A stretch of DNA of 64,000 bases from Verrucomicrobiia bacterium DG1235 (GTDB lineage: Bacteria; Verrucomicrobiota; Verrucomicrobiia; Opitutales; Opitutaceae), in assembly GCA_000155695.1 (NCBI GenBank), contig DS990592.1, positions 3,596,335 to 3,660,334 of the forward strand. Reading direction: 5' to 3'. The position numbers were made by a program, and so were the translations under genes. The notes beneath the pieces are model-generated. The model had not been told where the DNA came from and did no database searches. It was given only the letters and a program-made list of their open reading frames with translations. Of the stretch, positions 1-64,000 are shown piece by piece; within the stretch, counting starts at the first letter, position 1, and each line of letters starts with the position of its first letter.

Positions 1-2
1 AT

Positions 3-659
3 TACAAAGCGGACATCGTCAGAGTGGATACCAGCGCGCCCGACCTTGGCGAACCCCTTATCTACCACCCAGAAACGCCAAAGCTGAAGAGCTTCTCCCA
101 ACACCTTCCCGCTTCCCACGACGCCTTGATCAACGCCGACTTCCCAAAAGTAAACTTTCACCACTGGACAAGCGGCAAGTCGCGAGTCCTAACCGTCAGC
201 TCTCGCCAGTGGCCCATCCTAAGATGGGACTTTGAATCCGACACGCAAACGCAAGCCACCGGACCCGGCGTGCTAGAACTGACAACCCACTCCATCGCAA
301 AAGGAGGAAACTACATTGCGCCGTTCGGCGAAGATCTAGGAGTCGAATTTGGCAAGATTCGTATCATAGAAGTATTCGAAGGCGACCCCGCATGGGATCA
401 ATCAACCGTGACCTATCGAAGCTTCACTCAAGGCGCCGACATCGAGACCCTCATAAACAGCCAAATGATTTTCGACACCGCACTCGCCGAAAAGGACGGA
501 GACAAAACCTACATCACCCTCTCTCGCCCCGTCATGCAGCGCCTCCTCGACGGCACCACCAAAGGCCTCATCATCCGCCCCCTCGGCGCCATTGAAGCCT
601 CCATCTACGATTCCGAAGACTCAAACAGCGCCAACGCCCCGACACTTCACTTTAACTAG
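3..659 (+). CDS. C-terminal part of a secreted protein, cut by the window edge
   Basis: The reading frame is open from the first bases of the window, so the gene starts upstream and a GTG at 24 is probably internal. The visible 218 or so residues look like a beta-sandwich extracellular module. They contain a stretch about a locus that must not repeat ('DPAWDQSTVTYRSF') and end with 'KGLIIRPLGAIEASIYDSED' followed by 'APTLHFN'. This pattern recalls DNRLRE/carbohydrate-binding-like C-terminal domains of secreted proteins. No catalytic motif is visible in this part. The convergent gene pair on the other strand ends 44 bases downstream. Function is not known; the domain assignment is an inference from pattern memory only. 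Confidence 0.55.
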   Translation, partial: YKADIVRVDTSAPDLGEPLIYHPETPKLKSFSQHLPASHDALINADFPKVNFHHWTSGKSRVLTVSSRQWPILRWDFESDTQTQATGPGVLELTTHSIAKGGNYIAPFGEDLGVEFGKIRIIEVFEGDPAWDQSTVTYRSFTQGADIETLINSQMIFDTALAEKDGDKTYITLSRPVMQRLLDGTTKGLIIRPLGAIEASIYDSEDSNSANAPTLHFN

Positions 660-702
660 CGTTGCCTCAGGGCGTGCTTGTCACGCGATCAAAGACAGGA
701 AA

Positions 703-1500
703 CTACGGCCGATAGGTCAGCCTCTCGACATCTCCCTTCTTCGCCAAGAAAACGTGGTCAAGACTGTAGTAACCAAGCAATCCCGTTCCATCCTTGAACT
801 GGAACGATAAGGTCACGTTAAAAGCGTCGCCAAACGCCGGCGGCATCCTGAAGCTCAAACAATACGGCTGCCAATCCTTCGTTACCGCGACCGGCACATG
901 ATCTAGTCCAATCGTATACGGAACCGTGCTCGGAACCCCGACCAAGCCTGCATACGAAGAAGACGTCATATTAACGACAAGCTCATTGTTTGCCACCCGA
1001 TTTGAGCGTACAAAGAAAAACAGCATGTATTCCGTGTCTTGCTCTAAGACTAAGTTGGACTGACTAATTTTCGCCGTCGTCGGACCCGCCGGGAAGAACA
1101 TACGCCCGCAACGAATCCCCTCCATCGGATCTTCGCCGCTCACATACGCCTGCAAACGCAGGCGCTCCCAACTTGCCACACCATCCTCAAAGCCGCCATT
1201 TTGTATAACATTGATACTTGGCAGAAGCGTACCCGGCGTCGCTATCTCTTGTATATTCGATGGCGCAGAAACTCTACCAAGATGATCGAACGCCATTACC
1301 GTATAGTGATAAATCCCATCGAGACTCAATCCATAGTCAAAGAACGAAGTTTCGGTCGTCATCCCCACTTCAACCCCATCTCTATAAACGAAATAGCCGA
1401 TATCGACGAATTCCGTATCAGGCGCCTCCCAGGTAAGACACACTCCTGTCTCAGTCGCCATTCTACCTATCAAAGCAGACGGCGCTGCAAGCGGGTCCAA
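703..1500 (-). CDS. Distal part of a frameshifted CBM/FN3 surface protein (FN3 + CBM4/9)
   Basis: This frame begins with an FN3 domain ('DPLAAPSALIG' through 'ATPGTLLPS', about residues 2-90). A CBM4/9-like jelly roll follows, opened by 'NGGFEDGVASWERL', and the protein ends at 'LTYRP'. It has no signal peptide, and its TTG 'start' lies inside the preceding gene. The FN3 linker matches the in-frame linker of the upstream gene ('SGAPDRPAAPTEF'), so this is best read as the 3' part of one 851-residue protein. One missing T on the coding strand at about 1498-1502 (GCTTGG for GCTTTGG) would account for the break. Taken alone it is unlikely to be translated as a secreted product. Confidence 0.6.
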   Translation of the reverse strand: MDPLAAPSALIGRMATETGVCLTWEAPDTEFVDIGYFVYRDGVEVGMTTETSFFDYGLSLDGIYHYTVMAFDHLGRVSAPSNIQEIATPGTLLPSINVIQNGGFEDGVASWERLRLQAYVSGEDPMEGIRCGRMFFPAGPTTAKISQSNLVLEQDTEYMLFFFVRSNRVANNELVVNMTSSSYAGLVGVPSTVPYTIGLDHVPVAVTKDWQPYCLSFRMPPAFGDAFNVTLSFQFKDGTGLLGYYSLDHVFLAKKGDVERLTYRP

Positions 1501-3257
1501 GCATCAGTATCGACTAGCGATAGCCTAATCCCGTCAAAGTCATAACACTGCAGCGGCCGATATTCCGTGCCTATCCTGAACAGCAATCTTCCTTCATAAA
1601 CCGGCACGCCAAAATCGGGAGTCTCAAATACCAGACTGTAACGAGTCCAATCCGACTTGAGATCCAAGGATACTCCTTCAAGCCCTTGATCCAAAACGAC
1701 TTCAACATCGTCCCCTAAACTTGAAGCTGCCAAAAACGACAAGCGATACGTCGTGCTAGGAAACAAGGGAATCCCACTTTGGGCCAACAGCGTTTCACCT
1801 CCCCAACCCTCCTTGCAAATAGAGGCGTACCAATCGGGGCCAATTCCTTCTTTGTCTACTGCTACCTGAGAAGGTCCTATAGACCAAAAGTCATTTCCTG
1901 AACTAAAACTTCCATTCTTTATATAATTGCTTGGCCAAACCGTAGTTACCTCAAACGGAACAGACATGTCCGACTCCTTGCCATCTACGTCAACAGTTAC
2001 AATTTGATACTCATAACTTTCCAGCATCTCGAGATCCAAATCAAAGTAAACATTCCGTCCACTCGATCCAACATACTCTCCATCTCTGTAGATAAGATAG
2101 CCTAAGATACTTTCGTGATCAGGCACCTCCCACATCACTCCAGCGCGTGAATCGGTCACGAGCAAAGACTTAAATTCCGTAGGCGCTGCCGGTCGATCTG
2201 GTGCTCCACTCACCAGTGGAAGAATTGAAACATCGTCAAAACAGTACCGTTCATAACTCGTAGCATCATCCGCCAACCAAAAAAACAGCTTTCCATCGCG
2301 AACCGGGCTACTAAATCCTTTTGTAGTAAACGGATGCAAAAAGACATCCCAAGCCGGAGTGATAGCGAAACGGGCCGAATTCCTGTTGATTCCATAGTCA
2401 ATATAAGGCGTCGAGTTATTTGACAACGAGACTCCCAAATTATTTCCAAAATCTGAATACGCGGCAAACGTTAGTATATATTGAGCATACGGCTCCAAAT
2501 GAATACCCCTTTGAAGCAACTGTGTGTTTGTCCCCGTAGCCTCAAAATCTACTTCGAAACCTCTCCGAGAGGTATAACCAGGTTCAATGACATTCGCCGC
2601 AGCTATACCGTTCGTATAAAAATACCAAGGATCCATCCCATCCTCAAACCCGCCATTCGCTACCAGCGAAATCGGCGCGTTTGAATCTGGCACACTATAG
2701 CCAGTCGAAAATTTAAAGTCATCCCATTGTGCCCAATCCAAATCATCGCCGACATCATCAATCCACTCATAAGGATAATCAATATATGGAATATTTAAAT
2801 ATTCCCATCCATAATTCCAGTCCGCCGTTATACCCCTAAGATAAGAAGAACCGTAAATAGCTACACTCCTCCGGACTCCCCTAGAGTTCGGATTCTCTAC
2901 GTCCAAAAAGATCATCCAAGTATCATTAAAGTCGTCCAACTCAGCCCGTACTGAGCCATACAACTCGGAAAGCAACGCATCCCGAGAGAGCAACTTGCAC
3001 TCCTCCTCAGTTTTCGAAACCTGCACCCAAGTAACAGGATCCGGAGCTAGCCAAAAACTCTGACCTCCATTCTCTGCAGCAAGCTTTTCCTGCAAAGCAA
3101 ATGCTGCAGACAAAACACCCCGCTCATAGTGCGGTTTATAATAAACATCTGAGGGAGTAACATAGACAAAATGGACAAGCCCCTGATTATCAGGAAACGA
3201 CGACGCCATCGCGACAAACATAAAAAGCGATACTATTAAAGAACATACTATTTTCAT
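1470..3257 (-). CDS. Secreted multi-module carbohydrate-binding protein, frameshifted 3' end
   Basis: A signal peptide (residues 1-20, 'MKIVCSLIVSLFMFVAMASS') is followed by an unassigned domain of about 180 residues beginning 'GLVHFVYVTPSD'. Then come CBM4/9 ('NGGFEDGMDPWYFY'), FN3 ('APDRPAAPTEF', with 'GYLIYRDGEYVG'), a second CBM4/9 ('NGSFSSGNDFWSIG') and a short out-of-place tail 'AWTRLQRRLL'. That tail replaces the expected FN3 domain, which continues in the next frame (703-1500). The N-terminal domain resembles a truncated piece of a larger secreted family that starts 'VHxxYVxPSD'; this is weak inference. Start chosen for the signal peptide. The likely role is binding polysaccharide outside the cell; no hydrolase motif is seen. 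Confidence 0.75.
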   Translation of the reverse strand: MKIVCSLIVSLFMFVAMASSFPDNQGLVHFVYVTPSDVYYKPHYERGVLSAAFALQEKLAAENGGQSFWLAPDPVTWVQVSKTEEECKLLSRDALLSELYGSVRAELDDFNDTWMIFLDVENPNSRGVRRSVAIYGSSYLRGITADWNYGWEYLNIPYIDYPYEWIDDVGDDLDWAQWDDFKFSTGYSVPDSNAPISLVANGGFEDGMDPWYFYTNGIAAANVIEPGYTSRRGFEVDFEATGTNTQLLQRGIHLEPYAQYILTFAAYSDFGNNLGVSLSNNSTPYIDYGINRNSARFAITPAWDVFLHPFTTKGFSSPVRDGKLFFWLADDATSYERYCFDDVSILPLVSGAPDRPAAPTEFKSLLVTDSRAGVMWEVPDHESILGYLIYRDGEYVGSSGRNVYFDLDLEMLESYEYQIVTVDVDGKESDMSVPFEVTTVWPSNYIKNGSFSSGNDFWSIGPSQVAVDKEGIGPDWYASICKEGWGGETLLAQSGIPLFPSTTYRLSFLAASSLGDDVEVVLDQGLEGVSLDLKSDWTRYSLVFETPDFGVPVYEGRLLFRIGTEYRPLQCYDFDGIRLSLVDTDAWTRLQRRLL

Positions 3258-3703
3258 TAGATTTTCTTACACCTCCGCATTAGGCGTAATACTAGCAAGC
3301 GACAGGTACTAGATTCAAATATAAAGCCCGACGACGATCCGAATGAAAATAGACTTATAAAAATATTAAATTTCTACATATCAGTCGAAACACCAACCTA
3401 TCGATCTATTTAAAACTAAGACAAACCTTAGAATTTCTCTAACCCCCCGTTCAATATTACTCTAGGAATCCATCTAGCATTCATATTCAACTACTCTAAG
3501 AGCAATGTATTTACTAGAACGCGTACCATATTACCCAAATGAAATACTGCGGCACACGATAACCGAGCAAAAACCAGAAGGGAACACTTGCGATAAGGTG
3601 TTGAACTGCATACATCTGCAATCGTATATTCCGTTTCCAACCCTTTCTGTACACAAAGCCCTGACTCTAGATGTTTCACCATCTCCTCAACACCCTCCCT
3701 GCC
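3258..3703. other. AT-rich intergenic gap
   Basis: This 446-base gap separates two divergently transcribed secreted-protein genes and is clearly AT-richer than its flanks. It must hold both promoters, but I cannot pick out convincing -35/-10 pairs. Small frames here have no coding character and no RNA gene was recognised. Confidence 0.5.
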
Positions 3704-3931
3704 ATGAAACGGAAGCCGAAGCTAGCCATCATCCCATTCGTTGCCTTGGCAAGCGTCCTTCTTTCCTCTTGCGCAAACGTATCCATTTCTCAGCAAGGAC
3801 TCGTCTCTAAACCCAACGTCGCCCTCGATGACCAATCCGCCTTTCTGGAAGACTCGGTGCTCGTCGGCCAAACCGAGCCTGGATCCGGCACCGGCGGAAA
3901 CGCAGCAGGAGGCTGCGTTTCATGCAAATAG
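3704..3931 (+). CDS. Small Gly/Cys-tailed lipoprotein, DUF4266-like
   Basis: This 75-residue protein has a lipoprotein signal ('VLLSSC', lipidated Cys23) and a short body. The tail is glycine-rich and ends 'GGNAAGGCVSCK', with two cysteines in a CxxC. Size, lipobox and the G-rich Cys tail match the DUF4266 family. In other marine bacteria I recall that family next to a DUF3570 beta-barrel, a thioredoxin-like protein and ApbE. ATG 3704 is preferred over the in-frame ATG at 3671 because it sits directly before the Lys-rich signal peptide. The next gene starts inside this one (10-base overlap), implying co-translation. No function is established; the terminal CxxC suggests thiol redox or metal handling at a membrane surface. 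Confidence 0.7.
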   Translation: MKRKPKLAIIPFVALASVLLSSCANVSISQQGLVSKPNVALDDQSAFLEDSVLVGQTEPGSGTGGNAAGGCVSCK

Positions 3932-5766
3932 GGAAAGCGATACGCTGCATGCCGAGAATGCCTCGCCTCGGGGGAACCCTCTTCGCCCTCTACCTTTCAT
4001 GCGCCAGCCTCAACTCTAGTGAGACAACACCTTCCTTGATCCATCCCTTCACGCTCAAATCTATCACAAACCCTGAAGCCAACTTCAATTCAAGCTCAGA
4101 CCCTGACTCCATTATCGTCTTGGATTTCTTCGCCCATTGGTGCGGACCCTGTATTGAAGTTTCACATACAGTCGAAACTCAACTCTCACAATACTTCAAA
4201 TCAAAAGGAACACCAGAAGACAGCCGGCATGTACACGTTTTAGCGGTTAACGTAGATCAAACGTCCGTTCGGCGCACCCTGCGCTTTATGGACTCCGCCG
4301 GATTGACCGAAGCCTACGAAGACCCGGACGAAACTTTCTTCAACACCCTCGATCCACCCGGCCTTCCCTACATCGTGGTTCTTGGTCCACAGCAAGAAAA
4401 CGGACGACACATACTACACCAATCCGCCGGAAAGATCGATGTCCAGAAACTCAAGAATCTCGTCGAAAACGCTGCCTCAGTCCCAAAGATCATCGCACAA
4501 GCCAAACCAGAACGCCCCCAGTCGCAATACCTGCCCCCAATCGAAGATAAACCACACTTAGCGGAAACGGAGCCTTCTCCTACTCCCGCAACTTCGCCCA
4601 CAAGCAATCTGACCAAGCAAAACAAGCCTCCAGAATCAGCGTCCACTACAACAGCAACCAACAACCCTCCCCCCAAAGAAACCGTAATCGCCTCATCCCC
4701 GACAACCCCAGCTCCTTCACCCTCCGCAAAACCCTACCGCCACGTGCTCGCCTCCGTATACGAAAGCATGCGCACCGACGACCTAAGCCTCGCCCAGTGG
4801 GATTCGAAATGGAGCGTTGCGCATTCCAACTGGACCTTGGAACAGAATCTCACAATCGCGCGCATAGACCTCGATTTCCTCCCCTCAGACCGCGTCCTAA
4901 TCGGCCAAGCAAACCAAATCGAGGAAACCCGGGCCGCCGCATCCACCGCCCTTGTATTTGACCGCGCGCGCAGCTCCTACGAAATACACGCCGGAGCCAG
5001 CCGAGGCTTCCAGGACTATCGCTCCTTTTGGTTAGCCGAATTCTATCGTCAAGGCTTCCAACACGACCCTGCCTACCAAGACATCACTCCTAGCATGTAC
5101 ACTGGGGGCGTATCCGCATCATGGAACTTACCAGACAACCAGGGCAGGTTCAGCTTCTCGGCAGACTATCAGAAGGACAAAGTCTCGCCCCCCTACGAAC
5201 GAGTTATTCCAGAAGACCCACGCGAGCCCATCTATACCGACACAGGATTGATAGAACTCCACACCTACGCCGCGTCGGGAACCCTGCAACGCATCATAAA
5301 CAGGCGAAACCTCGCAAACATGGGTATCGCTATTTCGGATACAACAGGCCGCGACCTACGCGCCAATATCGACTTTAACTGGAAAAGCGTATGGGGCGAG
5401 CACTGGGTCAGCACCCTTCGCGGCAACGTCGTCGAAGAATCCGAAATATTCAGCTCCAGCTCCGCAGAGTTCGGCCTAGAACGCGACTGGGACGATCGCT
5501 GGTTCATCGGTGCCTCCTACCGCGTCTATGAGGACGAAGGCACCGTACAGGATCTCACAATCGTCTCTGCGGAAGCTCCGCCCCTGGAAACCAGCCGCTT
5601 TGGCCTGCGCTTCATCTACCGCGGCGAACGCCATACCGCTAGCCTAGCCTGGCATCGGTACTCAAGCCGGTACGACGAACTCGGCGCTAATTCATTCCAG
5701 TTCGAAAATCTCTACCGAGACAGAGATTGGGATGCGATTCGCCTCTCATTCTCCGCCTCCTTCTAG
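3922..5766 (+). CDS. Thioredoxin domain fused to an outer-membrane beta-barrel
   Basis: This is a 614-residue fusion. After an N-terminal signal segment (start at 3922, or at 3949 or 3958) comes a thioredoxin fold with 'FFAHWCGPC' (Cys74/Cys77) and a cis-Pro region 'PPGLPYIVVLG'. A low-complexity Pro/Thr/Ser linker (about 205-265) follows. The last 340 or so residues alternate hydrophobic and aromatic strands and end in 'LSFSASF', the terminal Phe typical of outer-membrane barrels. The barrel begins 'SVYESMRTDDLSLAQWD' and looks DUF3570-like. The thioredoxin would sit in the periplasm, tethered to the barrel. The preceding DUF4266-like lipoprotein overlaps by 10 bases and another thioredoxin protein follows after 21 bases, so the three form one unit. 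The fusion order is unusual; families usually encode these parts separately. Confidence 0.75.
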   Translation: MQIGKAIRCMPRMPRLGGTLFALYLSCASLNSSETTPSLIHPFTLKSITNPEANFNSSSDPDSIIVLDFFAHWCGPCIEVSHTVETQLSQYFKSKGTPEDSRHVHVLAVNVDQTSVRRTLRFMDSAGLTEAYEDPDETFFNTLDPPGLPYIVVLGPQQENGRHILHQSAGKIDVQKLKNLVENAASVPKIIAQAKPERPQSQYLPPIEDKPHLAETEPSPTPATSPTSNLTKQNKPPESASTTTATNNPPPKETVIASSPTTPAPSPSAKPYRHVLASVYESMRTDDLSLAQWDSKWSVAHSNWTLEQNLTIARIDLDFLPSDRVLIGQANQIEETRAAASTALVFDRARSSYEIHAGASRGFQDYRSFWLAEFYRQGFQHDPAYQDITPSMYTGGVSASWNLPDNQGRFSFSADYQKDKVSPPYERVIPEDPREPIYTDTGLIELHTYAASGTLQRIINRRNLANMGIAISDTTGRDLRANIDFNWKSVWGEHWVSTLRGNVVEESEIFSSSSAEFGLERDWDDRWFIGASYRVYEDEGTVQDLTIVSAEAPPLETSRFGLRFIYRGERHTASLAWHRYSSRYDELGANSFQFENLYRDRDWDAIRLSFSASF

Positions 5767-5787
5767 GAATCCAAAAATTGAATACTC

Positions 5788-7392
5788 ATGAAGCTGCTAC
5801 CCAACTCTCGGCTCTTCTCAACTCCTCTGTTGATTCTCGTGATCGCGATCGCTCACCAATCCCTCTACGGCCAACATCGCACCGGCTCCATCGCGCCCGA
5901 CTTCACCCTGCCCATCTGGTCGGAAACCGAAAGCATGAGCCTCTACGACCTTGAGGGCTCAATCATCGTGCTCGATTTCTTCGCCTACTGGTGCGGTCCC
6001 TGCCAGACGTCCAGCCCCGATCTCGAGGAAAATATCCAACGCTACTACGACGCTCTGAATGGCACCCCCAACGGCATCCCCGTTCACGTCCTTCCCATCA
6101 ATATCGAAAGCGACAGCCCATCCCAAACAAACAACTTCATCGAGTCAGCCGGCCTAGCATTCGCCCTCGACGACAGCGAAGAGCGCTCCGTCTACGCCCA
6201 CTACTCGACCGGCGGCATCCCTCTCTTCGTCATCATAAACGGTGTCGCCGGATCCCCCTCCCATCAACAATGGGAAGTCGTCTACCATCAAGCCGGATAC
6301 GCGGGGGCCACAGCCTTCCGCGATACAATCCAAAGCGTTCAAGCCTCCAGCATCGACCCAAGCGCCCTTCCCGAGTTCACCACCCTTCCCCCTCCCATCG
6401 CGATCGGAACCATAGGCGACAGACTAGAAATCACAGTCAATGCCATCGCCCCAGTATCGATCGACTACTCCTGGCGTCGAGCCGGCAGCGACCAAACCAT
6501 AGCTAGCGGCAAAACCCTTGAATTTGACGAGCTCAACGCCACCGACACCGGCGCCTACGAAGCTGTGCTCACCAGCCAAAACGGAACAACGATCTCACCG
6601 CCTTTCGAAATCTTCGCTCACCTCCCCGGCAAGCGACTCGAAGCCGCGTCCACCCTCTCAAACCCGAGTGTGATTCCAGACCTGTCAGGAACGCCCGTCT
6701 TCAGCGAGTTCACACTCGAGATTCCCGATGATCAAATGGAACACTCGATCGAATACTTATATATAAACCTCAATATAGAACACGCCTATCGCGGGGACTT
6801 AAGCATCGAGCTCGAGTCGCCCGAAAATGAACGCGTCATCTTAAAGCAAGCTGATGGTTCGGATGCCGAAAACGACATATCCTGGACAAAGCTCAAGGTG
6901 GAAGGATTCGAAGGAAACAACCCTGCCGGCCTCTGGACCCTTCGAGTTGCTGACAACTTCGAGCAAGACAGTGGCTTTCTAAACAGCTGGCGATTGTCCA
7001 TTCAAGTCGACTCAAACCACTCCTTCAGCTCCTGGCTATCGAAACAAGGCTTTTCAAATGCCACCACAGATCCAACCCTCGATCACGACAACGACGGAAC
7101 TTGCCTTCTCCAGGAGTACGCTCTGCGAATGGACGGTCCACTCGTACATATGGACTTTTTGAATACATCGAAAACACGAGCTATCGGTCTAGACTTTCAA
7201 AGCCCCTTCGGACGCGCCGACGTCCAATACCTACTTGAGGTTTCCGAAGATATGGAATCATGGACCCTCATCAACTATTCAGCATCGGATCTAGACGATG
7301 ATTCCCAAACGCATAGAGCATTATATACCCTTCCTGAAAACAGAGAAACAGTCTTCGTTCGCCTGATCTGCGAACTTATACCAGAAAATTAA
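5788..7392 (+). CDS. Secreted TlpA-like thioredoxin with Ig-like and P-domain modules
   Basis: A signal peptide (residues 1-28) leads into an AhpC/TlpA-type thioredoxin domain ('GSIAPDFTLPIW', 'FFAYWCGPC', Cys69/Cys72, 'STGGIPLFVIING'). An immunoglobulin-like domain follows ('DYSWRRAGSDQTIASGKTL', 'TDTGAYEAVL'). Next is a proprotein-convertase P-domain ('HAYRGDLSIELESPENE', 'NPAGLWTLRVADNF'). The end has the 'LDHDNDGTCLLQEYALRMDG' and 'YLLEVSEDMESW' modules common at the C-termini of verrucomicrobial secreted proteins. P-domains usually stabilise subtilisin-like proteases, yet no protease is present. It lies 21 bases after the thioredoxin-barrel gene and its thioredoxin is similar to that one ('DFFAxWCGPC' in both), so both probably act in one extracytoplasmic thiol pathway. 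The role is inferred. Confidence 0.8.
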   Translation: MKLLPNSRLFSTPLLILVIAIAHQSLYGQHRTGSIAPDFTLPIWSETESMSLYDLEGSIIVLDFFAYWCGPCQTSSPDLEENIQRYYDALNGTPNGIPVHVLPINIESDSPSQTNNFIESAGLAFALDDSEERSVYAHYSTGGIPLFVIINGVAGSPSHQQWEVVYHQAGYAGATAFRDTIQSVQASSIDPSALPEFTTLPPPIAIGTIGDRLEITVNAIAPVSIDYSWRRAGSDQTIASGKTLEFDELNATDTGAYEAVLTSQNGTTISPPFEIFAHLPGKRLEAASTLSNPSVIPDLSGTPVFSEFTLEIPDDQMEHSIEYLYINLNIEHAYRGDLSIELESPENERVILKQADGSDAENDISWTKLKVEGFEGNNPAGLWTLRVADNFEQDSGFLNSWRLSIQVDSNHSFSSWLSKQGFSNATTDPTLDHDNDGTCLLQEYALRMDGPLVHMDFLNTSKTRAIGLDFQSPFGRADVQYLLEVSEDMESWTLINYSASDLDDDSQTHRALYTLPENRETVFVRLICELIPEN

Positions 7393-7411
7393 TAGTATCG
7401 TTTTCATCTAT

Positions 7412-7443
7412 CAAAAAGCCGCCACGAACTCCTCGTGACGGCT
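7412..7443 (-). terminator. Rho-independent terminator of the beta-propeller gene
   Basis: An 11-base stem (7417-7427 with 7433-7443, one G-T pair) encloses a 5-base loop. In the minus-strand transcript a run of five U follows directly. It lies between two convergent genes and serves the minus-strand one. Confidence 0.75.
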
Positions 7444-7477
7444 AAACTGAGATCAATCTAAAATCTGTTACCCAGCG

Positions 7478-8437
7478 CTACATGCCTCCCAAAAGGTAAA
7501 GCGGAGTAGCGCACGCGATCACGCCAGCCTTCGTACAGGTCCAGTAGACCTTGCCTTGCGGAGTCACTGTCACATCCGCCGGCAGCGGAAACCCTACAGA
7601 CACATTGCACATCTCCATAGTCCGGAGGTTCAACTCGACAACGCGATTGGTGCCACCTTCAGCCCCACTGACTCCTGGAGTCGGCAATTCAGTGAAGTAA
7701 AGCTTCCTCCCCAAATAATCGATCGCAATCCCAGTCGGATTCTCCAATCCATCCTTCAAAACGCTAATCACTCCCGCTGGAGTACGCTTCACGATTACAC
7801 CAGCCGTAGCGCAAGTCCAGTAAGCCGTGCCATCACGAGCAATCACAATATCAGTAGGAGCAGGCTCGTGACCTGATATAAGAGATATGTTGTATCCGTC
7901 TGATACTGACACCATATTCGCTCCCATCACCCCCGGATCGGGCAACTCAGTAAATAGCACATCTCCATTCGTATCCACAGTGATACCATTGGGACTCATC
8001 AAGAATTCTACATCCTCCGCCATAGGATCGGCAGGAAGAAAAAACGACTTACCGTACTTTTGATTATATTTAAGAATCACACCCGCAGTCATACAGGTCC
8101 AATAGACGTTTTTTCTGTCATCCACAGCGATGTTCACGGGATACGGCTCTCCCTCGCTGATCATTGCAATCCCCCGATTGGATAGCTTCAGCCTTTTCAC
8201 AGTGTTCATACCACCATCTGTTCCGAAAACTCCCGGCGTAGGAACTTCTGAAAAATAGAGTATATCATTGGATCCGGCAGCAATTGCAGTCGGCTTGTCT
8301 AAACCATCGACAACGATTCGTATATCAAACTGGGAGGATTTCGCGGACAAAGCAGCGGTCAAACAGAGAACGAAGGCCAGAAGGCCTGTGGCTCGTCCAA
8401 GACGAGCTGAAGAAAACAAGGTATTGGAGTACGACAT
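7478..8437 (-). CDS. Secreted NHL/SMP-30-like beta-propeller protein
   Basis: A 319-residue protein with a signal peptide (cleavage near 'ALSAKSS') and alternating repeats of about 45 residues. One repeat type carries 'YFSEVPTPGVFG' / 'LFTELPDPGVMG' / 'YFTELPTPGVSG'; the other carries 'VYWTCMTAGVILK' / 'AYWTCATAGVIVK' / 'VYWTCTKAGVIAC'. Each repeat contains a 'G..(P)T(G/D)IAID..G..(Y/L)F' blade motif. This fits a six-bladed NHL or SMP-30-type propeller (ScyD-like proteins are similar). Every second blade has an invariant Trp-Thr-Cys, giving three regularly spaced cysteines. Propellers of this kind bind ligands or act as lactonases; no metal site was identified with certainty. It stands alone between a convergent and a divergent gene. 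Confidence 0.75.
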   Translation of the reverse strand: MSYSNTLFSSARLGRATGLLAFVLCLTAALSAKSSQFDIRIVVDGLDKPTAIAAGSNDILYFSEVPTPGVFGTDGGMNTVKRLKLSNRGIAMISEGEPYPVNIAVDDRKNVYWTCMTAGVILKYNQKYGKSFFLPADPMAEDVEFLMSPNGITVDTNGDVLFTELPDPGVMGANMVSVSDGYNISLISGHEPAPTDIVIARDGTAYWTCATAGVIVKRTPAGVISVLKDGLENPTGIAIDYLGRKLYFTELPTPGVSGAEGGTNRVVELNLRTMEMCNVSVGFPLPADVTVTPQGKVYWTCTKAGVIACATPLYLLGGM

Positions 8438-8683
8438 TTTGAATTTCTCTAGTGGATTGAGATTACAAGAATCCTCTATCGAGAATTAATAGAAGTTGTG
8501 TTCAGCTACACAGAATCAAAGAACTCGCCACTTATTCCCGATTTTCCATGGAAACACATATTTTTTCGAAAAAGCCCCAATTCCCTACGTAAATGCCGTC
8601 GTATAAAATCGCTGAGACAAGGAAAACACTTAGTGTATTATAAAATTGCAGCGACTCGCTCACCGGCATGAACTTGCCATGCT

Positions 8684-9811
8684 ATGTTTTCATCCAAATC
8701 GAATATTCAAGCGATACTATCGGACTTTCACATCGATCGTATGATGCGCTACAGCCACTTCGCGCCGCGCCTCTACAATCTTTGCCGTTCCCTAGGCTTC
8801 GAAGCAGGAAACATCATGCCCTCCAGAGCGTTCTGCTCAGACGAGAGCCAAGGCTTTCCCACCATCCTCATAGCAAAACATTTTGGCGCCTTCCCTTTCG
8901 ACCACGGCCGAGCGGGCGGCATCGTCGCCACAGCGAGACATGGTCCCCACGCCCATCACGGCAAGGACCTCGTCATCATCCACGCCAGCCACGTCGGATA
9001 CGACCCAGACACGCAAACCTTCGGCCACTATTGCCGCCTCCAAACCACCGACAACGAGAAATCAACGACCTGCGGCAAGGTCGGCCATGTCATAGAGTGG
9101 TACCGGGACGAATACTCCTTCGCTCAGAACAACATTAGAGTCGGCTATCACGACGACATTCCTAGCCTCACTATCGACAACCAGCTCCTAGACAACAAAC
9201 GCGATCAGGGGCTCATTCTGGAGCTGGAAAAAATGGTCTCGCTGGAAAACGATCAACCCAAGCTCCTCCGAACGCTTAGCACCTCACGCGTCTACGAAGC
9301 CTCCCCATCCTTCTTTTCAAGCTTCAAAAGCGAAGACTGGCCAAAGGGCAAACAGACGAAGGTCAAGCATCACCTCGGCCCTGACTTCTTCCACTTCCGC
9401 CGCCACCTCAAGGAACACGACCAGCTCGAGAAAAACCTCTTCAACCCGATGCCATGGATCGTCACCGCTCCCTCGCCCATACTCCTAGCCGCTCAGTTCA
9501 ATACCCAGGCCGAGTTTGACCGAACCTACCGCACCATCGTCAAAGAACGCGAATATAGCGACAAGCGACTCCTCTTCATCTCCTGCCTCAACATCGATAT
9601 CTCACCTAAAGAAGGGCAGCTCTTTCCCCTCACTAAATGCATTCCTTGGGCAGCCTATATACATAACGTCAATGGCGATTCCCGCATCCTAGAGCAGGCC
9701 GAGCTCGTCGAGCTCCTAATGCAGCAAAGCAGCGAGAATCCCGACGCGATCAATCTGGAAACGGCGATCCAACAAATGATAGACGCCAGCGAAATCAAAA
9801 TCGCTCCCTGA
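8684..9811 (+). CDS. Possible LCIB/LCIC-type beta-carbonic anhydrase
   Basis: This 375-residue cytoplasmic protein has no signal peptide. The N-terminal half shows 'RAFCSDES', then 'KHFGAFPFDHGRAGG' and 'KDLVIIHASHVGYDPDTQTF', then 'TTCGKVGHVIEW'. The order Cys-x-Asp-Glu, His in an 'xxxPHI/SHV' strand, then Cys-Gly matches what I remember of the LCIB/LCIC family, where Cys, His and Cys bind zinc. The candidate ligands are the Cys of 'FCSDE', the His of 'ASHVGY' and the Cys of 'TTCGK'. The C-terminal half is unassigned. ATG 8684 was chosen; other starts are possible. The assignment comes from recalled motifs, not from a search. It could instead be an unrelated hypothetical protein. A GNAT gene follows after 17 bases. 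Confidence 0.45.
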   Translation: MFSSKSNIQAILSDFHIDRMMRYSHFAPRLYNLCRSLGFEAGNIMPSRAFCSDESQGFPTILIAKHFGAFPFDHGRAGGIVATARHGPHAHHGKDLVIIHASHVGYDPDTQTFGHYCRLQTTDNEKSTTCGKVGHVIEWYRDEYSFAQNNIRVGYHDDIPSLTIDNQLLDNKRDQGLILELEKMVSLENDQPKLLRTLSTSRVYEASPSFFSSFKSEDWPKGKQTKVKHHLGPDFFHFRRHLKEHDQLEKNLFNPMPWIVTAPSPILLAAQFNTQAEFDRTYRTIVKEREYSDKRLLFISCLNIDISPKEGQLFPLTKCIPWAAYIHNVNGDSRILEQAELVELLMQQSSENPDAINLETAIQQMIDASEIKIAP

Positions 9812-9828
9812 CTCAATATAGCGTACCT

Positions 9829-10386
9829 ATGAATGTTCCCACGAGCTACTCCCTCGAAACTGAACGCTGCAGACTGCGCTACATTTCCCGAGAAGACATA
9901 CCACATATCTTTCAAGCAGCCCAGTATCCAGGTTTTACTGACGGCATGCTCTGGGAACCACCCGACTCCGAAGACGAGCTCATCGTCCTTTACGAAAACA
10001 ACAAACAAGCGTGGGCGGAGGGCAACGGCTACTGCTTCACCATCGAAAGCAAGGATTCAGCAGATTTCATCGAACGCATTACCATCCGAATACAGCAAGA
10101 AAAAGACACCTGGAACCTCGGCTTCTGGACCAATCCAGAAAGGCAAGGTCAAGGGTATATGACGGAGGCCGTACGACATATTCTAAGATTCGGCTTCATC
10201 CAGCTCCAAGCTTCAAAAATCGTCGCCTGCCACGCACTCTGGAACGAAGCGAGCGAAAAGGTGCTGAAACGTAGCGGCATGAGCCACATTCGCTACATAG
10301 AGAAGGGCTTTAAGAAGCACGGAAAATGGGTCGAAGAAAACCTCCTTGGCATAGGCCTCGAGGAGTGGACCAACAATCATGGCTAA
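9829..10386 (+). CDS. RimJ/RimL-type GNAT N-acetyltransferase
   Basis: A 185-residue single-domain GNAT. It begins with the typical 'LETERCRLRYISREDIPHIF' region. It has the acetyl-CoA loop 'NPERQGQGYMTEAVRHILRF' (R/Q-x-x-G-x-G/A type) and the C-terminal 'NEASEKVLKRSGM' helix of the RimJ/RimL subgroup. This subgroup acetylates N-terminal residues of ribosomal proteins or small amines; the substrate cannot be read from sequence. It lies 17 bases after the putative carbonic anhydrase and may be co-transcribed with it. ATG 9829 fits the family start. Confidence 0.85.
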   Translation: MNVPTSYSLETERCRLRYISREDIPHIFQAAQYPGFTDGMLWEPPDSEDELIVLYENNKQAWAEGNGYCFTIESKDSADFIERITIRIQQEKDTWNLGFWTNPERQGQGYMTEAVRHILRFGFIQLQASKIVACHALWNEASEKVLKRSGMSHIRYIEKGFKKHGKWVEENLLGIGLEEWTNNHG

Positions 10387-10622
10387 GCAAAAAATAAAAA
10401 CTCTTTCAACCAATACTAGCTCGGGAAAACCACAAACAATCGTTCATCACACCACTGACTCTTCCCGAATAGAGTCGCCTAGATATTATAAAAAAAGAGA
10501 CATGATTAGAGCATCTTAAACTTAGCTCAATTCAAGAACCGCTTCGCTATCGAGTTGGTTTCTCTGCGAGAGTTTGCATTATTAATCGAGTTGAAATCGA
10601 AACAATAAAACTGCTCGCTGTC

Positions 10623-13229
10623 ATGAATCCTTCGATCGAGCCCGTATTAAAGAAGCTAACGCCTTCTACCAATAAATTGTTGGGCCTCAAATCCAAGCCT
10701 CTCGCCGAATCCTTTGTCGCGCATCTGGAGTACTCCCTCGCTAAAGACGAATTCTCCGCCTCCCAATTCGACTTTTATAAAAGCCTCGCCCTCACCATCA
10801 GAGACCGCCTCGTCGAACGCTGGGTAGAGACCCAACAGGCCTACTACCGCGCTGACGCAAAACGCGTATACTACCTCTCTCTCGAATTCCTGCCCGGACG
10901 ACTGTTACGCAATGCTCTCATCAATCTCGACCTCGAAGCCGAAATGCAAAAAGCGCTTCACGAGCTCGGCATCGACCTCAACTCCCTCGAGTCGGAAGAA
11001 GCCGACCAAGGCCTAGGAAACGGAGGCCTCGGCAGATTGGCAGCCTGCTTCATGGACTCCCTCGCCACCCTCGCCATTCCGGCCTGCGGCTATGGCATCC
11101 GCTACGAATACGGAATCTTCTCCCAGCAAATCATAGACGGATACCAAGTGGAAACCCCCGACCATTGGCTCACCTACGGAAATCCATGGGAAATCGAACG
11201 TCCCAAATTTAGCTACACCATCAAGTTTCACGGCCACGTCCACGAATACTACGACGCGAACGGACGCCTCCAGCACGAATGGCTGGATACCGAAGACGTC
11301 ATGGCCACTTCCTACGATACCATGGTTCCTGGATACCGAAACGACACCGTGAATCACATCCGTCTCTGGGCAGCCAAATCCTCCAAGGAGTTCAATCTCG
11401 AATACTTCAACGACGGCGACTACGAGCGAGCGCTCTGCGAGAAAGTTCAGTCCGAAACCATTTCCCGCGTACTCTATCCACGCGACGACCTATTGAAAGG
11501 CCGAAAGCTGCGACTCAAGCAAGAATGCTTCTTCGTCTCCGCAACGATGCAAGACATCCTCAGGCGCCACAAAAAGTCCTACGACAGAAACTTCGAACTC
11601 CTTCCAGCAAAAGTCGCCATCCAGCTCAACGACACCCACCCAACTATCGCCATCCCCGAGCTCATGCGCCTACTCATGGACAGCGAACAGCTCGACTGGG
11701 CCGAAGCGTGGAAAATCGTCACTCGCTGCTTCGCCTATACCAACCATACCGTACTTCCGGAAGCCCTCGAAAAATGGCGCGTATCACTATTTGAAAACGT
11801 ATTACCTCGGCACCTACAAATAATATTCGAGATCAACCGACGATTCCTACAAGAAGTCGCAGATCGTTTTCCGGACGATCAGGCACGAGCAAGACGCATG
11901 TCCATCATTGAGGAAGGGTCCGAAAAATGGATACGTATGTCGCACTTGGCTATCGTTGGCAGCCACTCCGTCAACGGAGTCGCCCAGCTTCACACGGAAA
12001 TACTAAAGAAAAAAGTGTTCCGCGACTTCTATCAGCTTTGGCCCCTCAAATTTAACAACAAAACAAACGGGATCACTCATCGCCGCTGGCTCACAGGCTG
12101 CAACCCCAAGCTCGCAACACTCATCGAAGGCAAAATAGGAAACGGTTGGCAAACAGACCTAGGGAGTATCAGAAAATTAAGGACAGTCGCAAACAACAAC
12201 TCATTCCAGGAAGCCTGGAGACAGGTAAAACGAGCGAACAAGGAACGCCTCGCTCAGCACGTCTCCAAAACCCTAGGCATACAGTTGAATCCAGACTCGA
12301 TGTTCGATAGTCAGATCAAGCGTATTCACGAATACAAACGCCAGCTACTCAATGTCCTCCATGTAATAACGCTCTACTATCGAATTCTATTAAACCCCAA
12401 TAAGCCCACCACTCCCCGCACCGTAATATTCGCCGGCAAGGCCGCCCCCAGCTACTCGAGCGCAAAACTGATCATCAAGCTGATCAATTCAGTCGCCGAC
12501 ACGATCAACAAAGACCCACGAATGAAAGACAGGCTTACCGTCGTTTTCCTGCCCGACTACTCCGTGACTCTCGCAGAGCTCATCATCCCCGCCGCCGATC
12601 TCTCAGAACAGATTTCCACCGCTGGCATGGAAGCCTCAGGTACCGGCAATATGAAGTTCGCCCTCAATGGCGCCCTCACAATCGGCACGCTCGACGGGGC
12701 CAACATAGAAATCATCGAAGAAGTAGGCGCCGAAAACGCCTTCATCTTCGGACTAACCGCAAACGAAATCGAAAAACATAGAGCCAGCAAAAGCTACTCG
12801 CCCTCGACAATCTACGAAAGAGACCCCGAACTGAAAAACGCCCTCGACGCGATTGCCCAAGGTCATTTCTCACCAGAAGAACCGAAACTCTTTAAGGAAA
12901 TTGTGGATACGCTTCTCCGCGAAGGTGACTACTATTTTCTGCTCGCCGATTATCGCTCCTACCTTCGGTGCCAGGAAGACGTCGATCACGCCTACCGAAA
13001 CCCCAAGCAATGGACCCGCATGTCTATTTTAAACGTCGCCGGATCCAGCAAGTTCTCCAGCGACAGAGCGATCCATCAATACGCAGAGGAAATCTGGAAG
13101 GCGAAACCCGTTCCCGTGAAACTTAAGAACAAGAAGCCGAAGAATCGCCAGTACCTCTGGAAAGTCCCCCGAACTCCAAAACGAAAAATCCGACCTACCG
13201 CTAGCCCACAAACACTCTCGCATTCCTGA
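10623..13229 (+). CDS. glgP: Glycogen/alpha-glucan phosphorylase
   Basis: An 868-residue GT35 phosphorylase that releases glucose 1-phosphate from alpha-1,4-glucans using pyridoxal phosphate. It is complete, from '[18 protein letters not shown]' and '[19 protein letters not shown]' through '[17 protein letters not shown]' to the PLP site '[20 protein letters not shown]', where Lys678 should carry the cofactor. The protein is slightly long: after the usual end it has a basic tail rich in Lys and Pro. That tail overlaps by 29 bases the 3' end of purL on the opposite strand. About 235 bases of AT-richer sequence precede it and probably hold its promoter. No other glycogen genes are adjacent. Confidence 0.96.
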
Positions 13230-16200
13230 ACATACGCATCCAAGGCGAATCTTCACCCCACTCCTTCGGCGCCCAGCTGAGCTGAGCCGTGCGGAAAACG
13301 CGCTCCGGATGCGGCATCAAGATCGTCGCTCGGCCGTCCTCGCTGGTCAGGCTGGTGATACCAAACGGGCTGCCATTAGGATTAAGAGGATACGCCTCGG
13401 TCGCTTCATGAGAGTTATCTACGAAACGCGCTGAGACCAGTCCTGAAGCGTTGCAAGCTGCCGCAGCGTCCGCGCTCTTGAATTCAGCCCGACCCTCTCC
13501 ATGAGCCACCGCGATCGGCAATACGCTGCCTTCCATCCCTCGGTAAAGCACGCTCGAACTCTTCTCAATTTTCACTGAAACCAATCGGCCTTCATAACGC
13601 TCACTGCGGTTCTGCACAAAGTGCGGCCAATGAGCCGTACCCGGAATCAAACTACGCAAATTACTGAGCATCTGACACCCATTGCAGACACCCAGCGAGA
13701 AGGTATCCTCTCTCTCAAAGAATGCCTTAAACTCCTCGCGGGCCCTCGAGTTGAACAATATGCTCTTCGCCCAGCCTTCACCCGCTCCGAGCACATCGCC
13801 ATAGCTGAAACCGCCGCACGCGGCCAAGCCCTTAAAGTCGGCCAATTTCACACGACCACCCAACACGTCCGTCATGTGAACATCGATACAGTCAAATCCT
13901 GCTCGGTGAAACGCCCCGGCCATCTCCACTTCGCCGTTCACGCCCTGCTCGCGAAGGATCGCCATACGCGGACGCGAATCAAAGTCCTTCCCAACCTGAA
14001 CATCAAAGGTGACTTTTGGAGTAATTCCCGGATTGCTGAGATCCTGACGAATCGCGTGCTCGGAAGCCGCCGATTCCGGATTGTCACGCAAGCTCTGCAT
14101 TCTGAAGGTCACGTCTGACCAAATCGCTCGTAGAGCCGAAAGGTCTTCATCGTAAATATCCTCTCCACCCTGCAGCACCTTAAAGGTATTGTCGTCATTC
14201 AAAGCGCCAACAACTGAACTGCACGTATCCAATCCATAATTACGTAGTATTTCGAGCACCGCTTCCTGATCGCTATCCTTCACCTGAATCAGCGCTCCGA
14301 GCTCTTCCGCGAAAAGCGCAGCAAACGCATCCGAATCGGCCGGAATCTCGAGATCCAACCCTACGTTACCAGCAAACGCCATTTCGACCGCCGCAGCGAG
14401 CAAACCTCCGTCTGACCGATCATGATAGGCGAGTAGCTTCTGCTCCTTGCCGAGCTGCTGAATCGCGTCCCAGAAATGCTTAAGATCTGAGGCATCATCA
14501 ACATCTGGAGCTCCTTCACCCATTTGGCTAAGCGTCTGAGCTAGAATCGAGCTGCCGAGACGATTCTTCCCACGACCAAGATCAATCAAGATAAGACTTG
14601 TATCCGAATCCTGGATCAATTGCGGAGTGAGCGAGAGGCGAATATCCTCGCACCGGGCAAAAGCGGAAATGATAAGCGAAGTCGGAGCGGTGACACGCTT
14701 CTCCCCGTCTTCATCCTTCCATACCGTGCTCATGCTCATCGAATCCTTACCAACAGGAATCGTAACGCCAAGCTCGGGACAGAGCTCCATACCGATCGCC
14801 TTAACCGCTTCGTAGAGATCAGCCGCATCACCCGGCACCGAAGGTGCCGCCATCCAATTCGCGGAAAGGTTCACCTTCGTGAGCGGTCCGACTTGGGCGG
14901 ATGCTAGGTTCGTTAAAGCTTCACCCACTGCCAAACGAGCAGATGCTGCCGCGCTGTTAACAGCTGTCGGCGTCCGCTCGCCCACAGACATCGCTTCGCC
15001 TTTGTATCCGTCAAACGATGACGCCGTTACCGCGCAATCCGCAACCGGCACTTGCCAAGGACCAACCATCTGATCGCGATGGATGAGACCGGTCACTGTA
15101 CGGTCGCCGATAGTGATGAGGAAGGTCTTGTCGGCCACTGCAGGATGCGCAAGCACTCGCTTGGCAGCCTCCTCAAGCGTGATTCCATCCAGCATGATCG
15201 CTTGCTGCGGACGAACCAGCGTTGCCTCGGAACGGTGCATGCGTGGCGGCTTGCCAAGCAACACGTCAAGAGGGATGTCGATTGGCGTATTGCCAAAATG
15301 CGGATCGCTCAACACCAGCTGGCGCTCGTCAGTCGCTTCGCCAATGATCGCATACGGACAACGCTCGCGCTTACAAATTGTCTCAAATATTTCAATACGG
15401 TCACCAGGGATCGCCATCACATAGCGCTCCTGAGACTCGTTACACCAGATCTCGAGCGGGCTCATGCCGGGCTCGTCGTTGTTAACCTTGCGAAGATCGA
15501 ATATGCCGCCCTTACCCGCATCGTTCACAAGTTCTGGCATAGCGTTAGACAGCCCGCCCGCACCGACGTCGTGAATGAAGGAAATCGGATTTTCCGAGCC
15601 GAGCGCCCAGCAGCGATCAATCACTTCCTGACAGCGACGCTCCATCTCCGGATTGTCCCGCTGCACCGATGCGAAATCGAGATCCTCGTTTCCGGTGCCG
15701 CTATCAATCGAGCTCGCCGCTCCACCGCCAAGCCCTATCAGCATCGTCGGACCGCCGAGCACCACTAGCTTGTCGCCGGCATAAACCTCGCCCTTCTCAA
15801 TATGCTCACGGCGTATGTTACCCAAGCCTCCCGCCAACATAATCGGCTTGTGGTATCCACGAATCTCCGGCCCATTCGCCCCGGGAACCTCCTGCTCAAA
15901 AGTACGAAAGTATCCGAGAATGTTAGGGCGGCCGAATTCATTGTTGAACGCTGCGCCACCAAGCGGCCCATCAATCATGATATCGAGGGCCGACACAATA
16001 CGCTCCGGTTTCCCAAAGTCCTTTTCCCAAGGCTGTATCGCATCGGGTAGTTTCAAATTGGATACAGTAAAGCCACAAAGCCCCGCCTTAGGCTTCGAGC
16101 CAATTCCGGTAGCGCCCTCGTCACGGATCTCGCCGCCAGATCCTGTCGCCGCGCCTGGGAACGGCGATATGGCCGTCGGATGATTGTGCGTCTCGACCTT

Positions 16201-17076
16201 GCAGAGGATATCGATCTGCTCGAGCGAGGGACCATACGCTTGGCTCTCCGGATCAGCGAAAAAGCGATTCCCTTCACTCCCCTCAAAAACGGCGGCGTTG
16301 TCCTTGTAAGCAGACAGAATCCCCTCACTACGCATCTCGAAAGTGTTCTTGATCATCTTGAAGAGCGACTTCTCCTGAGCCTGACCGTCGATATCCCAAG
16401 ACGCGTTGAAGATTTTATGGCGACAGTGCTCGGAATTCGCCTGCGCAAACATCATCAGCTCAATATCAGCCGGATCCCGACCGAGCTTCTGAAAGTTCTC
16501 CACTAAATAGTCGATCTCGTCCGCCGCCAACGCGAGACCGAGAGCCGTGTTCGCATCCACCAGCGCCTCGCGTCCGCCCTCCAGCACAGGCACCGTTGCG
16601 TACGGCTTTGGCTCCTCGTGGCGAAACAACACCGAAAGCTCTTTCTGCGTGCTGAATACCACCTGCGTCATGCGGTCATGCAGCTGCGCGTCGATCGCCC
16701 TCAACTGCTCCTCGTCCAGATCGCCATCCTCAAACTCGATCCAAAACGAAACCGCTCGCTCCACCCGCTCCAGCTTCGCCAGTCCGCAAATGTGAGCGAT
16801 ATCCGAGGCCTTGGAAGACCAAGGCGAAAGCGTACCCGGACGGGGAGCCACGATGCGTTGCAGCCCAACCGGCTCGTGCTCCTCCAATTTCGGTCCGTAA
16901 GTGAGTAGCTTCTCCAGTACCTCACGCTCCTGCGCATCCAAATCCTCCCTCATAGCAGCCGCATGCAAGTACTCGGCATACACGGACCTAACCGGCAATC
17001 CAACTGCAGCAAGCGAAGCCTTTAGCTTCTGCAGACGAAATTCTGAGTGAGAGGGAGCGCCACGAAGGATAATCAT
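13201..17076 (-). CDS. purL: Phosphoribosylformylglycinamidine synthase, single-chain form
   Basis: A 1291-residue enzyme, close to the length of the E. coli single-chain PurL. It makes FGAM from FGAR, ATP and glutamine in purine synthesis. The N-terminal PurS-like part is followed by the first ATP-binding half ('[17 protein letters not shown]', '[20 protein letters not shown]'). The second half has '[17 protein letters not shown]' and '[10 protein letters not shown]'. The C-terminal glutaminase has '[14 protein letters not shown]' (nucleophile Cys near residue 1130) and 'MPHPERVFR' (catalytic His). It is complete and monocistronic as far as visible. The convergent glgP tail overlaps its last 29 bases. 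Confidence 0.97.
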
Positions 17077-17322
17077 AACGCTGGCAAACTGAGAGCTTCC
17101 CCCGATACCGACAAGCGCGGAGTGAGAGAATTCAACCTAATCGAATAGTTTCCCAAAAGTCCGACTCCTCATAGCGCTGCAAGCTCCCTCAACCATCTGG
17201 AGCACAGGCAAATCGAGGTTTTTTTTATAAATTTTCATTAAATTCCGCCCCAGATGCGCCGCTATTAAGCAGCGCCATCAAAGGATCCGCCCCAGTGCCG
17301 TTACCTATAAAGACCCACCGCC

Positions 17323-19725
17323 ATGACCGCCCTCGCAGACACACTACCGCTTCAACCGTCGACGGCCGCAAAACTGAACGACCAGCTAGACGCTCTCGTT
17401 AGCCTGCACGCCACCCTCGGATCAGAGATCCTACGAAGCGCTTTAAACGCGATCTCCGAATTCTGCTTCGTCGCCAACAGCGAATGCGAAATCCAGCACG
17501 CCAACGCAGCCCTCGAGGAGTCGTTTAATCCCAACGATCGCAACCCCCTCCTCTGGCTCGAGCAACGAATCTCCGACAACCAAATGTCCAGCTCAGGACT
17601 ATCTGGCCACGTCTGGGTCCCTACCCCGAACGGCGCTCCTATTCCGGGCTTTATGGCGCTGCGCCCCTCCGCCAGCGCTGTCATCGGCATCATCCGCCCA
17701 CTCGATTCGACACAGGCGAGTAATCTCGCTCATCCCGACTCCGGAAAAAAGACCGAACACGGCCTGCAACTCAGCGAATTCAGCAGCGAAGGCCTCGCCG
17801 CCATCAGTCCCCAAGGCATTCTGGAATTTCTGAATCCGGCCTTCGCCCAAGCCCACAGCCACGACTCCGTCGCCGAACTCGTAGGCACACCGCTAAAATC
17901 CCTTTTCAACCCCGACGAACTGAGACGCTACGAATCGGAAATACTCCCCTCCATGGAGTTCACGGGCAATTGGAGCGGCCCCTTCGCAAATCGAGACATC
18001 TCCATCGAGCTACGTCCTGACGGCGGACTCCTCTTTAGCTCGAAAGAAGCGCAGTCAGCTCCCCAAGCCCTAGACACCTACGAAGAGGTAAAACAAGAGA
18101 CCGAACAACTCTACCAACAACTCGACCAGGCGATCGCAAAAGCCAACCAGGCTGCCCTCGAAGCAGAGCTCGCCAACCAAGCCAAAAGCTCCTTCCTCGC
18201 CTCGATGAGCCACGAGATCCGCACTCCCATGAACGCCGTGATCGGCCTCACCGGAGTGCTCCTGGAAACCCAGATCGACGACGATCAGCGCGACTACCTG
18301 CAAACCATACGCGCCAGCGGAGACTCCCTGCTCGTCCTCATCAACGACATCCTCGACTTCTCCAAAATCGAGTCAGACAAGATGGAGCTCGAAGAACGCC
18401 CAATCGATCCGCGCTGCTGCGTCGAGGAAGCCCTAGAACTCCTCGCCGAAAAAGCCTCCTCCAAAGGCCTCGAGCTCTGCTACGAAGCGAGCGAAGACAT
18501 TCCCTTCGGCATACTCGGCGACGCCACTCGCCTTCGCCAAATACTCGTCAACCTCATCGGCAACGCCATCAAGTTCACCGAAAAAGGCCAAATCGAAGTT
18601 CTCCTCAAGACAAGAGAGACCGACCAGCGAAACTGCGTCATCGAGTTCACCGTCAAAGACTCCGGAATCGGAATCCCTGCCGACAAGCAAAGCCGCCTTT
18701 TCAAGTCCTTTTCTCAGGTCGATTCCTCGACGACTCGAAAGTACGGGGGCACTGGGCTCGGCCTCGCGATATCCAAAAAGCTCACCGAGCTCATGGGCGG
18801 AGAGATGCGGGTCGAAAGCTCAGAGGGATCCGGCTCTTCCTTCATCTTCACCATCGTCTCTCCAGTTAGCTCCCCCGTCGTTTACTCGCCCGACTTCGAC
18901 GAGCGCGGCGAGTCCCTCGTCTCCGGCAAGTCCCTGCTCGTCGTTCAGCCAAACGAAGTTATCGGAGAAAAAATCACTGCCCAGCTCCATCGCTGGAAAG
19001 CCAAGGTCCAATTCGCCGCCACCATCGACCAGGCTACCGAGCTTGCCCAAGCCCACAAATTCGCCATCGCCCTCGTCGATCAGCGCTACGGAGCAGAGGA
19101 AACCAAACGCCTCCTCCAGACGGCTCGCTCCGAATCCGCCTGCCCCAAGATCCGGCTGATAGAGATCGCCCCCTTCGGCAAAACGGCACCAACTGAGCGA
19201 GACGCGCAAACCCTTTCCAAACCAGTCAAGCCGAGCAGCTTGCTCGACGCCCTTGCAAAATCCCTTCAGAGCAAAAACCACACTCGAAACGCCACAAAAG
19301 ACGCGAAGACCGAAGACCACGCCAAGCTCGGCGAAAACTGCCCGCTGCGAATCCTCATGGCAGAAGACAACAAGATAAACCAAAAGGTCGTCAAACTGGT
19401 CCTAAAACAACTTTCCTACTCCATCGACGTCGCCAACGACGGCCTCGAAGTTCTCGATAAGCTCGACCAAAACCAGTACGACGTCGTGCTCATGGATGTC
19501 CAAATGCCAAACATGGACGGCTACGAAGCCACCCGCGAGATCTACAAGCGCTTCCCCATCGACAAACGTCCCTACATCATCGCCCTCACCGCAAACGCCA
19601 TGCAAGGCGACCGCGAACGAGCCATCGCCGCCGGAATGCAGGATTACGTGAGCAAACCCATCCGTCCGGCCACCATTGGCGCCGCCCTGAAAAAGGCCTA
19701 CCAAGCGACCCAAGACCCCGTCTAA
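17323..19725 (+). CDS. Hybrid sensor histidine kinase with two receiver domains
   Basis: An 800-residue cytoplasmic hybrid kinase without membrane segments. Two PAS-like regions occur at about residues 40-125 and 145-245, then a coiled coil ('[20 protein letters not shown]'). Next are HisKA with '[17 protein letters not shown]' (His297) and HATPase_c with '[14 protein letters not shown]' and '[14 protein letters not shown]'. A degenerate receiver follows; it lacks the acidic pocket but keeps a '[10 protein letters not shown]' end. The C-terminal receiver is intact ('[12 protein letters not shown]', '[16 protein letters not shown]', Asp725). The architecture is BarA/RpfC-like, but no Hpt domain or output partner is adjacent. 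The signal is unknown. It is divergent from purL across a 246-base gap. Confidence 0.93.
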
Positions 19726-19769
19726 CCGCCAGCCCAATTCCGCAGACGCAAAGGAGCAGCCTAAAGCCC

Positions 19770-20966
19770 CTAATCGTACCGCGCCTCCAGCCCGCGCAAC
19801 ACCATTTCCGCATAGACCGCCGGCAACGACTGCCTCAACTCCCCGGCGAATTGCCGCTCGCCATCATAGTCGCCAGCCGCCGCCCACTCGTAGACCGCCT
19901 CGCCATTGGCCTGCCATGGCTCAAGGTAAACCACTGGACAATCATAGCTGCGGTTGGCCAGTAAGTTTCGGGCCCAAAGATAACCCTCCTCGTCAAGCGG
20001 AACCGCGTTCTCGCCCTCATAACGATAGGGCGGCAATCCCGTCGCATCGTGAATCGCCTCCACCATCGCAGCTCCCAACTTCACCTCCTCACCCTGGTAG
20101 CCTTTCACCAGACGAAGCAAAAGCTGCAAACGCTGGGTCGGATCGGCCAACTCCTCAGCTAGGTAGCAACCGTTTACGATCACGTGAGCGTCGTTGCGAT
20201 CATGCAACCTTTGCCTTTCCGAATCCGGAGCGGCGCTGGCGTTGATGTGCAAGACGATGGCGATGTCCGCCCCGCCCCACTCCTCAATACGCCTCGCTCG
20301 AGCCCGAATCTCCGCAGATCGGTAAAACAAGCGCCTCGCCACCGCGGCCTGCTTGGCCATCCGATCCCCCGCCTCCGAATCCGAAAGCCAAAGCCCCGCC
20401 TCATCCTCCAGATCCTCCGCCCTCAGCTTGGTCACAGGCTCCGCTTCCTCTCGCGTCAGAAACACCTCGGCCCCCAGCTCCTCAAGAGCTTTCGCCAGAC
20501 GTATCGCAGTCGCCAAGGTCAAATCCCCCTCCTGCAAAACCGCGCCACCCTCAGCTGAAAACGAACGATGCTCCATAGGCCCCCAATCCCCGCCGATATG
20601 TCCGGGATCCAGCGCGATACGCATCCCGCGAACCCCATCAAAACGCCTCTTCGGCACGACTTCACCCCCATTCGAAAACTTCAGATAATAGCGATCCAAG
20701 CCTTCGCCCTTGTCCACCCAGACCCCACCCTCGCCGACCGTCATCCAACGGCTCCAATCCACGTTCGGCGAGTAGACTCGATCCATCGCATGCATGAATT
20801 CTTCACGCGAAATCGTTTCTTGAAAGGAATCCAACCGCTCCCATTCCGCAGGCTCGTGAAAGATCGACCCAATAGGAGCTCCCACAAAATCCGCGAAGAC
20901 AAAAAGCGCAAAACAGATGGTGAGCAGGCACCGCATAAAGCGACTCCTTAGCCGAGCCAAGCCCAC
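19770..20966 (-). CDS. N-acetylmuramoyl-L-alanine amidase (Amidase_3)
   Basis: A 398-residue exported zinc amidase that cuts the amide bond between MurNAc and the stem peptide. The signal segment is 'CLLTICFALFVFADFVGAPI'. The Amidase_3 domain covers roughly residues 105-385 and shows the zinc ligands and catalytic residues in order: 'IALDPGHIGG' (His), 'VLQEGDLTLATA' (Glu), 'IAIVLHINAS' (His) and 'VVYLEPWQANG' (Glu). The domain carries a long insert after 'FLTREEAEPVTKL'. ATG 20966 gives a good signal peptide. It probably acts in septal or general peptidoglycan turnover in the periplasm. Its neighbours do not suggest a particular partner. Confidence 0.9.
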   Translation of the reverse strand: MGLARLRSRFMRCLLTICFALFVFADFVGAPIGSIFHEPAEWERLDSFQETISREEFMHAMDRVYSPNVDWSRWMTVGEGGVWVDKGEGLDRYYLKFSNGGEVVPKRRFDGVRGMRIALDPGHIGGDWGPMEHRSFSAEGGAVLQEGDLTLATAIRLAKALEELGAEVFLTREEAEPVTKLRAEDLEDEAGLWLSDSEAGDRMAKQAAVARRLFYRSAEIRARARRIEEWGGADIAIVLHINASAAPDSERQRLHDRNDAHVIVNGCYLAEELADPTQRLQLLLRLVKGYQGEEVKLGAAMVEAIHDATGLPPYRYEGENAVPLDEEGYLWARNLLANRSYDCPVVYLEPWQANGEAVYEWAAAGDYDGERQFAGELRQSLPAVYAEMVLRGLEARYD

Positions 20967-21131
20967 GAGTCGAACGTAATAGCCGCCACAAAGCCTTCTT
21001 CACAATCAAACATTCAATACGGCACCATGAACCCTAGTTTCCGCTCCAGCTCAACGTACGTGGAATCACATGACTAACGAACTTGCCCTGAATGTTTTTA
21101 CATTAAATACTGAACGAATCGACTTTTTGTT

Positions 21132-21503
21132 ATGCCTTACCGAATTTCCTGGAAGCCTCACTACGTCATTTTCCAATACTACGGCTGCGTAACCTCTGAG
21201 GACATTATCGAGAGCAACAAGCAGGTCTACGGCGACCCTCGTTTCGACGACCTCCGATGGGAATTGGTGAACTTCGACCAAACCGAATCTGTAGCCTTTC
21301 GCCCGCAAGACATCCGCCTGATCGCCTTCATGGACAAAGCCGCCGCCCACAGCAACCCGCACATCACCATCGCATTCGTGGGCAAAACAGAAGTACTCGA
21401 CGAGGCGGTTAAGGCCTACGACTCGGCCGGAGCCCATCCCTCCTGGCAAACCGTCCACTTCGATTCCGAGGATGAGGCGATCAAGTACATCACGCAGAGC
21501 TAG
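21132..21503 (+). CDS. Small SpoIIAA/STAS-like protein
   Basis: A 123-residue soluble protein. Beta strands and helices alternate in an order reminiscent of the SpoIIAA-like (STAS-related) fold. A strand 'HYVIFQYYGCVTSEDIIESN' is followed by 'LVNFDQTESVAF', 'IAFMDKAAAHSNPHITIAFV' and 'WQTVHFDSEDEAIKYI'. No signal or membrane segment is present. Function is unknown; bacterial proteins of this shape are often annotated only as hypothetical. It lies 81 bases upstream of an MFS gene on the same strand. Confidence 0.7.
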   Translation: MPYRISWKPHYVIFQYYGCVTSEDIIESNKQVYGDPRFDDLRWELVNFDQTESVAFRPQDIRLIAFMDKAAAHSNPHITIAFVGKTEVLDEAVKAYDSAGAHPSWQTVHFDSEDEAIKYITQS

Positions 21504-21583
21504 GACTCGCTTTCTCAATTACGGCTCATCCGCCCAAGCCAACCATTGAAATTCGTAACGCCTCCTAGCACGCTCGAACCACT

Positions 21584-22912
21584 TTGGATTCCTCGAACAA
21601 CGCCTCAAACCAATCCCGCCTCAGCCAACTCTACGACCAGGTCAATGGCGAAGAGGAAACGCGGCTTTGCCTCGACATCCCCGACGCAGCCTGCCGACAC
21701 CTGCCGCGCAACTACTTCGCCTACCTGGCGGCGAACGTCCTCAGCAAGATAGCGGACGAGCTGAGCAGCGCTCGCCTCGTCCTACCCTGGCTCTTCTCCG
21801 CCATGGGAGCCCCTCTCGGCCTCATCGGCTACATCGTTCCCTTGCGCGAAGCTGGCGTGCTCATCCCGCAACTTGCCATCGCCGCCTACCTGCGACGACT
21901 CGCCCAGCGCAAATACGCTTGGCTCGCCGGAGCCGCCCTTTCTGGAATCGCCCTCCTCGCAGTCGGTATTCTCTCCCCAACCCTCGGAAAACAAGTGGCC
22001 GGCTATACCACGCTCGGACTCCTCCTAGTCTACAGCATGGGCCGCGGTGTTTGCTCAGTCGCCGCCAAAGACGTCATCGGAAAAACCGTATCCAAAAAAC
22101 GACGCGGCGCGCTCATGGGCTACAGCGCCGGGATCTCCAGCGCCGCAATACTCTGCATCGGCCTCGGCATCTCCTTCGCCCAAAACCAAGAAGCGAACAA
22201 CAAGCTCCCCTTCCTACTCATTCTCGCAGCCGGAGCCCTCTGGTTCGCTTCCCTCGCCTGCTTTCAAGCCATCAAAGAAGAAGCCGGATCCACAGAGGGC
22301 GGGCGCAGCGCCTGGGACGCCGTCTGGGAAAACCTAGCTTTGCTGAAAACCGATCCTGTATTCAGACACTACTTACTCGCCCGCGGCCTCCTGCTCAGCG
22401 TAGCCCTCGCCCCTCCCTTCTACGCATTGATGGCTCAGCAACGCAGCGAAAACGCCGGCGACCTTGGTTGGCTCATTATCGCCGGAGGCCTCGCCGGCAC
22501 TATCAGCGGCCCGTTCTGGGGTAAGGCAAGCGACCGATCCAGCCGCCTTACCATGGCCTTCGCAGCCCTCATGGCCGGTCTCCTCGGCATCGGCATCGGA
22601 GTCTTCGACCTTTTCTCAACCAGCGGCTGGACCAGCCAAAGCTGGATCTACGCAGCCCTCTTTTTCACCGTAAACCTCTTCTACGGAGGAGCGCGGCTAG
22701 GCCGGAAAGCCTATCTAGTCGATATGACAAGCGGGGACAAATCCGGCTACGTCGCCATCGGCAACACCTTGACCGGCATCGCTCTCCTCGTCCTCGGAAG
22801 CCTCGGATTCCTAGCCGACAGCATCGGACCTAGCGGAGCCATCGCCAGCCTCGGCGTCCTCTCTCTCATCGGCTCCCTCGTCTGCTGGAGGCTTAAGGAA
22901 GTCAGCGGCTAA
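21584..22912 (+). CDS. MFS permease
   Basis: A 442-residue protein with about 12 hydrophobic segments and the major facilitator signature loops ('KRRGALMGYSAG', 'GPFWGKASDRSSRLTM', 'GARLGRKAYLVDM'). A TTG start at 21584 is the best in-frame choice; it precedes an amphipathic 40-residue N-terminus. The substrate is not predictable. The 'PRNYFAYLAANVLSKIADEL' and 'AAKDVIGKTVSKKRRGALMG' regions are typical of MFS proteins annotated only at family level. Its last four bases overlap the end of a convergent gene for a haem-binding protein. Confidence 0.85.
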   Translation: MDSSNNASNQSRLSQLYDQVNGEEETRLCLDIPDAACRHLPRNYFAYLAANVLSKIADELSSARLVLPWLFSAMGAPLGLIGYIVPLREAGVLIPQLAIAAYLRRLAQRKYAWLAGAALSGIALLAVGILSPTLGKQVAGYTTLGLLLVYSMGRGVCSVAAKDVIGKTVSKKRRGALMGYSAGISSAAILCIGLGISFAQNQEANNKLPFLLILAAGALWFASLACFQAIKEEAGSTEGGRSAWDAVWENLALLKTDPVFRHYLLARGLLLSVALAPPFYALMAQQRSENAGDLGWLIIAGGLAGTISGPFWGKASDRSSRLTMAFAALMAGLLGIGIGVFDLFSTSGWTSQSWIYAALFFTVNLFYGGARLGRKAYLVDMTSGDKSGYVAIGNTLTGIALLVLGSLGFLADSIGPSGAIASLGVLSLIGSLVCWRLKEVSG

Positions 22913-23346
22913 GACTTGCCCTCCACGGAAGCCGCCCAAACGCGCAGCAACTCCATTTCCTCAGGGCTCACTTTCGCATCCCCATGCGTGATGAGATAAA
23001 CGGGCATTGGCATTTCGCCCTCCTCCGTCTCTTCGTAGATCTCCTCGATCAAATGGGCCTTGTCCTTGACCGCCGCCCAGTCCGAAAAATTCAGCTCCTC
23101 ACGCCCTTCCTCGACGTCGTGAGCCACCAGCAAGGAAAACGGCGCCACATAACTATACCACGGCCAAACCGTCTCGTTCGAGTGGCAGTCATAGCATGCC
23201 CGCCGCAACAGCGACTCCACCTCCGCCGGTCCCTCGAAATCCGCTACCACCGGCGGGTTCTCACGATCCACCGGCACGAACTGAATCGCGACCAACAATA
23301 CTAACAAGGAAACGCCAAAATACTTAAGGAGCTTTTTCACGATCAC
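22909..23346 (-). CDS. Haem-binding domain protein
   Basis: A 145-residue protein anchored by one N-terminal membrane helix ('LLKYFGVSLLVLLVAIQFVP'). It carries the Haem_bd domain: 'LLRRACYDCHSNETVWPWYS' supplies the CxxCH haem c site, followed by 'VAPFSLLVAHDVEEGREELN' and 'LIEEIYEETEEGEMPMPVYL'. These small cytochrome-c-like proteins face the periplasm and are thought to transfer electrons; no partner oxidase is adjacent. Length is normal for the family. Confidence 0.9.
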   Translation of the reverse strand: MIVKKLLKYFGVSLLVLLVAIQFVPVDRENPPVVADFEGPAEVESLLRRACYDCHSNETVWPWYSYVAPFSLLVAHDVEEGREELNFSDWAAVKDKAHLIEEIYEETEEGEMPMPVYLITHGDAKVSPEEMELLRVWAASVEGKS

Positions 23347-23514
23347 GAATCATGCCCCGCCCCGACAACAGACTCAATACATCAATCACCTTTCCCAAAT
23401 TATAAATCCGCGCCACTGGCCTCGTTCCCAAAACTAATCACTCCATCCCCGCAAACTAGATACGCACCCTAAAGTATCTAAAAATCAACGACACGCCACC
23501 TGCAGTGGATACCC

Positions 23515-23544
23515 ACAAAAAAGGCCTCCACAAACGTGGAGACC
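23515..23544 (-). terminator. Rho-independent terminator
   Basis: A 9-base stem (23523-23531 with 23536-23544, one mismatch) with a 4-base loop. A U-rich run follows in the minus-strand transcript. It lies just past the stop codon of the secreted protein gene at 23571. Confidence 0.75.
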
Positions 23545-23570
23545 CATGAAAGCGATTCCGTATCAACCCC

Positions 23571-24860
23571 TTACTCTTCGGGCTCTGACATGTTGTCTTC
23601 CATCACCTCCTCAGCTTCATCCTCCCAAGCTGCCGCTTGAGCTTCGGCTGATTTCTGCGCGGCAATGCCAGCTCCTACTCCCGCTCCTATGCCAGCAGGC
23701 AGAGCCATCAAAGCTCCCTTATAAGAAAATCCAGCGTAACCTTCGGTTATAAGAGCGTCTCCTTCGCGGAACGTGGCCGACGCGCTTGGCGCTAGAAAGC
23801 CCCCAAAAAGCGAGTTGACTGCATTGCTTATCAACGGAGCGAAGGGAGCGACTTCAGGATTGTTTTCAAGCATACCCAAAAGCTGATCCGGATCAAACCC
23901 GCTGCTGTACGCATAAAACGCTGCGCTCTCAGGCAGACGGCCCGCCACGCTCTTGAACTTTTCCGTATCCGCTAAACGAGAGGAAGCATTTCCAAAAGTA
24001 GACACCCATTCTGCATCCGTATAGAGGATCAAGCCGTCAGAGTCCGACGGCGCCTGCACAAACAATCCAAACGGAGCCCCCTGCATTAGCATAGATAAAT
24101 CCGCTACTCGACCTGATTCCGTCTCCATGAACTGAATACCCATCTGCGTCAACATGGGCTCGAGCTTCGGCAACAGCGAACCTGCCCCATGGAGCGATAC
24201 CCACACCTTCAAGTCAGGCATCTGAGGATTCGAAAAATCCTGACTCACGATGGCATCCATTCCGCCGGAAAGAGCGGTAATCACTTCGGAAGCCAGCAAC
24301 TCCGTTCCAGGTATAGGCTGCGAGAGTCCTTGCATTACCATGCCCTCGCCCATCGGGCCCATCACCTGACTTGCCAGAATTTGAATCGTGCTCGCCAGAG
24401 CGTTAAAATCGACCCGGCCGGACATTACCGTCGTCGCGTCTGCGGGAGCGAGTAGAGCCGATCGAAACGGGATCGTATCCAGTCCATACATACCCATCAA
24501 GCCAGTCGGATCACCTTCCAGAAGCGTTACAGAACGATTACGAAAAAGCCCCTCATCAACCTCAGTCGCACTCATACCGAGCGAGCGAATCGATCCAAAC
24601 CCTAGCGTTTCAAACATCGAGGGAAAATCGAGAGGAAATGGAGGCACGTCCGGATTCGACTCAGCGAACTGTTGATAGATCACATTGAGCTTCTCGCCAA
24701 TCTCCTGACCGTCGCCATCAAAATCCATGTAGCCGACGAGGGTGCCGTCTAGGTCTAAGTGCTCAGCCATTTCCTGAAAAGAACCGGCCGAAAGCGAAAT
24801 TGAGGAGGCGCCGAGAGCCAATGCGGCCGCCGACAGTTTCAATAAGGTATTAGATTTCAT
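23571..24860 (-). CDS. Secreted protein of unknown function
   Basis: A 429-residue exported protein. The signal peptide is residues 1-25 ('LSAAALALGASSISLSAG'). The body alternates helices and strands with a repeated layout ('DTIPFRSALLAPADATTVMS', 'LPESAAFYAYSSGFDPDQLL'), loosely resembling DUF3352-type periplasmic proteins. It ends in a Gly/Ala-rich hydrophobic stretch ('ALPAGIGAGVGAGIAAQKSA') and a very acidic tail. The hydrophobic stretch could be a C-terminal membrane anchor. Function unknown. A terminator lies directly downstream, so it is probably a single-gene unit. Confidence 0.75.
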   Translation of the reverse strand: MKSNTLLKLSAAALALGASSISLSAGSFQEMAEHLDLDGTLVGYMDFDGDGQEIGEKLNVIYQQFAESNPDVPPFPLDFPSMFETLGFGSIRSLGMSATEVDEGLFRNRSVTLLEGDPTGLMGMYGLDTIPFRSALLAPADATTVMSGRVDFNALASTIQILASQVMGPMGEGMVMQGLSQPIPGTELLASEVITALSGGMDAIVSQDFSNPQMPDLKVWVSLHGAGSLLPKLEPMLTQMGIQFMETESGRVADLSMLMQGAPFGLFVQAPSDSDGLILYTDAEWVSTFGNASSRLADTEKFKSVAGRLPESAAFYAYSSGFDPDQLLGMLENNPEVAPFAPLISNAVNSLFGGFLAPSASATFREGDALITEGYAGFSYKGALMALPAGIGAGVGAGIAAQKSAEAQAAAWEDEAEEVMEDNMSEPEE

Positions 24861-25003
24861 CTGCTCAAGTTGTACACATTGATGGGAAAAGCGTTACATC
24901 TAATCATAAACTAGATTCCCAGCTTCAATCCAAGACCTTATCTAAATCTTGGGGACTGACAATCGAACAAATCAGGTATCGATAAAGCCGCCAACCGCAG
25001 CGC

Positions 25004-25045
25004 CCAAAAAAGAAGCCGCTGCCCTCTTCGCAGTAGGCAGCGGCT
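25004..25045 (-). terminator. Rho-independent terminator of the porin-like gene
   Basis: A perfect 10-base stem (25014-25023 with 25036-25045) with a 12-base loop. In the minus-strand transcript the stem is followed by a run of six U. It lies about 60 bases past the outer-membrane protein gene. Confidence 0.85.
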
Positions 25046-25104
25046 AATCGTGTGTCTAACCCAATGAAAATTGGCTGGGAACCAGAGTCCCGAAATGCGT
25101 CCTT

Positions 25105-25887
25105 CTAGAAGCTGAAGTTAAGTTTCAAACTCAGGGGCACGTACGCCAGATCTCCCTCGTCGTTCAGCGCTCCGAGTCCGAGCACATCGAGCACGCTATC
25201 GTTGTCATCCAGAGATCCTTGCGTGTAATATCCAGTCTCGAAACTGATGGTCGTCGAATCGGACATGCGGTAGTCGAGACCCAAACCTACACCCAAGCCA
25301 AAGATCGAGCCGCCGTCATAAAAGGCCGCGTTGGTCAGAGCTCCCTGGTACGGATCGACGAACGTCACTCCTGGAACCGAAAAAGACGCCGTGATGTCGT
25401 CCACATCCTTCACCGCGAGCTGAGCCGAGACATAGGGCTGCCAATCACTCTCGTTCACGAAATGGTAGCGAACGCCTCCGTAGATACTGAGATCATCGTA
25501 GTCGCTGAAACGACCGTTCAACGGCAGATCCGCGCCAACCGTGCCAACCCTCAAAATCCCCTCGTCAGACTGCATCTGACTCAAGCCAAAAAAGTAGGAG
25601 AGGTTTTCGTTCTTCTGGTAGGTGGCCTCCAAAGCGACCTCCATGAAGCTGCCGTAGACATCGTCGAAGCTCTTCGCATCCACGTCTACCGGTAGGCTAC
25701 CCGGGGCCAGGTCCAAAAGAACCGAACCATCGAAATCAGGCCCGCGATGCACATCACCGCTTACCGCGTTGATCGTACTTCCCTTGATTGAAAACGACCA
25801 TTCGCCCGCTGCTTGCAGCGTCACGGCGCCCGAGAGCAGAAGTGCCGAAGAAAACAACAATAGACTTTTTGAACTAGTTTTGAACAT
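25105..25887 (-). CDS. Small outer-membrane beta-barrel protein
   Basis: A 260-residue protein starting at the ATG at 25887, chosen because it begins a clean signal peptide ('LLLFSSALLLSGAVTLQAAG'); the open frame extends 47 codons further without that property. The body shows amphipathic strands with turns rich in Asp and Gly ('YGGVRYHFVNESDWQPYVSA', 'FGLGVGLGLDYRMSDSTTIS') and ends 'PLSLKLNFSF', with the terminal Phe recognised by the barrel assembly machinery. About eight strands are expected, similar to OmpW/OmpX-like porin families. The ligand is unknown. Confidence 0.8.
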   Translation of the reverse strand: MFKTSSKSLLLFSSALLLSGAVTLQAAGEWSFSIKGSTINAVSGDVHRGPDFDGSVLLDLAPGSLPVDVDAKSFDDVYGSFMEVALEATYQKNENLSYFFGLSQMQSDEGILRVGTVGADLPLNGRFSDYDDLSIYGGVRYHFVNESDWQPYVSAQLAVKDVDDITASFSVPGVTFVDPYQGALTNAAFYDGGSIFGLGVGLGLDYRMSDSTTISFETGYYTQGSLDDNDSVLDVLGLGALNDEGDLAYVPLSLKLNFSF

Positions 25888-26174
25888 GATTAATGAGGTT
25901 TTAGATTGATAATGTCGGTTAATGTTTTTGATAAGTTCAACTGAACCACCAATGGATACGACATCATCCCCCACATGAATGCGCTTTGGATGTGCAACTT
26001 TTTGAAAAAACTCCGTCAGTCTCGACAAAATGTCACCTTGCTCGGCCTACTCCGGGGCGCTCCCTTCCGCCGCCGCTCCCGTGCCGCCAGAAAATATCTC
26101 GCATCTCTGGAGAATCACTCCAACCCAGCTCGCTAGGCTAGCCTGGCACCAACCCAAATCTATCCAAAAACGAG

Positions 26175-26834
26175 TTACTGTTCAGCTTCAGTTAACATGG
26201 AATCCGCCAGCTCGCTAAACGTCATGAAAACGCAGCCCTGCTCCTTGAGCGTCTTCAAGATGCTCGGGAGCCGCTCCACCGTTTCCTCCCGCCACTCGTG
26301 GAATAAAATCACCGCTCCGTCTGTCACACCTTTGGTCGCCAGACGTTCGATCTCATCAGCGCTCACCGAGTTGTCATAATCCTTCGAAACCACGATCGAG
26401 CTCGGCTCGTAAAGCGTCACGCCCGCAGCAGCCGTTGCTTCGCGTACCCTGTCGGTAATTTTCAAATACGGAGGCCAATACCAACGCGGTCCCTCGCCCA
26501 ACACTTCCGTCATCATGCGCTGAGCCCCGCCGATTTCCTTCTCTAGCTCCGCATCGCTCAAAGACTCCACGTCGCGATGCAAGAACGAGTGATTCACAAT
26601 CTCATGCCCCCTCGCCCGCGTCGCCAAAGTCGTCGACACATGCTGCTGCATCGTGTTCGCCACTTGAGCAAAACTCACTCGTACGCCAGCCTCCTCCAAA
26701 ATCGCCAGCAACTTCACCGCCTGCTCCGGTGTCGGCCCATCGTCAAAGACCAGAGCCACCCGCTTCGGCTCAGTACCCCAAGCCAAAACACAAAGAAACA
26801 CCGAACATACAATCGAGAAGACAGAACGAAACAT
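26175..26834 (-). CDS. Secreted polysaccharide deacetylase (CE4)
   Basis: A 219-residue exported NodB-homology enzyme. ATG 26834 opens a signal peptide ('VFSIVCSVFLCVLAWG'); an ATG 30 bases upstream adds a poor N-terminus. Motif 1 is 'VALVFDDGPTPE' (catalytic Asp pair), motif 2 is 'EIVNHSFLHRD' (metal His residues), motif 3 is 'YWPPYLKI', and motif 5 is 'GAVILFHEW'. It deacetylates N- or O-acetylated polysaccharide such as peptidoglycan or chitin-like glycans in the envelope. The usual Thr/Phe of motif 1 surroundings is replaced by 'FAQVANTM'. The Arg usual in motif 3 is absent, so activity should not be assumed. Confidence 0.85.
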   Translation of the reverse strand: MFRSVFSIVCSVFLCVLAWGTEPKRVALVFDDGPTPEQAVKLLAILEEAGVRVSFAQVANTMQQHVSTTLATRARGHEIVNHSFLHRDVESLSDAELEKEIGGAQRMMTEVLGEGPRWYWPPYLKITDRVREATAAAGVTLYEPSSIVVSKDYDNSVSADEIERLATKGVTDGAVILFHEWREETVERLPSILKTLKEQGCVFMTFSELADSMLTEAEQ

Positions 26835-26864
26835 GCCCCAAAAATCAACTATCCCATCCCACAA

Positions 26865-27240
26865 ATCAAGTCACCCACACGACCCCTTGCTCTCACCATA
26901 GACCCAGTCCGTTCAAAATCTTTCAAGGTGACCTGCTCCCCGTAAGCAGTGCCATTTGAGTTGAGAGTCTTCCCATGATCAACATGAAAGGAAGACCATA
27001 TGAGGCCACGGAAAAGAGATTCACTACTACAAAAACGGTCAGAAACGACATGAAGTCATTTTTGAAGAAGGAGAGTCAAAACCCGATTGAAAATCTTGGT
27101 TTCCAGACGGAAAATTGATGAGCTTAGAAGACCAGAAGCAATTAACCGAAATCTATATAAGATATAGCTAACCACCCATTATTCACAGCTTCGGACCCTG
27201 CCCGACCTTGGTCACGAGAACTCCGCATTCTACAACTATA
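26865..27240. other. Gap containing a decayed gene
   Basis: This 376-base stretch holds no intact gene. Its middle (27004-27171) contains the YwqK/MORN remnant listed separately. The rest shows no recognisable signal. Composition is AT-richer than the flanking chromosome. Confidence 0.5.
27004..27171 (+). pseudogene. Remnant of a YwqK-like MORN-repeat protein
   Basis: Reading the frame that starts at 27004 gives 'GHGKEIHYYKNGQKRHEVIF', then 'EEGESKP', a stop codon (TGA) where the repeat expects Trp, and then 'KSWFPDGKLMS' up to a TAA at 27169. 'YYKNGQKR...' and 'WFPDGKL' are the paired half-repeats of YwqK/MORN_2 proteins, which sit beside toxin genes in other bacteria. A second stop directly precedes the segment and there is no start codon. 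This is therefore a decayed fragment of a larger repeat protein. No toxin fragment was recognised next to it. Confidence 0.55.
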
Positions 27241-27783
27241 ATGAAATTGCAACTCGATCATATAGCGATTCTCTCAAACTCCCTCTCAAAAACAGAAGCA
27301 ACACTCCCTGCGGAATTAAAACGTCATGAAATTGAAACATTTTCATCCGAAGGAACCAAAGAGCAGTATCTTGAATTAATACCAAATAAACCTCCTTACC
27401 TGCTTCTTCTCGAATCCATTGGCAATGGACCATATCAAAGAACACTAGAAAAAAGAGGAGCGGGACTCCACCACTTTGGGTTTTGTACAGATGACCTCGA
27501 AGCAAGTGTCACCTACTTCCACCGACACGGCCTTCTTCTACATCCGATATCTTTAGAAACATTAAAGCGTGACACCATCTGGCTGTGTCGCCCTGGAATA
27601 CCATTTCTGTTAGAACTGAACAAAACAGATCAATCTATTGAGAATACTGATTTTGTAATCAAAGCGTCTATTCCAACACTAACCGAAAGAATCCTATGGG
27701 TACCCGGATTGGAGCTAATTGAATCAGAAAAACCAGAGATCTGTCTGGAAATCGGATCGTCGCTATATACGATTAACACTTAA
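27241..27783 (+). CDS. VOC-superfamily (glyoxalase-like) protein
   Basis: A 180-residue protein starting at ATG 27241 ('MKLQLDHIAILSNSLSKTEA'), the usual start of methylmalonyl-CoA epimerase-like VOC proteins; a TTG 33 bases upstream is less likely. It has 'LDHIAI' (first metal His), 'LLLLESI' and 'GAGLHHFGFCTDDLEASVTY' (second His), then a shorter second module ending 'CLEIGSSLYTINT'. The fold binds a divalent metal; the reaction cannot be named. The gene is clearly AT-richer and uses more A/T-ending codons than its neighbours, suggesting a recent arrival. It has no obvious operon partner. Confidence 0.75.
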   Translation: MKLQLDHIAILSNSLSKTEATLPAELKRHEIETFSSEGTKEQYLELIPNKPPYLLLLESIGNGPYQRTLEKRGAGLHHFGFCTDDLEASVTYFHRHGLLLHPISLETLKRDTIWLCRPGIPFLLELNKTDQSIENTDFVIKASIPTLTERILWVPGLELIESEKPEICLEIGSSLYTINT

Positions 27784-27889
27784 CAGGACAGGACGAATCG
27801 TACTATCCTGAAGGCTGCACGCTTTCTTACGTATGAAAATCGTCCTTTGCCCAAGAAATCAACAATCCAACTAAAACACACAAAGCTAT

Positions 27890-28126
27890 ATGAAAAAAAT
27901 GACCTGCAGACAACTCGGCGGAGCGTGCGATCATGTGTTCGAAGTAAGCACATTCGAAGAGCTAGCCGAAAAGAGTAAAATGCACGGGATGGAGATGCTC
28001 CAAAAAGGAGACGCTCCACATCTTCAGGCAATGAAAAAAATGACAGGCCTGATGGAGTCTCCGCAAAAGATGCAGGAATGGATGGAAGAACGGAGGAAAG
28101 AATTTGAAGCCCTACCCGATGAGTAA
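27890..28126 (+). CDS. DUF1059 small protein
   Basis: A 78-residue soluble protein matching the DUF1059 family: 'MTCRQLGGACDHVF' at the start (two Cys in C-x6-C), 'EELAEKSKMHGMEMLQKGD' in the middle, and a Met/Lys-rich helix at the end. The family is small and often predicted to bind metal, but its function is unknown. The body after residue 55 is a charged amphipathic helix ('KMQEWMEERRKEFEALPDE'). It is convergent with creC, 58 bases away. Confidence 0.85.
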   Translation: MKKMTCRQLGGACDHVFEVSTFEELAEKSKMHGMEMLQKGDAPHLQAMKKMTGLMESPQKMQEWMEERRKEFEALPDE

Positions 28127-28159
28127 AAGACCCTCATAAGATGATTCGAAAGAGAGGTC

Positions 28160-28183
28160 AGCTTTTCTCCTGGGAAAGAAGCT
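28160..28183. terminator. Possible terminator hairpin between convergent genes
   Basis: An imperfect 11-base stem (28160-28170 with 28173-28183; one G-T pair and one mismatch) abuts the creC stop codon. No strong U-tract follows on either strand, so this is weak. Confidence 0.3.
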
Positions 28184-29686
28184 TTAGACCAAGAAGCACA
28201 GCCGCGCTCTGACCCCGCCAGTCTCTAGATTTTCCACAAGTAATTGCCCATCGTGCAAAAGCATGATTTCTCTTACGAAACTCAGTCCTACTCCGCTGCT
28301 CTTCTCTCCAGATTTCGGTCGAACCAGAGAATAAAACCGCTCAGTAACCTTGCTCAACGCGTAGTCCGGAATTCCGGGTCCTTGATCTTCCACTACAAAT
28401 TCACAGCGTGTCCCACGACCTTGTACGATAATTCGAATACAACTGCCCGCTGGCGAAAAATCGATCGCGTTCTGCAAAACATTTCCCATGGCCTGCCGAA
28501 CAAGAAATCGCTCTCCCCGTATTTCTGTCTTTCCCTCAACTATCAACCGATACTCCAATCCCTCCTGAGCAAGTCGCGATTCATGAGCCTCCAACACATC
28601 ACTCGCTAACAGCTCCAAATCGATTGTCTCCACCTTCTCCAAGCCGCGACGGGATTCAACGGAGGCCAGCTCCAACATTCGGTCCACGATACGCTGCAAA
28701 CGATCCGACTCTCGACGCACATTCATAAGAAATTTCACACGCTCCGCATCCTCCATTTCACCCTCCAGCAATTCCGCAGCTCCACTGATACCTGAAATCG
28801 GCGACTTCAATTGATGAGTAAGGCTCTGCACGTAGCTCTCTACATACTGCTTACCTTCAAGGGCGTGACGCATCTCCTCAAAGGCTCGCCCCAACTCATT
28901 TGCCTCGATCCCAAACAGCCTCGGATACTCAGCTTTCTTCCCATCGCGTAAATCATTAGCGTACGCAATAAGTCGTTTGATCGGCTGAGTCAGCCACACA
29001 GACAACAGCGCGCCTAGCAACAAAACCGCTACGCCCGCAGCCACGATATAGTACTCGAAGCGGCTTTCAGCCCTCGCAATCAACTCGTTTACGTAAGAAG
29101 TCGGCTTTCCAACCGTCACCACTCCTTGGATACTTCCGTTTATTCGCACAGGAGCCGCCACGTACAACACCAAAGCATTCTTCCCGTTACGCTCAGTCCA
29201 GCTAGCCCGCGCTCCAAACTCGCCTCTCAAAGTCAGCAGCACATCCCTCCAGCGCGAAAAGTCCATTCCCCGATTTTCTCGATTCGATGAGTCAAATAAT
29301 ACCGTACCGGTCGCATCCGTTAGATAGATCTCCAAATCCACCGAATCTTTCCGCAGAGAATAGATCTTCGCATCGAATCGACGCTCATAAGCCCGCTCGA
29401 ATATCTGCTCAATCGTATCGGCTGAAAACCCACTCTTCTCCGCAGAGTGCTCTAGCAGGGCTGCGAGTATATTCGCCGTGTCGACTAGCGACTCCTCCAT
29501 CGACTCCAAATAGCGGGGTTGAATCTCTTGCGTCAAAGTCGACATTATCGCATAAAATCCACCGCCCACTACAAGGAGGTAGACCAGCAAAATGCTCGCC
29601 CGAATAGAGATCAAACGCTTCGGGATTCGGAGCCACCTCGGACCGCGCAAGTCCGGATTAGTCAAGATCTCCCAAAGCGATTTCAT
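28184..29686 (-). CDS. creC: CreC-like sensor histidine kinase
   Basis: A 500-residue membrane kinase that resembles E. coli CreC along its length. It has an N-terminal helix ('ISIRASILLVYLLVVGGGFY') and a periplasmic sensor with 'DLEIYLTDATGTVLFDSSNR' and 'VLYVAAPVRINGSIQGVVTV'. A second helix, HAMP, HisKA with 'SLTHQLKSPISGISGAAELL' (His291) and an HATPase ending 'YSLVRPKSGEKSSGVGLSFV' follow. CreC phosphorylates CreB in response to envelope or carbon-source cues. The N-terminal 25 residues before the first helix are longer than in E. coli. Its start codon directly follows the creB stop codon. The creD gene usually linked to this pair is absent. Confidence 0.88.
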   Translation of the reverse strand: MKSLWEILTNPDLRGPRWLRIPKRLISIRASILLVYLLVVGGGFYAIMSTLTQEIQPRYLESMEESLVDTANILAALLEHSAEKSGFSADTIEQIFERAYERRFDAKIYSLRKDSVDLEIYLTDATGTVLFDSSNRENRGMDFSRWRDVLLTLRGEFGARASWTERNGKNALVLYVAAPVRINGSIQGVVTVGKPTSYVNELIARAESRFEYYIVAAGVAVLLLGALLSVWLTQPIKRLIAYANDLRDGKKAEYPRLFGIEANELGRAFEEMRHALEGKQYVESYVQSLTHQLKSPISGISGAAELLEGEMEDAERVKFLMNVRRESDRLQRIVDRMLELASVESRRGLEKVETIDLELLASDVLEAHESRLAQEGLEYRLIVEGKTEIRGERFLVRQAMGNVLQNAIDFSPAGSCIRIIVQGRGTRCEFVVEDQGPGIPDYALSKVTERFYSLVRPKSGEKSSGVGLSFVREIMLLHDGQLLVENLETGGVRARLCFLV

Positions 29687-30388
29687 TTAAAATTCCAAAG
29701 AGTAACCAATTCCACGATGCGTCAAAATGTATTCACGATCCGGCGACGCCTCTCTCATTTTCGCCCTCAATGACTTTACATGAGCATCGACCGTCCTTTC
29801 ACCACTCGCCTCGGGCTCCTCCCAAACCCGATACATCAACTGCTCACGTGTCAGCACCCTTCCCGGCCGCTCCAAAAACACTTTCAGCATTCGATACTCA
29901 TAGCGCGTCAGATTCAGCGTTCGCTCGTTTAGTGATATTTGATAACGCTCCCTATCGAGATGAAAAGGACCGAAAACCTCGCCAACCGACTCAGACGGTT
30001 CCGCCAGTGCTCCAGCGCCATTGCCTCGCCGCAAAATCACCCTAACCCGAGCCACGAGCTCACGTACGCTAAACGGCTTGCAGACATAATCGTCCCCGCC
30101 TATCTCAAGTCCTAGAATACGATCTATCTCTTCGTTACGGGCGGTCAGAAAAATGATCGGCACTTGCGAGAAACCGCGAATCTCTTTGCAGACTTCAAAA
30201 CCCGTCGTATCAGGAAGTCCTACATCGAGCACTACCAAAGCAACACCGCCGCCCTTAAGCTTCTCTATCGCTTCAAATCCAGTGCTGACAACTTCGCCGG
30301 AGAAGCCTTCACGCTTCAGGCCAAAGATCAGATTGTCCGAAATCGATGGCTCATCCTCGACGACGAGAATTGTATCCTGTTGCCGCAT
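29687..30388 (-). CDS. creB: CreB-like response regulator
   Basis: A 233-residue OmpR/PhoB-type regulator. The receiver has 'ILVVEDEPSISDNL', 'ALVVLDVGLPDTTGFEVC' (Asp55) and 'CKPFSVRELVARV'. The winged-helix DNA-binding domain has 'LTRYEYRMLKVFLERPGRVL' and 'RTVDAHVKSLRAKM'. The pairing with an adjacent CreC-like kinase supports the symbol. The MFS gene upstream ends 4 bases before its ATG and creC begins immediately after it, so the three genes form a compact operon. Its target promoters are unknown here; I saw no clear cre-tag repeat (TTCAC-N6-TTCAC). Confidence 0.88.
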   Translation of the reverse strand: MRQQDTILVVEDEPSISDNLIFGLKREGFSGEVVSTGFEAIEKLKGGGVALVVLDVGLPDTTGFEVCKEIRGFSQVPIIFLTARNEEIDRILGLEIGGDDYVCKPFSVRELVARVRVILRRGNGAGALAEPSESVGEVFGPFHLDRERYQISLNERTLNLTRYEYRMLKVFLERPGRVLTREQLMYRVWEEPEASGERTVDAHVKSLRAKMREASPDREYILTHRGIGYSLEF

Positions 30389-30392
30389 ACGC

Positions 30393-31676
30393 CTACTCTA
30401 CCGATTCCATTGCCGGCTTTTCTCGAGTTTTCACAATGAAAATCACCATGCCTATAACCATCAAGGCCGGAATCACCGCCATACCCGCTCGCTGGCTTTC
30501 GAAAATCCCGACCATCTGCCCATAAAGGAGCGGCCCGAGAAACGCGGTCGCCTTGCCAGAAAAAGCGAAAAATCCGAAGAACTCGTTCGCCTTCTCCACA
30601 GGCGTAAGCCGACTCAAGTAAGCGCGGCTCGCCGATTGATTCGGCCCTATAAAAAGCCCAATTACAATCGCGCACGCCCAGAATCCCTCTTTGCTCACCA
30701 CAAACAAAGCAGCCACCGTGGCAGCGACAAGGGCAACAAGAGATATCACTATCGTAATACGACTGCCAATACGGTCCTCGACAAAACTAAACACCAAGGA
30801 CCCCAACCCTGAACAGACATTTAAAGCTATGCCAAAAATCATCAGGTCATGAAAACTGAATCCAAAGACCACCGTCGCGTAAATCCCGCCAAATGAGAAG
30901 ATCGCCACCAAACCGTCGTTATAGAACAAACGTGCTATCAACATCCAAAACAGCTGCCGGTACTCGCGCATGTGTCTAAAAGTCTCGCCGATTCGACGAA
31001 ACGACTGACGCGCTACCGAAACGATTCCCTCGCTGTGTTGAGGCGGTTTCGCCTCCTTCACCCATAGCAGCAAGGGCAAACTGAATACAGCGAACCAAAT
31101 CGCCACCAGCACGTTCGTCGCCCGCACATGCTGGGCAGTATCCTTATTCAACCCAAACCATGCTTCATTCTCCGCACCATTCACAAACCCTGCCATTGCG
31201 ATAAACAGGCAGACCAGCCCCCCTAAATAACCAAGGGCAAAGGCTTGCCCTGACACCTTTCCGTGCTCCTCCTTCGGCGCAATCTCCGTTAGAAAGGCGT
31301 TGTTAAACATGATCGACAGCTCCGTCGCCACCAAAGCGCCACCGAACAGCAACAAAGCCATCCAGATGTCGCCAGACTGCGGAAAGTACAAGGCTCCCGT
31401 TAGCAAGCAGGCCGCGGCTGCCATCGTCACCAAAAACCGCTTTTTCCAGCCAAACGCGTCAGCTGCAGCTCCCAGTGGAGGCGACAGAACAGCAATCAAT
31501 ATCGAAGCGATTGCCACCGTGTTCCCCCACAACATCGTTCCCACGTTCTTGTCGGGAGCGATCGATGTGGTGAAATACGTATTGAAAACAAAGGTAAGGA
31601 CCAGCGTTCCGAACGCCGAATTGGCGAAATCGAAAAAGGCCCAGGATATGACGCGCTTGCGAGAGGATTCAGGCAC
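30393..31676 (-). CDS. UMF1-family MFS transporter
   Basis: A 427-residue permease with about 12 membrane segments. The start 'RVISWAFFDFANSAFGTLVL' is the hallmark of UMF1/Atg22-like MFS proteins. 'LSPPLGAAADAFGWKKRFL' and 'FIGPNQSASRAYLSRLTPVE' match conserved loops of the same family. The substrate is unknown; Atg22 homologues in yeast export amino acids. It is the first gene of a unit with creB and creC, four bases apart, so its expression is probably tied to that two-component system. No closely linked enzyme hints at the cargo. Confidence 0.92.
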   Translation of the reverse strand: MPESSRKRVISWAFFDFANSAFGTLVLTFVFNTYFTTSIAPDKNVGTMLWGNTVAIASILIAVLSPPLGAAADAFGWKKRFLVTMAAAACLLTGALYFPQSGDIWMALLLFGGALVATELSIMFNNAFLTEIAPKEEHGKVSGQAFALGYLGGLVCLFIAMAGFVNGAENEAWFGLNKDTAQHVRATNVLVAIWFAVFSLPLLLWVKEAKPPQHSEGIVSVARQSFRRIGETFRHMREYRQLFWMLIARLFYNDGLVAIFSFGGIYATVVFGFSFHDLMIFGIALNVCSGLGSLVFSFVEDRIGSRITIVISLVALVAATVAALFVVSKEGFWACAIVIGLFIGPNQSASRAYLSRLTPVEKANEFFGFFAFSGKATAFLGPLLYGQMVGIFESQRAGMAVIPALMVIGMVIFIVKTREKPAMESVE

Positions 31677-31750
31677 ACGCGAATCGGAACCAATTCAAGC
31701 CCCGAATGCGAGCCTCTAAGAAGCGCCCTTCCTTATTTTGAGAGCAGATA

Positions 31751-32230
31751 CTACCTCTGGCCATGGTTGACGTCGTATTCGCGCGCCCCCTCTTTCTCCT
31801 TCATCGCCACCAGTTTTCCTTCGGCAAAAAGGAGTTCAGCAATTATCTTACCTCGAATCGACTCATTGCGAAAGATCGGCTCCCGCACAGTGACGAGTAC
31901 TCCCGTTTTCTGATCATAGTACGAACGCTCCTGTTCGCCGTCAGACTCAATGGTCGAGCTTAGGACGACGTCCTTCTCATAATGCCAAATCTGAGCCGAA
32001 GCAGTATCATGGTAAACCTCCTCTACCTTCATCGGTTCGCCCAAGATAGCGATAACCTCCGCCTCAGTCATTCCAACGACCACCGTCAGAGGCTCCTGGA
32101 GTGCCCCGGCTGAATTCGATGTGGTTTCGCAGCCCGCTAGGACGATGCAACTCGCTACAAGCGAGCTAGCAAAAATTAGCTTCGCGACCGCCTTTAAAAG
32201 CGAATCGTTTCCGAACAGTTTAAGTCTCAT
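31751..32230 (-). CDS. OmlA/BamE-like lipoprotein
   Basis: A 159-residue lipoprotein with signal and lipobox 'IVLAGC' (Cys34). ATG 32230 is preferred because it opens a signal peptide, whereas the extra upstream 19 codons do not. The body resembles SmpA/OmlA-type domains: 'VVVGMTEAEVIAILGEPMKV' is the classic 'GMTxxEVxxxLGxP' motif. It is followed by 'WHYEKDVVLSSTIESDGEQE' and a beta-rich end. Such domains sit in the outer membrane and bind other envelope proteins. Identity with BamE itself is not claimed. The gene is separate from the MFS operon by 75 bases. Confidence 0.8.
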   Translation of the reverse strand: MRLKLFGNDSLLKAVAKLIFASSLVASCIVLAGCETTSNSAGALQEPLTVVVGMTEAEVIAILGEPMKVEEVYHDTASAQIWHYEKDVVLSSTIESDGEQERSYYDQKTGVLVTVREPIFRNESIRGKIIAELLFAEGKLVAMKEKEGAREYDVNHGQR

Positions 32231-32915
32231 TGATGATATGGGTGATTTGACGGTTTTAGATGGCAGCGAAGCTGATCCGCAAACCATAGGAGCTCTGTTT
32301 AAGATCTACGATTCTCCAAAGCGTGATACTTCAATTTAATTCCGCCAATAAATAACTGATTTTCAAACCTTACTCTTTTTTAAAATCGCAACTCATCAAG
32401 TCGCCTAGTGTACACGACGAAGACTCCGACTCGTAGCAAATCCGATACACCCGGTCGAGAATAGGAGCGTCGATGCCCTTACTCTGGCAAACCGCGCTAA
32501 AGGCCTTAGCCCTGCGATACTCTTCTGCCTATCTCTTCCGCCGTTCTCCCTTTCGAGATCGTCTCTCCCTATGAGCGATTGCGAATCCATTCGCAAAGGC
32601 AGATCGCCAGTAAGTCTCCAAAGCCGCTCAAACCGTAGAACACCTCCAATTTCGCGCCCAAGTTCTGACCAACCCTCACCATTCCCACATCCAAGTCTCA
32701 AAAATGTGATTCTCAAGGGTTCACTTATACTCGGTCAGCTCCACGCAACGGTCTGCTCAAGGCAATAGCGACTTATCTTCATCTACCCCTCAGCGCCTCT
32801 ACCACAAAACAGCAGAACCCCCTGTGTATAAGCGCTTAATTTCATTTTTACGTTGAACGCTTATTCACATTTACCGTCTTCTACAGTGACAAGATTTTAT
32901 AAAGCTACGTTAAAA
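32231..32915. other. Long gap without a convincing gene
   Basis: This 685-base stretch has short frames on both strands (for example around 32405-32768), but none has a recognisable motif or the codon pattern of its neighbours. It might include a decayed gene. The promoter of the small protein at 32916 should be near its right end. No hairpin or RNA was identified. Confidence 0.4.
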
Positions 32916-33179
32916 ATGCTCCACTACCTCAGATCTCGATTACGACGCTCCCCCATTCGTGAGGATGCCATGCTTCGAAACGAGGACGAACACGATGGAG
33001 TGAAAAACGTGCAGTTCGTAAGCTTTCTGCAGCAGAGCGGTTTTCGTAAGCGCGCCCTCGATCGTCACGGCAAAACCAAGCGAGTCAAAAAGATGATCGC
33101 CCTCACCGCGATCTGGAGCTTCCTCATCGCCTGCGCTTGGATCGCATTCGAAAGCGCCGAAGCCCTAGAGCTTTTCTAG
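32916..33179 (+). CDS. Small membrane protein, unknown
   Basis: An 87-residue protein with a basic N-terminus ('MLHYLRSRLRRSPIR'), a charged middle ('NEDEHDGVKNV') and one C-terminal membrane helix ('MIALTAIWSFLIACAWIAFE'). ATG 32916 was preferred to a TTG 63 bases upstream because the additional residues look random. The helix and the C-rich codons support a real gene. No family recognised. Topology would place the basic N-terminus inside the cell. Confidence 0.45.
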   Translation: MLHYLRSRLRRSPIREDAMLRNEDEHDGVKNVQFVSFLQQSGFRKRALDRHGKTKRVKKMIALTAIWSFLIACAWIAFESAEALELF

Positions 33180-33324
33180 AAAAGAGGAGCAAACCTGCCG
33201 AACTCCTACTCGGAATGTACTCGCTGCTTCCGAACGGCTAATCACAGCAGCGAAGATTAAGAAACGGTTCGCAAACCCAAATCGCGTGATCTTCTGCAAG
33301 CATCCCTTTTTCGATGCGAACTAA

Positions 33325-33445
33325 CTAAACCACGGGCGCACCGCCGCCGGATTCCGGTAGCGTCGCAACACAAACGCTAGTCGCGATTAACGCGACCACA
33401 AGCGCAGCTATACCCAGAGTTCTAGAACCAGATAACTTCTTTCAT
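33325..33445 (-). pseudogene. Possible tiny membrane peptide, out of frame with its ATG
   Basis: From the minus strand, an ATG AAA at 33445 is followed, one base out of frame, by 'KLSGSRTLGIAALVVALIAT' and then 'SVCVATLPESGGGAPVV' and a stop at 33325. The hydrophobic core and the basic lead look like a real signal or membrane peptide of about 40 residues. The only nearby start is shifted by one base, so it is either broken or coincidental. Confidence 0.2.
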
Positions 33446-33501
33446 GACAACAAAGGCGAGAGGTGCCCAGAAAGCTGGTACACCACTCAACCTCGTAATC
33501 C

Positions 33502-33521
33502 GTTCGTCTGCTTAGACGAAC
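33502..33521 (-). terminator. Perfect hairpin downstream of sdhB
   Basis: An 8-base perfect stem (33502-33509 with 33514-33521) with a 4-base loop lies 14 bases past the sdhB stop. No U-tract follows on the minus strand. It may be a 3' stabilising hairpin or a weak terminator. Confidence 0.45.
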
Positions 33522-33534
33522 AAGCAAGAAATAT

Positions 33535-34302
33535 CTATACGAGCGGCTTCGCCTTGAAAGAGCTGCGCACAGTGGCTCCCACGAAATCCCGATTGAGCTT
33601 AGAAATAAACTCTTCCGAAATCAATTTAGGACATGCCGCCGAACACTCGTACTGGTTCGTGCAGTTACCAAAGCCGGCCTCATCCATCGCAGCAACCATG
33701 CTGAGAACACGTCGGTCCTTCTCGGGCTTGCCCTGTGGAAGCAGATTTAGCTGTCCCGCTTTCGCCGAAACGAAGAGCATCGCCGACGCATTCTTACAAG
33801 CCGCCACGCAGGCGCCACAGCCGATACAGGCCGCCGCATCCATGGCGAGATCCGCGATCTCCTTGCCGATAGGAATCGAGTTCGCGTCCGGAGCAGCTCC
33901 AGTACGGATCGTGATGAAGCCACCAGCCTGCTGAATCTTGTCAAAGGACGCTCGGTCGGTGACCAGGTCCTTGACGATTGGAAATGCCTTCGCTCGGAAA
34001 GGCTCGACCGTGATGGTGTCGCCGTCCTTGAAGCTTCGCATGTAGGTTTGGCAAGTCGCCACGCCGTGTTCCGGTCCGTGAGGCTTACCGTCGATCATAC
34101 AGGAACAAGTGCCGCAGATGCCTTCGCGACAATCATGGGCGAAAGCGATCGGCTCGTCACCGGAATCGGTAAGATCCTCGTTGACCACATCCATCATCTC
34201 CAAAAAGGACATGTTCGGATTCAGATCCTTGGCTTCGTAATTCTCGAAGCGCCCTTCAGTTTCGTTGTTCTTCTGGCGCCAGACGCGTAGTTTAACGTTC
34301 AT
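33535..34302 (-). CDS. sdhB: Succinate dehydrogenase iron-sulfur subunit
   Basis: A 255-residue subunit that carries electrons from the flavoprotein to the membrane anchor. The [2Fe-2S] cluster site is '[13 protein letters not shown]' with a later Cys ('VATCQ'). The [4Fe-4S] site is '[12 protein letters not shown]', and the [3Fe-4S] region is '[16 protein letters not shown]'. The layout and spacing fit the b558-type enzymes of Bacteroidota and Verrucomicrobiota. It ends the sdhCAB operon, 31 bases after sdhA. It is complete. Confidence 0.96.
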
Positions 34303-34333
34303 TACAATTTCCTTCGTTTCTTAGCCGTGTGAC

Positions 34334-36250
34334 TTACTTGTAGCTACGGGTGGCAAATTTAACTGATTCGTACTCGAGTTCTTCGGTATGACGGACAGGC
34401 TCCTGCCCCTCTCCCTTATACTCCCAAGCCGCTACGTGAGCAAACTTCTCGTCGTCTCGCATCGCTTCACCGTCCGGGTATTGATGCTCCTCACGGAAGT
34501 GACCGCCGCAGGACTCTTCTCGAGTCAGAGCGTCGCGACACATTAGCTCGCCGAGTTCCAGGAAGTCACCTACGCGACCCGCGTTCTCAAGCGACTGGTT
34601 GAGTTCCTTGCCTTCGCCAGGAACGCGAACATCGGCCCAGTACTCCTCGCGGAGCTCAGGGATCAGCTTGATCGCCTTCTCAAGTCCTTCCTTGGTGCGA
34701 GCCATACCGCAATGATCCCACATGATCTTGCCGAGACGAACATGGAAGCTCTTTACCGACTGCTTACCCTTATTGGAAAGTAGCTTCTCGGTACGGGCCT
34801 TAACCTCCTCTTCCGCCTTGACGAATTCCGCGTCATCAGTCGAAGGAGCTCCGTCACGATCGAGCTCCGCCAAGTAATGAGGAATTGTATACGGCAGAAC
34901 AAAGTAGCCATCCGCGAGTCCTTGCATGAGAGCAGAAGCTCCGAGACGATTGGCTCCATGGTCGGAGAAGTTAGCCTCGCCCATGACAAAGAGGCCGGGG
35001 AGGTTGCTCATCAAATTGTAGTCTACCCAGAGACCGCCCATTGTGTAGTGAACCGCTGGATAAATACGCATCGGTACATCGTAAGCGCTCTCGTCAGTTA
35101 TCTCTTTATAAATATCAAAGAGATTTCCATAGCGTTCTTTGATCGTGTCAGCTCCAAGACGCTTGATCGCGTCACTGAAATCTAGATACACGCCAAGCCC
35201 GGTTTCACCTACGCCACGACCGTCATCGCACGCCTCTTTCGCCGAACGAGACGAAATATCGCGCGGAGCCAAGTTACCAAAACTTGGATACTTGCGCTCA
35301 AGATAATAGTCGCGCTCATCCTCGGGGATTTGATGCGGTGGACGCTTGTCGTCACGCTTCTTCGGCACCCAGATTCGCCCATCGTTACGGAGCGACTCGG
35401 ACATAAGCGTGAGCTTCGACTGATAGTCGCCGGAAACAGGGATACAGGTCGGGTGGATCTGCGTATAACAAGGATTCGCGAAGGCCGCTCCCTTACGATG
35501 AGCGCGCCAAGCAGCCGTCACATTCGAATTACGAGCGTACGTTGAAAGGTTAAACACATTACCATAACCACCTGTGCCTAGCACTACCGCATGCGCCGAG
35601 TGGCGCGTGATGGCTCCCGTATTCAAATTTCGGGTAATGATGCCCTTGGCATGTCCGTCGATGACTACTACTTCGAGCATCTCTTCGTTCGCGCAAAGCT
35701 CGACAGTGCCCAGCCCTACTTGACGGCTAAGAGCTGAGTAAGCGCCGAGCAAAAGCTGCTGACCCGTTTGACCACGAGCGTAAAACGTGCGGGAAACCTG
35801 AGCCCCGCCAAATGAGCGATTTGCCAGCAAACCTCCATACTCGCGAGCGAATGGCACTCCCTGAGCCGCGCACTGGTCGATAATATTTACACTGACCTGA
35901 GCTAGGCGGTACACATTCGCCTCGCGGGAGCGGAAATCGCCACCCTTGATCGTGTCGTAGAAAAGTCGATACACGCTATCGCCATCGTTCTGATAGTTCT
36001 TCGCGGCATTTATTCCGCCCTGAGCAGCAATCGAGTGAGCGCGACGCGGGCTGTCGTGGAAGGTAAAGCACTTCACCTTGTAACCGAGTTCGCCGAGAGT
36101 CGCCGCAGCCGATGCTCCCGCCAAGCCAGAGCCGACCATTATAATGTCGTACTTACGCTTGTTGGCAGGATTGACGAGCTTGCCCTCCATTATGTGTTTT
36201 TCCCACTTCTTCTCAAGCGGGCCGGATGGTATCTTAGGATCTAATTTCAT
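34334..36250 (-). CDS. sdhA: Succinate dehydrogenase flavoprotein subunit
   Basis: A 638-residue FAD subunit that oxidises succinate to fumarate on the cytoplasmic face. It shows the dinucleotide motif '[20 protein letters not shown]', the FAD-linking region '[20 protein letters not shown]' (covalent His expected), the substrate loop '[20 protein letters not shown]', and '[20 protein letters not shown]'. The length matches the type with a separate di-haem cytochrome b. It lies 12 bases after sdhC and before sdhB. Complete; no anomalies. Confidence 0.97.
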
Positions 36251-36262
36251 CGGAGGGGAAAA

Positions 36263-37054
36263 CTAGTTGTTAGCCGCTATGCGAGTTTCACAGACGTTGC
36301 AGTCAGGCGTGCAAAGCTCGCCCATCGCTACCTGAAGGTTAGGATTCTGAATCTTCACGTATCCAGAAAGCACCGACCCTACAATGGCCGCGTTTCCAAG
36401 AAAGTAGAGAATGCAGACCGCGATCGTCAGCTTATTGAGACAAGTTGCCCAGGTGCGGCTTCTCAAACCTATCGACTGAAACATGCTCGAAATGCCATGG
36501 CTGAGGTGCAGCGTGAGAAGCGCGATCGCCACAAGATAGAAAACCGAAACCCAAACCTGCTGGAAGCCAAACACCATCATCGAGTGCACGTCCGGAACAA
36601 GGTGTCCGTCCAGCATCGCCATCGGGTAGAAATCCTCGCCATGCGTCGTCTTCGTAGTGAAGTGCATGATGTGATAGATGATAAAGGCGAGAACGATCAC
36701 TCCGCTGTATCGCATCGTGCGCGAAGCGTACGAAGCTCTCAGCGTCTGCTGATTCGCATAACCTTTGGCGCCGCGGGCCGCTTTGTTTTCAAGCACAAGA
36801 GCAACCGCTGACCAGATATGGAGAGCGACCGTCAATAGCAGGAATCCACGGATCGCCCAAAGAGCAGGTCCAAGCGACTGCAATAAATGCGCGTACGCGT
36901 TGATTTTCTCCGGAGCGGAAAAAATCTGCAAATTGCCGACCAAGTGGCCAAACACGAACCCGACAAGGATTAGTCCAGTGATCGCCATGATCACTTTCTT
37001 TCCTATCGAGGTTTTGAAGAGGGCGTTAAGAATATTCATCGGAAAACTAGTCAT
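36263..37054 (-). CDS. sdhC: Succinate dehydrogenase cytochrome b558 subunit
   Basis: A 263-residue membrane anchor with five hydrophobic segments and haem-ligand histidines in 'LVGFVFGHLVGNLQIF', 'LTVALHIWSAVAL', 'AFIIYHIMHFTTK' and 'LLTLHLSHGISSMFQ'. This is the single-subunit, two-haem cytochrome b type. It passes electrons to a quinone. The start is placed at ATG 37054 (37039 is an alternative); a frame opening extends further upstream, but those residues are unrelated to the family. It ends with a Cys-rich tail ('CTPDCNVCETRIAANN'), which is unusual. It is the first gene of sdhCAB. A '-35'-like TTGACC lies about 80 bases upstream. Confidence 0.93.
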   Translation of the reverse strand: MTSFPMNILNALFKTSIGKKVIMAITGLILVGFVFGHLVGNLQIFSAPEKINAYAHLLQSLGPALWAIRGFLLLTVALHIWSAVALVLENKAARGAKGYANQQTLRASYASRTMRYSGVIVLAFIIYHIMHFTTKTTHGEDFYPMAMLDGHLVPDVHSMMVFGFQQVWVSVFYLVAIALLTLHLSHGISSMFQSIGLRSRTWATCLNKLTIAVCILYFLGNAAIVGSVLSGYVKIQNPNLQVAMGELCTPDCNVCETRIAANN

Positions 37055-37396
37055 TTCTCGCCAAGGAAAAATCCAAACACGGACTGCCCTAAGCAAGGGC
37101 CGAAACGAGTAATGTCTTATCTTTATTGGGTCAATTAGGAATCCGACTTTAATGAAACGATTTCTCCAATGATAAGATCTTCCGATTGAGCGCATTAGAA
37201 GGCCTGCTTGACTTGCCGACAAAGCCAGAGCCGCGCCGCTCAAAAGCAGAGAGCAGTCGGCGCCGAAAAGAACCCTAGCAGCAAACCGAGGCTGACCTTA
37301 GACATCTTCCGGAAAGATCGCCCTTCCGCCTTGAAGAATCGTAGTCTCGCCCTACCTTTCTTCCCAGCGTCAAAACGCCAGCCACCGCCCCGCACT

Positions 37397-39571
37397 ATGC
37401 CCACTCGTCCAGCCCAAGACCTGCAAGCGCCGAGCCCCGACGCGCAAGACTCATTTGAACAACTCCGCGTCCTCATCGACAACATCCCGGATGTTGTCTA
37501 CATAAAAGACAGGCAAAGCAGGTTTATCGCCGCAAACGTCGCCATGGCCAAGCTCTTCGGAAAAACCAAAGTCGAAGAGCTCTACGGGAAGACGGATTTC
37601 GATTTCTGCGAAAAAGCGCTCGCAGAAGCGTATTTCGCCGACGAACAACGACTCTTCAAAACAGGGGAAACCATCCAGTCAAAACAAGAAGAGGTCCGCT
37701 CAGAAGAAGGGCAGAATCTCGTATTCAGGGTCTCTAAAACCCCTCTTCGCGACCCCTCCGGAAAGATCTACGGCCTCGTAGGCATCGGCCGAAACATCAC
37801 CGACCTCGCCTCTGCCAACCAAAAACTCGCTCGACAATCCCAAGAGCTAAAAAATCGAAACCTCGAGGTAGAATTCGAACGCCGACAGCTGAAGACCCTG
37901 ATCGACAACATCCCCGACTTCATTTACTTCAAAGACCGGCAAAGCAGATTTCTAAACGGCAACAAAGCCTTCTACCACTCCCTCAAGGCAGAATCGATCG
38001 AGGCGATCAAAGGGATGAGCGATCTGGACTTCTTCCCGCCGGAAGAAGCCAAAACCTTCTTGGAAGGCGAAACTGCCCTCATGGAAAAAGGTGAATCCGT
38101 CACTCTCGAAGAACAAGGGACGAAACCCGACGGATCTCCGCGCTATCTTCACACCACCAAGACCCCAATTCGAAATCCCGAAACCGACGAAGTCATCGGA
38201 TTGGTCGGCATCACACGCGACGTCACCGAAATCAGACGAATCCGCCGCGAACTGATCCAGCAGTCGGAAGCCCTCAAAAAACGCTCAGAAGAAACGGAGT
38301 TCCAACGCAACCAACTCCAAACCCTCATCAACAACATCCCCGACTTCATCTATTTCAAAGACCAGCAAAGCAAATTCCTAAACGGCAACAACATGTTCTA
38401 TCAGGGGCTCGGAGCCAGCACCCTGGAAGAAATCATCGGCAAGACGGACCTGGATTACCTGCCCGAAGAGATCGCAACCACCTTCTACGAAGACGAACGC
38501 CAGATGATGCTGACCGGCGAACCGATAAGCAAAGAAGAAGCCAGTAAAAACAGATACGGCAAACCCGTCGTCCTGCACACCACCAAAACCCCCATCAGAG
38601 ACCCCGAGACCAATGAAGTCGTAGGCTTCGTCGGCATCAGCAGAGACATAACAGAAGTCACCCGAAATCGCCAGATCCTCGAAAAGCAGACCCTCGACCT
38701 CCAACGCCAAAAAGAAGAGGTTTCCGCCGCGCTCGCCAAACTAAAACAAGCCCAGACCAAGCTCGTCCAATCAGAGAAAATGGCCTCGCTCGGCGTCCTC
38801 ACTGCAGGCATCGCCCACGAAATAAACAATCCCATCAACTTCGTCTACGCCGGCGTCAACAGCATGGTCAAAGACTTCGACGACGTAAAAATCATCGTCG
38901 AGAAAATGCGAACCCTCGCCACCGCCGAAGACAAGGAAACCGCCGTCGCCGAGCTCGAGAAGCTACGCGAAACTCAATACTTCGACGACGCCTTCGAAGC
39001 CCTCGAGGAAACCCTCAAAGACATCAAGCTCGGGGCCACGCGCATCACCGAAATAGTCGCCGGCCTCAGCAAGTTCTCGCGCCTCGGCAAGGAAGACTGG
39101 CAAGTATCCGACATTCACTCGGATATCGATAGCGTGCTCGTGCTCCTCAAAAACAAGTACAAAACCCACATCAAAATCGAGAAGCGCTACCAACAAAACC
39201 TTCCCCGCATCGAATGCTTTCCCGGCAAGCTCAACCAAGCCTTCATGAACATTCTCAGCAACGCCATCGACGCCATCGACGCCAAAGCGAAGCAAGGCCA
39301 CATCGTTATTGAAACCTCGCACGATGAAGATACAGTCACCATCTCAATCAAAGACGACGGCACCGGCATGACCGACGAGGTCCGCGAGAAAATTTTCGAC
39401 CCATTCTTCACCACCAAAGAAATCGGAAAAGGCGTTGGTCTTGGCCTTGCCATCACTTACTCGATCATTCAAGACCACGTAGGGGAAATGGTGATCAACA
39501 CCTCGGAGGGAGACGGCTCGGAATTCCTCGTAAAACTTCCCATCAGGCAAAAACAGTCGAACAAAGGATAA
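37397..39571 (+). CDS. Histidine kinase with three PAS domains
   Basis: A 724-residue cytoplasmic kinase. ATG 37397 was chosen; the open frame upstream lacks family features. Three PAS domains begin at '[17 protein letters not shown]', '[20 protein letters not shown]' and '[20 protein letters not shown]'; the second and third are very similar, suggesting recent duplication. After a coiled coil come a HisKA-like region ('[20 protein letters not shown]', His474) and an HATPase ('[12 protein letters not shown]', '[17 protein letters not shown]'). The signal is unknown; PAS pockets could bind haem, flavin or ligands. Two receiver genes follow immediately, so it probably starts a phosphorelay. It is divergent from sdhCAB. 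Confidence 0.93.
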
Positions 39572-39573
39572 GC

Positions 39574-39969
39574 ATGAGCGCAGTAGCACAACGAAAATAC
39601 AACATTCTGTACGTAGACGACGAGCTAAGCAACCTGCGCGTCTTCAAGAGCACCTTCCGACGCGAGTTCAACATCCTACTCGCGGAATCCGCGGCAGAAG
39701 CAGTCGAGCTCCTCAAAACCAACAAAATCGACCTGCTCATCACAGACCAAATGATGCCGGAGATGACCGGCGTCGAACTGCTCCACGAAATCAAGAAACT
39801 TTTCCCAAACATCCCGCCCAATCGCGTAATGCTATCTGGATACGCCCAGCCTGACGACATCGACTTGGCATTCGAAGAGTACCGACTCTATAAATTCATC
39901 TCTAAGCCATGGGACGAAGACCAACTCAAGAATCTTATTATTGAAGCGATCGAAGCCGGGAATGAATAA
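39574..39969 (+). CDS. Stand-alone response regulator receiver
   Basis: A 131-residue receiver without an output domain. Acidic pocket 'YVDDELSNL', phosphorylation site 'LLITDQMMPEMTGVELL' (Asp58), the Ser/Thr switch 'VMLSGYA' and the Lys loop 'FISKPWDEDQLKN' are all present. The 'SKPWD' end is typical of RpfG/HDOD-linked receivers. It starts two bases after the PAS kinase stop and the next gene overlaps its last 8 bases, so the three proteins are very probably co-translated. It could shuttle phosphate between the two kinases. Confidence 0.93.
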   Translation: MSAVAQRKYNILYVDDELSNLRVFKSTFRREFNILLAESAAEAVELLKTNKIDLLITDQMMPEMTGVELLHEIKKLFPNIPPNRVMLSGYAQPDDIDLAFEEYRLYKFISKPWDEDQLKNLIIEAIEAGNE

Positions 39970-41131
39970 TAAATTCACCGTACTCTACGTCGACGACGAG
40001 AGAGGAAACCTCAACGCCTTCCGCAACAGCTTCAGGCGCGAATACAACGTGCTCGTCGCCGAAAACGCCGAAGAGGGCCTCGAACTAATCCGAAACGAGG
40101 AAATCGACCTCGTCCTCTCCGACCAACGAATGCCCGGCATGTCCGGTGTCGAGTTCCTCAAACGCGTCATCGAAACCAAGCCCGAGCCCAACCGCATCCT
40201 CGTCACCGCGTATTCAGATTTCGATGCCATCCAAGACGCCATCAACGAAGCCTGCATATTCAAATACGTCAAAAAGCCGTGGGACACCGAACAGCTCCGG
40301 CGCACCATCGATCAAGCCCTAGACGTATACGACCTGCGCAAAAAAAACGAAGCCCTCAACTCCGAGCTCTCAGAAAAAAACACCGAGCTCGAAGCAGCCA
40401 ACCACTCCCTGCGCGAAAGCGACCAACTCAAATACGACTTCCTCAAAATCATCAGCCACGAGATGCGCACCCCCCTCAACGGACTCAAAGGCGCCACCCA
40501 ACTCTTCAAAATCACCACCGAACGCGAACCCTCCAACACCAACAAATCCCTCCTCTCCGTCCTCGAGTCCTCAACCAGCCGACTCGAACAATTTCTGCTC
40601 CTCGCCGAGCGCATCACCAACCTCAAAGCCAAACAGTACTCCCTCAATCTACAGTACGCCAATATCCCCAGCCTCATCCGAGACGCTGCCGAACAGATAG
40701 CCGAAGAGCTCCAACGCAACCAACAAGAAATAGAATTCGACTTCAACGGAGAGGCCACCCTCGAAGTCGACGCCCAGATCCTCAGCATCTGCGTGCGCGA
40801 AGTCCTCCACAACGCCGCCAAACACTCCCCTCACGGCACGAAAATCATCGCCCGCACCAAAAGCCTGGAAAACGACCTCTCAATCGAGATCGTAGACGAA
40901 GGCTGCGGCTTCCCCGACGGCGTCCTGCGCAACCTTTTTCAGATCTTCATCCGAGAAGACAGAGGCAACGACAAAAGCCTAGGCCTAAACCTAGCCCTCA
41001 CAAAACTCGTCATGGACCTCCACGGCGGAAACGTCGAAGCCTGCAACAATCCCGACGGCGGAGCTACCGTTCGCCTCCTGCTTAACCAAGCGAAAACCCG
41101 CCAAGCCCCCTCCGTCGCTGCCAAAAACTAA
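39962..41131 (+). CDS. Receiver-histidine kinase
   Basis: A 389-residue protein. ATG 39962 overlaps the preceding stop by 8 bases; an upstream in-frame start at 39941 is less likely. The N-terminal receiver ('YVDDERGNLNAF', 'VLSDQRMPGMSGVEF', Asp54, 'YVKKPWDTEQL') is followed by a coiled coil ('KKNEALNSELSEKNTELEAA'). HisKA ('KIISHEMRTPLNGLKG', His166) and HATPase ('VLHNAAKHSPHGTKI', 'DKSLGLNLALTKLV') come next. The receiver-before-kinase order means that its kinase activity may be controlled by phosphorylation from the upstream proteins. The output is unknown; no DNA-binding domain occurs in the operon. It is transcribed away from the Nudix gene. Confidence 0.93.
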   Translation: MNNKFTVLYVDDERGNLNAFRNSFRREYNVLVAENAEEGLELIRNEEIDLVLSDQRMPGMSGVEFLKRVIETKPEPNRILVTAYSDFDAIQDAINEACIFKYVKKPWDTEQLRRTIDQALDVYDLRKKNEALNSELSEKNTELEAANHSLRESDQLKYDFLKIISHEMRTPLNGLKGATQLFKITTEREPSNTNKSLLSVLESSTSRLEQFLLLAERITNLKAKQYSLNLQYANIPSLIRDAAEQIAEELQRNQQEIEFDFNGEATLEVDAQILSICVREVLHNAAKHSPHGTKIIARTKSLENDLSIEIVDEGCGFPDGVLRNLFQIFIREDRGNDKSLGLNLALTKLVMDLHGGNVEACNNPDGGATVRLLLNQAKTRQAPSVAAKN

Positions 41132-41191
41132 GGCAAGCCCGCCCCTCGCGACGCCGATTTCCCAGGGCCCGGTAAAAGCTTCTTCCGCCCT

Positions 41192-41800
41192 TCAGGAGCG
41201 CCGCCGCCCCTTGATCTTCTCCCACTGCGGGTAAAACTGGAACAAGGCAGCCACCACCAGCGAGTGCTTGATCTCGCCGCGGTGAGCCATCGCGTAAACC
41301 TCGTCGATCGGAAAAAGCCTCACCTCGATCTCCTCATGCTCGTCCCACTCCACCGCCGACTCAAGCGTCACCCCTTCCGCCCAAACGAAATGGCAGCGAT
41401 TGTTCAATATCGCAGGATTAGCCGCCACGCCGCCGATTAGACGCGAAGCGCGAGCCACGTATCCAGTTTCCTCGCGCAATTCCCGCTCAGCCGCTACGAC
41501 CGGATCCTCGCCCGCATCCATAATCCCGCCAGGAATTTCCCAGGACGACTCCTCGATACCAAACCTATACTGACGCACCATCACCACCTCGAACTCGGAG
41601 GTCACCGGAATCACATTCACCCAATCCCGCGTCTTAAGGATATAGAAGTCACCCTCCGTACCACGAACAGGATGCCTCAACCGCCGAGACACCAAGTCAA
41701 AGACAGGACACTCCACCAGTCCCTTCTCGCTCAAGATCTCCCAAGCATGGACCACCTGCTCGCCCTCAGGCGAACCCTTCGCTTCAAAATCGCTCATCAA
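41192..41800 (-). CDS. Nudix hydrolase, ADP-ribose pyrophosphatase type
   Basis: A 202-residue Nudix enzyme. The Nudix box is 'GGIMDAGEDPVVAAERELRE' followed by 'ETGY', fitting the G-x5-E-x7-REUXEEXGU pattern exactly. The N-terminal part ('LVSRRLRHPVRGTEGDFYIL' and 'VIPVTSEFEVVMVRQYRFGI') is that of ADP-sugar pyrophosphatases. It probably hydrolyses ADP-ribose or related nucleotide sugars. No adjacent gene explains a special role. It is separated from the LysM gene by 47 bases on the same strand, so the two may be co-transcribed. Confidence 0.92.
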   Translation of the reverse strand: MMSDFEAKGSPEGEQVVHAWEILSEKGLVECPVFDLVSRRLRHPVRGTEGDFYILKTRDWVNVIPVTSEFEVVMVRQYRFGIEESSWEIPGGIMDAGEDPVVAAERELREETGYVARASRLIGGVAANPAILNNRCHFVWAEGVTLESAVEWDEHEEIEVRLFPIDEVYAMAHRGEIKHSLVVAALFQFYPQWEKIKGRRRS

Positions 41801-41847
41801 AGAAAATCCGTATCCGGATTAGAACTACCCGTTAGCAGCTTCAAAAA

Positions 41848-42468
41848 CTAGTTCGACGGAGCCGGAACCACGATTTGCTGGCCAATACGCAGACGACGCG
41901 GATCGATCCCCGGATTAGCAGCCTGAAGCTGGCTAAGAGTGATTTTGTAAGCCGCCGCGATCTTGCCCAAAGTGTCCCCACTCTTGATGGTATAGGCGCC
42001 CGGCTTGCCCGGTGTCGCGTCAGGAGTCTTCACAGCCGCCGGCGAAGCTGAACTCTGGGAAGAAGAACTAGTCGGAACCACCGCTACCTTGACCCCCTTC
42101 TTCTCCAAATCCTCGACCATCTTCTTGGCCGTGCCCGCGTCGATCGCCACCTTGCGAATATCGCTGCGGATCTTCGACATATCCCCGCTCACGTCGCCAA
42201 GAGCATCGCTCACGTTCTTCGAAAGCGTGTTCATATTCCCCGCTACCTGATCGAGTCGCGCCGTATTCTCCTGCACCGCCTCCTCAAGCCCCGTGTCCGC
42301 GCTAGCCTCCGCCTCGAGACGAGCAATTTCCTTCTCCAACACAGTCGCTCGCGAAAAGCCCATCCAGCCAAGATACAAGGCGAGAAGAGCGACGATGACA
42401 GCCGCGATGGCGATAAACAAAGGCGTTTTGGAGGGAGAGTCCAATTCTGAAGAAGATAGGTTTTCCAT
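41848..42468 (-). CDS. Membrane-anchored coiled-coil LysM protein
   Basis: A 206-residue protein starting at ATG 42468 (the frame opens 72 bases further, without homologous content). It has one membrane helix ('FIAIAAVIVALLALYLGWMG') and a coiled coil ('EKEIARLEAEASADTGLEEA' and following heptads). A Ser/Pro/Ala linker and a C-terminal LysM domain follow ('YTIKSGDTLGKIAAAYKITL', 'NPGIDPRRLRIGQQIVVP'). LysM binds peptidoglycan, so the protein links the inner membrane to the wall. The role may be structural. Divergent to tRNA-Pro. Confidence 0.9.
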   Translation of the reverse strand: MENLSSSELDSPSKTPLFIAIAAVIVALLALYLGWMGFSRATVLEKEIARLEAEASADTGLEEAVQENTARLDQVAGNMNTLSKNVSDALGDVSGDMSKIRSDIRKVAIDAGTAKKMVEDLEKKGVKVAVVPTSSSSQSSASPAAVKTPDATPGKPGAYTIKSGDTLGKIAAAYKITLSQLQAANPGIDPRRLRIGQQIVVPAPSN

Positions 42469-42604
42469 TTTTCGGGATGACGGCGCCCTAAAAAGGCGAT
42501 TTTGGAGAAAAACAAGAAGCGCTTTAGGGGAGGGGCGCAATGCCTTATTTCAAGAGCTTCACGAACGAAAAAACCGACACCCCTCAAACAATTCGAACTT
42601 AAAC

Positions 42605-42632
42605 TTGACAGAAGTCCTTATTCCCAATCTTT
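42605..42632 (+). promoter_or_regulatory. Possible promoter of tRNA-Pro
   Basis: A consensus -35 hexamer TTGACA lies at 42605-42610, 38 bases before the tRNA. The -10 is poor (AATCTT around 42626-42631, spacing near 15). Suggestive only. Confidence 0.3.
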
Positions 42633-42647
42633 TGGCCGTCCTTTTTA

Positions 42648-42724
42648 CGGGGTGTAGCTTAGCCTGGTAGAGCGCCTGGTTTGGGACCAGGAGGTCGAAG
42701 GTTCGAATCCTTTCACCCCGACCA
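42648..42724 (+). tRNA. tRNA-Pro(UGG)
   Basis: A complete 77-base cloverleaf. The acceptor stem pairs 42648-42654 with 42714-42720, and the discriminator A is followed by an encoded CCA. The D-arm is 'GCTTAGCCTGGTAGAGC', the anticodon stem-loop is 'CCTGGTTTGGGACCAGG' with anticodon TGG, and the T-loop is 'GGTTCGAATCC'. The UGG anticodon reads proline codons CCA and CCG. Confidence 0.97.
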
Positions 42725-42746
42725 TTTTCGAAAACATGAAAATGGT
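42721..42746 (+). repeat. Inverted repeat at the tRNA 3' end
   Basis: The last bases of the tRNA (ACCATTTTC, 42721-42729) are repeated inverted at 42738-42746 (GAAAATGGT). The intervening 8 bases make a loop. An A-rich run follows. It might act in termination or 3' maturation; there is no U-tract. Confidence 0.45.
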
Positions 42747-43060
42747 CAGTCCGAAAAAAGAACGACGTATTCACGCAAACGCCTCGCGTGAAAGAATTAG
42801 AACCGAGAAGGTTCGAAGGTAGGAGCAAAGCGGCTGGAGAAGGGGCATCGCACCCCGCGAACCCCGCCCGGTCACCCCAATGAGATACCCATGCTCCTCG
42901 GACCATCAGGACGCACCCACTCCAAGCTCCTCTTGCTCAACAGATAGAGCGCCCCTCAAGGCAACGCGCCAACCCACATTGCCTTGCCGCTCTGCAAACC
43001 GAACGTTTTCGTGCTACTATTCGAATAGCTCACCCAAAACCTAGCCCCAATCTTTTTAGC
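42725..43060. other. Gap after tRNA-Pro
   Basis: This 336-base stretch has no gene. Apart from the inverted repeat beside the tRNA it contains an 11-base copy of the tRNA T-arm (GAAGGTTCGAA) near 42808-42818. No integrase is visible. The promoter of the sialate O-acetylesterase gene should lie at the right end. Confidence 0.5.
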
Positions 43061-45010
43061 ATGATCAGACGCCTCCCACCCATCATAGCGCTAGCAACCA
43101 GCTTAGCCCTCCTCGGAACACTATCCGCCGCCATCAAGCTCCCTAGCATCGTCAGCGACGGCATGATCCTCCAACGCGACACCTCTCTCAACGTGTGGGG
43201 CTGGGCCGACCCCAGCGAAGAAGTCGCCATCTCCTTCCGTAGTAAAACCTACACCACCCAAGCCAACGCCGAAGGCGACTGGTCCCTCTCCATCCCGCCC
43301 CTTGAGGCAGGCGGACCAGACAACATGGAAATCAGCGGCTCAAACCAGATCACCCTCTCCGACGTCCTCGTAGGCGACGTCTGGCTCGCCTCCGGCCAGT
43401 CAAACATGACACACATGTTCAACCGCTGGACCGAAGAATACGCCGAGGAAATCGCCGCCTCGAAAAACTCCGAAATCCGCCAGTTCCAAGTCCCCACCAA
43501 GTCCGTCCTCACCGGCCCGCAAGACGATTTCCCCGGCCTCCAATGGAAACAGGCCAATCCCCAAAACCTCCTCAACTTCACCGTCGTCGGCTACGCCTTC
43601 GCCAAAAATCTCCACGACAAGTACGGCGTTCCCCAAGGCATCATCATGTCCGCTGTCGGAGGCACCCGCATCGAGTCCTGGACCAGCGAAGAAGGCTTCA
43701 AGGATTTCCCGAACCAGCTCGAGATCATCGCCAAAAACAAAGACTCCGACAACGTCGACCGCATCAACGCCGAGGCCAAAGCCGACCGCGACGCCAATCC
43801 CGGCCCCGCATCTATCAAACTCGGCGACGACTCCGAATCAAAATGGTACGACCCCGCCTACGAGCCGAGCAACTGGAAGCCCTACTCCATACCGGGCTAC
43901 TGGGAACACCAAGGCCTCCGCAACCTCGACGGCGTCGTCTGGTTCCGCCGCGAGATCGAAGTCCCCGACTCCATGCTCGGAACAGAAGCCGTTATCAAAC
44001 TCGGCCGCATCCGCAACGCCGACGATGTCTACGTCAATGGCCAGCGCGTCGGAGGCTGGGGCTACGAGTATCCACAACGTACCTACACCATCCCTGCAAA
44101 CCTCCTCAAGGCAGGCAAAAACCTCATCGTCGTCCGCGTCGCCAACCAATGGGGCAACGGCGGCTTCATCCCAGACAAGCCCTACCAGCTCGAGGCCAAC
44201 AGCCAAGTCGTCGACCTCACCGGCCCTTGGCATTACAAAGTCGGCGAGGTGTATCGCCCAAATCCCTACAAATACAAACAAGGCATCAACGCCCAGTCCC
44301 AGCCCACCTCCCTCTACAACGCCATGATCGCCCCCTTCACCCAATACGGCATCCGCGGCATCCTCTGGTATCAGGGCGAGAGCAACGCCGGCGACCCCGC
44401 CGCCTACGCCAAGCTCCTCCCCAACCTCGTCCAAGACTGGCGCTCCCAGTTCGGCTCCGACGAGATCGATTTCTACATCGCCCAACTCCCCAACTACATG
44501 GACGTCGACTACCTCCCGCCCGCCGAAAGCGGCTGGGCCGCCATGCGTGAGGCCCAGATGGATACAGCCCTCAACACCCCGCACGTGGCCACCAGCGTCA
44601 ACGTCGACCTAGGCGAGTGGAACGACATCCACCCAGGCGGCAAATGGACCGTCGGCGAACGCCTCGCCCTCCACGCCATGAAGCTCTCCTACGGCAGCGA
44701 CATCGTCGCCTCCGGCCCCCTCTTCGAGTCCCAAGAAATCAAGGACGGACAAATAGAGCTCTCCTTCAATAGCGTCGGTAGCGGGCTGACCTCCACCAAC
44801 GGAGAAACTCTCGCCCACTTCGCCATCGCCGGAGCAAACAAGAATTTCGTCTGGGCAAACGCAAAAATCGAAGGCGACAAAGTCCTCGTTTGGAGCGGCG
44901 AAGTATCCAAGCCCCAATACGTCCGCTACGCCTGGGCAGACAACCCGGACTTCGCCAACCTCGGCAATAAAGAAGGCCTGCCCGCCGCCCCCTTCCGCAC
45001 AGACGACTAG
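43061..45010 (+). CDS. Secreted sialate O-acetylesterase-like enzyme
   Basis: A 649-residue exported SASA/DUF303 esterase. Signal peptide is residues 1-24. 'LPSIVSDGMILQRD' is the standard family opening. The catalytic serine lies in 'GDVWLASGQSNMTHM' (Ser114), further blocks are 'SAVGGTRIESWTSEE' and 'GILWYQGESNAGDP', and the catalytic His is in 'NDIHPGG' (His524). Between them is a GH2-type sugar-binding jelly roll ('VWFRREIEVPD', 'NADDVYVNGQRVGGW'), usual for this family in Verrucomicrobiota. It removes acetyl groups from sialic acids or plant/algal polysaccharides; substrate not determined. No other polysaccharide gene is close. Confidence 0.94.
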   Translation: MIRRLPPIIALATSLALLGTLSAAIKLPSIVSDGMILQRDTSLNVWGWADPSEEVAISFRSKTYTTQANAEGDWSLSIPPLEAGGPDNMEISGSNQITLSDVLVGDVWLASGQSNMTHMFNRWTEEYAEEIAASKNSEIRQFQVPTKSVLTGPQDDFPGLQWKQANPQNLLNFTVVGYAFAKNLHDKYGVPQGIIMSAVGGTRIESWTSEEGFKDFPNQLEIIAKNKDSDNVDRINAEAKADRDANPGPASIKLGDDSESKWYDPAYEPSNWKPYSIPGYWEHQGLRNLDGVVWFRREIEVPDSMLGTEAVIKLGRIRNADDVYVNGQRVGGWGYEYPQRTYTIPANLLKAGKNLIVVRVANQWGNGGFIPDKPYQLEANSQVVDLTGPWHYKVGEVYRPNPYKYKQGINAQSQPTSLYNAMIAPFTQYGIRGILWYQGESNAGDPAAYAKLLPNLVQDWRSQFGSDEIDFYIAQLPNYMDVDYLPPAESGWAAMREAQMDTALNTPHVATSVNVDLGEWNDIHPGGKWTVGERLALHAMKLSYGSDIVASGPLFESQEIKDGQIELSFNSVGSGLTSTNGETLAHFAIAGANKNFVWANAKIEGDKVLVWSGEVSKPQYVRYAWADNPDFANLGNKEGLPAAPFRTDD

Positions 45011-45190
45011 CTGCTCAGATCGGGCAATGCACATCGCTCTGCCCCATCGGCGCCACCTCCTCGCGAATTAGCCTCACCAGCAATTCGCCATTCCATCGCC
45101 CTGAGCATTTTCATCACGAAAAATTTTTACTCGCCCGTATTCGACCTTATGGCTTTGATTCAAACACCCTAACGCCGGTCTCGGGCACTT

Positions 45191-46057
45191 ATGTCTTCAG
45201 GAAACATCGACAAAATCAATCTAGAGCTGCTCTTCGAGTACGCATCCAGCCTGCCGACATCCCCGCGTATTTTCGCCCGACTCGATCAACTCGTGCGCAA
45301 CGAAGACACCGCCCTAGACTACATTTCCTCCCTGGTAAAAATGGATCCCGGCCTCTCCGCCCAGATCCTCCGCGTCACCAACAGCGCCTACTACGGCGGC
45401 TCCATCAAGGTAAACGAAATCGGCACCGCCATCAGCCGCATCGGCTTCAACGAGCTCCGCAGCATCCTCTCTATGGTCGTCGCTCGCGAGTGCTTCTACC
45501 AGGCAGTCCCCGCCTACGGACTCACCGCCACCGAGTTCGCCGACGCCTCCATCGACGTCGCCATCATCTCCGAAACCATCGCCAAACGCGTCGGCTACGG
45601 AGCCAATGCCCCCTATATCGCCGGACTCCTCCACCAAATCGGCAAACTCGCCATCAACCTCTACCTCGAGCGCCTCGAGCAGATGACTGACCTCTCCGCC
45701 ATCGCCGGAGACCGCCCCCTTATCGAAGTCGAACAAGAGCTCCTCGGCATGAGCCACTACCGAGTCGGCGCCGAGCTCCTCGATCACTGGCAATTCGAGC
45801 CAAACGTCTGGCAGCCAATCAAAAACCAGAACAGCCCCCTCCACGCCCAGTCGCAGCCAAACGCCACCTCCATCCTCTCCCTCGCCATCTGGCTCGCCCA
45901 GCAGCTGAGCGGCTTCGACGCCGACTCCACCCACCCGGATCACATCAAACGGGCCCTCAAGGAGCTCGGCATCGACGCCCTCGATCTTCCCCCCCTCCTC
46001 GACGATTCACGCTTCGAGATCAATGATCGGAAAAACATGCTCGCGATGCTCCTCTAA
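45191..46057 (+). CDS. HDOD-domain signalling protein
   Basis: A 288-residue single-domain HDOD protein, a phosphohydrolase-like fold without the HD catalytic pair. Typical blocks are 'LPTSPRIFARLDQLVRNEDT', 'VKMDPGLSAQILRVTNSAYY', 'IGTAISRIGFNELRSILSMV' and 'APYIAGLLHQIGKLAINLYL'. HDOD proteins act in cell signalling and development; their ligands are mostly unknown. The next gene, a TPR protein, starts 35 bases inside its 3' end. No receiver or GGDEF domain is fused. Confidence 0.92.
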   Translation: MSSGNIDKINLELLFEYASSLPTSPRIFARLDQLVRNEDTALDYISSLVKMDPGLSAQILRVTNSAYYGGSIKVNEIGTAISRIGFNELRSILSMVVARECFYQAVPAYGLTATEFADASIDVAIISETIAKRVGYGANAPYIAGLLHQIGKLAINLYLERLEQMTDLSAIAGDRPLIEVEQELLGMSHYRVGAELLDHWQFEPNVWQPIKNQNSPLHAQSQPNATSILSLAIWLAQQLSGFDADSTHPDHIKRALKELGIDALDLPPLLDDSRFEINDRKNMLAMLL

Positions 46058-48836
46058 ACCGCATCGCGTTCCCCAACTCACATACCCTAGCGACCAACCC
46101 TCCTCAAATCCGAAACGAACGAGCGATCCCATTTTCGCTCGGATCGTCTTCGCCTGCATCGTCGTGTCCGCATCCCTCGCCTCGTCCCAGGAAATCGAAT
46201 ACCGCACCCTCCCCGAGCTCATCGAGTCAGGCAGCTCCTCCCTCGTTCGCGGCGACTTCCCCCAGGCCGCCCACGCCTTCAATAGCATCCTCGAAAACTA
46301 CCGCGAAGAACCCGTCTGGCTCGAAGGTCAACTCCCCGCCAAGATCCTCCCACTCGCCGGCTTCGCCTCCCACAAATCCGGACTCCACTCCGCAGCGATC
46401 TTAGCACTCGAAACCTATTTGGAACACCACGCGACCGAAGCCAATTCCGAAATCTTCGCCCGCTACACCCTCGCTTCCAGTCTCCTGCTCGACGGCCAGG
46501 AAACCGCCGCCCGCACAGCCTTCGCCGATCTCCGCCAAATCGCCGGACACTCCCCCTTTCGCGACCTTTCCCTCATTCGCGAAGCCCTCTTATCCGATCC
46601 CCAAACCGCTGCCAAACTCCTCGCCCATCTCCTCCAAAATCCCGCTTCGCCACGTCTCGCCACCTTCGCCCGACTCCAGCTCATTCGCATCTACCTCGAA
46701 GAAGGCGATCTCGAATACGCGCGAGCCCAACTTCTGGATACACAGTGGCAAGAGAAACGCATGCCCGAGCTCGCTACCCTCTCCTTCCTCGCTACTCAGA
46801 TAGCGGACGCCCTCCTAGCCAACCACCCGGCCGACGCCCTCAAAGCCTACCAACTCGTCCAACCCAAGGAAAAGCTCATCGCCGCCCAACAAGCCCGCAT
46901 CTCCGAACTCAACACCACCTACAAGCAACTCGCCCCGACCCTCCGCACCGAGCAAAGCATGTGGAGCGACCACTTCCGAAAATCCCTCGCCGGCCTGCAA
47001 AAACAGCTCGTTCAACTCAGCGAAGCACCCAGCTACTACGAAGCCATTTCTCTCCGAAAAGCCCGCTGCTTCAGCCGCCTCAATCGCCCCCTCGAAGCCT
47101 GGCTCCTTCTCGAGCCCATCGCCAACTCCAGTTCTCCACAAGCCCGAATCGCGCACCTCGACTGGATCTCCGTCGCCCGCCAAATGCAGGCATGGAACGC
47201 CTCCGCCCTCATCGCCCAAAAATTCATCGATATGTATCCAGACGACAAAGACGCAGCCCAAGCTCTCTTCTGGATAGCCCTCTCCCAAATAGACCAAAAT
47301 AGCTATCAACCAGCTATCGTCTCCCTAAAAAAGCTCCTCGAAACCAATCCAACCCGCCAACTCGAAGCCGCAAGCCACTACTACCTCGGCTATTGCCACT
47401 TCATGCTTGGCCAACATCAAATCGCCATCGCTTCCTTCCAACAGGCAACCCACTCCGCCCCCGACCTCCCCATCGCCGCCCAAGCCCAGCTCTGGATCGG
47501 TATTTGCCAGTTCACTACAAACCAACTCGAGGCCGCCATCGAAACCTTTGCCCAAATCAAAAACTCCCCCGCCCACAGCTTCCTCCGCCCAGAAGCCGCC
47601 TACCGCGAAATCGCCGCCCACTACGCCCTCGGCAATCTCGACGAAGCACTCCCCGCCATCGAGAACTGGCTAAGCGCCTACCCGGCCCATCCACGCGAAG
47701 CCGAAGCCCGTCTCCTCCAAGGCGATCTCCTCCAGGAACTCGGCAAACTCGAAGCCGCAATCGCTGCCTACGCCGCAATCGAAACCGCAGACCCCGAGTT
47801 TGCCTACTTCGCCCTCGAAAAACGCTGCGCCCTCCTTCTCGAAACCGACCAATCTGACACCGCCCTCGCCGACCTAAAAACCTACCCCAACCAACACGCG
47901 CTCCCGCTTCCCTACGCCGGGTCCTACACCCAAATCCTCGCCACCAGTCTCGAAAACAACAAGCTCCACACCGAGGCCCAAAACGCCATCGAACTGGCCA
48001 TTCAAACCTACGGAAACCTCCCCAAAGCCGGCGGCATACTCGAGCTCATCCAGCAAACCACCAATCAACAAGCATCCTACGAAAACGCTCTCGCAAACCA
48101 ACAGCCAACCCTCGCCAGTCGCTACCTCGTCGCCCAAATCAATACCCTCCAAACCCAAAACCAAAGCTCCCAGGCCGAACTCAAAGCCCTCCAGCTCGCC
48201 ACCCACTTCGACCGCAAACACCTGCCCCCAGAAGCCCTCCTACACGCCGGAAACGCCCTCGCCGATATCCAGTCCCATCAAACCACCGACTACTTCGAAG
48301 CAATCCTCATTTCGTACCCAAACTCTCATTACATCGACTCAGCTCGCCTCGGTCTAGCCCGCCACCACGCAAACCTCGACCAGCCAGAACTCGCACTCGC
48401 CCACCTCGAACAAATAAGCCTCGCCACCCCCGATTCGCTCTCGCTCCAAGCAGATCTCGAATACAAACAAGAAAACTACAACGCAGCCCAAAATTCCTGC
48501 GAACCCCTCCTCGCCGACCGCCAGTCAACTCCCGCCCAAAAAGCAAACTCACTCCTCATTCTCGGCCAAATCGCCCAAGCCCAAAACCGCCCCACCCAAG
48601 CTTACGCCTACTACCAGCGAATCTTCACCCTCTACCGCGGCGAAATCGAACAAGTCGGACACGCCTACCTCGCCTGCGCCCAAATCCTGTCCTCACAATC
48701 TAGATACAACGACGCCCAATCCGTCGCCCAAGAGTTCCTCGCCCAACCCAATCTCCTCACCCACCCCGCCCGCAAAAAAGCCGAAACCCTCCTCACTCAA
48801 CTCGCTCCCCACACCCAAGCCCCGACCTCCCCATAA
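46023..48836 (+). CDS. Large periplasmic TPR protein
   Basis: A 937-residue protein that overlaps the HDOD gene by 35 bases. After a polar N-terminus comes a probable signal helix ('IFARIVFACIVVSASLASSQ', about residues 37-56), so the true start could be further in. From residue 60 onward it is almost wholly tetratricopeptide repeats ('RYTLASSLLLDGQETAARTA', 'AQALFWIALSQIDQNSYQPA', 'AQAQLWIGICQFTTNQLEAA', 'ALLHAGNALADIQSHQTTDY'). TPR arrays are scaffolds for protein complexes. In this phylum TPR proteins often sit next to ExbB-type energisers, as here two genes downstream, which suggests a TonB-like envelope complex. Partners unknown. Confidence 0.85.
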   Translation: MIGKTCSRCSSKPHRVPQLTYPSDQPSSNPKRTSDPIFARIVFACIVVSASLASSQEIEYRTLPELIESGSSSLVRGDFPQAAHAFNSILENYREEPVWLEGQLPAKILPLAGFASHKSGLHSAAILALETYLEHHATEANSEIFARYTLASSLLLDGQETAARTAFADLRQIAGHSPFRDLSLIREALLSDPQTAAKLLAHLLQNPASPRLATFARLQLIRIYLEEGDLEYARAQLLDTQWQEKRMPELATLSFLATQIADALLANHPADALKAYQLVQPKEKLIAAQQARISELNTTYKQLAPTLRTEQSMWSDHFRKSLAGLQKQLVQLSEAPSYYEAISLRKARCFSRLNRPLEAWLLLEPIANSSSPQARIAHLDWISVARQMQAWNASALIAQKFIDMYPDDKDAAQALFWIALSQIDQNSYQPAIVSLKKLLETNPTRQLEAASHYYLGYCHFMLGQHQIAIASFQQATHSAPDLPIAAQAQLWIGICQFTTNQLEAAIETFAQIKNSPAHSFLRPEAAYREIAAHYALGNLDEALPAIENWLSAYPAHPREAEARLLQGDLLQELGKLEAAIAAYAAIETADPEFAYFALEKRCALLLETDQSDTALADLKTYPNQHALPLPYAGSYTQILATSLENNKLHTEAQNAIELAIQTYGNLPKAGGILELIQQTTNQQASYENALANQQPTLASRYLVAQINTLQTQNQSSQAELKALQLATHFDRKHLPPEALLHAGNALADIQSHQTTDYFEAILISYPNSHYIDSARLGLARHHANLDQPELALAHLEQISLATPDSLSLQADLEYKQENYNAAQNSCEPLLADRQSTPAQKANSLLILGQIAQAQNRPTQAYAYYQRIFTLYRGEIEQVGHAYLACAQILSSQSRYNDAQSVAQEFLAQPNLLTHPARKKAETLLTQLAPHTQAPTSP

Positions 48837-48886
48837 CCCCAACCAGCTTTCCACTTACTCCGCCTTACAAAACCACCCCAAACGAC

Positions 48887-48937
48887 CATCAGACCCGTCC
48901 CAACCTTCTCCCAAAACATTCGCGTCCATTCGCGGCA
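48887..48937 (+). repeat. Intergenic element: shared 18-mer plus two 10-nt units
   Basis: An 18-base block (CATCAGACCCGTCCCAAC, 48887-48904) is followed by CCCAAAA and then two near-identical decamers (ATTCGCGTCC, ATTCGCGGCA; 48918-48937). The same arrangement occurs at 57433-57492. It ends 30 bases before the next start codon. Confidence 0.7.
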
Positions 48938-48967
48938 GGAAAACAACCACTCTTCCTCCCAACCCCC

Positions 48968-49777
48968 ATGAATCCCAACCTACTACTCATCCCTCTCATC
49001 ATCCTCGGCCTCTTCACCGCCACAAGCTTTCAAGCCGACACCATCGAACTCGCCGACGGAACCTCCCTCTCCGGCACCCTCATCGATACTCAAGCCGGCT
49101 ACATCCGCCTCCAACTCCCAGAAACCGAAGGCGAAGCCCTTCGCCGCATCTCTCCCGACAAGATAGCCGCCCTAAGCTTTTCCGACCCAACCGCCCCGCT
49201 TGAGCAACGAGCCCTCCACCGCTCCCGCTTCATCCCCCTCCTCTCCCCAGCCGACGCTCAACTCCTTCCCGAGCTCCTCGAGCACTACCTCTCCAACGAT
49301 CAATCCCTCACCGCCCTATCCTACGCCAAACTCTGGCATCCAAAAAATGAATACGCCGACCTAGATCCCCTCTATCGCTCCCTTCTCATCAGATCGGCCC
49401 AAGCAGCGAACCTTCCAAACGAAGCCGTCATCCACGCAAAAAACTGGCTCGCCCAAACCCCATCTCCGTTCGCCACCCCGCTTCCCTGGCAAACCCTCGC
49501 CCAGCACCACCTCGACTCCGGCCAACCGGAGGCCGCCCTCTGGACCGCCCTCCGCCCCCTCGCCCACGCCACCGCGGATCAACAAGACACCCTCCATCCC
49601 CTCCACCAGATCGCCGCCCAAGCGTATCAAGTCCTCGGATACCCTGACCACGCCACCTACCACCTCTCCCAAAATTCACCACTCACTACTCACTACTCAC
49701 CACTCAACCCCCCACCTTCTCTCCTAGCCGAATCCCTAACCTACTCCCAACTCCTCAAAACCAACTCCCCGCAATGA
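48968..49777 (+). CDS. Secreted SHD1-like protein, unknown
   Basis: A 269-residue exported protein. The signal peptide ('LLLIPLIILGLFTATSFQAD') is followed by an SHD1-like beta domain ('IELADGTSLSGTLIDTQAGY', 'IRLQLPETEGEALRRISPDK'). A helical TPR-like part follows ('YAKLWHPKNEYADLDPLYRS', 'AALWTALRPLAHATADQQDT'). Near the end, residues about 236-247 ('NSPLTTHYSPLNPPP') come from a short-period TCACTAC repeat in the DNA (49674-49710), as if an intergenic repeat had been captured in frame. Its stop overlaps the ExbB start by four bases (ATGA), so the two are co-translated. Function unknown; probably part of the same envelope complex as the TPR and ExbB proteins. Confidence 0.75.
   Translation: MNPNLLLIPLIILGLFTATSFQADTIELADGTSLSGTLIDTQAGYIRLQLPETEGEALRRISPDKIAALSFSDPTAPLEQRALHRSRFIPLLSPADAQLLPELLEHYLSNDQSLTALSYAKLWHPKNEYADLDPLYRSLLIRSAQAANLPNEAVIHAKNWLAQTPSPFATPLPWQTLAQHHLDSGQPEAALWTALRPLAHATADQQDTLHPLHQIAAQAYQVLGYPDHATYHLSQNSPLTTHYSPLNPPPSLLAESLTYSQLLKTNSPQ
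49674..49710 (+). repeat. TCACTAC microrepeat inside a coding region
   Basis: Tandem-like units of CACTACT/CACCACT run through 37 bases near the 3' end of the SHD1-like gene. The composition matches the pyrimidine-rich microrepeats found in nearby gaps. Confidence 0.6.
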
Positions 49778-50469
49778 AAGCTCCCAAATACCTCCTCGCC
49801 TCTCCGCTACTCGTCCTCGTTCCCCAACTACACGCCCAAGAGCAAGACTCCTCCTCCCTCTTTTCCATGATCCAACAAGGCGGCTGGGCCATGTACCCGC
49901 TCGCCGCCTGCTCGCTCGTCTTCATCTACATCGCCATCCATTGCTACCGAGAGACCCGCCCCTCCCGCTTCGCCCCCGCTCAGCTCCTCCAGCAGCTCAC
50001 CACCCACTTCGCCAACGCCAACTTCGACCACGCCAAACAACACGCCCAAGCCTCCGACACCGTCCTCGCGCGAGCCCTCTCCATCGCCTTCCCAAAGCTC
50101 GATCCCACCGCACTCAACGAAACACGCGAACCCTTCGAAACCGAAGTCGGCGCCGCCCTCAGCGCCCAAGAAAACGCCATCTCCCAGTGGATCCACTACC
50201 TCAGCGTCATCGCCAACGTTGCCCCCATGATCGGCCTCCTCGGCACCGTCTCCGGAATGATCGGCGGCTTCCAAACCATGTCCGCCGGCGGCATGGGCCG
50301 CCCCGAGCTCTTCGCAGGCGATATCGGCGAAGCCCTCATCACCACAGCCACCGGCCTCTGCATCGGCATCCCCGCCATGATCGCCCACTCCTACTTCAAC
50401 AACCGCCTCAATACCGCCATCACCAACACCACCCGCCAAGCCAACACTCTCACCGACCACCTCAACTAG
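49774..50469 (+). CDS. exbB: MotA/TolQ/ExbB proton channel family protein
   Basis: A 231-residue inner-membrane protein that, with ExbD, couples the proton gradient to outer-membrane transport. An N-terminal cleavable segment ('LLASPLLVLVPQLHAQEQDS') precedes the first helix ('MYPLAACSLVFIYIAIHCYR'). The conserved core is 'YLSVIANVAPMIGLLGTVSG', 'MIGGFQTMSAGGMG' and 'GEALITTATGLCIGIPAMIA'. The extended N-terminus and signal are common in Verrucomicrobiota homologues. ExbD and TonB genes are missing here; the next gene is rsmD. The ATGA overlap with the SHD1-like gene links its function to that protein and to the TPR scaffold. The gene name follows the family and does not prove function. Confidence 0.88.
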   Translation: MKAPKYLLASPLLVLVPQLHAQEQDSSSLFSMIQQGGWAMYPLAACSLVFIYIAIHCYRETRPSRFAPAQLLQQLTTHFANANFDHAKQHAQASDTVLARALSIAFPKLDPTALNETREPFETEVGAALSAQENAISQWIHYLSVIANVAPMIGLLGTVSGMIGGFQTMSAGGMGRPELFAGDIGEALITTATGLCIGIPAMIAHSYFNNRLNTAITNTTRQANTLTDHLN

Positions 50470-50477
50470 CCCGTCAA

Positions 50478-50515
50478 TTCACCCTTCACTTTTTACCCTT
50501 CACTTTTCACTCTTC
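50478..50515 (+). repeat. TTCACT microrepeat before rsmD
   Basis: TTCAC/CTTCACTTTTTACC-type units repeat three to four times with irregular spacing of 11-16 bases. The run ends 5 bases before the rsmD start codon, where a ribosome binding site would be expected. Confidence 0.55.
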
Positions 50516-50519
50516 GCAA

Positions 50520-51071
50520 ATGCGAATCTCTGGAGGCAAAGCCCGTGGCGTCACCCTGCGCGTCGATAAAAAAGCAGTGCACCGCCCTGCCATGGACAAA
50601 CTCCGCCAAGGCATCTTCTCCAGCATCGGGACAAGCATAAACGGAGCCCGCGTGCTCGACCTCTTTGCCGGCACCGGCTCCTACGGCCTAGAAGCCCTCA
50701 GTCGCGGAGCCAGCCATGCCACCTTCGTCGAACTCAACCGCCGCGCCACCGCCATGGTCCAGACCAACGCCGCCATCGTCGCCAAAAGCATGCAGGAAAA
50801 ACTGGATACACTCATCTCCACCGCCGACGCCACCAAGTGGACGCCCCCAGCCGAACGCTTCGACATCATCTTCGTCGACCCCCCCTACGAAGCCCTCGAG
50901 CAACTCACGCCCAAACTCTTCCCCCTCTTCGAGCAAGCCCTCACGCCCGACGGCCTTGTCGTCTTCGAAGCCCCCGGCCAATTCGAACCCGCCGCCGCAG
51001 GCTGGCGCCTCCGCAAACGCCTCGGCAAAGGCCGCGACCAACCCACCGCCTGCCTCCTCCACCGAACCTAG
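50520..51071 (+). CDS. rsmD: 16S rRNA (guanine966-N2)-methyltransferase
   Basis: A 183-residue methyltransferase that methylates G966 of 16S rRNA using SAM. It starts at ATG 50520 ('MRISGGKARGVTL'), the classic RsmD opening; the frame is open for 193 codons upstream but that part is only an out-of-frame shadow of exbB. Motifs: 'RPAMDKLRQGIFSSI', 'VLDLFAGTGSYGLEALSRGA' (SAM-binding) and 'DIIFVDPPYEAL' (catalytic DPPY). It lies 50 bases after exbB. Confidence 0.95.
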   Translation: MRISGGKARGVTLRVDKKAVHRPAMDKLRQGIFSSIGTSINGARVLDLFAGTGSYGLEALSRGASHATFVELNRRATAMVQTNAAIVAKSMQEKLDTLISTADATKWTPPAERFDIIFVDPPYEALEQLTPKLFPLFEQALTPDGLVVFEAPGQFEPAAAGWRLRKRLGKGRDQPTACLLHRT

Positions 51072-51095
51072 TTTAAACCTTCTCAGCAACCCCAT

Positions 51096-51134
51096 CCCGA
51101 AACGCGGTGCTTCAGCCCACGTCCCCACAAACCC
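51096..51134 (+). repeat. Dispersed repeat, copy 1
   Basis: About 39 bases starting CCCGAAACGCGGTGC and ending ACAAACCC are related to 53456-53493 (about 80% identical). A short-period AATTC run follows in both places. Both are intergenic on either side of the EF-G gene. Confidence 0.6.
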
Positions 51135-51153
51135 ATTCGCCCCTTTCATCCCC

Positions 51154-51177
51154 AATTCAAAATTCATAATTCAAAAA
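51154..51177 (+). repeat. AATTC microrepeat before the EF-G gene
   Basis: Units AATTCAA, AATTCATA and ATTCAAAA run in tandem. Comparable to 53588-53615. Confidence 0.55.
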
Positions 51178-51357
51178 TCCTCCCCGCCACCCTCCCTCCG
51201 TCGTTGACCTTCCCCCCCACCCGCGCCACTTTTCATCCAGCGGAAGTTCACGCCCCTCCGCCCTAATCCAAACAACGGCGAACGTCTTTTGCCCCAAGAA
51301 AGCCCATGCGAACCATCCCGGTTCGCCAAACCCAAAACCTACCCTAAAAAAGACGTC

Positions 51358-53433
51358 ATGAGCTATACCCCAGATCGCATCCGAAACTTCGCGCTCGTCG
51401 GGCACCAATCCGCCGGCAAAACCTCGCTTGCCGAGGCCATGCTCGCCTGCGCGGGGGTCATCAACCGACTGGGGACCATCGAGGCGGGCAATACCGTGAG
51501 CGACTACCACGCCACCGAAAAGGAGCGCCAGATCTCCGTGCACGCCTCCCTCCTCCACTGCGACTGGAAAGACAGCAAGTATAACATCATCGACACCCCC
51601 GGCTACCTCGACTTCATCTCCGAAGGCCTCGGCGCCCTCCGCGTAGGCGACTTCGCCATGGTCGTCGTCGACGCCACCTCCGGCCCCCAAATCGGCACCG
51701 ACCAAGTCTGGGAATACGCCAGCCGCTTCAAGCTCCCCAAGCTCATCGTCGTCAACGGCATAGACAAGGACAACGTCGACTTCGACCAAATCCTCGCCGA
51801 ACTCCGCAGCCACTACGGCAAGAAAGTCTTCCCCATGACCCTGCCCATCGATCCCGGCCCCGGCTGCCGACGCATCCTCGACGTGCTACGCTCCGAAGAA
51901 GTCGACTACGCCACCGACGCCTCCGGAAAATTCACCGAGACCGCCGCCCAAGGAGCATGGAAAGACCGCGTCCGCCAACTCCACAACGAGCTCATCGAAC
52001 TCGTCGCCGAGTCCGACGACACCCTCATGGAAAACTTCTTCGACCAAGGCGACCTCACCGAAGACCAACTCCGCTCCGGCGTCCACGCCGCCATCCAAAC
52101 CGAAACCTTCATCCCCGTCTTCGCTACCTCCGCCACCACCAACGTCGGCGTAGCCCGCCTCATGGACCTCGTCTCAAAATACGGCAGCTCCCCCGTCGAC
52201 CGCAAGGAAGTCCCCGCCCTCGACGAAGCAGGCCACTCCGGATCCATCCACCTCAGCGACTCCTCCCCAGCCTGCTACATCTGGAAAACCATCTCCGAGC
52301 CACACGTCGGCGAGCTCTCCTTCTGCCGCATGTACTCCGGCTCCATCACCCCAAACATCGAGCTCTTCAACCCCTTCCACGGCGTCACCGAAAAAATCGG
52401 CCAGATCTTCACCCTCCAAGGCCACGAGCGCGAAAGCATCACCCAAATCGGCCCCGGCGACATCGGCGTCATGGCCAAGCTGCGCGACACCCACACAGGC
52501 AACACCCTCACTTCTCCCGACCGAAAAGTCCGCCTCCCCGCCGTCGATTACCCCAAGCCAAACATACACGGCTCCCTCGTCGCACTCCACAAAGGCGACG
52601 AAGACAAGCTCGCCGCCGGACTCGCCACCCTCCACGAAGAAGACCCGACATTCCTATTTGGATACAACCCAGAAACGCACGAACTCGTCGTCTCCGGACA
52701 AGGCGAGCTCCACCTCGAAGTCCTCAAGTCGCGCCTCGCCCGACGCTTCAACGTCGAAGTCGACATCGTCGAGCCACGCGTCCCCTTCCGCGAAACCATC
52801 CAAGCCCCCGCCGAATCCAAATACCGCCACAAAAAGCAATCCGGCGGCGCCGGCCAGTTCGCCGAAGTCTGGCTGCGCATCCGACCCGCCGACCGCAACT
52901 CCGGCGTCGATTTCTCACACTCCCTCACCGGCAACAACGTCGACCGCGTCTTCGTCCCCTCCGTCGAAAAAGGCGTCCAAGCCGCCTGCGAAGACGGCAT
53001 CCACGCCGGCTACCGCATCACCGATGTCGCCATCGACTTCTACGACGGCAAAATGCACACCGTCGACTCCAAGGACATCGCCTTCCAGACCGCCGGCAAA
53101 GAAGCCTTCCGCGAAGCCTTCAAAAACGCCAAGCCCTGCCTCCTCGAACCCATCCTCAACATAGAGATCAAAGTCCCCGAGCCCTTCCTCGGCGACGTTA
53201 TGAGCGACCTCTCCGCCCGCCGCGGCCACATCCACGGCATCGAAGGCGAAACCAAATTCCGCGTCATCAAAGCCGAAGTCCCGCAAATGGAAATGTACCG
53301 CTACGCCACCACCTTACGCTCCCTCACCGGCGGCATCGGACTCCACAGCGAAGCCTTCTCCCACTACGATCCGCTCCCGCCCCAGCTCGAGCACCGAGTC
53401 CTCAAAACCGAACCCCTCGCCGCCGCCCACTAA
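51358..53433 (+). CDS. Elongation factor G-like GTPase
   Basis: A 691-residue translational GTPase of the EF-G subfamily related to 'EF-G2'. Start at ATG 51358 ('MSYTPDRIRNFALV'). The GTPase has G1 'GHQSAGKTSLAEAM', G3 'IIDTPGYLDF' and an unusual G4 'VVNGIDKDNVD', where NKxD would be expected. Domains II-V follow ('GELSFCRMYSGSI', 'LVVSGQGELHLEVLKSRLAR', 'SGGAGQFAEVWLRI', 'GVQAACEDGIHAGYRITDVA'). The C-terminus 'LRSLTGGIGLHSEAFSHYDP' is typical. Because the canonical fusA usually sits in a ribosomal operon, this is likely a paralogue of uncertain role, perhaps in recycling or stress. Intergenic repeats precede and follow it. Confidence 0.9.
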   Translation: MSYTPDRIRNFALVGHQSAGKTSLAEAMLACAGVINRLGTIEAGNTVSDYHATEKERQISVHASLLHCDWKDSKYNIIDTPGYLDFISEGLGALRVGDFAMVVVDATSGPQIGTDQVWEYASRFKLPKLIVVNGIDKDNVDFDQILAELRSHYGKKVFPMTLPIDPGPGCRRILDVLRSEEVDYATDASGKFTETAAQGAWKDRVRQLHNELIELVAESDDTLMENFFDQGDLTEDQLRSGVHAAIQTETFIPVFATSATTNVGVARLMDLVSKYGSSPVDRKEVPALDEAGHSGSIHLSDSSPACYIWKTISEPHVGELSFCRMYSGSITPNIELFNPFHGVTEKIGQIFTLQGHERESITQIGPGDIGVMAKLRDTHTGNTLTSPDRKVRLPAVDYPKPNIHGSLVALHKGDEDKLAAGLATLHEEDPTFLFGYNPETHELVVSGQGELHLEVLKSRLARRFNVEVDIVEPRVPFRETIQAPAESKYRHKKQSGGAGQFAEVWLRIRPADRNSGVDFSHSLTGNNVDRVFVPSVEKGVQAACEDGIHAGYRITDVAIDFYDGKMHTVDSKDIAFQTAGKEAFREAFKNAKPCLLEPILNIEIKVPEPFLGDVMSDLSARRGHIHGIEGETKFRVIKAEVPQMEMYRYATTLRSLTGGIGLHSEAFSHYDPLPPQLEHRVLKTEPLAAAH

Positions 53434-53455
53434 ACAGCACCGCCCTCAACCCAAA

Positions 53456-53493
53456 CCCGTAGCGCGGCGCTTTAGCCCGCGTCCCTCAAACCC
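53456..53493 (+). repeat. Dispersed repeat, copy 2
   Basis: About 38 bases starting CCCGTAGCGCGGCGC and ending CAAACCC, related to 51096-51134. A GC-rich palindrome and an AATTCCT run follow. Confidence 0.6.
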
Positions 53494-53533
53494 GATCCAC
53501 TCCCGTTGGAAGCGGCCTTCGCTAGTCCGCCGG

Positions 53534-53549
53534 AGCCTTCGCGAAGGCT
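53534..53549. repeat. 16-bp perfect palindrome
   Basis: AGCCTTCGCGAAGGCT is its own reverse complement, lying between EF-G and the ABM gene. Its GAGCCTTCGCGA core recurs at 61931-61942 after the polysaccharide lyase gene. It could be a protein binding site or a hairpin. Confidence 0.6.
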
Positions 53550-53587
53550 GGAGTGCCGCGATCTCCCCACCCCATCCCACATTTCCC

Positions 53588-53615
53588 AATTCCTAATTCC
53601 TAATTCCTAATTAAT
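53588..53615 (+). repeat. AATTCCT tandem repeat (7-nt units)
   Basis: Three exact AATTCCT units (53588-53608) and a fourth, diverged unit AATTAAT. It ends 5 bases before the ATG of the next gene, occupying the ribosome binding position. Confidence 0.75.
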
Positions 53616-53620
53616 CCACC

Positions 53621-53983
53621 ATGAGCAGCCAAGACACCGCCGTAACCATCCACCCCTACTTCACAGTCGCCGAAAATAACCTCGACGCCTTCAAAGCCAT
53701 CACCCTTCAGCTCATCGAGCGCGCCAAAACCGAAGAGGGCTGCCTCTACTACGGCTTCTCCTATAGCGGCAACACCGTATTCTGCCGCGAAGGCTACCGC
53801 AACGCCGAAGGCCTCCTCGCCCACCTCCAAAACGTCGGCGACCTCATCGAGCAAGCCCTCAAAATCTCCGAAATGACACGCCTCGAAGTACACGGAAACG
53901 CCGCCGAGCTCGAAAAACTCAAAGAGCCCCTCGCCGAAATGCCCGTCCAATTCTACACCCTAGAATCCGGCTTCCGAAACTAG
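53621..53983 (+). CDS. Antibiotic biosynthesis monooxygenase-domain protein
   Basis: A 120-residue single-domain ABM protein (dimeric alpha-beta barrel fold). Typical blocks are 'TIHPYFTVAENNLDAFKAIT', 'RAKTEEGCLYYGFSY' and 'FCREGYRNAEGLLAHLQNVG'. Related small proteins oxidise quinols or simple aromatics or act as haem degraders; which one cannot be read here. It is preceded by an AATTCCT repeat and is convergent with rsmE, six bases away. It has a longer C-terminus than many ABM proteins ('EPLAEMPVQFYTLESGFRN'). Confidence 0.85.
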   Translation: MSSQDTAVTIHPYFTVAENNLDAFKAITLQLIERAKTEEGCLYYGFSYSGNTVFCREGYRNAEGLLAHLQNVGDLIEQALKISEMTRLEVHGNAAELEKLKEPLAEMPVQFYTLESGFRN

Positions 53984-53989
53984 TCTTTT

Positions 53990-54715
53990 TCAGAATTCTA
54001 GAGCCTCCCTCACCACAGACACCGCCGCCACCACGGCGGTCTCCGTGCGTAAAACCCGCTCACCCATCCCCACCAAAGTCCATCCCCTAGCCCGAAACAA
54101 ATCCCGCTCCCTACACGTCCACCCCCGCTCGCTCCCAATTGTCAACGCCACAGGTAGAGTCCGGGCTCCACCACGGACCTCCCCCAGTCGCATCAGCCCC
54201 TCATAATTATCCAGGCACAGTCGCTCGCTCACATCCCCCACAGCTTCCATCGCCTCCTCCAGCGACATCCCCCAGCTCACCTCCGGCATCCTCGTCGTAA
54301 ACGCCTGCGCCACTCCCGCCACCACATGCCGGCGCCACTCCCCCGTCGACCAAAGCTTCGACCCCGCATAGCTCGGCTCGCCTCGATCCGTCACCACAAA
54401 ACGGATACTTCTCACCCCCAGCGTCGTAGCCTCGTTTAGAATCTTCCGCATCGTCTGCGGACGACTCAGTCCCACGATCAAATCGATCGCCAACAACTCC
54501 GGTTCCTCCACACCCCACTCAAACCCCAGCTCTATCCCCTCATCCGAAATCCCCAACACCCTCGCCTTTCCCTTCGGACCATCAATCATCCCCGCGTCAA
54601 ACGTATCACCCACACCCCTGCGCAACACCTTCACCACATGGTTCGCCCTCTCATCATCCATCGATAAGGACCCACCAGCCTCCACCTCGCACGCCTCGAA
54701 CAGCACAATATTCAT
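53990..54715 (-). CDS. rsmE: 16S rRNA (uracil1498-N3)-methyltransferase
   Basis: A 241-residue SPOUT methyltransferase that methylates U1498 of 16S rRNA. Start at ATG 54715 ('MNIVLFEACEVEAG'), matching the usual start; the ATG 21 bases upstream adds an unrelated heptapeptide. The N-terminal PUA-like domain contains 'ERANHVVKVLRRGVGD'. The catalytic part has 'VGLSRPQTMRKILNEATTLG', 'ALTIGSERGWTCRERDLF' and the trefoil-knot end 'LVGMGERVLRTETAVVAAVS'. Convergent with the ABM gene. G-ending codons dominate, opposite to neighbouring + genes. Confidence 0.95.
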   Translation of the reverse strand: MNIVLFEACEVEAGGSLSMDDERANHVVKVLRRGVGDTFDAGMIDGPKGKARVLGISDEGIELGFEWGVEEPELLAIDLIVGLSRPQTMRKILNEATTLGVRSIRFVVTDRGEPSYAGSKLWSTGEWRRHVVAGVAQAFTTRMPEVSWGMSLEEAMEAVGDVSERLCLDNYEGLMRLGEVRGGARTLPVALTIGSERGWTCRERDLFRARGWTLVGMGERVLRTETAVVAAVSVVREALEF

Positions 54716-54800
54716 CGCCCCATCCTCGCTAAGCATCCCCTACCGTCAAACCATCCTCTTTGACGAAAAAACCTACCCCAGAAAACCTAAGAATATCACG

Positions 54801-55850
54801 CTAGCGAAGCGACGGCCAACGACGGCGAGCCCAACAGGCAAAGCCGATCCCGATCAAAAACAGACTAGCACTCGAAACCGCGTCAGGCACCGCCCGCAAG
54901 TCCCAGCCAATCACATCCATCGCCAACAAGTCGCTCGAAGAAAGAGCCCCCACTTCCAACACAGACAAGGTCGGATCCAGAATGCCAAGCCCCGCATCAT
55001 CAAGCCAGTGACTCGCCTGCGCTCCATTCCCGTTGAAAAAGCCAGTCGACATCGGAACCTTCACCTCAACCGTGTCAAAATGTGACGCCACGCCCGGCAA
55101 CAACACGCGTGGAACCGTAGCAAATTCGGCTAGAGTCAGAGGAAAATATCCGGGCACAGACGCAAACCGAAACAAATCCAGCAAAGTCGGAGCAACCGCT
55201 CCAACCAAATTGTTCTCCACCATCGCGTCGATTTGATCCACCACCGAAACAAATCCCAAAAGGTGGCCGATCTCATGGACGGCAACCGACTCGAAATCAA
55301 AAAGCCCCGAACTCACCCCGTCGGAATTGTCGAAATCAAACGCAAAATCTGACGAGAAATTGATCGTCCCGTCCGACGCTCCAAATATCGTATCCAGTCC
55401 GTCATATCCCAGCGCCTTAATATTCGCCTTTGAAGCCGAAATACTCCCATTCAACGTAAATCCGGTAGGCAGGAAAAAACCCAAGTCACTCGCTGCCGGC
55501 AGCGCTCCGACTACCGGATTTATCCCGCTCGTATCCGCCAGCTCGTCCGCCACCATTAAGCCGCGAAACCAATCATAACTAGTCGTTAGAGACACGTTAG
55601 ACGTACTCCCCAGGATCGAAGAACCGAGCGACTCCAGGCCCGCATCAATCGTAACTGTCACATCATCCGACAAAACGCTCTCCCACTTATCCGCCGCCCT
55701 ACGAAACGCGTCAAACGCCGCCGTATTGCTCAGCAAACTTGCGTTCGCGTTGAGGTTGATATTTAGGCCATAACCGGTTCCAGATAGAGACAAGAATATG
55801 GATACCGCGGACAACACGCTTCCGATCCGAAAAGTTCTTTTGCTAATCAT
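54801..55850 (-). CDS. PEP-CTERM (VPD-type) metalloprotease, NF038122-like
   Basis: A 349-residue exported protein. The signal peptide is residues 1-28. The body has the zinc protease motif 'VAVHEIGHLLGFVSVVDQ' (HExxHxxGF; first His about 192), after a beta-rich half starting 'LNINLNANASLLSN'. The C-terminus has 'VPDAVSSASLFLIGIGFACW' followed by Arg residues: a sorting signal (VPD variant of PEP-CTERM) cleaved or processed by an exosortase. The layout matches the NF038122 family of PEP-CTERM metalloproteases. Substrate unknown. It is divergent from the ABC transporter operon. Confidence 0.88.
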   Translation of the reverse strand: MISKRTFRIGSVLSAVSIFLSLSGTGYGLNINLNANASLLSNTAAFDAFRRAADKWESVLSDDVTVTIDAGLESLGSSILGSTSNVSLTTSYDWFRGLMVADELADTSGINPVVGALPAASDLGFFLPTGFTLNGSISASKANIKALGYDGLDTIFGASDGTINFSSDFAFDFDNSDGVSSGLFDFESVAVHEIGHLLGFVSVVDQIDAMVENNLVGAVAPTLLDLFRFASVPGYFPLTLAEFATVPRVLLPGVASHFDTVEVKVPMSTGFFNGNGAQASHWLDDAGLGILDPTLSVLEVGALSSSDLLAMDVIGWDLRAVPDAVSSASLFLIGIGFACWARRRWPSLR

Positions 55851-56057
55851 ACAATAAGAGAAGGGTTCAAGACGTGTAGCGCCTCACCAAATTAGAATCC
55901 AAAACCTCGGACACAAACGGGGATATCCAAGCTAGCCCAAGCCTCGGTGAACTCCCGTATTTTGCAAGGCTAGGCTTAAAAAACTATTCCATCAAACAGA
56001 GCGACAAAGGAATACCGCGACTGTACAAACCGAGCCCATTGTGTTTAAAAAATCTCC

Positions 56058-57410
56058 GTGCCCAAGCTTCTCCCCTTCGCCCTAGCAGCCATTTCCCTCC
56101 TGCTCGCCTCCTGCTCCCGTATCCAGAAAGACCGCACCGAAGACGGCCGCACCATCGTCACCCTCTGGACTAGCTGGGCCGGCACCGAACGCGCCGGTAT
56201 CGATTCCGTCATCGCCGACTACAACGCATCCCAAGACCGGATCTTCGTCCGCTCCCTCAATATCACCGACCCCCAGACCAAAATCATGCTGGCCACCGCC
56301 GGAGGGAATCCCCCCGACATCGCCATCATGAACAACCAGTTCATCGCCCCCTACGTCGAAAACAACGCCCTCACCCCCCTCGACGGACTCTGCGCCGACG
56401 CCGGCATCACCCCTGACCAATTCGTCAAAACCTTCTGGGAAACCGCCACCTACCGCGACCGCGTCTGGGCCCTCCCCCTCACCTGCTCCGTCACCACCCT
56501 CCACTACAACAAGAAAATCTTCCGCGAGCTCGGCCTCGAAGGCCCGCCCAAAACCCTCGAAGAGCTCGAGCGTATCAACGATCTCATTACCGAAAAACGC
56601 CCCGACGGCTCCATCGAACGCATCGGGCACCTCCCCCTAGAACCCGGCTGGTGGCGACCCGAATGGTCCAACTGGTTCGGCCTCGGCTCCACCGACGGAG
56701 CCGACCAAATGCTCTACCAAGCCTCCGGCTGGCTCCAAGCCGCCAACTGGCTCGCCTCCTACCACCAACGCTTCGGCAAAGACCAGCTCATCAAACTCCG
56801 CTCCGGCTTCGGACGCTTCACCTCTCCCCAAAACCCATTCTTCACCGGAAAAGTTGCTATGGTCCTGCAAGGCATCTGGATGAACCGCTTCATCGAAACC
56901 TTCGCGCCAGAAGATTTTGAATACGGCGTCGCCCCCTTCCCCGCCTCCAAAAACGCCGACATCCCCTACTTCGCCATCGCCGACGCCGACCTCGCCGTCA
57001 TCCCCAAAGGAGCCGACCACCTCGAAGAAGCCTTCGCCTTCATCCAATACCTCTCCTCCCGCGAAGGCCTAGAAACCCTCGCCCTCGCCCACGGCAAGAT
57101 GACCTCCCTCAAAGACGTGTCCCCAGAATTCTACGACAGCCATCCCCACCCCTACCTCCAAGTCCACCTAGACATCGCCAACTCCGGCTACGCCAAAGCC
57201 CGACCCCAGCTCGCCCAATACCAAAACTACTTCACCGACACCAACGAAGCCGTAAACTCCATCCTCTACGGCCTCGTCACCCCCGAAGAAGGCCTCGCCC
57301 AAATCCAATCCCGCCAACAAAAAGCCCTCGACAAAAAACAGCTCCGCTGGTCCCGCGTCGCCGACTCCTACCAAACCCTCTGGCAACAACAAATCGACAC
57401 CAACCACTAG
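56058..57410 (+). CDS. Sugar ABC transporter substrate-binding lipoprotein
   Basis: A 450-residue family 1 extracellular solute-binding protein. GTG start at 56058 gives a lipoprotein signal with lipobox 'LLASC' (Cys19). It has the typical opening 'TIVTLWTSWAGTERAGIDSV', 'GGNPPDIAIMNNQFIAPYVE', 'LPLTCSVTTLHYNKKIF' and 'FFTGKVAMVLQGIWMNRFIE'. It binds a sugar or oligosaccharide in the periplasm and delivers it to the permeases encoded downstream. A polysaccharide lyase gene in the same unit suggests the ligand is a uronate-containing oligosaccharide. Start of the operon. Confidence 0.93.
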   Translation: MPKLLPFALAAISLLLASCSRIQKDRTEDGRTIVTLWTSWAGTERAGIDSVIADYNASQDRIFVRSLNITDPQTKIMLATAGGNPPDIAIMNNQFIAPYVENNALTPLDGLCADAGITPDQFVKTFWETATYRDRVWALPLTCSVTTLHYNKKIFRELGLEGPPKTLEELERINDLITEKRPDGSIERIGHLPLEPGWWRPEWSNWFGLGSTDGADQMLYQASGWLQAANWLASYHQRFGKDQLIKLRSGFGRFTSPQNPFFTGKVAMVLQGIWMNRFIETFAPEDFEYGVAPFPASKNADIPYFAIADADLAVIPKGADHLEEAFAFIQYLSSREGLETLALAHGKMTSLKDVSPEFYDSHPHPYLQVHLDIANSGYAKARPQLAQYQNYFTDTNEAVNSILYGLVTPEEGLAQIQSRQQKALDKKQLRWSRVADSYQTLWQQQIDTNH

Positions 57411-57432
57411 CCCAACAACTCCAACAAAGGGT

Positions 57433-57492
57433 CATCAGCCCCGTCCCAACACACCCAAAAATATCCGCGTCTATCTGCGTCCATCTGCGGTT
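57433..57492 (+). repeat. Intergenic element: shared 18-mer plus three 10-nt units
   Basis: CATCAGCCCCGTCCCAAC (57433-57450) differs from the 48887 copy at one base of 18. Three decamers ATCCGCGTCT, ATCTGCGTCC and ATCTGCGGTT (57463-57492) follow in exact tandem. It ends 58 bases before the permease start. Confidence 0.8.
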
Positions 57493-57550
57493 AAAAAACC
57501 CCACCCCCTCTCACTTTCATACCTCATCATTCATAACTCATCCTTTCAAA

Positions 57551-58480
57551 GTGACCCGTACCGACAAACTCAATACAACCAAAGGCCTGCTCTTCATCAG
57601 TCCCTGGATCCTCGGGTTCCTCGCCTTCGCCCTCTATCCGCTCGTCGCCACCGTCTACTTCTCCTTCATGGACTACTCGGTGCTCGCCCCGCCCGTCGCC
57701 ATCGGCGCCGAAAACTACGCTGAGCTCGCCACCGACACCAACTTCATGAAGGCCGTCTTCAACACCGTCTTCTTCGCCGCCATCTCCGTCCCCCTCAACA
57801 CCGCCCTCGCCTGCTTCCTCGCCATCCTGCTCAACTTCAACATCCTCGGCAAAAGCTTCTTCCGCACCGCCTTCTTCCTCCCCTCCCTCGTCCCCATGGT
57901 CTGCCTCGGCGTCATCTGGCGCTGGCTGCTCAACGGAGAAGTCGGCCTCATCAACCAAACCATCGGCCCCTTCGCCGACTTCGCCAACGCCATCCTCGGC
58001 ACCACCTTCGACACCCCCGCCTGGCTCGAAGACCCAGCCTTCACCAAGCTCGGCCTCGTCGTCGCCAGCGTCTGGGGCCTCGGCCACGCCATGGTCATCT
58101 TCCTCGCCGGCCTCCAAGAAGCCCCCGTCGAGCTCTACGAAGCCGCCGAACTCGACGGAGCCGGCTTCTGGTCCAAGCTCCGCCACGTCACCATCCCCAT
58201 GGTCTCGCCCTACATCCTCTTCAACATGATCATGGGCTTCATCGCCGCCTTCCAAGTCTTCGCCGTCCCCTTCGTCATGATGGACGGCGTCAACGAGCCC
58301 CCCGGCGGCCCCGGCGGCTCCATGCTCTTCGCCGCCACTTATATTTACCTCAAAGCCTTCCAAGACTGGGAAATGGGCTACGCCTGCGCCATGGCCCTCA
58401 TCTTCTTCCTCCTCGTCGTCACCCTCACCATCACCCTCATGAAAATCTCCGAACGCCGCGTCCACTACGCCGGCAAATAA
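57551..58480 (+). CDS. Sugar ABC transporter permease, UgpA/MalF type
   Basis: A 309-residue inner-membrane permease starting at GTG 57551. It has six predicted helices and the CUT1 permease EAA loop 'LYEAAELDGAGFWSKLRHVT' followed by 'IPMVSPYILFNMIMG'. 'GLLFISPWILGFLAFALYPL' is the conserved N-terminal helix of this family. It works with the downstream second permease and an ATPase that is not encoded here. The gap before it holds the 10-nt element, and the gap after it contains the GxxExxY cassette. Confidence 0.93.
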   Translation: MTRTDKLNTTKGLLFISPWILGFLAFALYPLVATVYFSFMDYSVLAPPVAIGAENYAELATDTNFMKAVFNTVFFAAISVPLNTALACFLAILLNFNILGKSFFRTAFFLPSLVPMVCLGVIWRWLLNGEVGLINQTIGPFADFANAILGTTFDTPAWLEDPAFTKLGLVVASVWGLGHAMVIFLAGLQEAPVELYEAAELDGAGFWSKLRHVTIPMVSPYILFNMIMGFIAAFQVFAVPFVMMDGVNEPPGGPGGSMLFAATYIYLKAFQDWEMGYACAMALIFFLLVVTLTITLMKISERRVHYAGK

Positions 58481-58493
58481 CGTATCCTATTTC

Positions 58494-58557
58494 TAACCAC
58501 AAAATTCACAAAACCCAACCCGATCACTTTTGTGCCCTTTGTGCTTTCTGTCGTTAA
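58494..58557 (+). repeat. GxxExxY-flanking repeat A
   Basis: A 64-base repeat starting TAACCACAAAA and ending TGTCGTTAA. It shares the block CAACCCGATCACTTTTGTG (58516-58534) with repeat B and can fold using CACAAAA with TTTTGTG. It ends 25 bases before the GxxExxY start codon. Confidence 0.75.
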
Positions 58558-58582
58558 TTCAACCCACAATCCAACTCCCAAC

Positions 58583-58954
58583 ATGAATCCACAAATCCAA
58601 TCCCTCACCGACACGATCCGCGAGACCTCATTCGCCCTCCACACCTACCTCCGCAATGGACTCCTAGAAAAAGTCTACGAAAGCGGCCTTGCCAACCGAC
58701 TCCGCAAACAAGGCCTCTCCGTCATCCAACAACACCCCATCAACGTCTACGACGAAGACGGCAGCATACTCGGAGAATATTACGCTGATCTTTTCGTCGA
58801 AAACGAAATCATCGTAGAACTAAAAGCAGTCAAAACACTCGCCGACGAACATACCGCCCAAGTACTCGCCTACCTTCGAGCAACCAACACTCAACACGGC
58901 ATCCTCATCAACTTCGGCTCCCCAAAACCCCAAATCAAAAAATACGTCCTCTAA
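58583..58954 (+). CDS. GxxExxY protein (PDDEXK-like)
   Basis: A 123-residue protein starting at ATG 58583; an in-frame start at 58532 lies inside repeat A and is rejected. It carries the family signature 'GLLEKVY' (Gly26, Glu29, Tyr32). A nuclease-like motif 'YADLFVENEIIVELKAVKTL' gives Asp69, Glu79 and Lys81 (D-x9-E-x-K). The ending 'HTAQVLAYLRATNTQHGILI' plus 'NFGS' is characteristic. The family is common in Verrucomicrobiota and Planctomycetota and is grouped with PDDEXK_3; its function is unknown. It interrupts a sugar ABC operon, and its stop codon is the first base of repeat B. Both flanking repeats suggest the gene and repeats arrived together. Confidence 0.9.
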   Translation: MNPQIQSLTDTIRETSFALHTYLRNGLLEKVYESGLANRLRKQGLSVIQQHPINVYDEDGSILGEYYADLFVENEIIVELKAVKTLADEHTAQVLAYLRATNTQHGILINFGSPKPQIKKYVL

Positions 58955-59016
58955 CCACAAAACCCAACTCAAGCACAACCCGATCACTTTTGTGACTCTT
59001 GTGCCTTTTGTGGTTA
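58952..59016 (+). repeat. GxxExxY-flanking repeat B
   Basis: A 65-base repeat that begins at the GxxExxY stop codon. TAACCACAAAA (58952-58962) and TTTTGTGGTTA (59006-59016) form a perfect 11-base inverted pair. CAACCCGATCACTTTTGTG (58976-58994) is shared with repeat A. It ends 31 bases before the permease start. Confidence 0.8.
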
Positions 59017-59047
59017 AAAACTAAATACCCATTTCACTCCCCTCACA

Positions 59048-59890
59048 GTGCCCACCCACCAACTCAGTCTCCTCGGCAAGATCGTCCTCTACACCCTGCT
59101 GGCTCTCTTCGCCATCCAGTTCGCCGCCCCCTTCGCCTGGATGGTCTCCACCGCCTTCAAGCCGCTCAACGAGACCATGGCCCTCCCCCCCGTCTGGATC
59201 CCCTCCGAGTGGAAATGGGAGAACTTCACCGAAGCCATCGACTCCATGGGCTTCTTCTGGCGCTACGCCGGCAACACCCTCTTCGTCGCCCTCATGTCCG
59301 TCTTCGGCTCAGTGCTCTCCAGCGCCCTCGCCGCCTACGGCTTCTCCCGCATCGACTGGCCGCACCGCGACAAAGTCTTCTACCTCTGCATCGCCACCAT
59401 GATGATCCCCTTCCCCGTCATCATGGTCCCCACCTACACCCTCTTCCGCGAACTCGACTGGATCGGCACCTTCAAGACCCTCTACGTCCCCTTCTTCCTC
59501 GGCAACGCCTTCAATATCTTCCTGCTCCGCCAATTCTTCCTCGGTATCCCAAAATCCATTACAGAGGCCGCCCGCATCGACGGCTGCTCCGAACTCCGCA
59601 TCTTCTGGCAAATCATCCTACCGCTCAGCAAGTCCGCCCTGCTCGTCATCGCCCTCTTCACCTTCATGCACAGCTGGAACGACTTCTTCGCCCCCTTCAT
59701 CTTCATCAACGACCAAGAAAACTACACCCTCGCCCTCGGCCTCCAAGCCTTCCAGTCACGCCAAGGCGGCACCGAGTGGCACTACCTCATGGCCGCCAGC
59801 ACCCTCATCATTCTCCCCCTCATCGTCCTCTTCTTCTTCACCCAAAAAACCTTCATCCAAGGCATCACCGCCACCGGCGCCAAAGGCTAA
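59048..59890 (+). CDS. Sugar ABC transporter permease, UgpE/MalG type
   Basis: A 280-residue second permease starting at GTG 59048. It shows the CUT1 MalG-type opening ('LLALFAIQFAAPFAWMVSTA', 'FKPLNETMALPP') and the EAA loop 'TEAARIDGCSELRIFWQIIL', followed by 'PLSKSALLVIALFTFMHSWN'. It has about six helices. It pairs with the permease at 57551; the two genes are separated by the GxxExxY cassette, although such pairs are normally adjacent or overlapping. The required ATPase is probably encoded elsewhere as a shared MsmX/UgpC-type protein. Confidence 0.93.
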   Translation: MPTHQLSLLGKIVLYTLLALFAIQFAAPFAWMVSTAFKPLNETMALPPVWIPSEWKWENFTEAIDSMGFFWRYAGNTLFVALMSVFGSVLSSALAAYGFSRIDWPHRDKVFYLCIATMMIPFPVIMVPTYTLFRELDWIGTFKTLYVPFFLGNAFNIFLLRQFFLGIPKSITEAARIDGCSELRIFWQIILPLSKSALLVIALFTFMHSWNDFFAPFIFINDQENYTLALGLQAFQSRQGGTEWHYLMAASTLIILPLIVLFFFTQKTFIQGITATGAKG

Positions 59891-59918
59891 CCGGGAGCAA
59901 ACGCGACCGCACAACCGA

Positions 59919-59947
59919 ATCTGAGTTCATCTGAGTAATCTGTGGGC
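59919..59947 (+). repeat. Intergenic 10-nt tandem repeat
   Basis: Units ATCTGAGTTC, ATCTGAGTA and ATCTGTGGGC lie between the second permease and the polysaccharide lyase gene. They follow the same ATCTGNGT scheme as the 57463-57492 units. The run ends 42 bases before the next start codon. Confidence 0.7.
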
Positions 59948-59989
59948 AAATAAGCACAGCCCACATTCCACTTACCGCTCCCAATCCCA

Positions 59990-61909
59990 ATGTCTCCCTT
60001 CCCTACTACTCTCCTCCTTCTAAGCCTCGCCACCCTCCTCCAGGCCCAAGAAACCACACCAACCTCATGGCGCTCCACCCTCTACCCCGAAAACTGGCAG
60101 CCACCCCACAAAACAACCAACACCACACCCCGCGACTTCGCCACCGACACTTTCCTGCAAGACTACTCCTACGCCGGCTACCACATGGGCGAACGCCCTC
60201 TCCCGCAGCCCGACAGCGCCATCTTCAACGCCGTCACCGACTTCGCCGCCGACCCCTCCGGCACCCTCGATTCCACCTCCGCCATCCAAGCAGCCATCGA
60301 CGCCGCCAGCCAAAACGGCGGAGGCATCGTCTTCCTCCCGACTGGCACCTACCGCCTCTCCCTTCCTGCCGACGCCGACACCTGCCTCCACATCGACGCC
60401 TCAAACATCGTCCTCCGCGGAGCAGGCGCCGACCGTACCTATCTTTTCAATACGAGCACCGAAATGCGAAACGCGGAAATCATCCGCATCCGCCCGCCCG
60501 ACTGGGGCAGCTGGACCACCGAATCCTCCACCCCCATCCTCCTCGCCTCCGATGCCCTCGGTCCCACTACCACCCTTCAGCTCAACTCCACCACCGGCCT
60601 CGCCATCGGCGATTGGATCGTCGTCCACAACCCCGCCACCAACGCTTTCGTCGAAGACCTGAAAATGGGCGCCGGCTCCGACGGCGTATCCTGGCTCGAT
60701 CAAGCCGACTCCGTACGCGGTCCGCGCATTCTTCGCCAACTCACCGCCGTCGATTCCCAAACCAATACCATCACCATCGATATCCCCACCCGCTGGTTCC
60801 TCAAAATCCGCGACGGCGCTCGCGTCTACAAAACCGCCTCCCACCTCGCCGAAGTCGGCCTCGAACACTTCTCCATCGGCAACGCCCGCGTACCCGGCTC
60901 CACCTGGGGCGAATCCGACTACACAGACTCCGCGAATTCCGCCTACCACGCCCACGACTCCTTCGCCATCGAAATGCGAGGCGTCGTCAACGGATGGATA
61001 CAAAACATCTCCTCCTACAATCCCGGCAACGACAACGACGTCCACCTCCTCTCAAACGGCGTCAAACTCGAGTGGTCCCGCAATATCACCCTCTACCGCC
61101 TCAACCTCCAATACGCCCAGTACGGAGGAGGAGGAGGAAACGGCTACATGATCCGCCTCAACTCCGCCAACGAATGCCTCATCGCCGATTCCAAAGTCGG
61201 AAACTGCCGCCACGGTATCGTCATGTGGCGCATGGAAAATTCCGGCAACGTCGTCACCCGCTGCTACGACCACGACTCCGGTATCCAAATCGCCGACACA
61301 GAACCACAACTCACCGCCGGACGCGGCAGCGATCATCACGGCGTCTTCTCCCACTCCAACCTCTTCGACAACAACCGCATCGAACGCTCCTACCTCGAAG
61401 CAGCCTACCGCGGCGACTGGGGCGGCAACCCCGACCACGGCACCACCTCCAGCCAAACCCTCTTCTGGAATAACGAAGGCTCCGCCTACCACCCAAACGC
61501 CAACTACATCATCCACTCCGAACAATTCGGTCACGGCTACATCATCGGCACCCGTGGCCAAGCCCCCGACATCCGCCTCGACGAAAAACGCCCCGACTCC
61601 GCCACCCGCACCACTCCCATTGACTTCACCGAAGGCATCGGCCAAGGCGACACCCTGTATCCAAAATCCATCTACCAAGACCAACTCACTCGCCGTCTCG
61701 GCATCGATGCCCTCAGCCCAACACTCCAAGCCGATCAAACAGATGACTCTCTCACCTTAAATTGGCAAGCCACCCCAAGCCTTCCTTGGAAACTAGAGCA
61801 TTCCTCTAACCTTCAGATCTGGCAGCCGCTCGACATCCCAGCCAACGACACCCAATCACAACCCCACTCGGACTCCCCCAGCTTCTACCGTCTCAACTCC
61901 TCAGACTAG
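59990..61909 (+). CDS. Secreted right-handed beta-helix protein, pectate lyase superfamily
   Basis: A 639-residue exported protein with signal peptide (residues 1-19). The domain begins 'NAVTDFAADPSGTLDSTSAI' with 'QAAIDAASQNGGGIVFLPTG', the Pectate_lyase_3 signature. The middle has parallel-helix rungs ('GWIQNISSYNPGNDNDVHLL', 'NRIERSYLEAAYRGDWGGNP'). It ends with the verrucomicrobial module 'LEHSSNLQIWQPLDI' to 'SFYRLNSSD'. The fold suits a lyase or hydrolase acting on uronate-rich polysaccharide; the catalytic residues were not assigned. Placement directly behind the sugar permease genes suggests that it feeds the transporter. Confidence 0.85.
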   Translation: MSPFPTTLLLLSLATLLQAQETTPTSWRSTLYPENWQPPHKTTNTTPRDFATDTFLQDYSYAGYHMGERPLPQPDSAIFNAVTDFAADPSGTLDSTSAIQAAIDAASQNGGGIVFLPTGTYRLSLPADADTCLHIDASNIVLRGAGADRTYLFNTSTEMRNAEIIRIRPPDWGSWTTESSTPILLASDALGPTTTLQLNSTTGLAIGDWIVVHNPATNAFVEDLKMGAGSDGVSWLDQADSVRGPRILRQLTAVDSQTNTITIDIPTRWFLKIRDGARVYKTASHLAEVGLEHFSIGNARVPGSTWGESDYTDSANSAYHAHDSFAIEMRGVVNGWIQNISSYNPGNDNDVHLLSNGVKLEWSRNITLYRLNLQYAQYGGGGGNGYMIRLNSANECLIADSKVGNCRHGIVMWRMENSGNVVTRCYDHDSGIQIADTEPQLTAGRGSDHHGVFSHSNLFDNNRIERSYLEAAYRGDWGGNPDHGTTSSQTLFWNNEGSAYHPNANYIIHSEQFGHGYIIGTRGQAPDIRLDEKRPDSATRTTPIDFTEGIGQGDTLYPKSIYQDQLTRRLGIDALSPTLQADQTDDSLTLNWQATPSLPWKLEHSSNLQIWQPLDIPANDTQSQPHSDSPSFYRLNSSD

Positions 61910-62059
61910 GGCCCGCAGTCTGACCTCCTTGAGCCTTCGCGAACATCAAACTCTCCTTATCGCCGAGTTCCAAGTTCGGCAGCCATAGGCTCACTAGGAA
62001 GCTTGCCATTGCCAAGCTGATCCGCGAGCGTGCGGCGAATAAGTCTGGCTCGTCTCCCT

Positions 62060-63232
62060 ATGTCAAAAGCTGAATCATTGGATATTTCATTCCCTGCCTT
62101 AGAAGGTGGGTGGGTAGACATTCTCGTCATCGCGGGGGAACACTCTGGTGACGAGCATGCAGCGAGGATGATGAAATCTGCTATGGCCCAAAAAGACGGT
62201 TTCCACGTTTGCGCCATCGGCGGTCGGCACCTTCAGGCCACAGGGGCGCAAATGCTTTTTGATCTGATCGAACACTCGGCCATCAGATTGGGCGAGGAGC
62301 TGAAGCGCTTTAACGAGTATAAACCAATTATAAATGAAACCATTAATTGGATACGAACATACCGACCCAAGATGATCGTCTTCGTGGATTGCCCTGAGAT
62401 GAATTTGCGAATCGCCAGATACCTTATGGACAAGGGAATCGCAAACAAAGCCGGCGGCGATGTGAAACTACTCTACTACATCAGTCCACAAGTGTTGCAC
62501 TGGAAAGCGAAGCAGAAGCTCAATATAGCCAAAATGCTCGATTCGTTGGCAGTTATATTCCCGTTCGAAGTCGACGCTTTCGAAAAGACCAAGCTAGACA
62601 CTCGTTTCGTAGGGCACCCTTACTTATCTAGTGATTACGATTTGCCTATTAGCTATGATCCGGCGGGACCTATCCTGTTTCTTCCAGGAAGCAGTAAGGA
62701 TACGATTGAGAGAATCACTCCGATTCTCTTTTCAGCTTTCAGCGAATGCTTAAAAAGTAAGAGCAAACTGAGAGCAATTTGCATTTATGCCTCCGAAGAG
62801 CTGAAACAGTCTCTCCAACGCATTCTAAAAAAGTATCCAGATGTTGATGCACGAATCGAATTAAGTCCAAAATACGACGGAATTGGAGCTCGTGCCGTTT
62901 TCACAAGTTCGGGAACGATGTCATTGAATTGCGCCCTCGCGAATATTCCTGGAGCAGTCGTAAATCGTACGAGCCCCGCCAAGTATATGATGGGGAAAAT
63001 GCGAGTCAAAGTGCCATATATCGGGATTGCAAATATCATACTCGGCAAGCCCATCTACCCTGAATACCTACAAGGCGAAGCAACCAAAGAACGGATCGCG
63101 CTAGAGATTAGCGACTGTATCGAAAATGTGGAGCGAATTAAGCAGACTCGCAATTGGGCAGCTGAACTAAGAGAGCTTCTGGACAAACCGAGTTCCGGCG
63201 GTCCCGCAGAATGGTTGCTCGATTACTGGTAA
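62060..63232 (+). CDS. lpxB: Lipid-A-disaccharide synthase
   Basis: A 390-residue GT19 enzyme that joins UDP-diacylglucosamine and lipid X to form the lipid A disaccharide. Start at ATG 62060; a GTG 30 bases upstream is less likely. Motifs are 'DILVIAGEHSGDEHAARM' (LpxB 'IAGExSGD'), 'LLYYISPQVLHWKAKQKLNI', 'ILFLPGSSKDTIERITPILF' and 'ARAVFTSSGTMSLNCALAN'. LpxB usually has 'SPSVWAW' where this has 'SPQVLHW', so it is a divergent member. The gene lacks the C-rich codon use of the neighbouring + genes and is AT-richer, which suggests a transfer or a recent inversion. No other lpx gene is near. Confidence 0.85.
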   Translation: MSKAESLDISFPALEGGWVDILVIAGEHSGDEHAARMMKSAMAQKDGFHVCAIGGRHLQATGAQMLFDLIEHSAIRLGEELKRFNEYKPIINETINWIRTYRPKMIVFVDCPEMNLRIARYLMDKGIANKAGGDVKLLYYISPQVLHWKAKQKLNIAKMLDSLAVIFPFEVDAFEKTKLDTRFVGHPYLSSDYDLPISYDPAGPILFLPGSSKDTIERITPILFSAFSECLKSKSKLRAICIYASEELKQSLQRILKKYPDVDARIELSPKYDGIGARAVFTSSGTMSLNCALANIPGAVVNRTSPAKYMMGKMRVKVPYIGIANIILGKPIYPEYLQGEATKERIALEISDCIENVERIKQTRNWAAELRELLDKPSSGGPAEWLLDYW

Positions 63233-63286
63233 ACGAACGGAACGCCAAGGGGGCACATAAATAATCTTCGTGGGCAAATAAAATGC

Positions 63287-64000
63287 CTACTCGCCCAACA
63301 CCAAGTTTGGCAACCAAGTCGTCAAAGCCGGCCAATACGTAATCGCCAGCACCCCGATCACGAACACCACCAGCATTGGCAGCGCCGCCCGAATCACCAT
63401 GCTCATCGGCTTCTCGAAACGGTAGCTCGCCAAGAATAGATTCATCCCGATCGGAGGCGTGATGTATCCAAGCTGCAAGTTCGCCAGAAAAACGATTCCC
63501 AAGTGCACCGGATGAATCCCAAACGCCGCCCCAAGCGGCACGATCAAAGGCACGATCACGATAATCGCCGAAAAGATATCCATCAAACAGCCGACCACGA
63601 TCAGGAATACGTTCAGCAACAGCAAGAACATCAACGGACTCTCAATATTCGCCGTCGCCCACTCCACCAGTTGATCGGGAATCATCGCCGTCACCAAATA
63701 GTTAGTGAACCCCATCGCCACTCCAAGAATCAGAAGCACGCCCCCAACCAACAAACCGCACTCCGCCATCACACCCGGCAATTCCTTGAGCATGGACACC
63801 TTCCGCACCCACTTCGCGTCGACTACATAAAGAATCATCGCGTAAAACGCCGACACCGCCGCAGCCTCCACCGGAGTCGCGTATCCACTAAACAATGCAA
63901 ACAAGGCCACCACCGGCAAGAGCATTTCACCCGTCGCCCCTAAAGCAGCGCGTCCCAGCTCCCGTATCCAAATAGCAAATTCAAACGGTGGCTCGCCCGT
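63287..64000 (-). CDS. TRAP transporter large permease (DctM), 5' end beyond the window
   Basis: The minus-strand frame stays open to the last base of the window, so the gene begins beyond 64000; a Met at 63925 is internal. Visible blocks are 'LFSGYATPVEAAAVSAFYAM', 'LLILGVAMGFTNYLVTAMIP', 'VGCLMDIFSAIIVIVPLIVP' and 'NLQLGYITPPIGMNLFLASY', all diagnostic of the DctM family. The protein is a multi-helix inner-membrane permease that imports organic acids or related solutes using an electrochemical gradient, with a DctP binding protein and DctQ. Those partners are not in the window. It is convergent with lpxB. Confidence 0.92.
   Translation of the reverse strand, partial: TGEPPFEFAIWIRELGRAALGATGEMLLPVVALFALFSGYATPVEAAAVSAFYAMILYVVDAKWVRKVSMLKELPGVMAECGLLVGGVLLILGVAMGFTNYLVTAMIPDQLVEWATANIESPLMFLLLLNVFLIVVGCLMDIFSAIIVIVPLIVPLGAAFGIHPVHLGIVFLANLQLGYITPPIGMNLFLASYRFEKPMSMVIRAALPMLVVFVIGVLAITYWPALTTWLPNLVLGE

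Follow-up and report, generated by a model that had tools for sequence, protein, structure and literature searches.

The stretch of DNA analysed here (the window; 64,000 nucleotides of contig DS990592.1 of Verrucomicrobiia bacterium DG1235) carries, between two genes encoding permeases of the sugar-type ABC kind, a 523-base block made of a first repeat (A), a gene of the GxxExxY family and a second repeat (B). This organization, proposed in the initial annotation of the region, was confirmed by direct reading, together with its details: TAACCACAAAA opens repeat A as well as repeat B; a 19-base block, CAACCCGATCACTTTTGTG, is common to both; repeat B ends in a perfect 11-base inverted pair (58952-58962 / 59006-59016); and the stop codon of the GxxExxY gene (TAA, 58952-58954) is the TAA of repeat B. 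Each repeat is an inverted pair of smaller units, the arms, and repeat A is less regular than repeat B (Table 1).

Table 1. Position and nature of the features of the cassette and of its surroundings in the window.
Feature	Position	Strand	Evidence
Solo arm of another class (word CGCAGAT), intergenic gap before permease 1	57463..57489	-	Same word as the L006 cassette of the DG1235 genome
ABC permease 1, host gene flanking the cassette	57551..58480	+	Profile matches
Repeat A, inverted pair of class-A arms (word CACAAAA/CACAGAA), 5' of the gene	58494..58557	.	Sequence and arm pattern
Right arm of repeat A (words on the - strand)	58528..58556	-	2 mismatches to the arm pattern
GxxExxY / PDDEXK_3 gene, 123 aa, ATG at 58583, stop inside repeat B	58583..58954	+	TIGR04256 and PF13366 profiles
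Repeat B, inverted pair of class-A arms, 3' of the gene	58952..59016	.	Perfect 11-base inverted ends
Right arm of repeat B (words on the - strand)	58988..59016	-	0 mismatches to the arm pattern
ABC permease 2, host gene flanking the cassette	59048..59890	+	Profile matches
Solo arm (words CACAGAT/CTCAGAT), intergenic gap after permease 2	59919..59944	-	Absent in the congener G006

An arm is built from a 7-base word, in most cases C-R-C-N-R-A-N, which is repeated about three times at a spacing of 8-11 bases, i.e., about one helix turn. The word differs from one element to another. It often begins with TTAACC or GCC followed by the words, and its reverse complement stands on the other side of the gene. 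The arm pattern TTTTGTGNNNNTTGTGNNTTTTGTGGTTA, searched with at most three mismatches, was found twice in the window (none in 100 shuffles) and 22 times in the whole DG1235 genome (none in the reversed control). The motif CACAACCCGATC, which is part of the 19-base block common to repeats A and B, has 13 exact places in the DG1235 genome versus one in the control. It lies at 58974-58985, at 58514-58525 (with one mismatch) and at 12 other exact places of this genome, several of which adjoin arms. Within the window, its two occurrences (one of them mismatched) do not exceed chance, and it may be a companion motif of the arms. The Rfam search of positions 56000-62000 returned no match.

The window protein is a full member of both TIGR04256 (125.6 bits, for a curated cut-off of 35) and PF13366 (PDDEXK_3; 115.7 versus 22 bits), two families whose descriptions state no repeats, target or role. 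It carries the GxxExxY motif (G26, E29 and Y32) and the D..E.K residues (D69, E79 and K81) that the initial annotation had singled out, and which turned out to be near-invariant across the family. Among 231 distinct family proteins (leaving out those with stops or shorter than 100 aa), conservation approaches 100% at E29, D69, K81 and N110; E is found at position 79 in 94% and D in 6%; and Q93 (95%) and Y97 (97%) form a QxxxY motif, which we take to be of the RecB type. The structure was predicted with a pLDDT of 95.3, and its best Foldseek matches were MGME1, AdnAB, SSO0001 (Cas4), LHK-Exo and lambda exonuclease, only two matches having an E value of at most 0.001, with TM scores (query) of about 0.44-0.65. 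The nearest folds are mostly those of DNA nucleases, RNA splicing endonucleases standing lower in the list, and Cas4 profiles match the protein weakly.

The protein thus resembles Cas4, RecB, lambda exonuclease and MGME1 in its predicted fold, its D-ExK active site and its QxxxY motif, and on this model it is a PD-(D/E)XK protein of the RecB/Cas4/lambda-exonuclease type. The conserved residues argue for an active nuclease. The window protein differs from these known nucleases in being a stand-alone protein of 120 residues. Cas4 has four iron-sulphur cysteines, whereas the sequence of the window protein contains no cysteine, and no helicase or CRISPR gene occurs among the direct neighbours of its gene. 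The PHROGs search with four proteins and the PDB sequence search gave no match.

The DG1235 genome possesses seven GxxExxY genes, one of which (L007) has an in-frame stop. Class-A arms flank two of them, the window gene (L005) and L004. L006 (CGCAGAT), L003 (CGCGAAA) and L007 (CACGAAT) have arms that are built alike but carry other words, while L001 has a degenerate arm on one side only and the flanks of L002 contain no arm of the word-array type. Away from the genes, many class-A arms are solo, and inverted arm pairs without a gene occur at two sites (L011/L019 and L013/L021). Arms occur as inverted pairs around a gene, as inverted pairs without a gene, or alone and, where looked at, they lie largely in gaps between genes.

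The linkage between gene and arms was scored as the inverted match between the 250 bases upstream and the 250 bases downstream of a gene, values of at least 36 being taken as positive. In genomes of the same order, a positive score was obtained for 56 of 77 usable GxxExxY genes (78 found at 76 loci; the better-scoring among the matches listed), but for just 10 of the 770 mismatched pairs and 4 of 74 further ORFs from these loci. A second set, the best 80 of 564 relatives from many phyla, was selected with VH/GPGLLES-type patterns and therefore favours one clade. Of its 75 usable genes (83 found), 42 were positive, versus 43 of 750 mismatched pairs, which score higher in this set because the arms of different phyla look alike, and 6 of 134 other ORFs. 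Going by the titles of their records, the positive genes include some from Verrucomicrobia, Acidobacteria, Chloroflexi, Planctomycetes, Bacteroidetes, Cyanobacteria and Proteobacteria, as well as in a Parachlamydiales record, Omnitrophota and methanogenic archaea (L182 and L202). Direct, instead of inverted, flank matches of at least 36 were found for 12 of the 77 listed same-order genes and for 14 of the 75 genes from the best 80 of 564 relatives. In DG1235 itself, L004 and L006 alone reach 36; L003, L005 and L007 score 29-35, the window gene having a value of 29 because its repeat A is irregular. The view of the initial annotation that gene and repeats belong together is therefore borne out by the two sets. 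With one relative (L035) as the query (E 1e-5), 8 of 72,556 plasmid records and none of 50,697 phage records were matched, indicating that close relatives of the L035 protein are rare on such vectors. In the L295 region (G063:C73:118563-120203), a GxxExxY gene stands within arm arrays with a period of about 112 bases.

The presence of the gene also co-varies with the number of arms. In a first set of 95 relatives, genomes with the gene (67) have a median of 16 arms and those without it (28) a median of 0; within the same family only, the medians are 20 (53 genomes) and 1.5 (8 genomes). The second set comprised 100 genomes around a Rhodocyclaceae record and was searched with a related but different arm pattern; here the medians are 44 (20 genomes with the gene) and 0 (80 without), and at least 10 arms occur in 17 of the former and 8 of the latter. 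Genomes with no arms despite the gene are few (4/67 and 2/20 in the first and second sets), unlike those lacking both (21/28 and 55/80), and arms were seen in 70 of the 95 and 43 of the 100 genomes. Apart from a division by family or by handle rank, these comparisons take no account of phylogeny. Each cassette adds at most two arms to a count, but 18 of the 20 second-set genomes with the gene have more than two arms per gene. In this second set, 22 genomes match the family at E 0.001, 20 of them over the cut-off, the other two being counted as without the gene, and the genome G134 (42 arm matches), in which the gene is altered, was counted as having it. The altered G134 copy (L330, G134:C3:82457-82716) stands beside an arm and has its parts in more than one frame, with an unmatched middle.

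As to the relationship between the word and the protein, words were taken from 155 of 213 usable cassettes (at least three word copies with an agreement of at least 0.85; 43 cassettes gave none). The nearest protein in another genome goes with the same exact word in 74 of the 155 cases (permutation mean 13.4, maximum 30 in 2000). When words were shuffled within multi-cassette genomes only, 41 of 71 cases agreed (mean 15.2, maximum 28). With neighbours held below 70% identity, the same word was found in 46 of 155 cases (permutation mean 13.4, maximum 28). The signal is weaker below 60% identity (27/155, a count reached by 4 of 2000 permutations), and the cross-phylum test alone is weak (22 of 63 exact, reached by 21 of 2000).

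The last base of the word varies with residue 21 (numbered as in the window protein), in the first helix. All 23 proteins with Asn at this position go with a word ending in T, while Arg or Lys goes with G in 91 cases, A in 18, T in one (Lys) and C in one (Arg). At one orthologous site, which we presume from the N-terminus to lie upstream of alaS, Asn accompanies CACGAAT in G000 (L007, with its in-frame stop) and G006, and Lys accompanies CACGAAG in G001, G004 and G007. Both the word-protein match and this apparent residue-21 code are correlations among sequences, from which clade effects are only partly removed. The dispersed arms fit the words residing in their own genome better than those of others (exact matches 0.36, as compared with 0.13 when permuted, p 0.005; the test used 119 of the 148 arms listed for eight genomes, excluding overlapping matches and cassette-side arms, retaining one arm close to a G080 gene, and with resident words from up to 30 loci), the own word set being best or tied in five of the eight genomes. 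The suggestion of the initial annotation that the product may recognise the repeats is thus supported: the co-variation of word and protein makes it very probable that each protein recognises the repeat that belongs to it.

The orthologous operons, which the initial annotation had proposed to compare for an empty site, show that, of the eight genomes of the genus (a total that counts DG1235), six are without the gene in the gap between permease 1 and permease 2. The cassette is present in G000 (DG1235) and G002; G001 has an inverted pair of CACTAAG/CACGAAG words; G003 has a short stretch with CACGAAG-type words; G004, G005 and G007 have hairpins of other sequence; and nothing clear occurs in G006. 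In two genomes outside the genus, a mere 5 bases separate the permease genes (G015) or the two genes overlap (G019). The gap that precedes permease 1 and the one that follows permease 2 each hold a solo arm in DG1235, and G006 has neither of these arms. Gap occupancy therefore differs between relatives. The hairpins in the permease gap of G007, G004 and G005 (L061, L062 and L066) are of the CTTCTTCTGCTTC and TTCACTCTTAACTCTTCACTT types, so that more repeat families, without a known gene, use such sites.

Other cassettes occupy orthologous positions in two to five genomes of the genus. Around the 16 gene-less arm pairs of G134, no target-site duplication was detected (longest common flank string 4.06, versus 3.93 in mismatched pairs), and for 13 of the 16 the enclosed DNA resembles no other interior of the set; in G039, a subset of the copies does share the interior and the outer flanks. 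The mobile cassette envisaged in the initial annotation is accordingly retained in part. The repeats are indeed also dispersed without the gene, in DG1235 and in other genomes, but a simple hopping cassette does not agree with the orthologous cassettes or with the G134 pairs. It looks as if the arms, rather than the whole cassette, spread.

From these lines of evidence, we propose that the block is probably a member of a very widespread repeat-dispersal system, formed by a GxxExxY protein (a predicted nuclease) and its cognate word arm. We infer with considerable confidence that each protein binds the word of its own arms in duplex DNA; somewhat better than evenly balanced is the further step, that the predicted nuclease activity drives the copying or the upkeep of the arms. 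In such a pathway, the GxxExxY nuclease would make a break at or near an arm, and the repair of this break with another arm as the template would copy the arm DNA. The spreading unit would be a single arm or an arm pair, and the gene would be kept for long between two arms. In the window, a class-A cassette sits in the gap between the permease genes of the ABC operon, and solo arms carrying other words lie in the two neighbouring gaps.

The best reading is that of a system analogous to REP/RAYT operating with a different enzyme, its binding, cutting and spreading being deduced from sequences. RAYT genes are low-copy genes placed between repeats; their enzyme and repeat classes are matched and the gene is kept at fixed loci. 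Similarly, the GxxExxY gene is flanked by inverted dispersed repeats, its enzyme and repeat classes are matched, and it is kept at fixed loci. The two systems differ in that the GxxExxY protein has a predicted PD-(D/E)XK fold of the RecB/Cas4 type whereas RAYT is an HUH tyrosine transposase, in that the GxxExxY arm is made of tandem 7-base words whereas REP is one palindrome, and in that the GxxExxY system here spans many phyla and archaea. It therefore works like REP/RAYT without being a member of it, because the enzyme is unrelated. REP and REPIN elements of the REP/RAYT (TnpAREP) system are likewise short repeats scattered between genes, either single or as inverted pairs (see PMC3116915, PMC8266576, PMC2817692).

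Among the other explanations, the one that survives best, unlikely as it is, holds that GxxExxY is a homing-type parasite that lands on pre-existing host repeats, the arms having their own host function or mover. The PD-(D/E)XK fold of homing endonucleases and TnsA is linked to mobile DNA, and GxxExxY has the same broad fold (predicted). Moreover, the gene has an inverted arm pair around it or one on either side, and the dispersed arms outnumber the cassettes. However, arms are mostly absent where the gene is missing, and their word follows the protein, a behaviour not expected of independent host repeats. As known systems, TnsA and the homing endonucleases differ from GxxExxY: TnsA acts with a partner, a transposase that has end sites of its own, and we know of no homing enzymes with dispersed word arrays.

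Less probable still, the arms could be self-regulation sites bound by GxxExxY, the dispersed arms being a regulon or decoys. The word-protein match and the helical-turn spacing would suit a DNA-binding site, and the G134 arm pairs are at most 50 bases from the upstream ORF in 9 of 16 cases and from the downstream ORF in 9 of 16 (mechanical ORF calls, some of which overlap arms). Yet the gene has arms on either side, inverted relative to each other; D69, E/D79 and K81, which a regulator does not need, are kept near 100%; and the orthologous gaps of the genus hold different arms or none, unlike a stable regulon.

A shade weaker is the possibility that the arms act as hairpins in RNA, terminating transcription or stabilising mRNA, GxxExxY being an RNase or a passenger. 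Arms are inverted, they lie between the genes of an operon, REP hairpins are known in maltose-type operons, and the spacers are partly complementary. We rejected this reading on the absence of a wobble bias: at the unequal word positions of 76 arm pairs, G-U (29) is in no excess over A-C (30), which argues for duplex DNA and against RNA. Furthermore, the variable positions of the word are kept better between arms than the spacers (0.89 versus 0.58; 0.46 and 0.35 when shuffled), many arms are solo, and the nearest folds are mostly those of DNA nucleases. As the spacers are more alike than when shuffled (0.58 versus 0.35), the arms may nevertheless have a structural hairpin role.

Finally, an ordinary insertion sequence or MITE, in which an unseen transposase would move the arms with GxxExxY as cargo, is scarcely credible and was rejected, since G134 shows no target duplication and mostly unrelated interiors and since protein and word co-vary, even though terminal inverted repeats with internal direct repeats look like transposon ends and some G039 copies share interior and flanks.

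Returning to the dispersal of arms by the GxxExxY nuclease, several observations stand against it. First, the 16 arm pairs of G134 show no target-site duplication, and their 13 unlike interiors are not expected of a copied unit without fast decay. Second, there are the orthologous cassettes, the exceptions to the gene-arm covariation, the direct flank matches, the flanks of L001 and L002, the word fit in only five of eight genomes, the likeness of the spacers and the weak cross-phylum word test. In its full form, the proposal is tentative, falling a little short of an even chance: an undescribed class of selfish repeats in bacteria and archaea, in which a PD-(D/E)XK nuclease of 120 residues would read a 7-base word, and would spread or maintain the arms by cutting and host repair, with a readable code from residue to last base. 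The literature searched, which lay outside preprints and subscription journals and was available in part, holds no description of a GxxExxY gene together with repeats.

If cutting drives the spread, this would be, to our knowledge, the first repeat-dispersal system based on a lone PD-(D/E)XK protein. The present findings provide a first testable role for a family that is annotated only by its motif, though found in many phyla, and they tie one type of dispersed intergenic repeat to one gene. They also offer a natural series of small nucleases (predicted) with different 7-base words, so that a recognition code is directly testable.

Regarding the variety of arms and repeats, the classes ACCACGAAA and GCCCACGGAA adjoin or nest in gaps of G026 (L285-L287). 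Besides, a GxxExxY subgroup comprising L002 (G000), L224 (G005) and L248 (G001) has another type of repeat, namely paired short hairpins with changing stems, in which structure rather than sequence may be kept.
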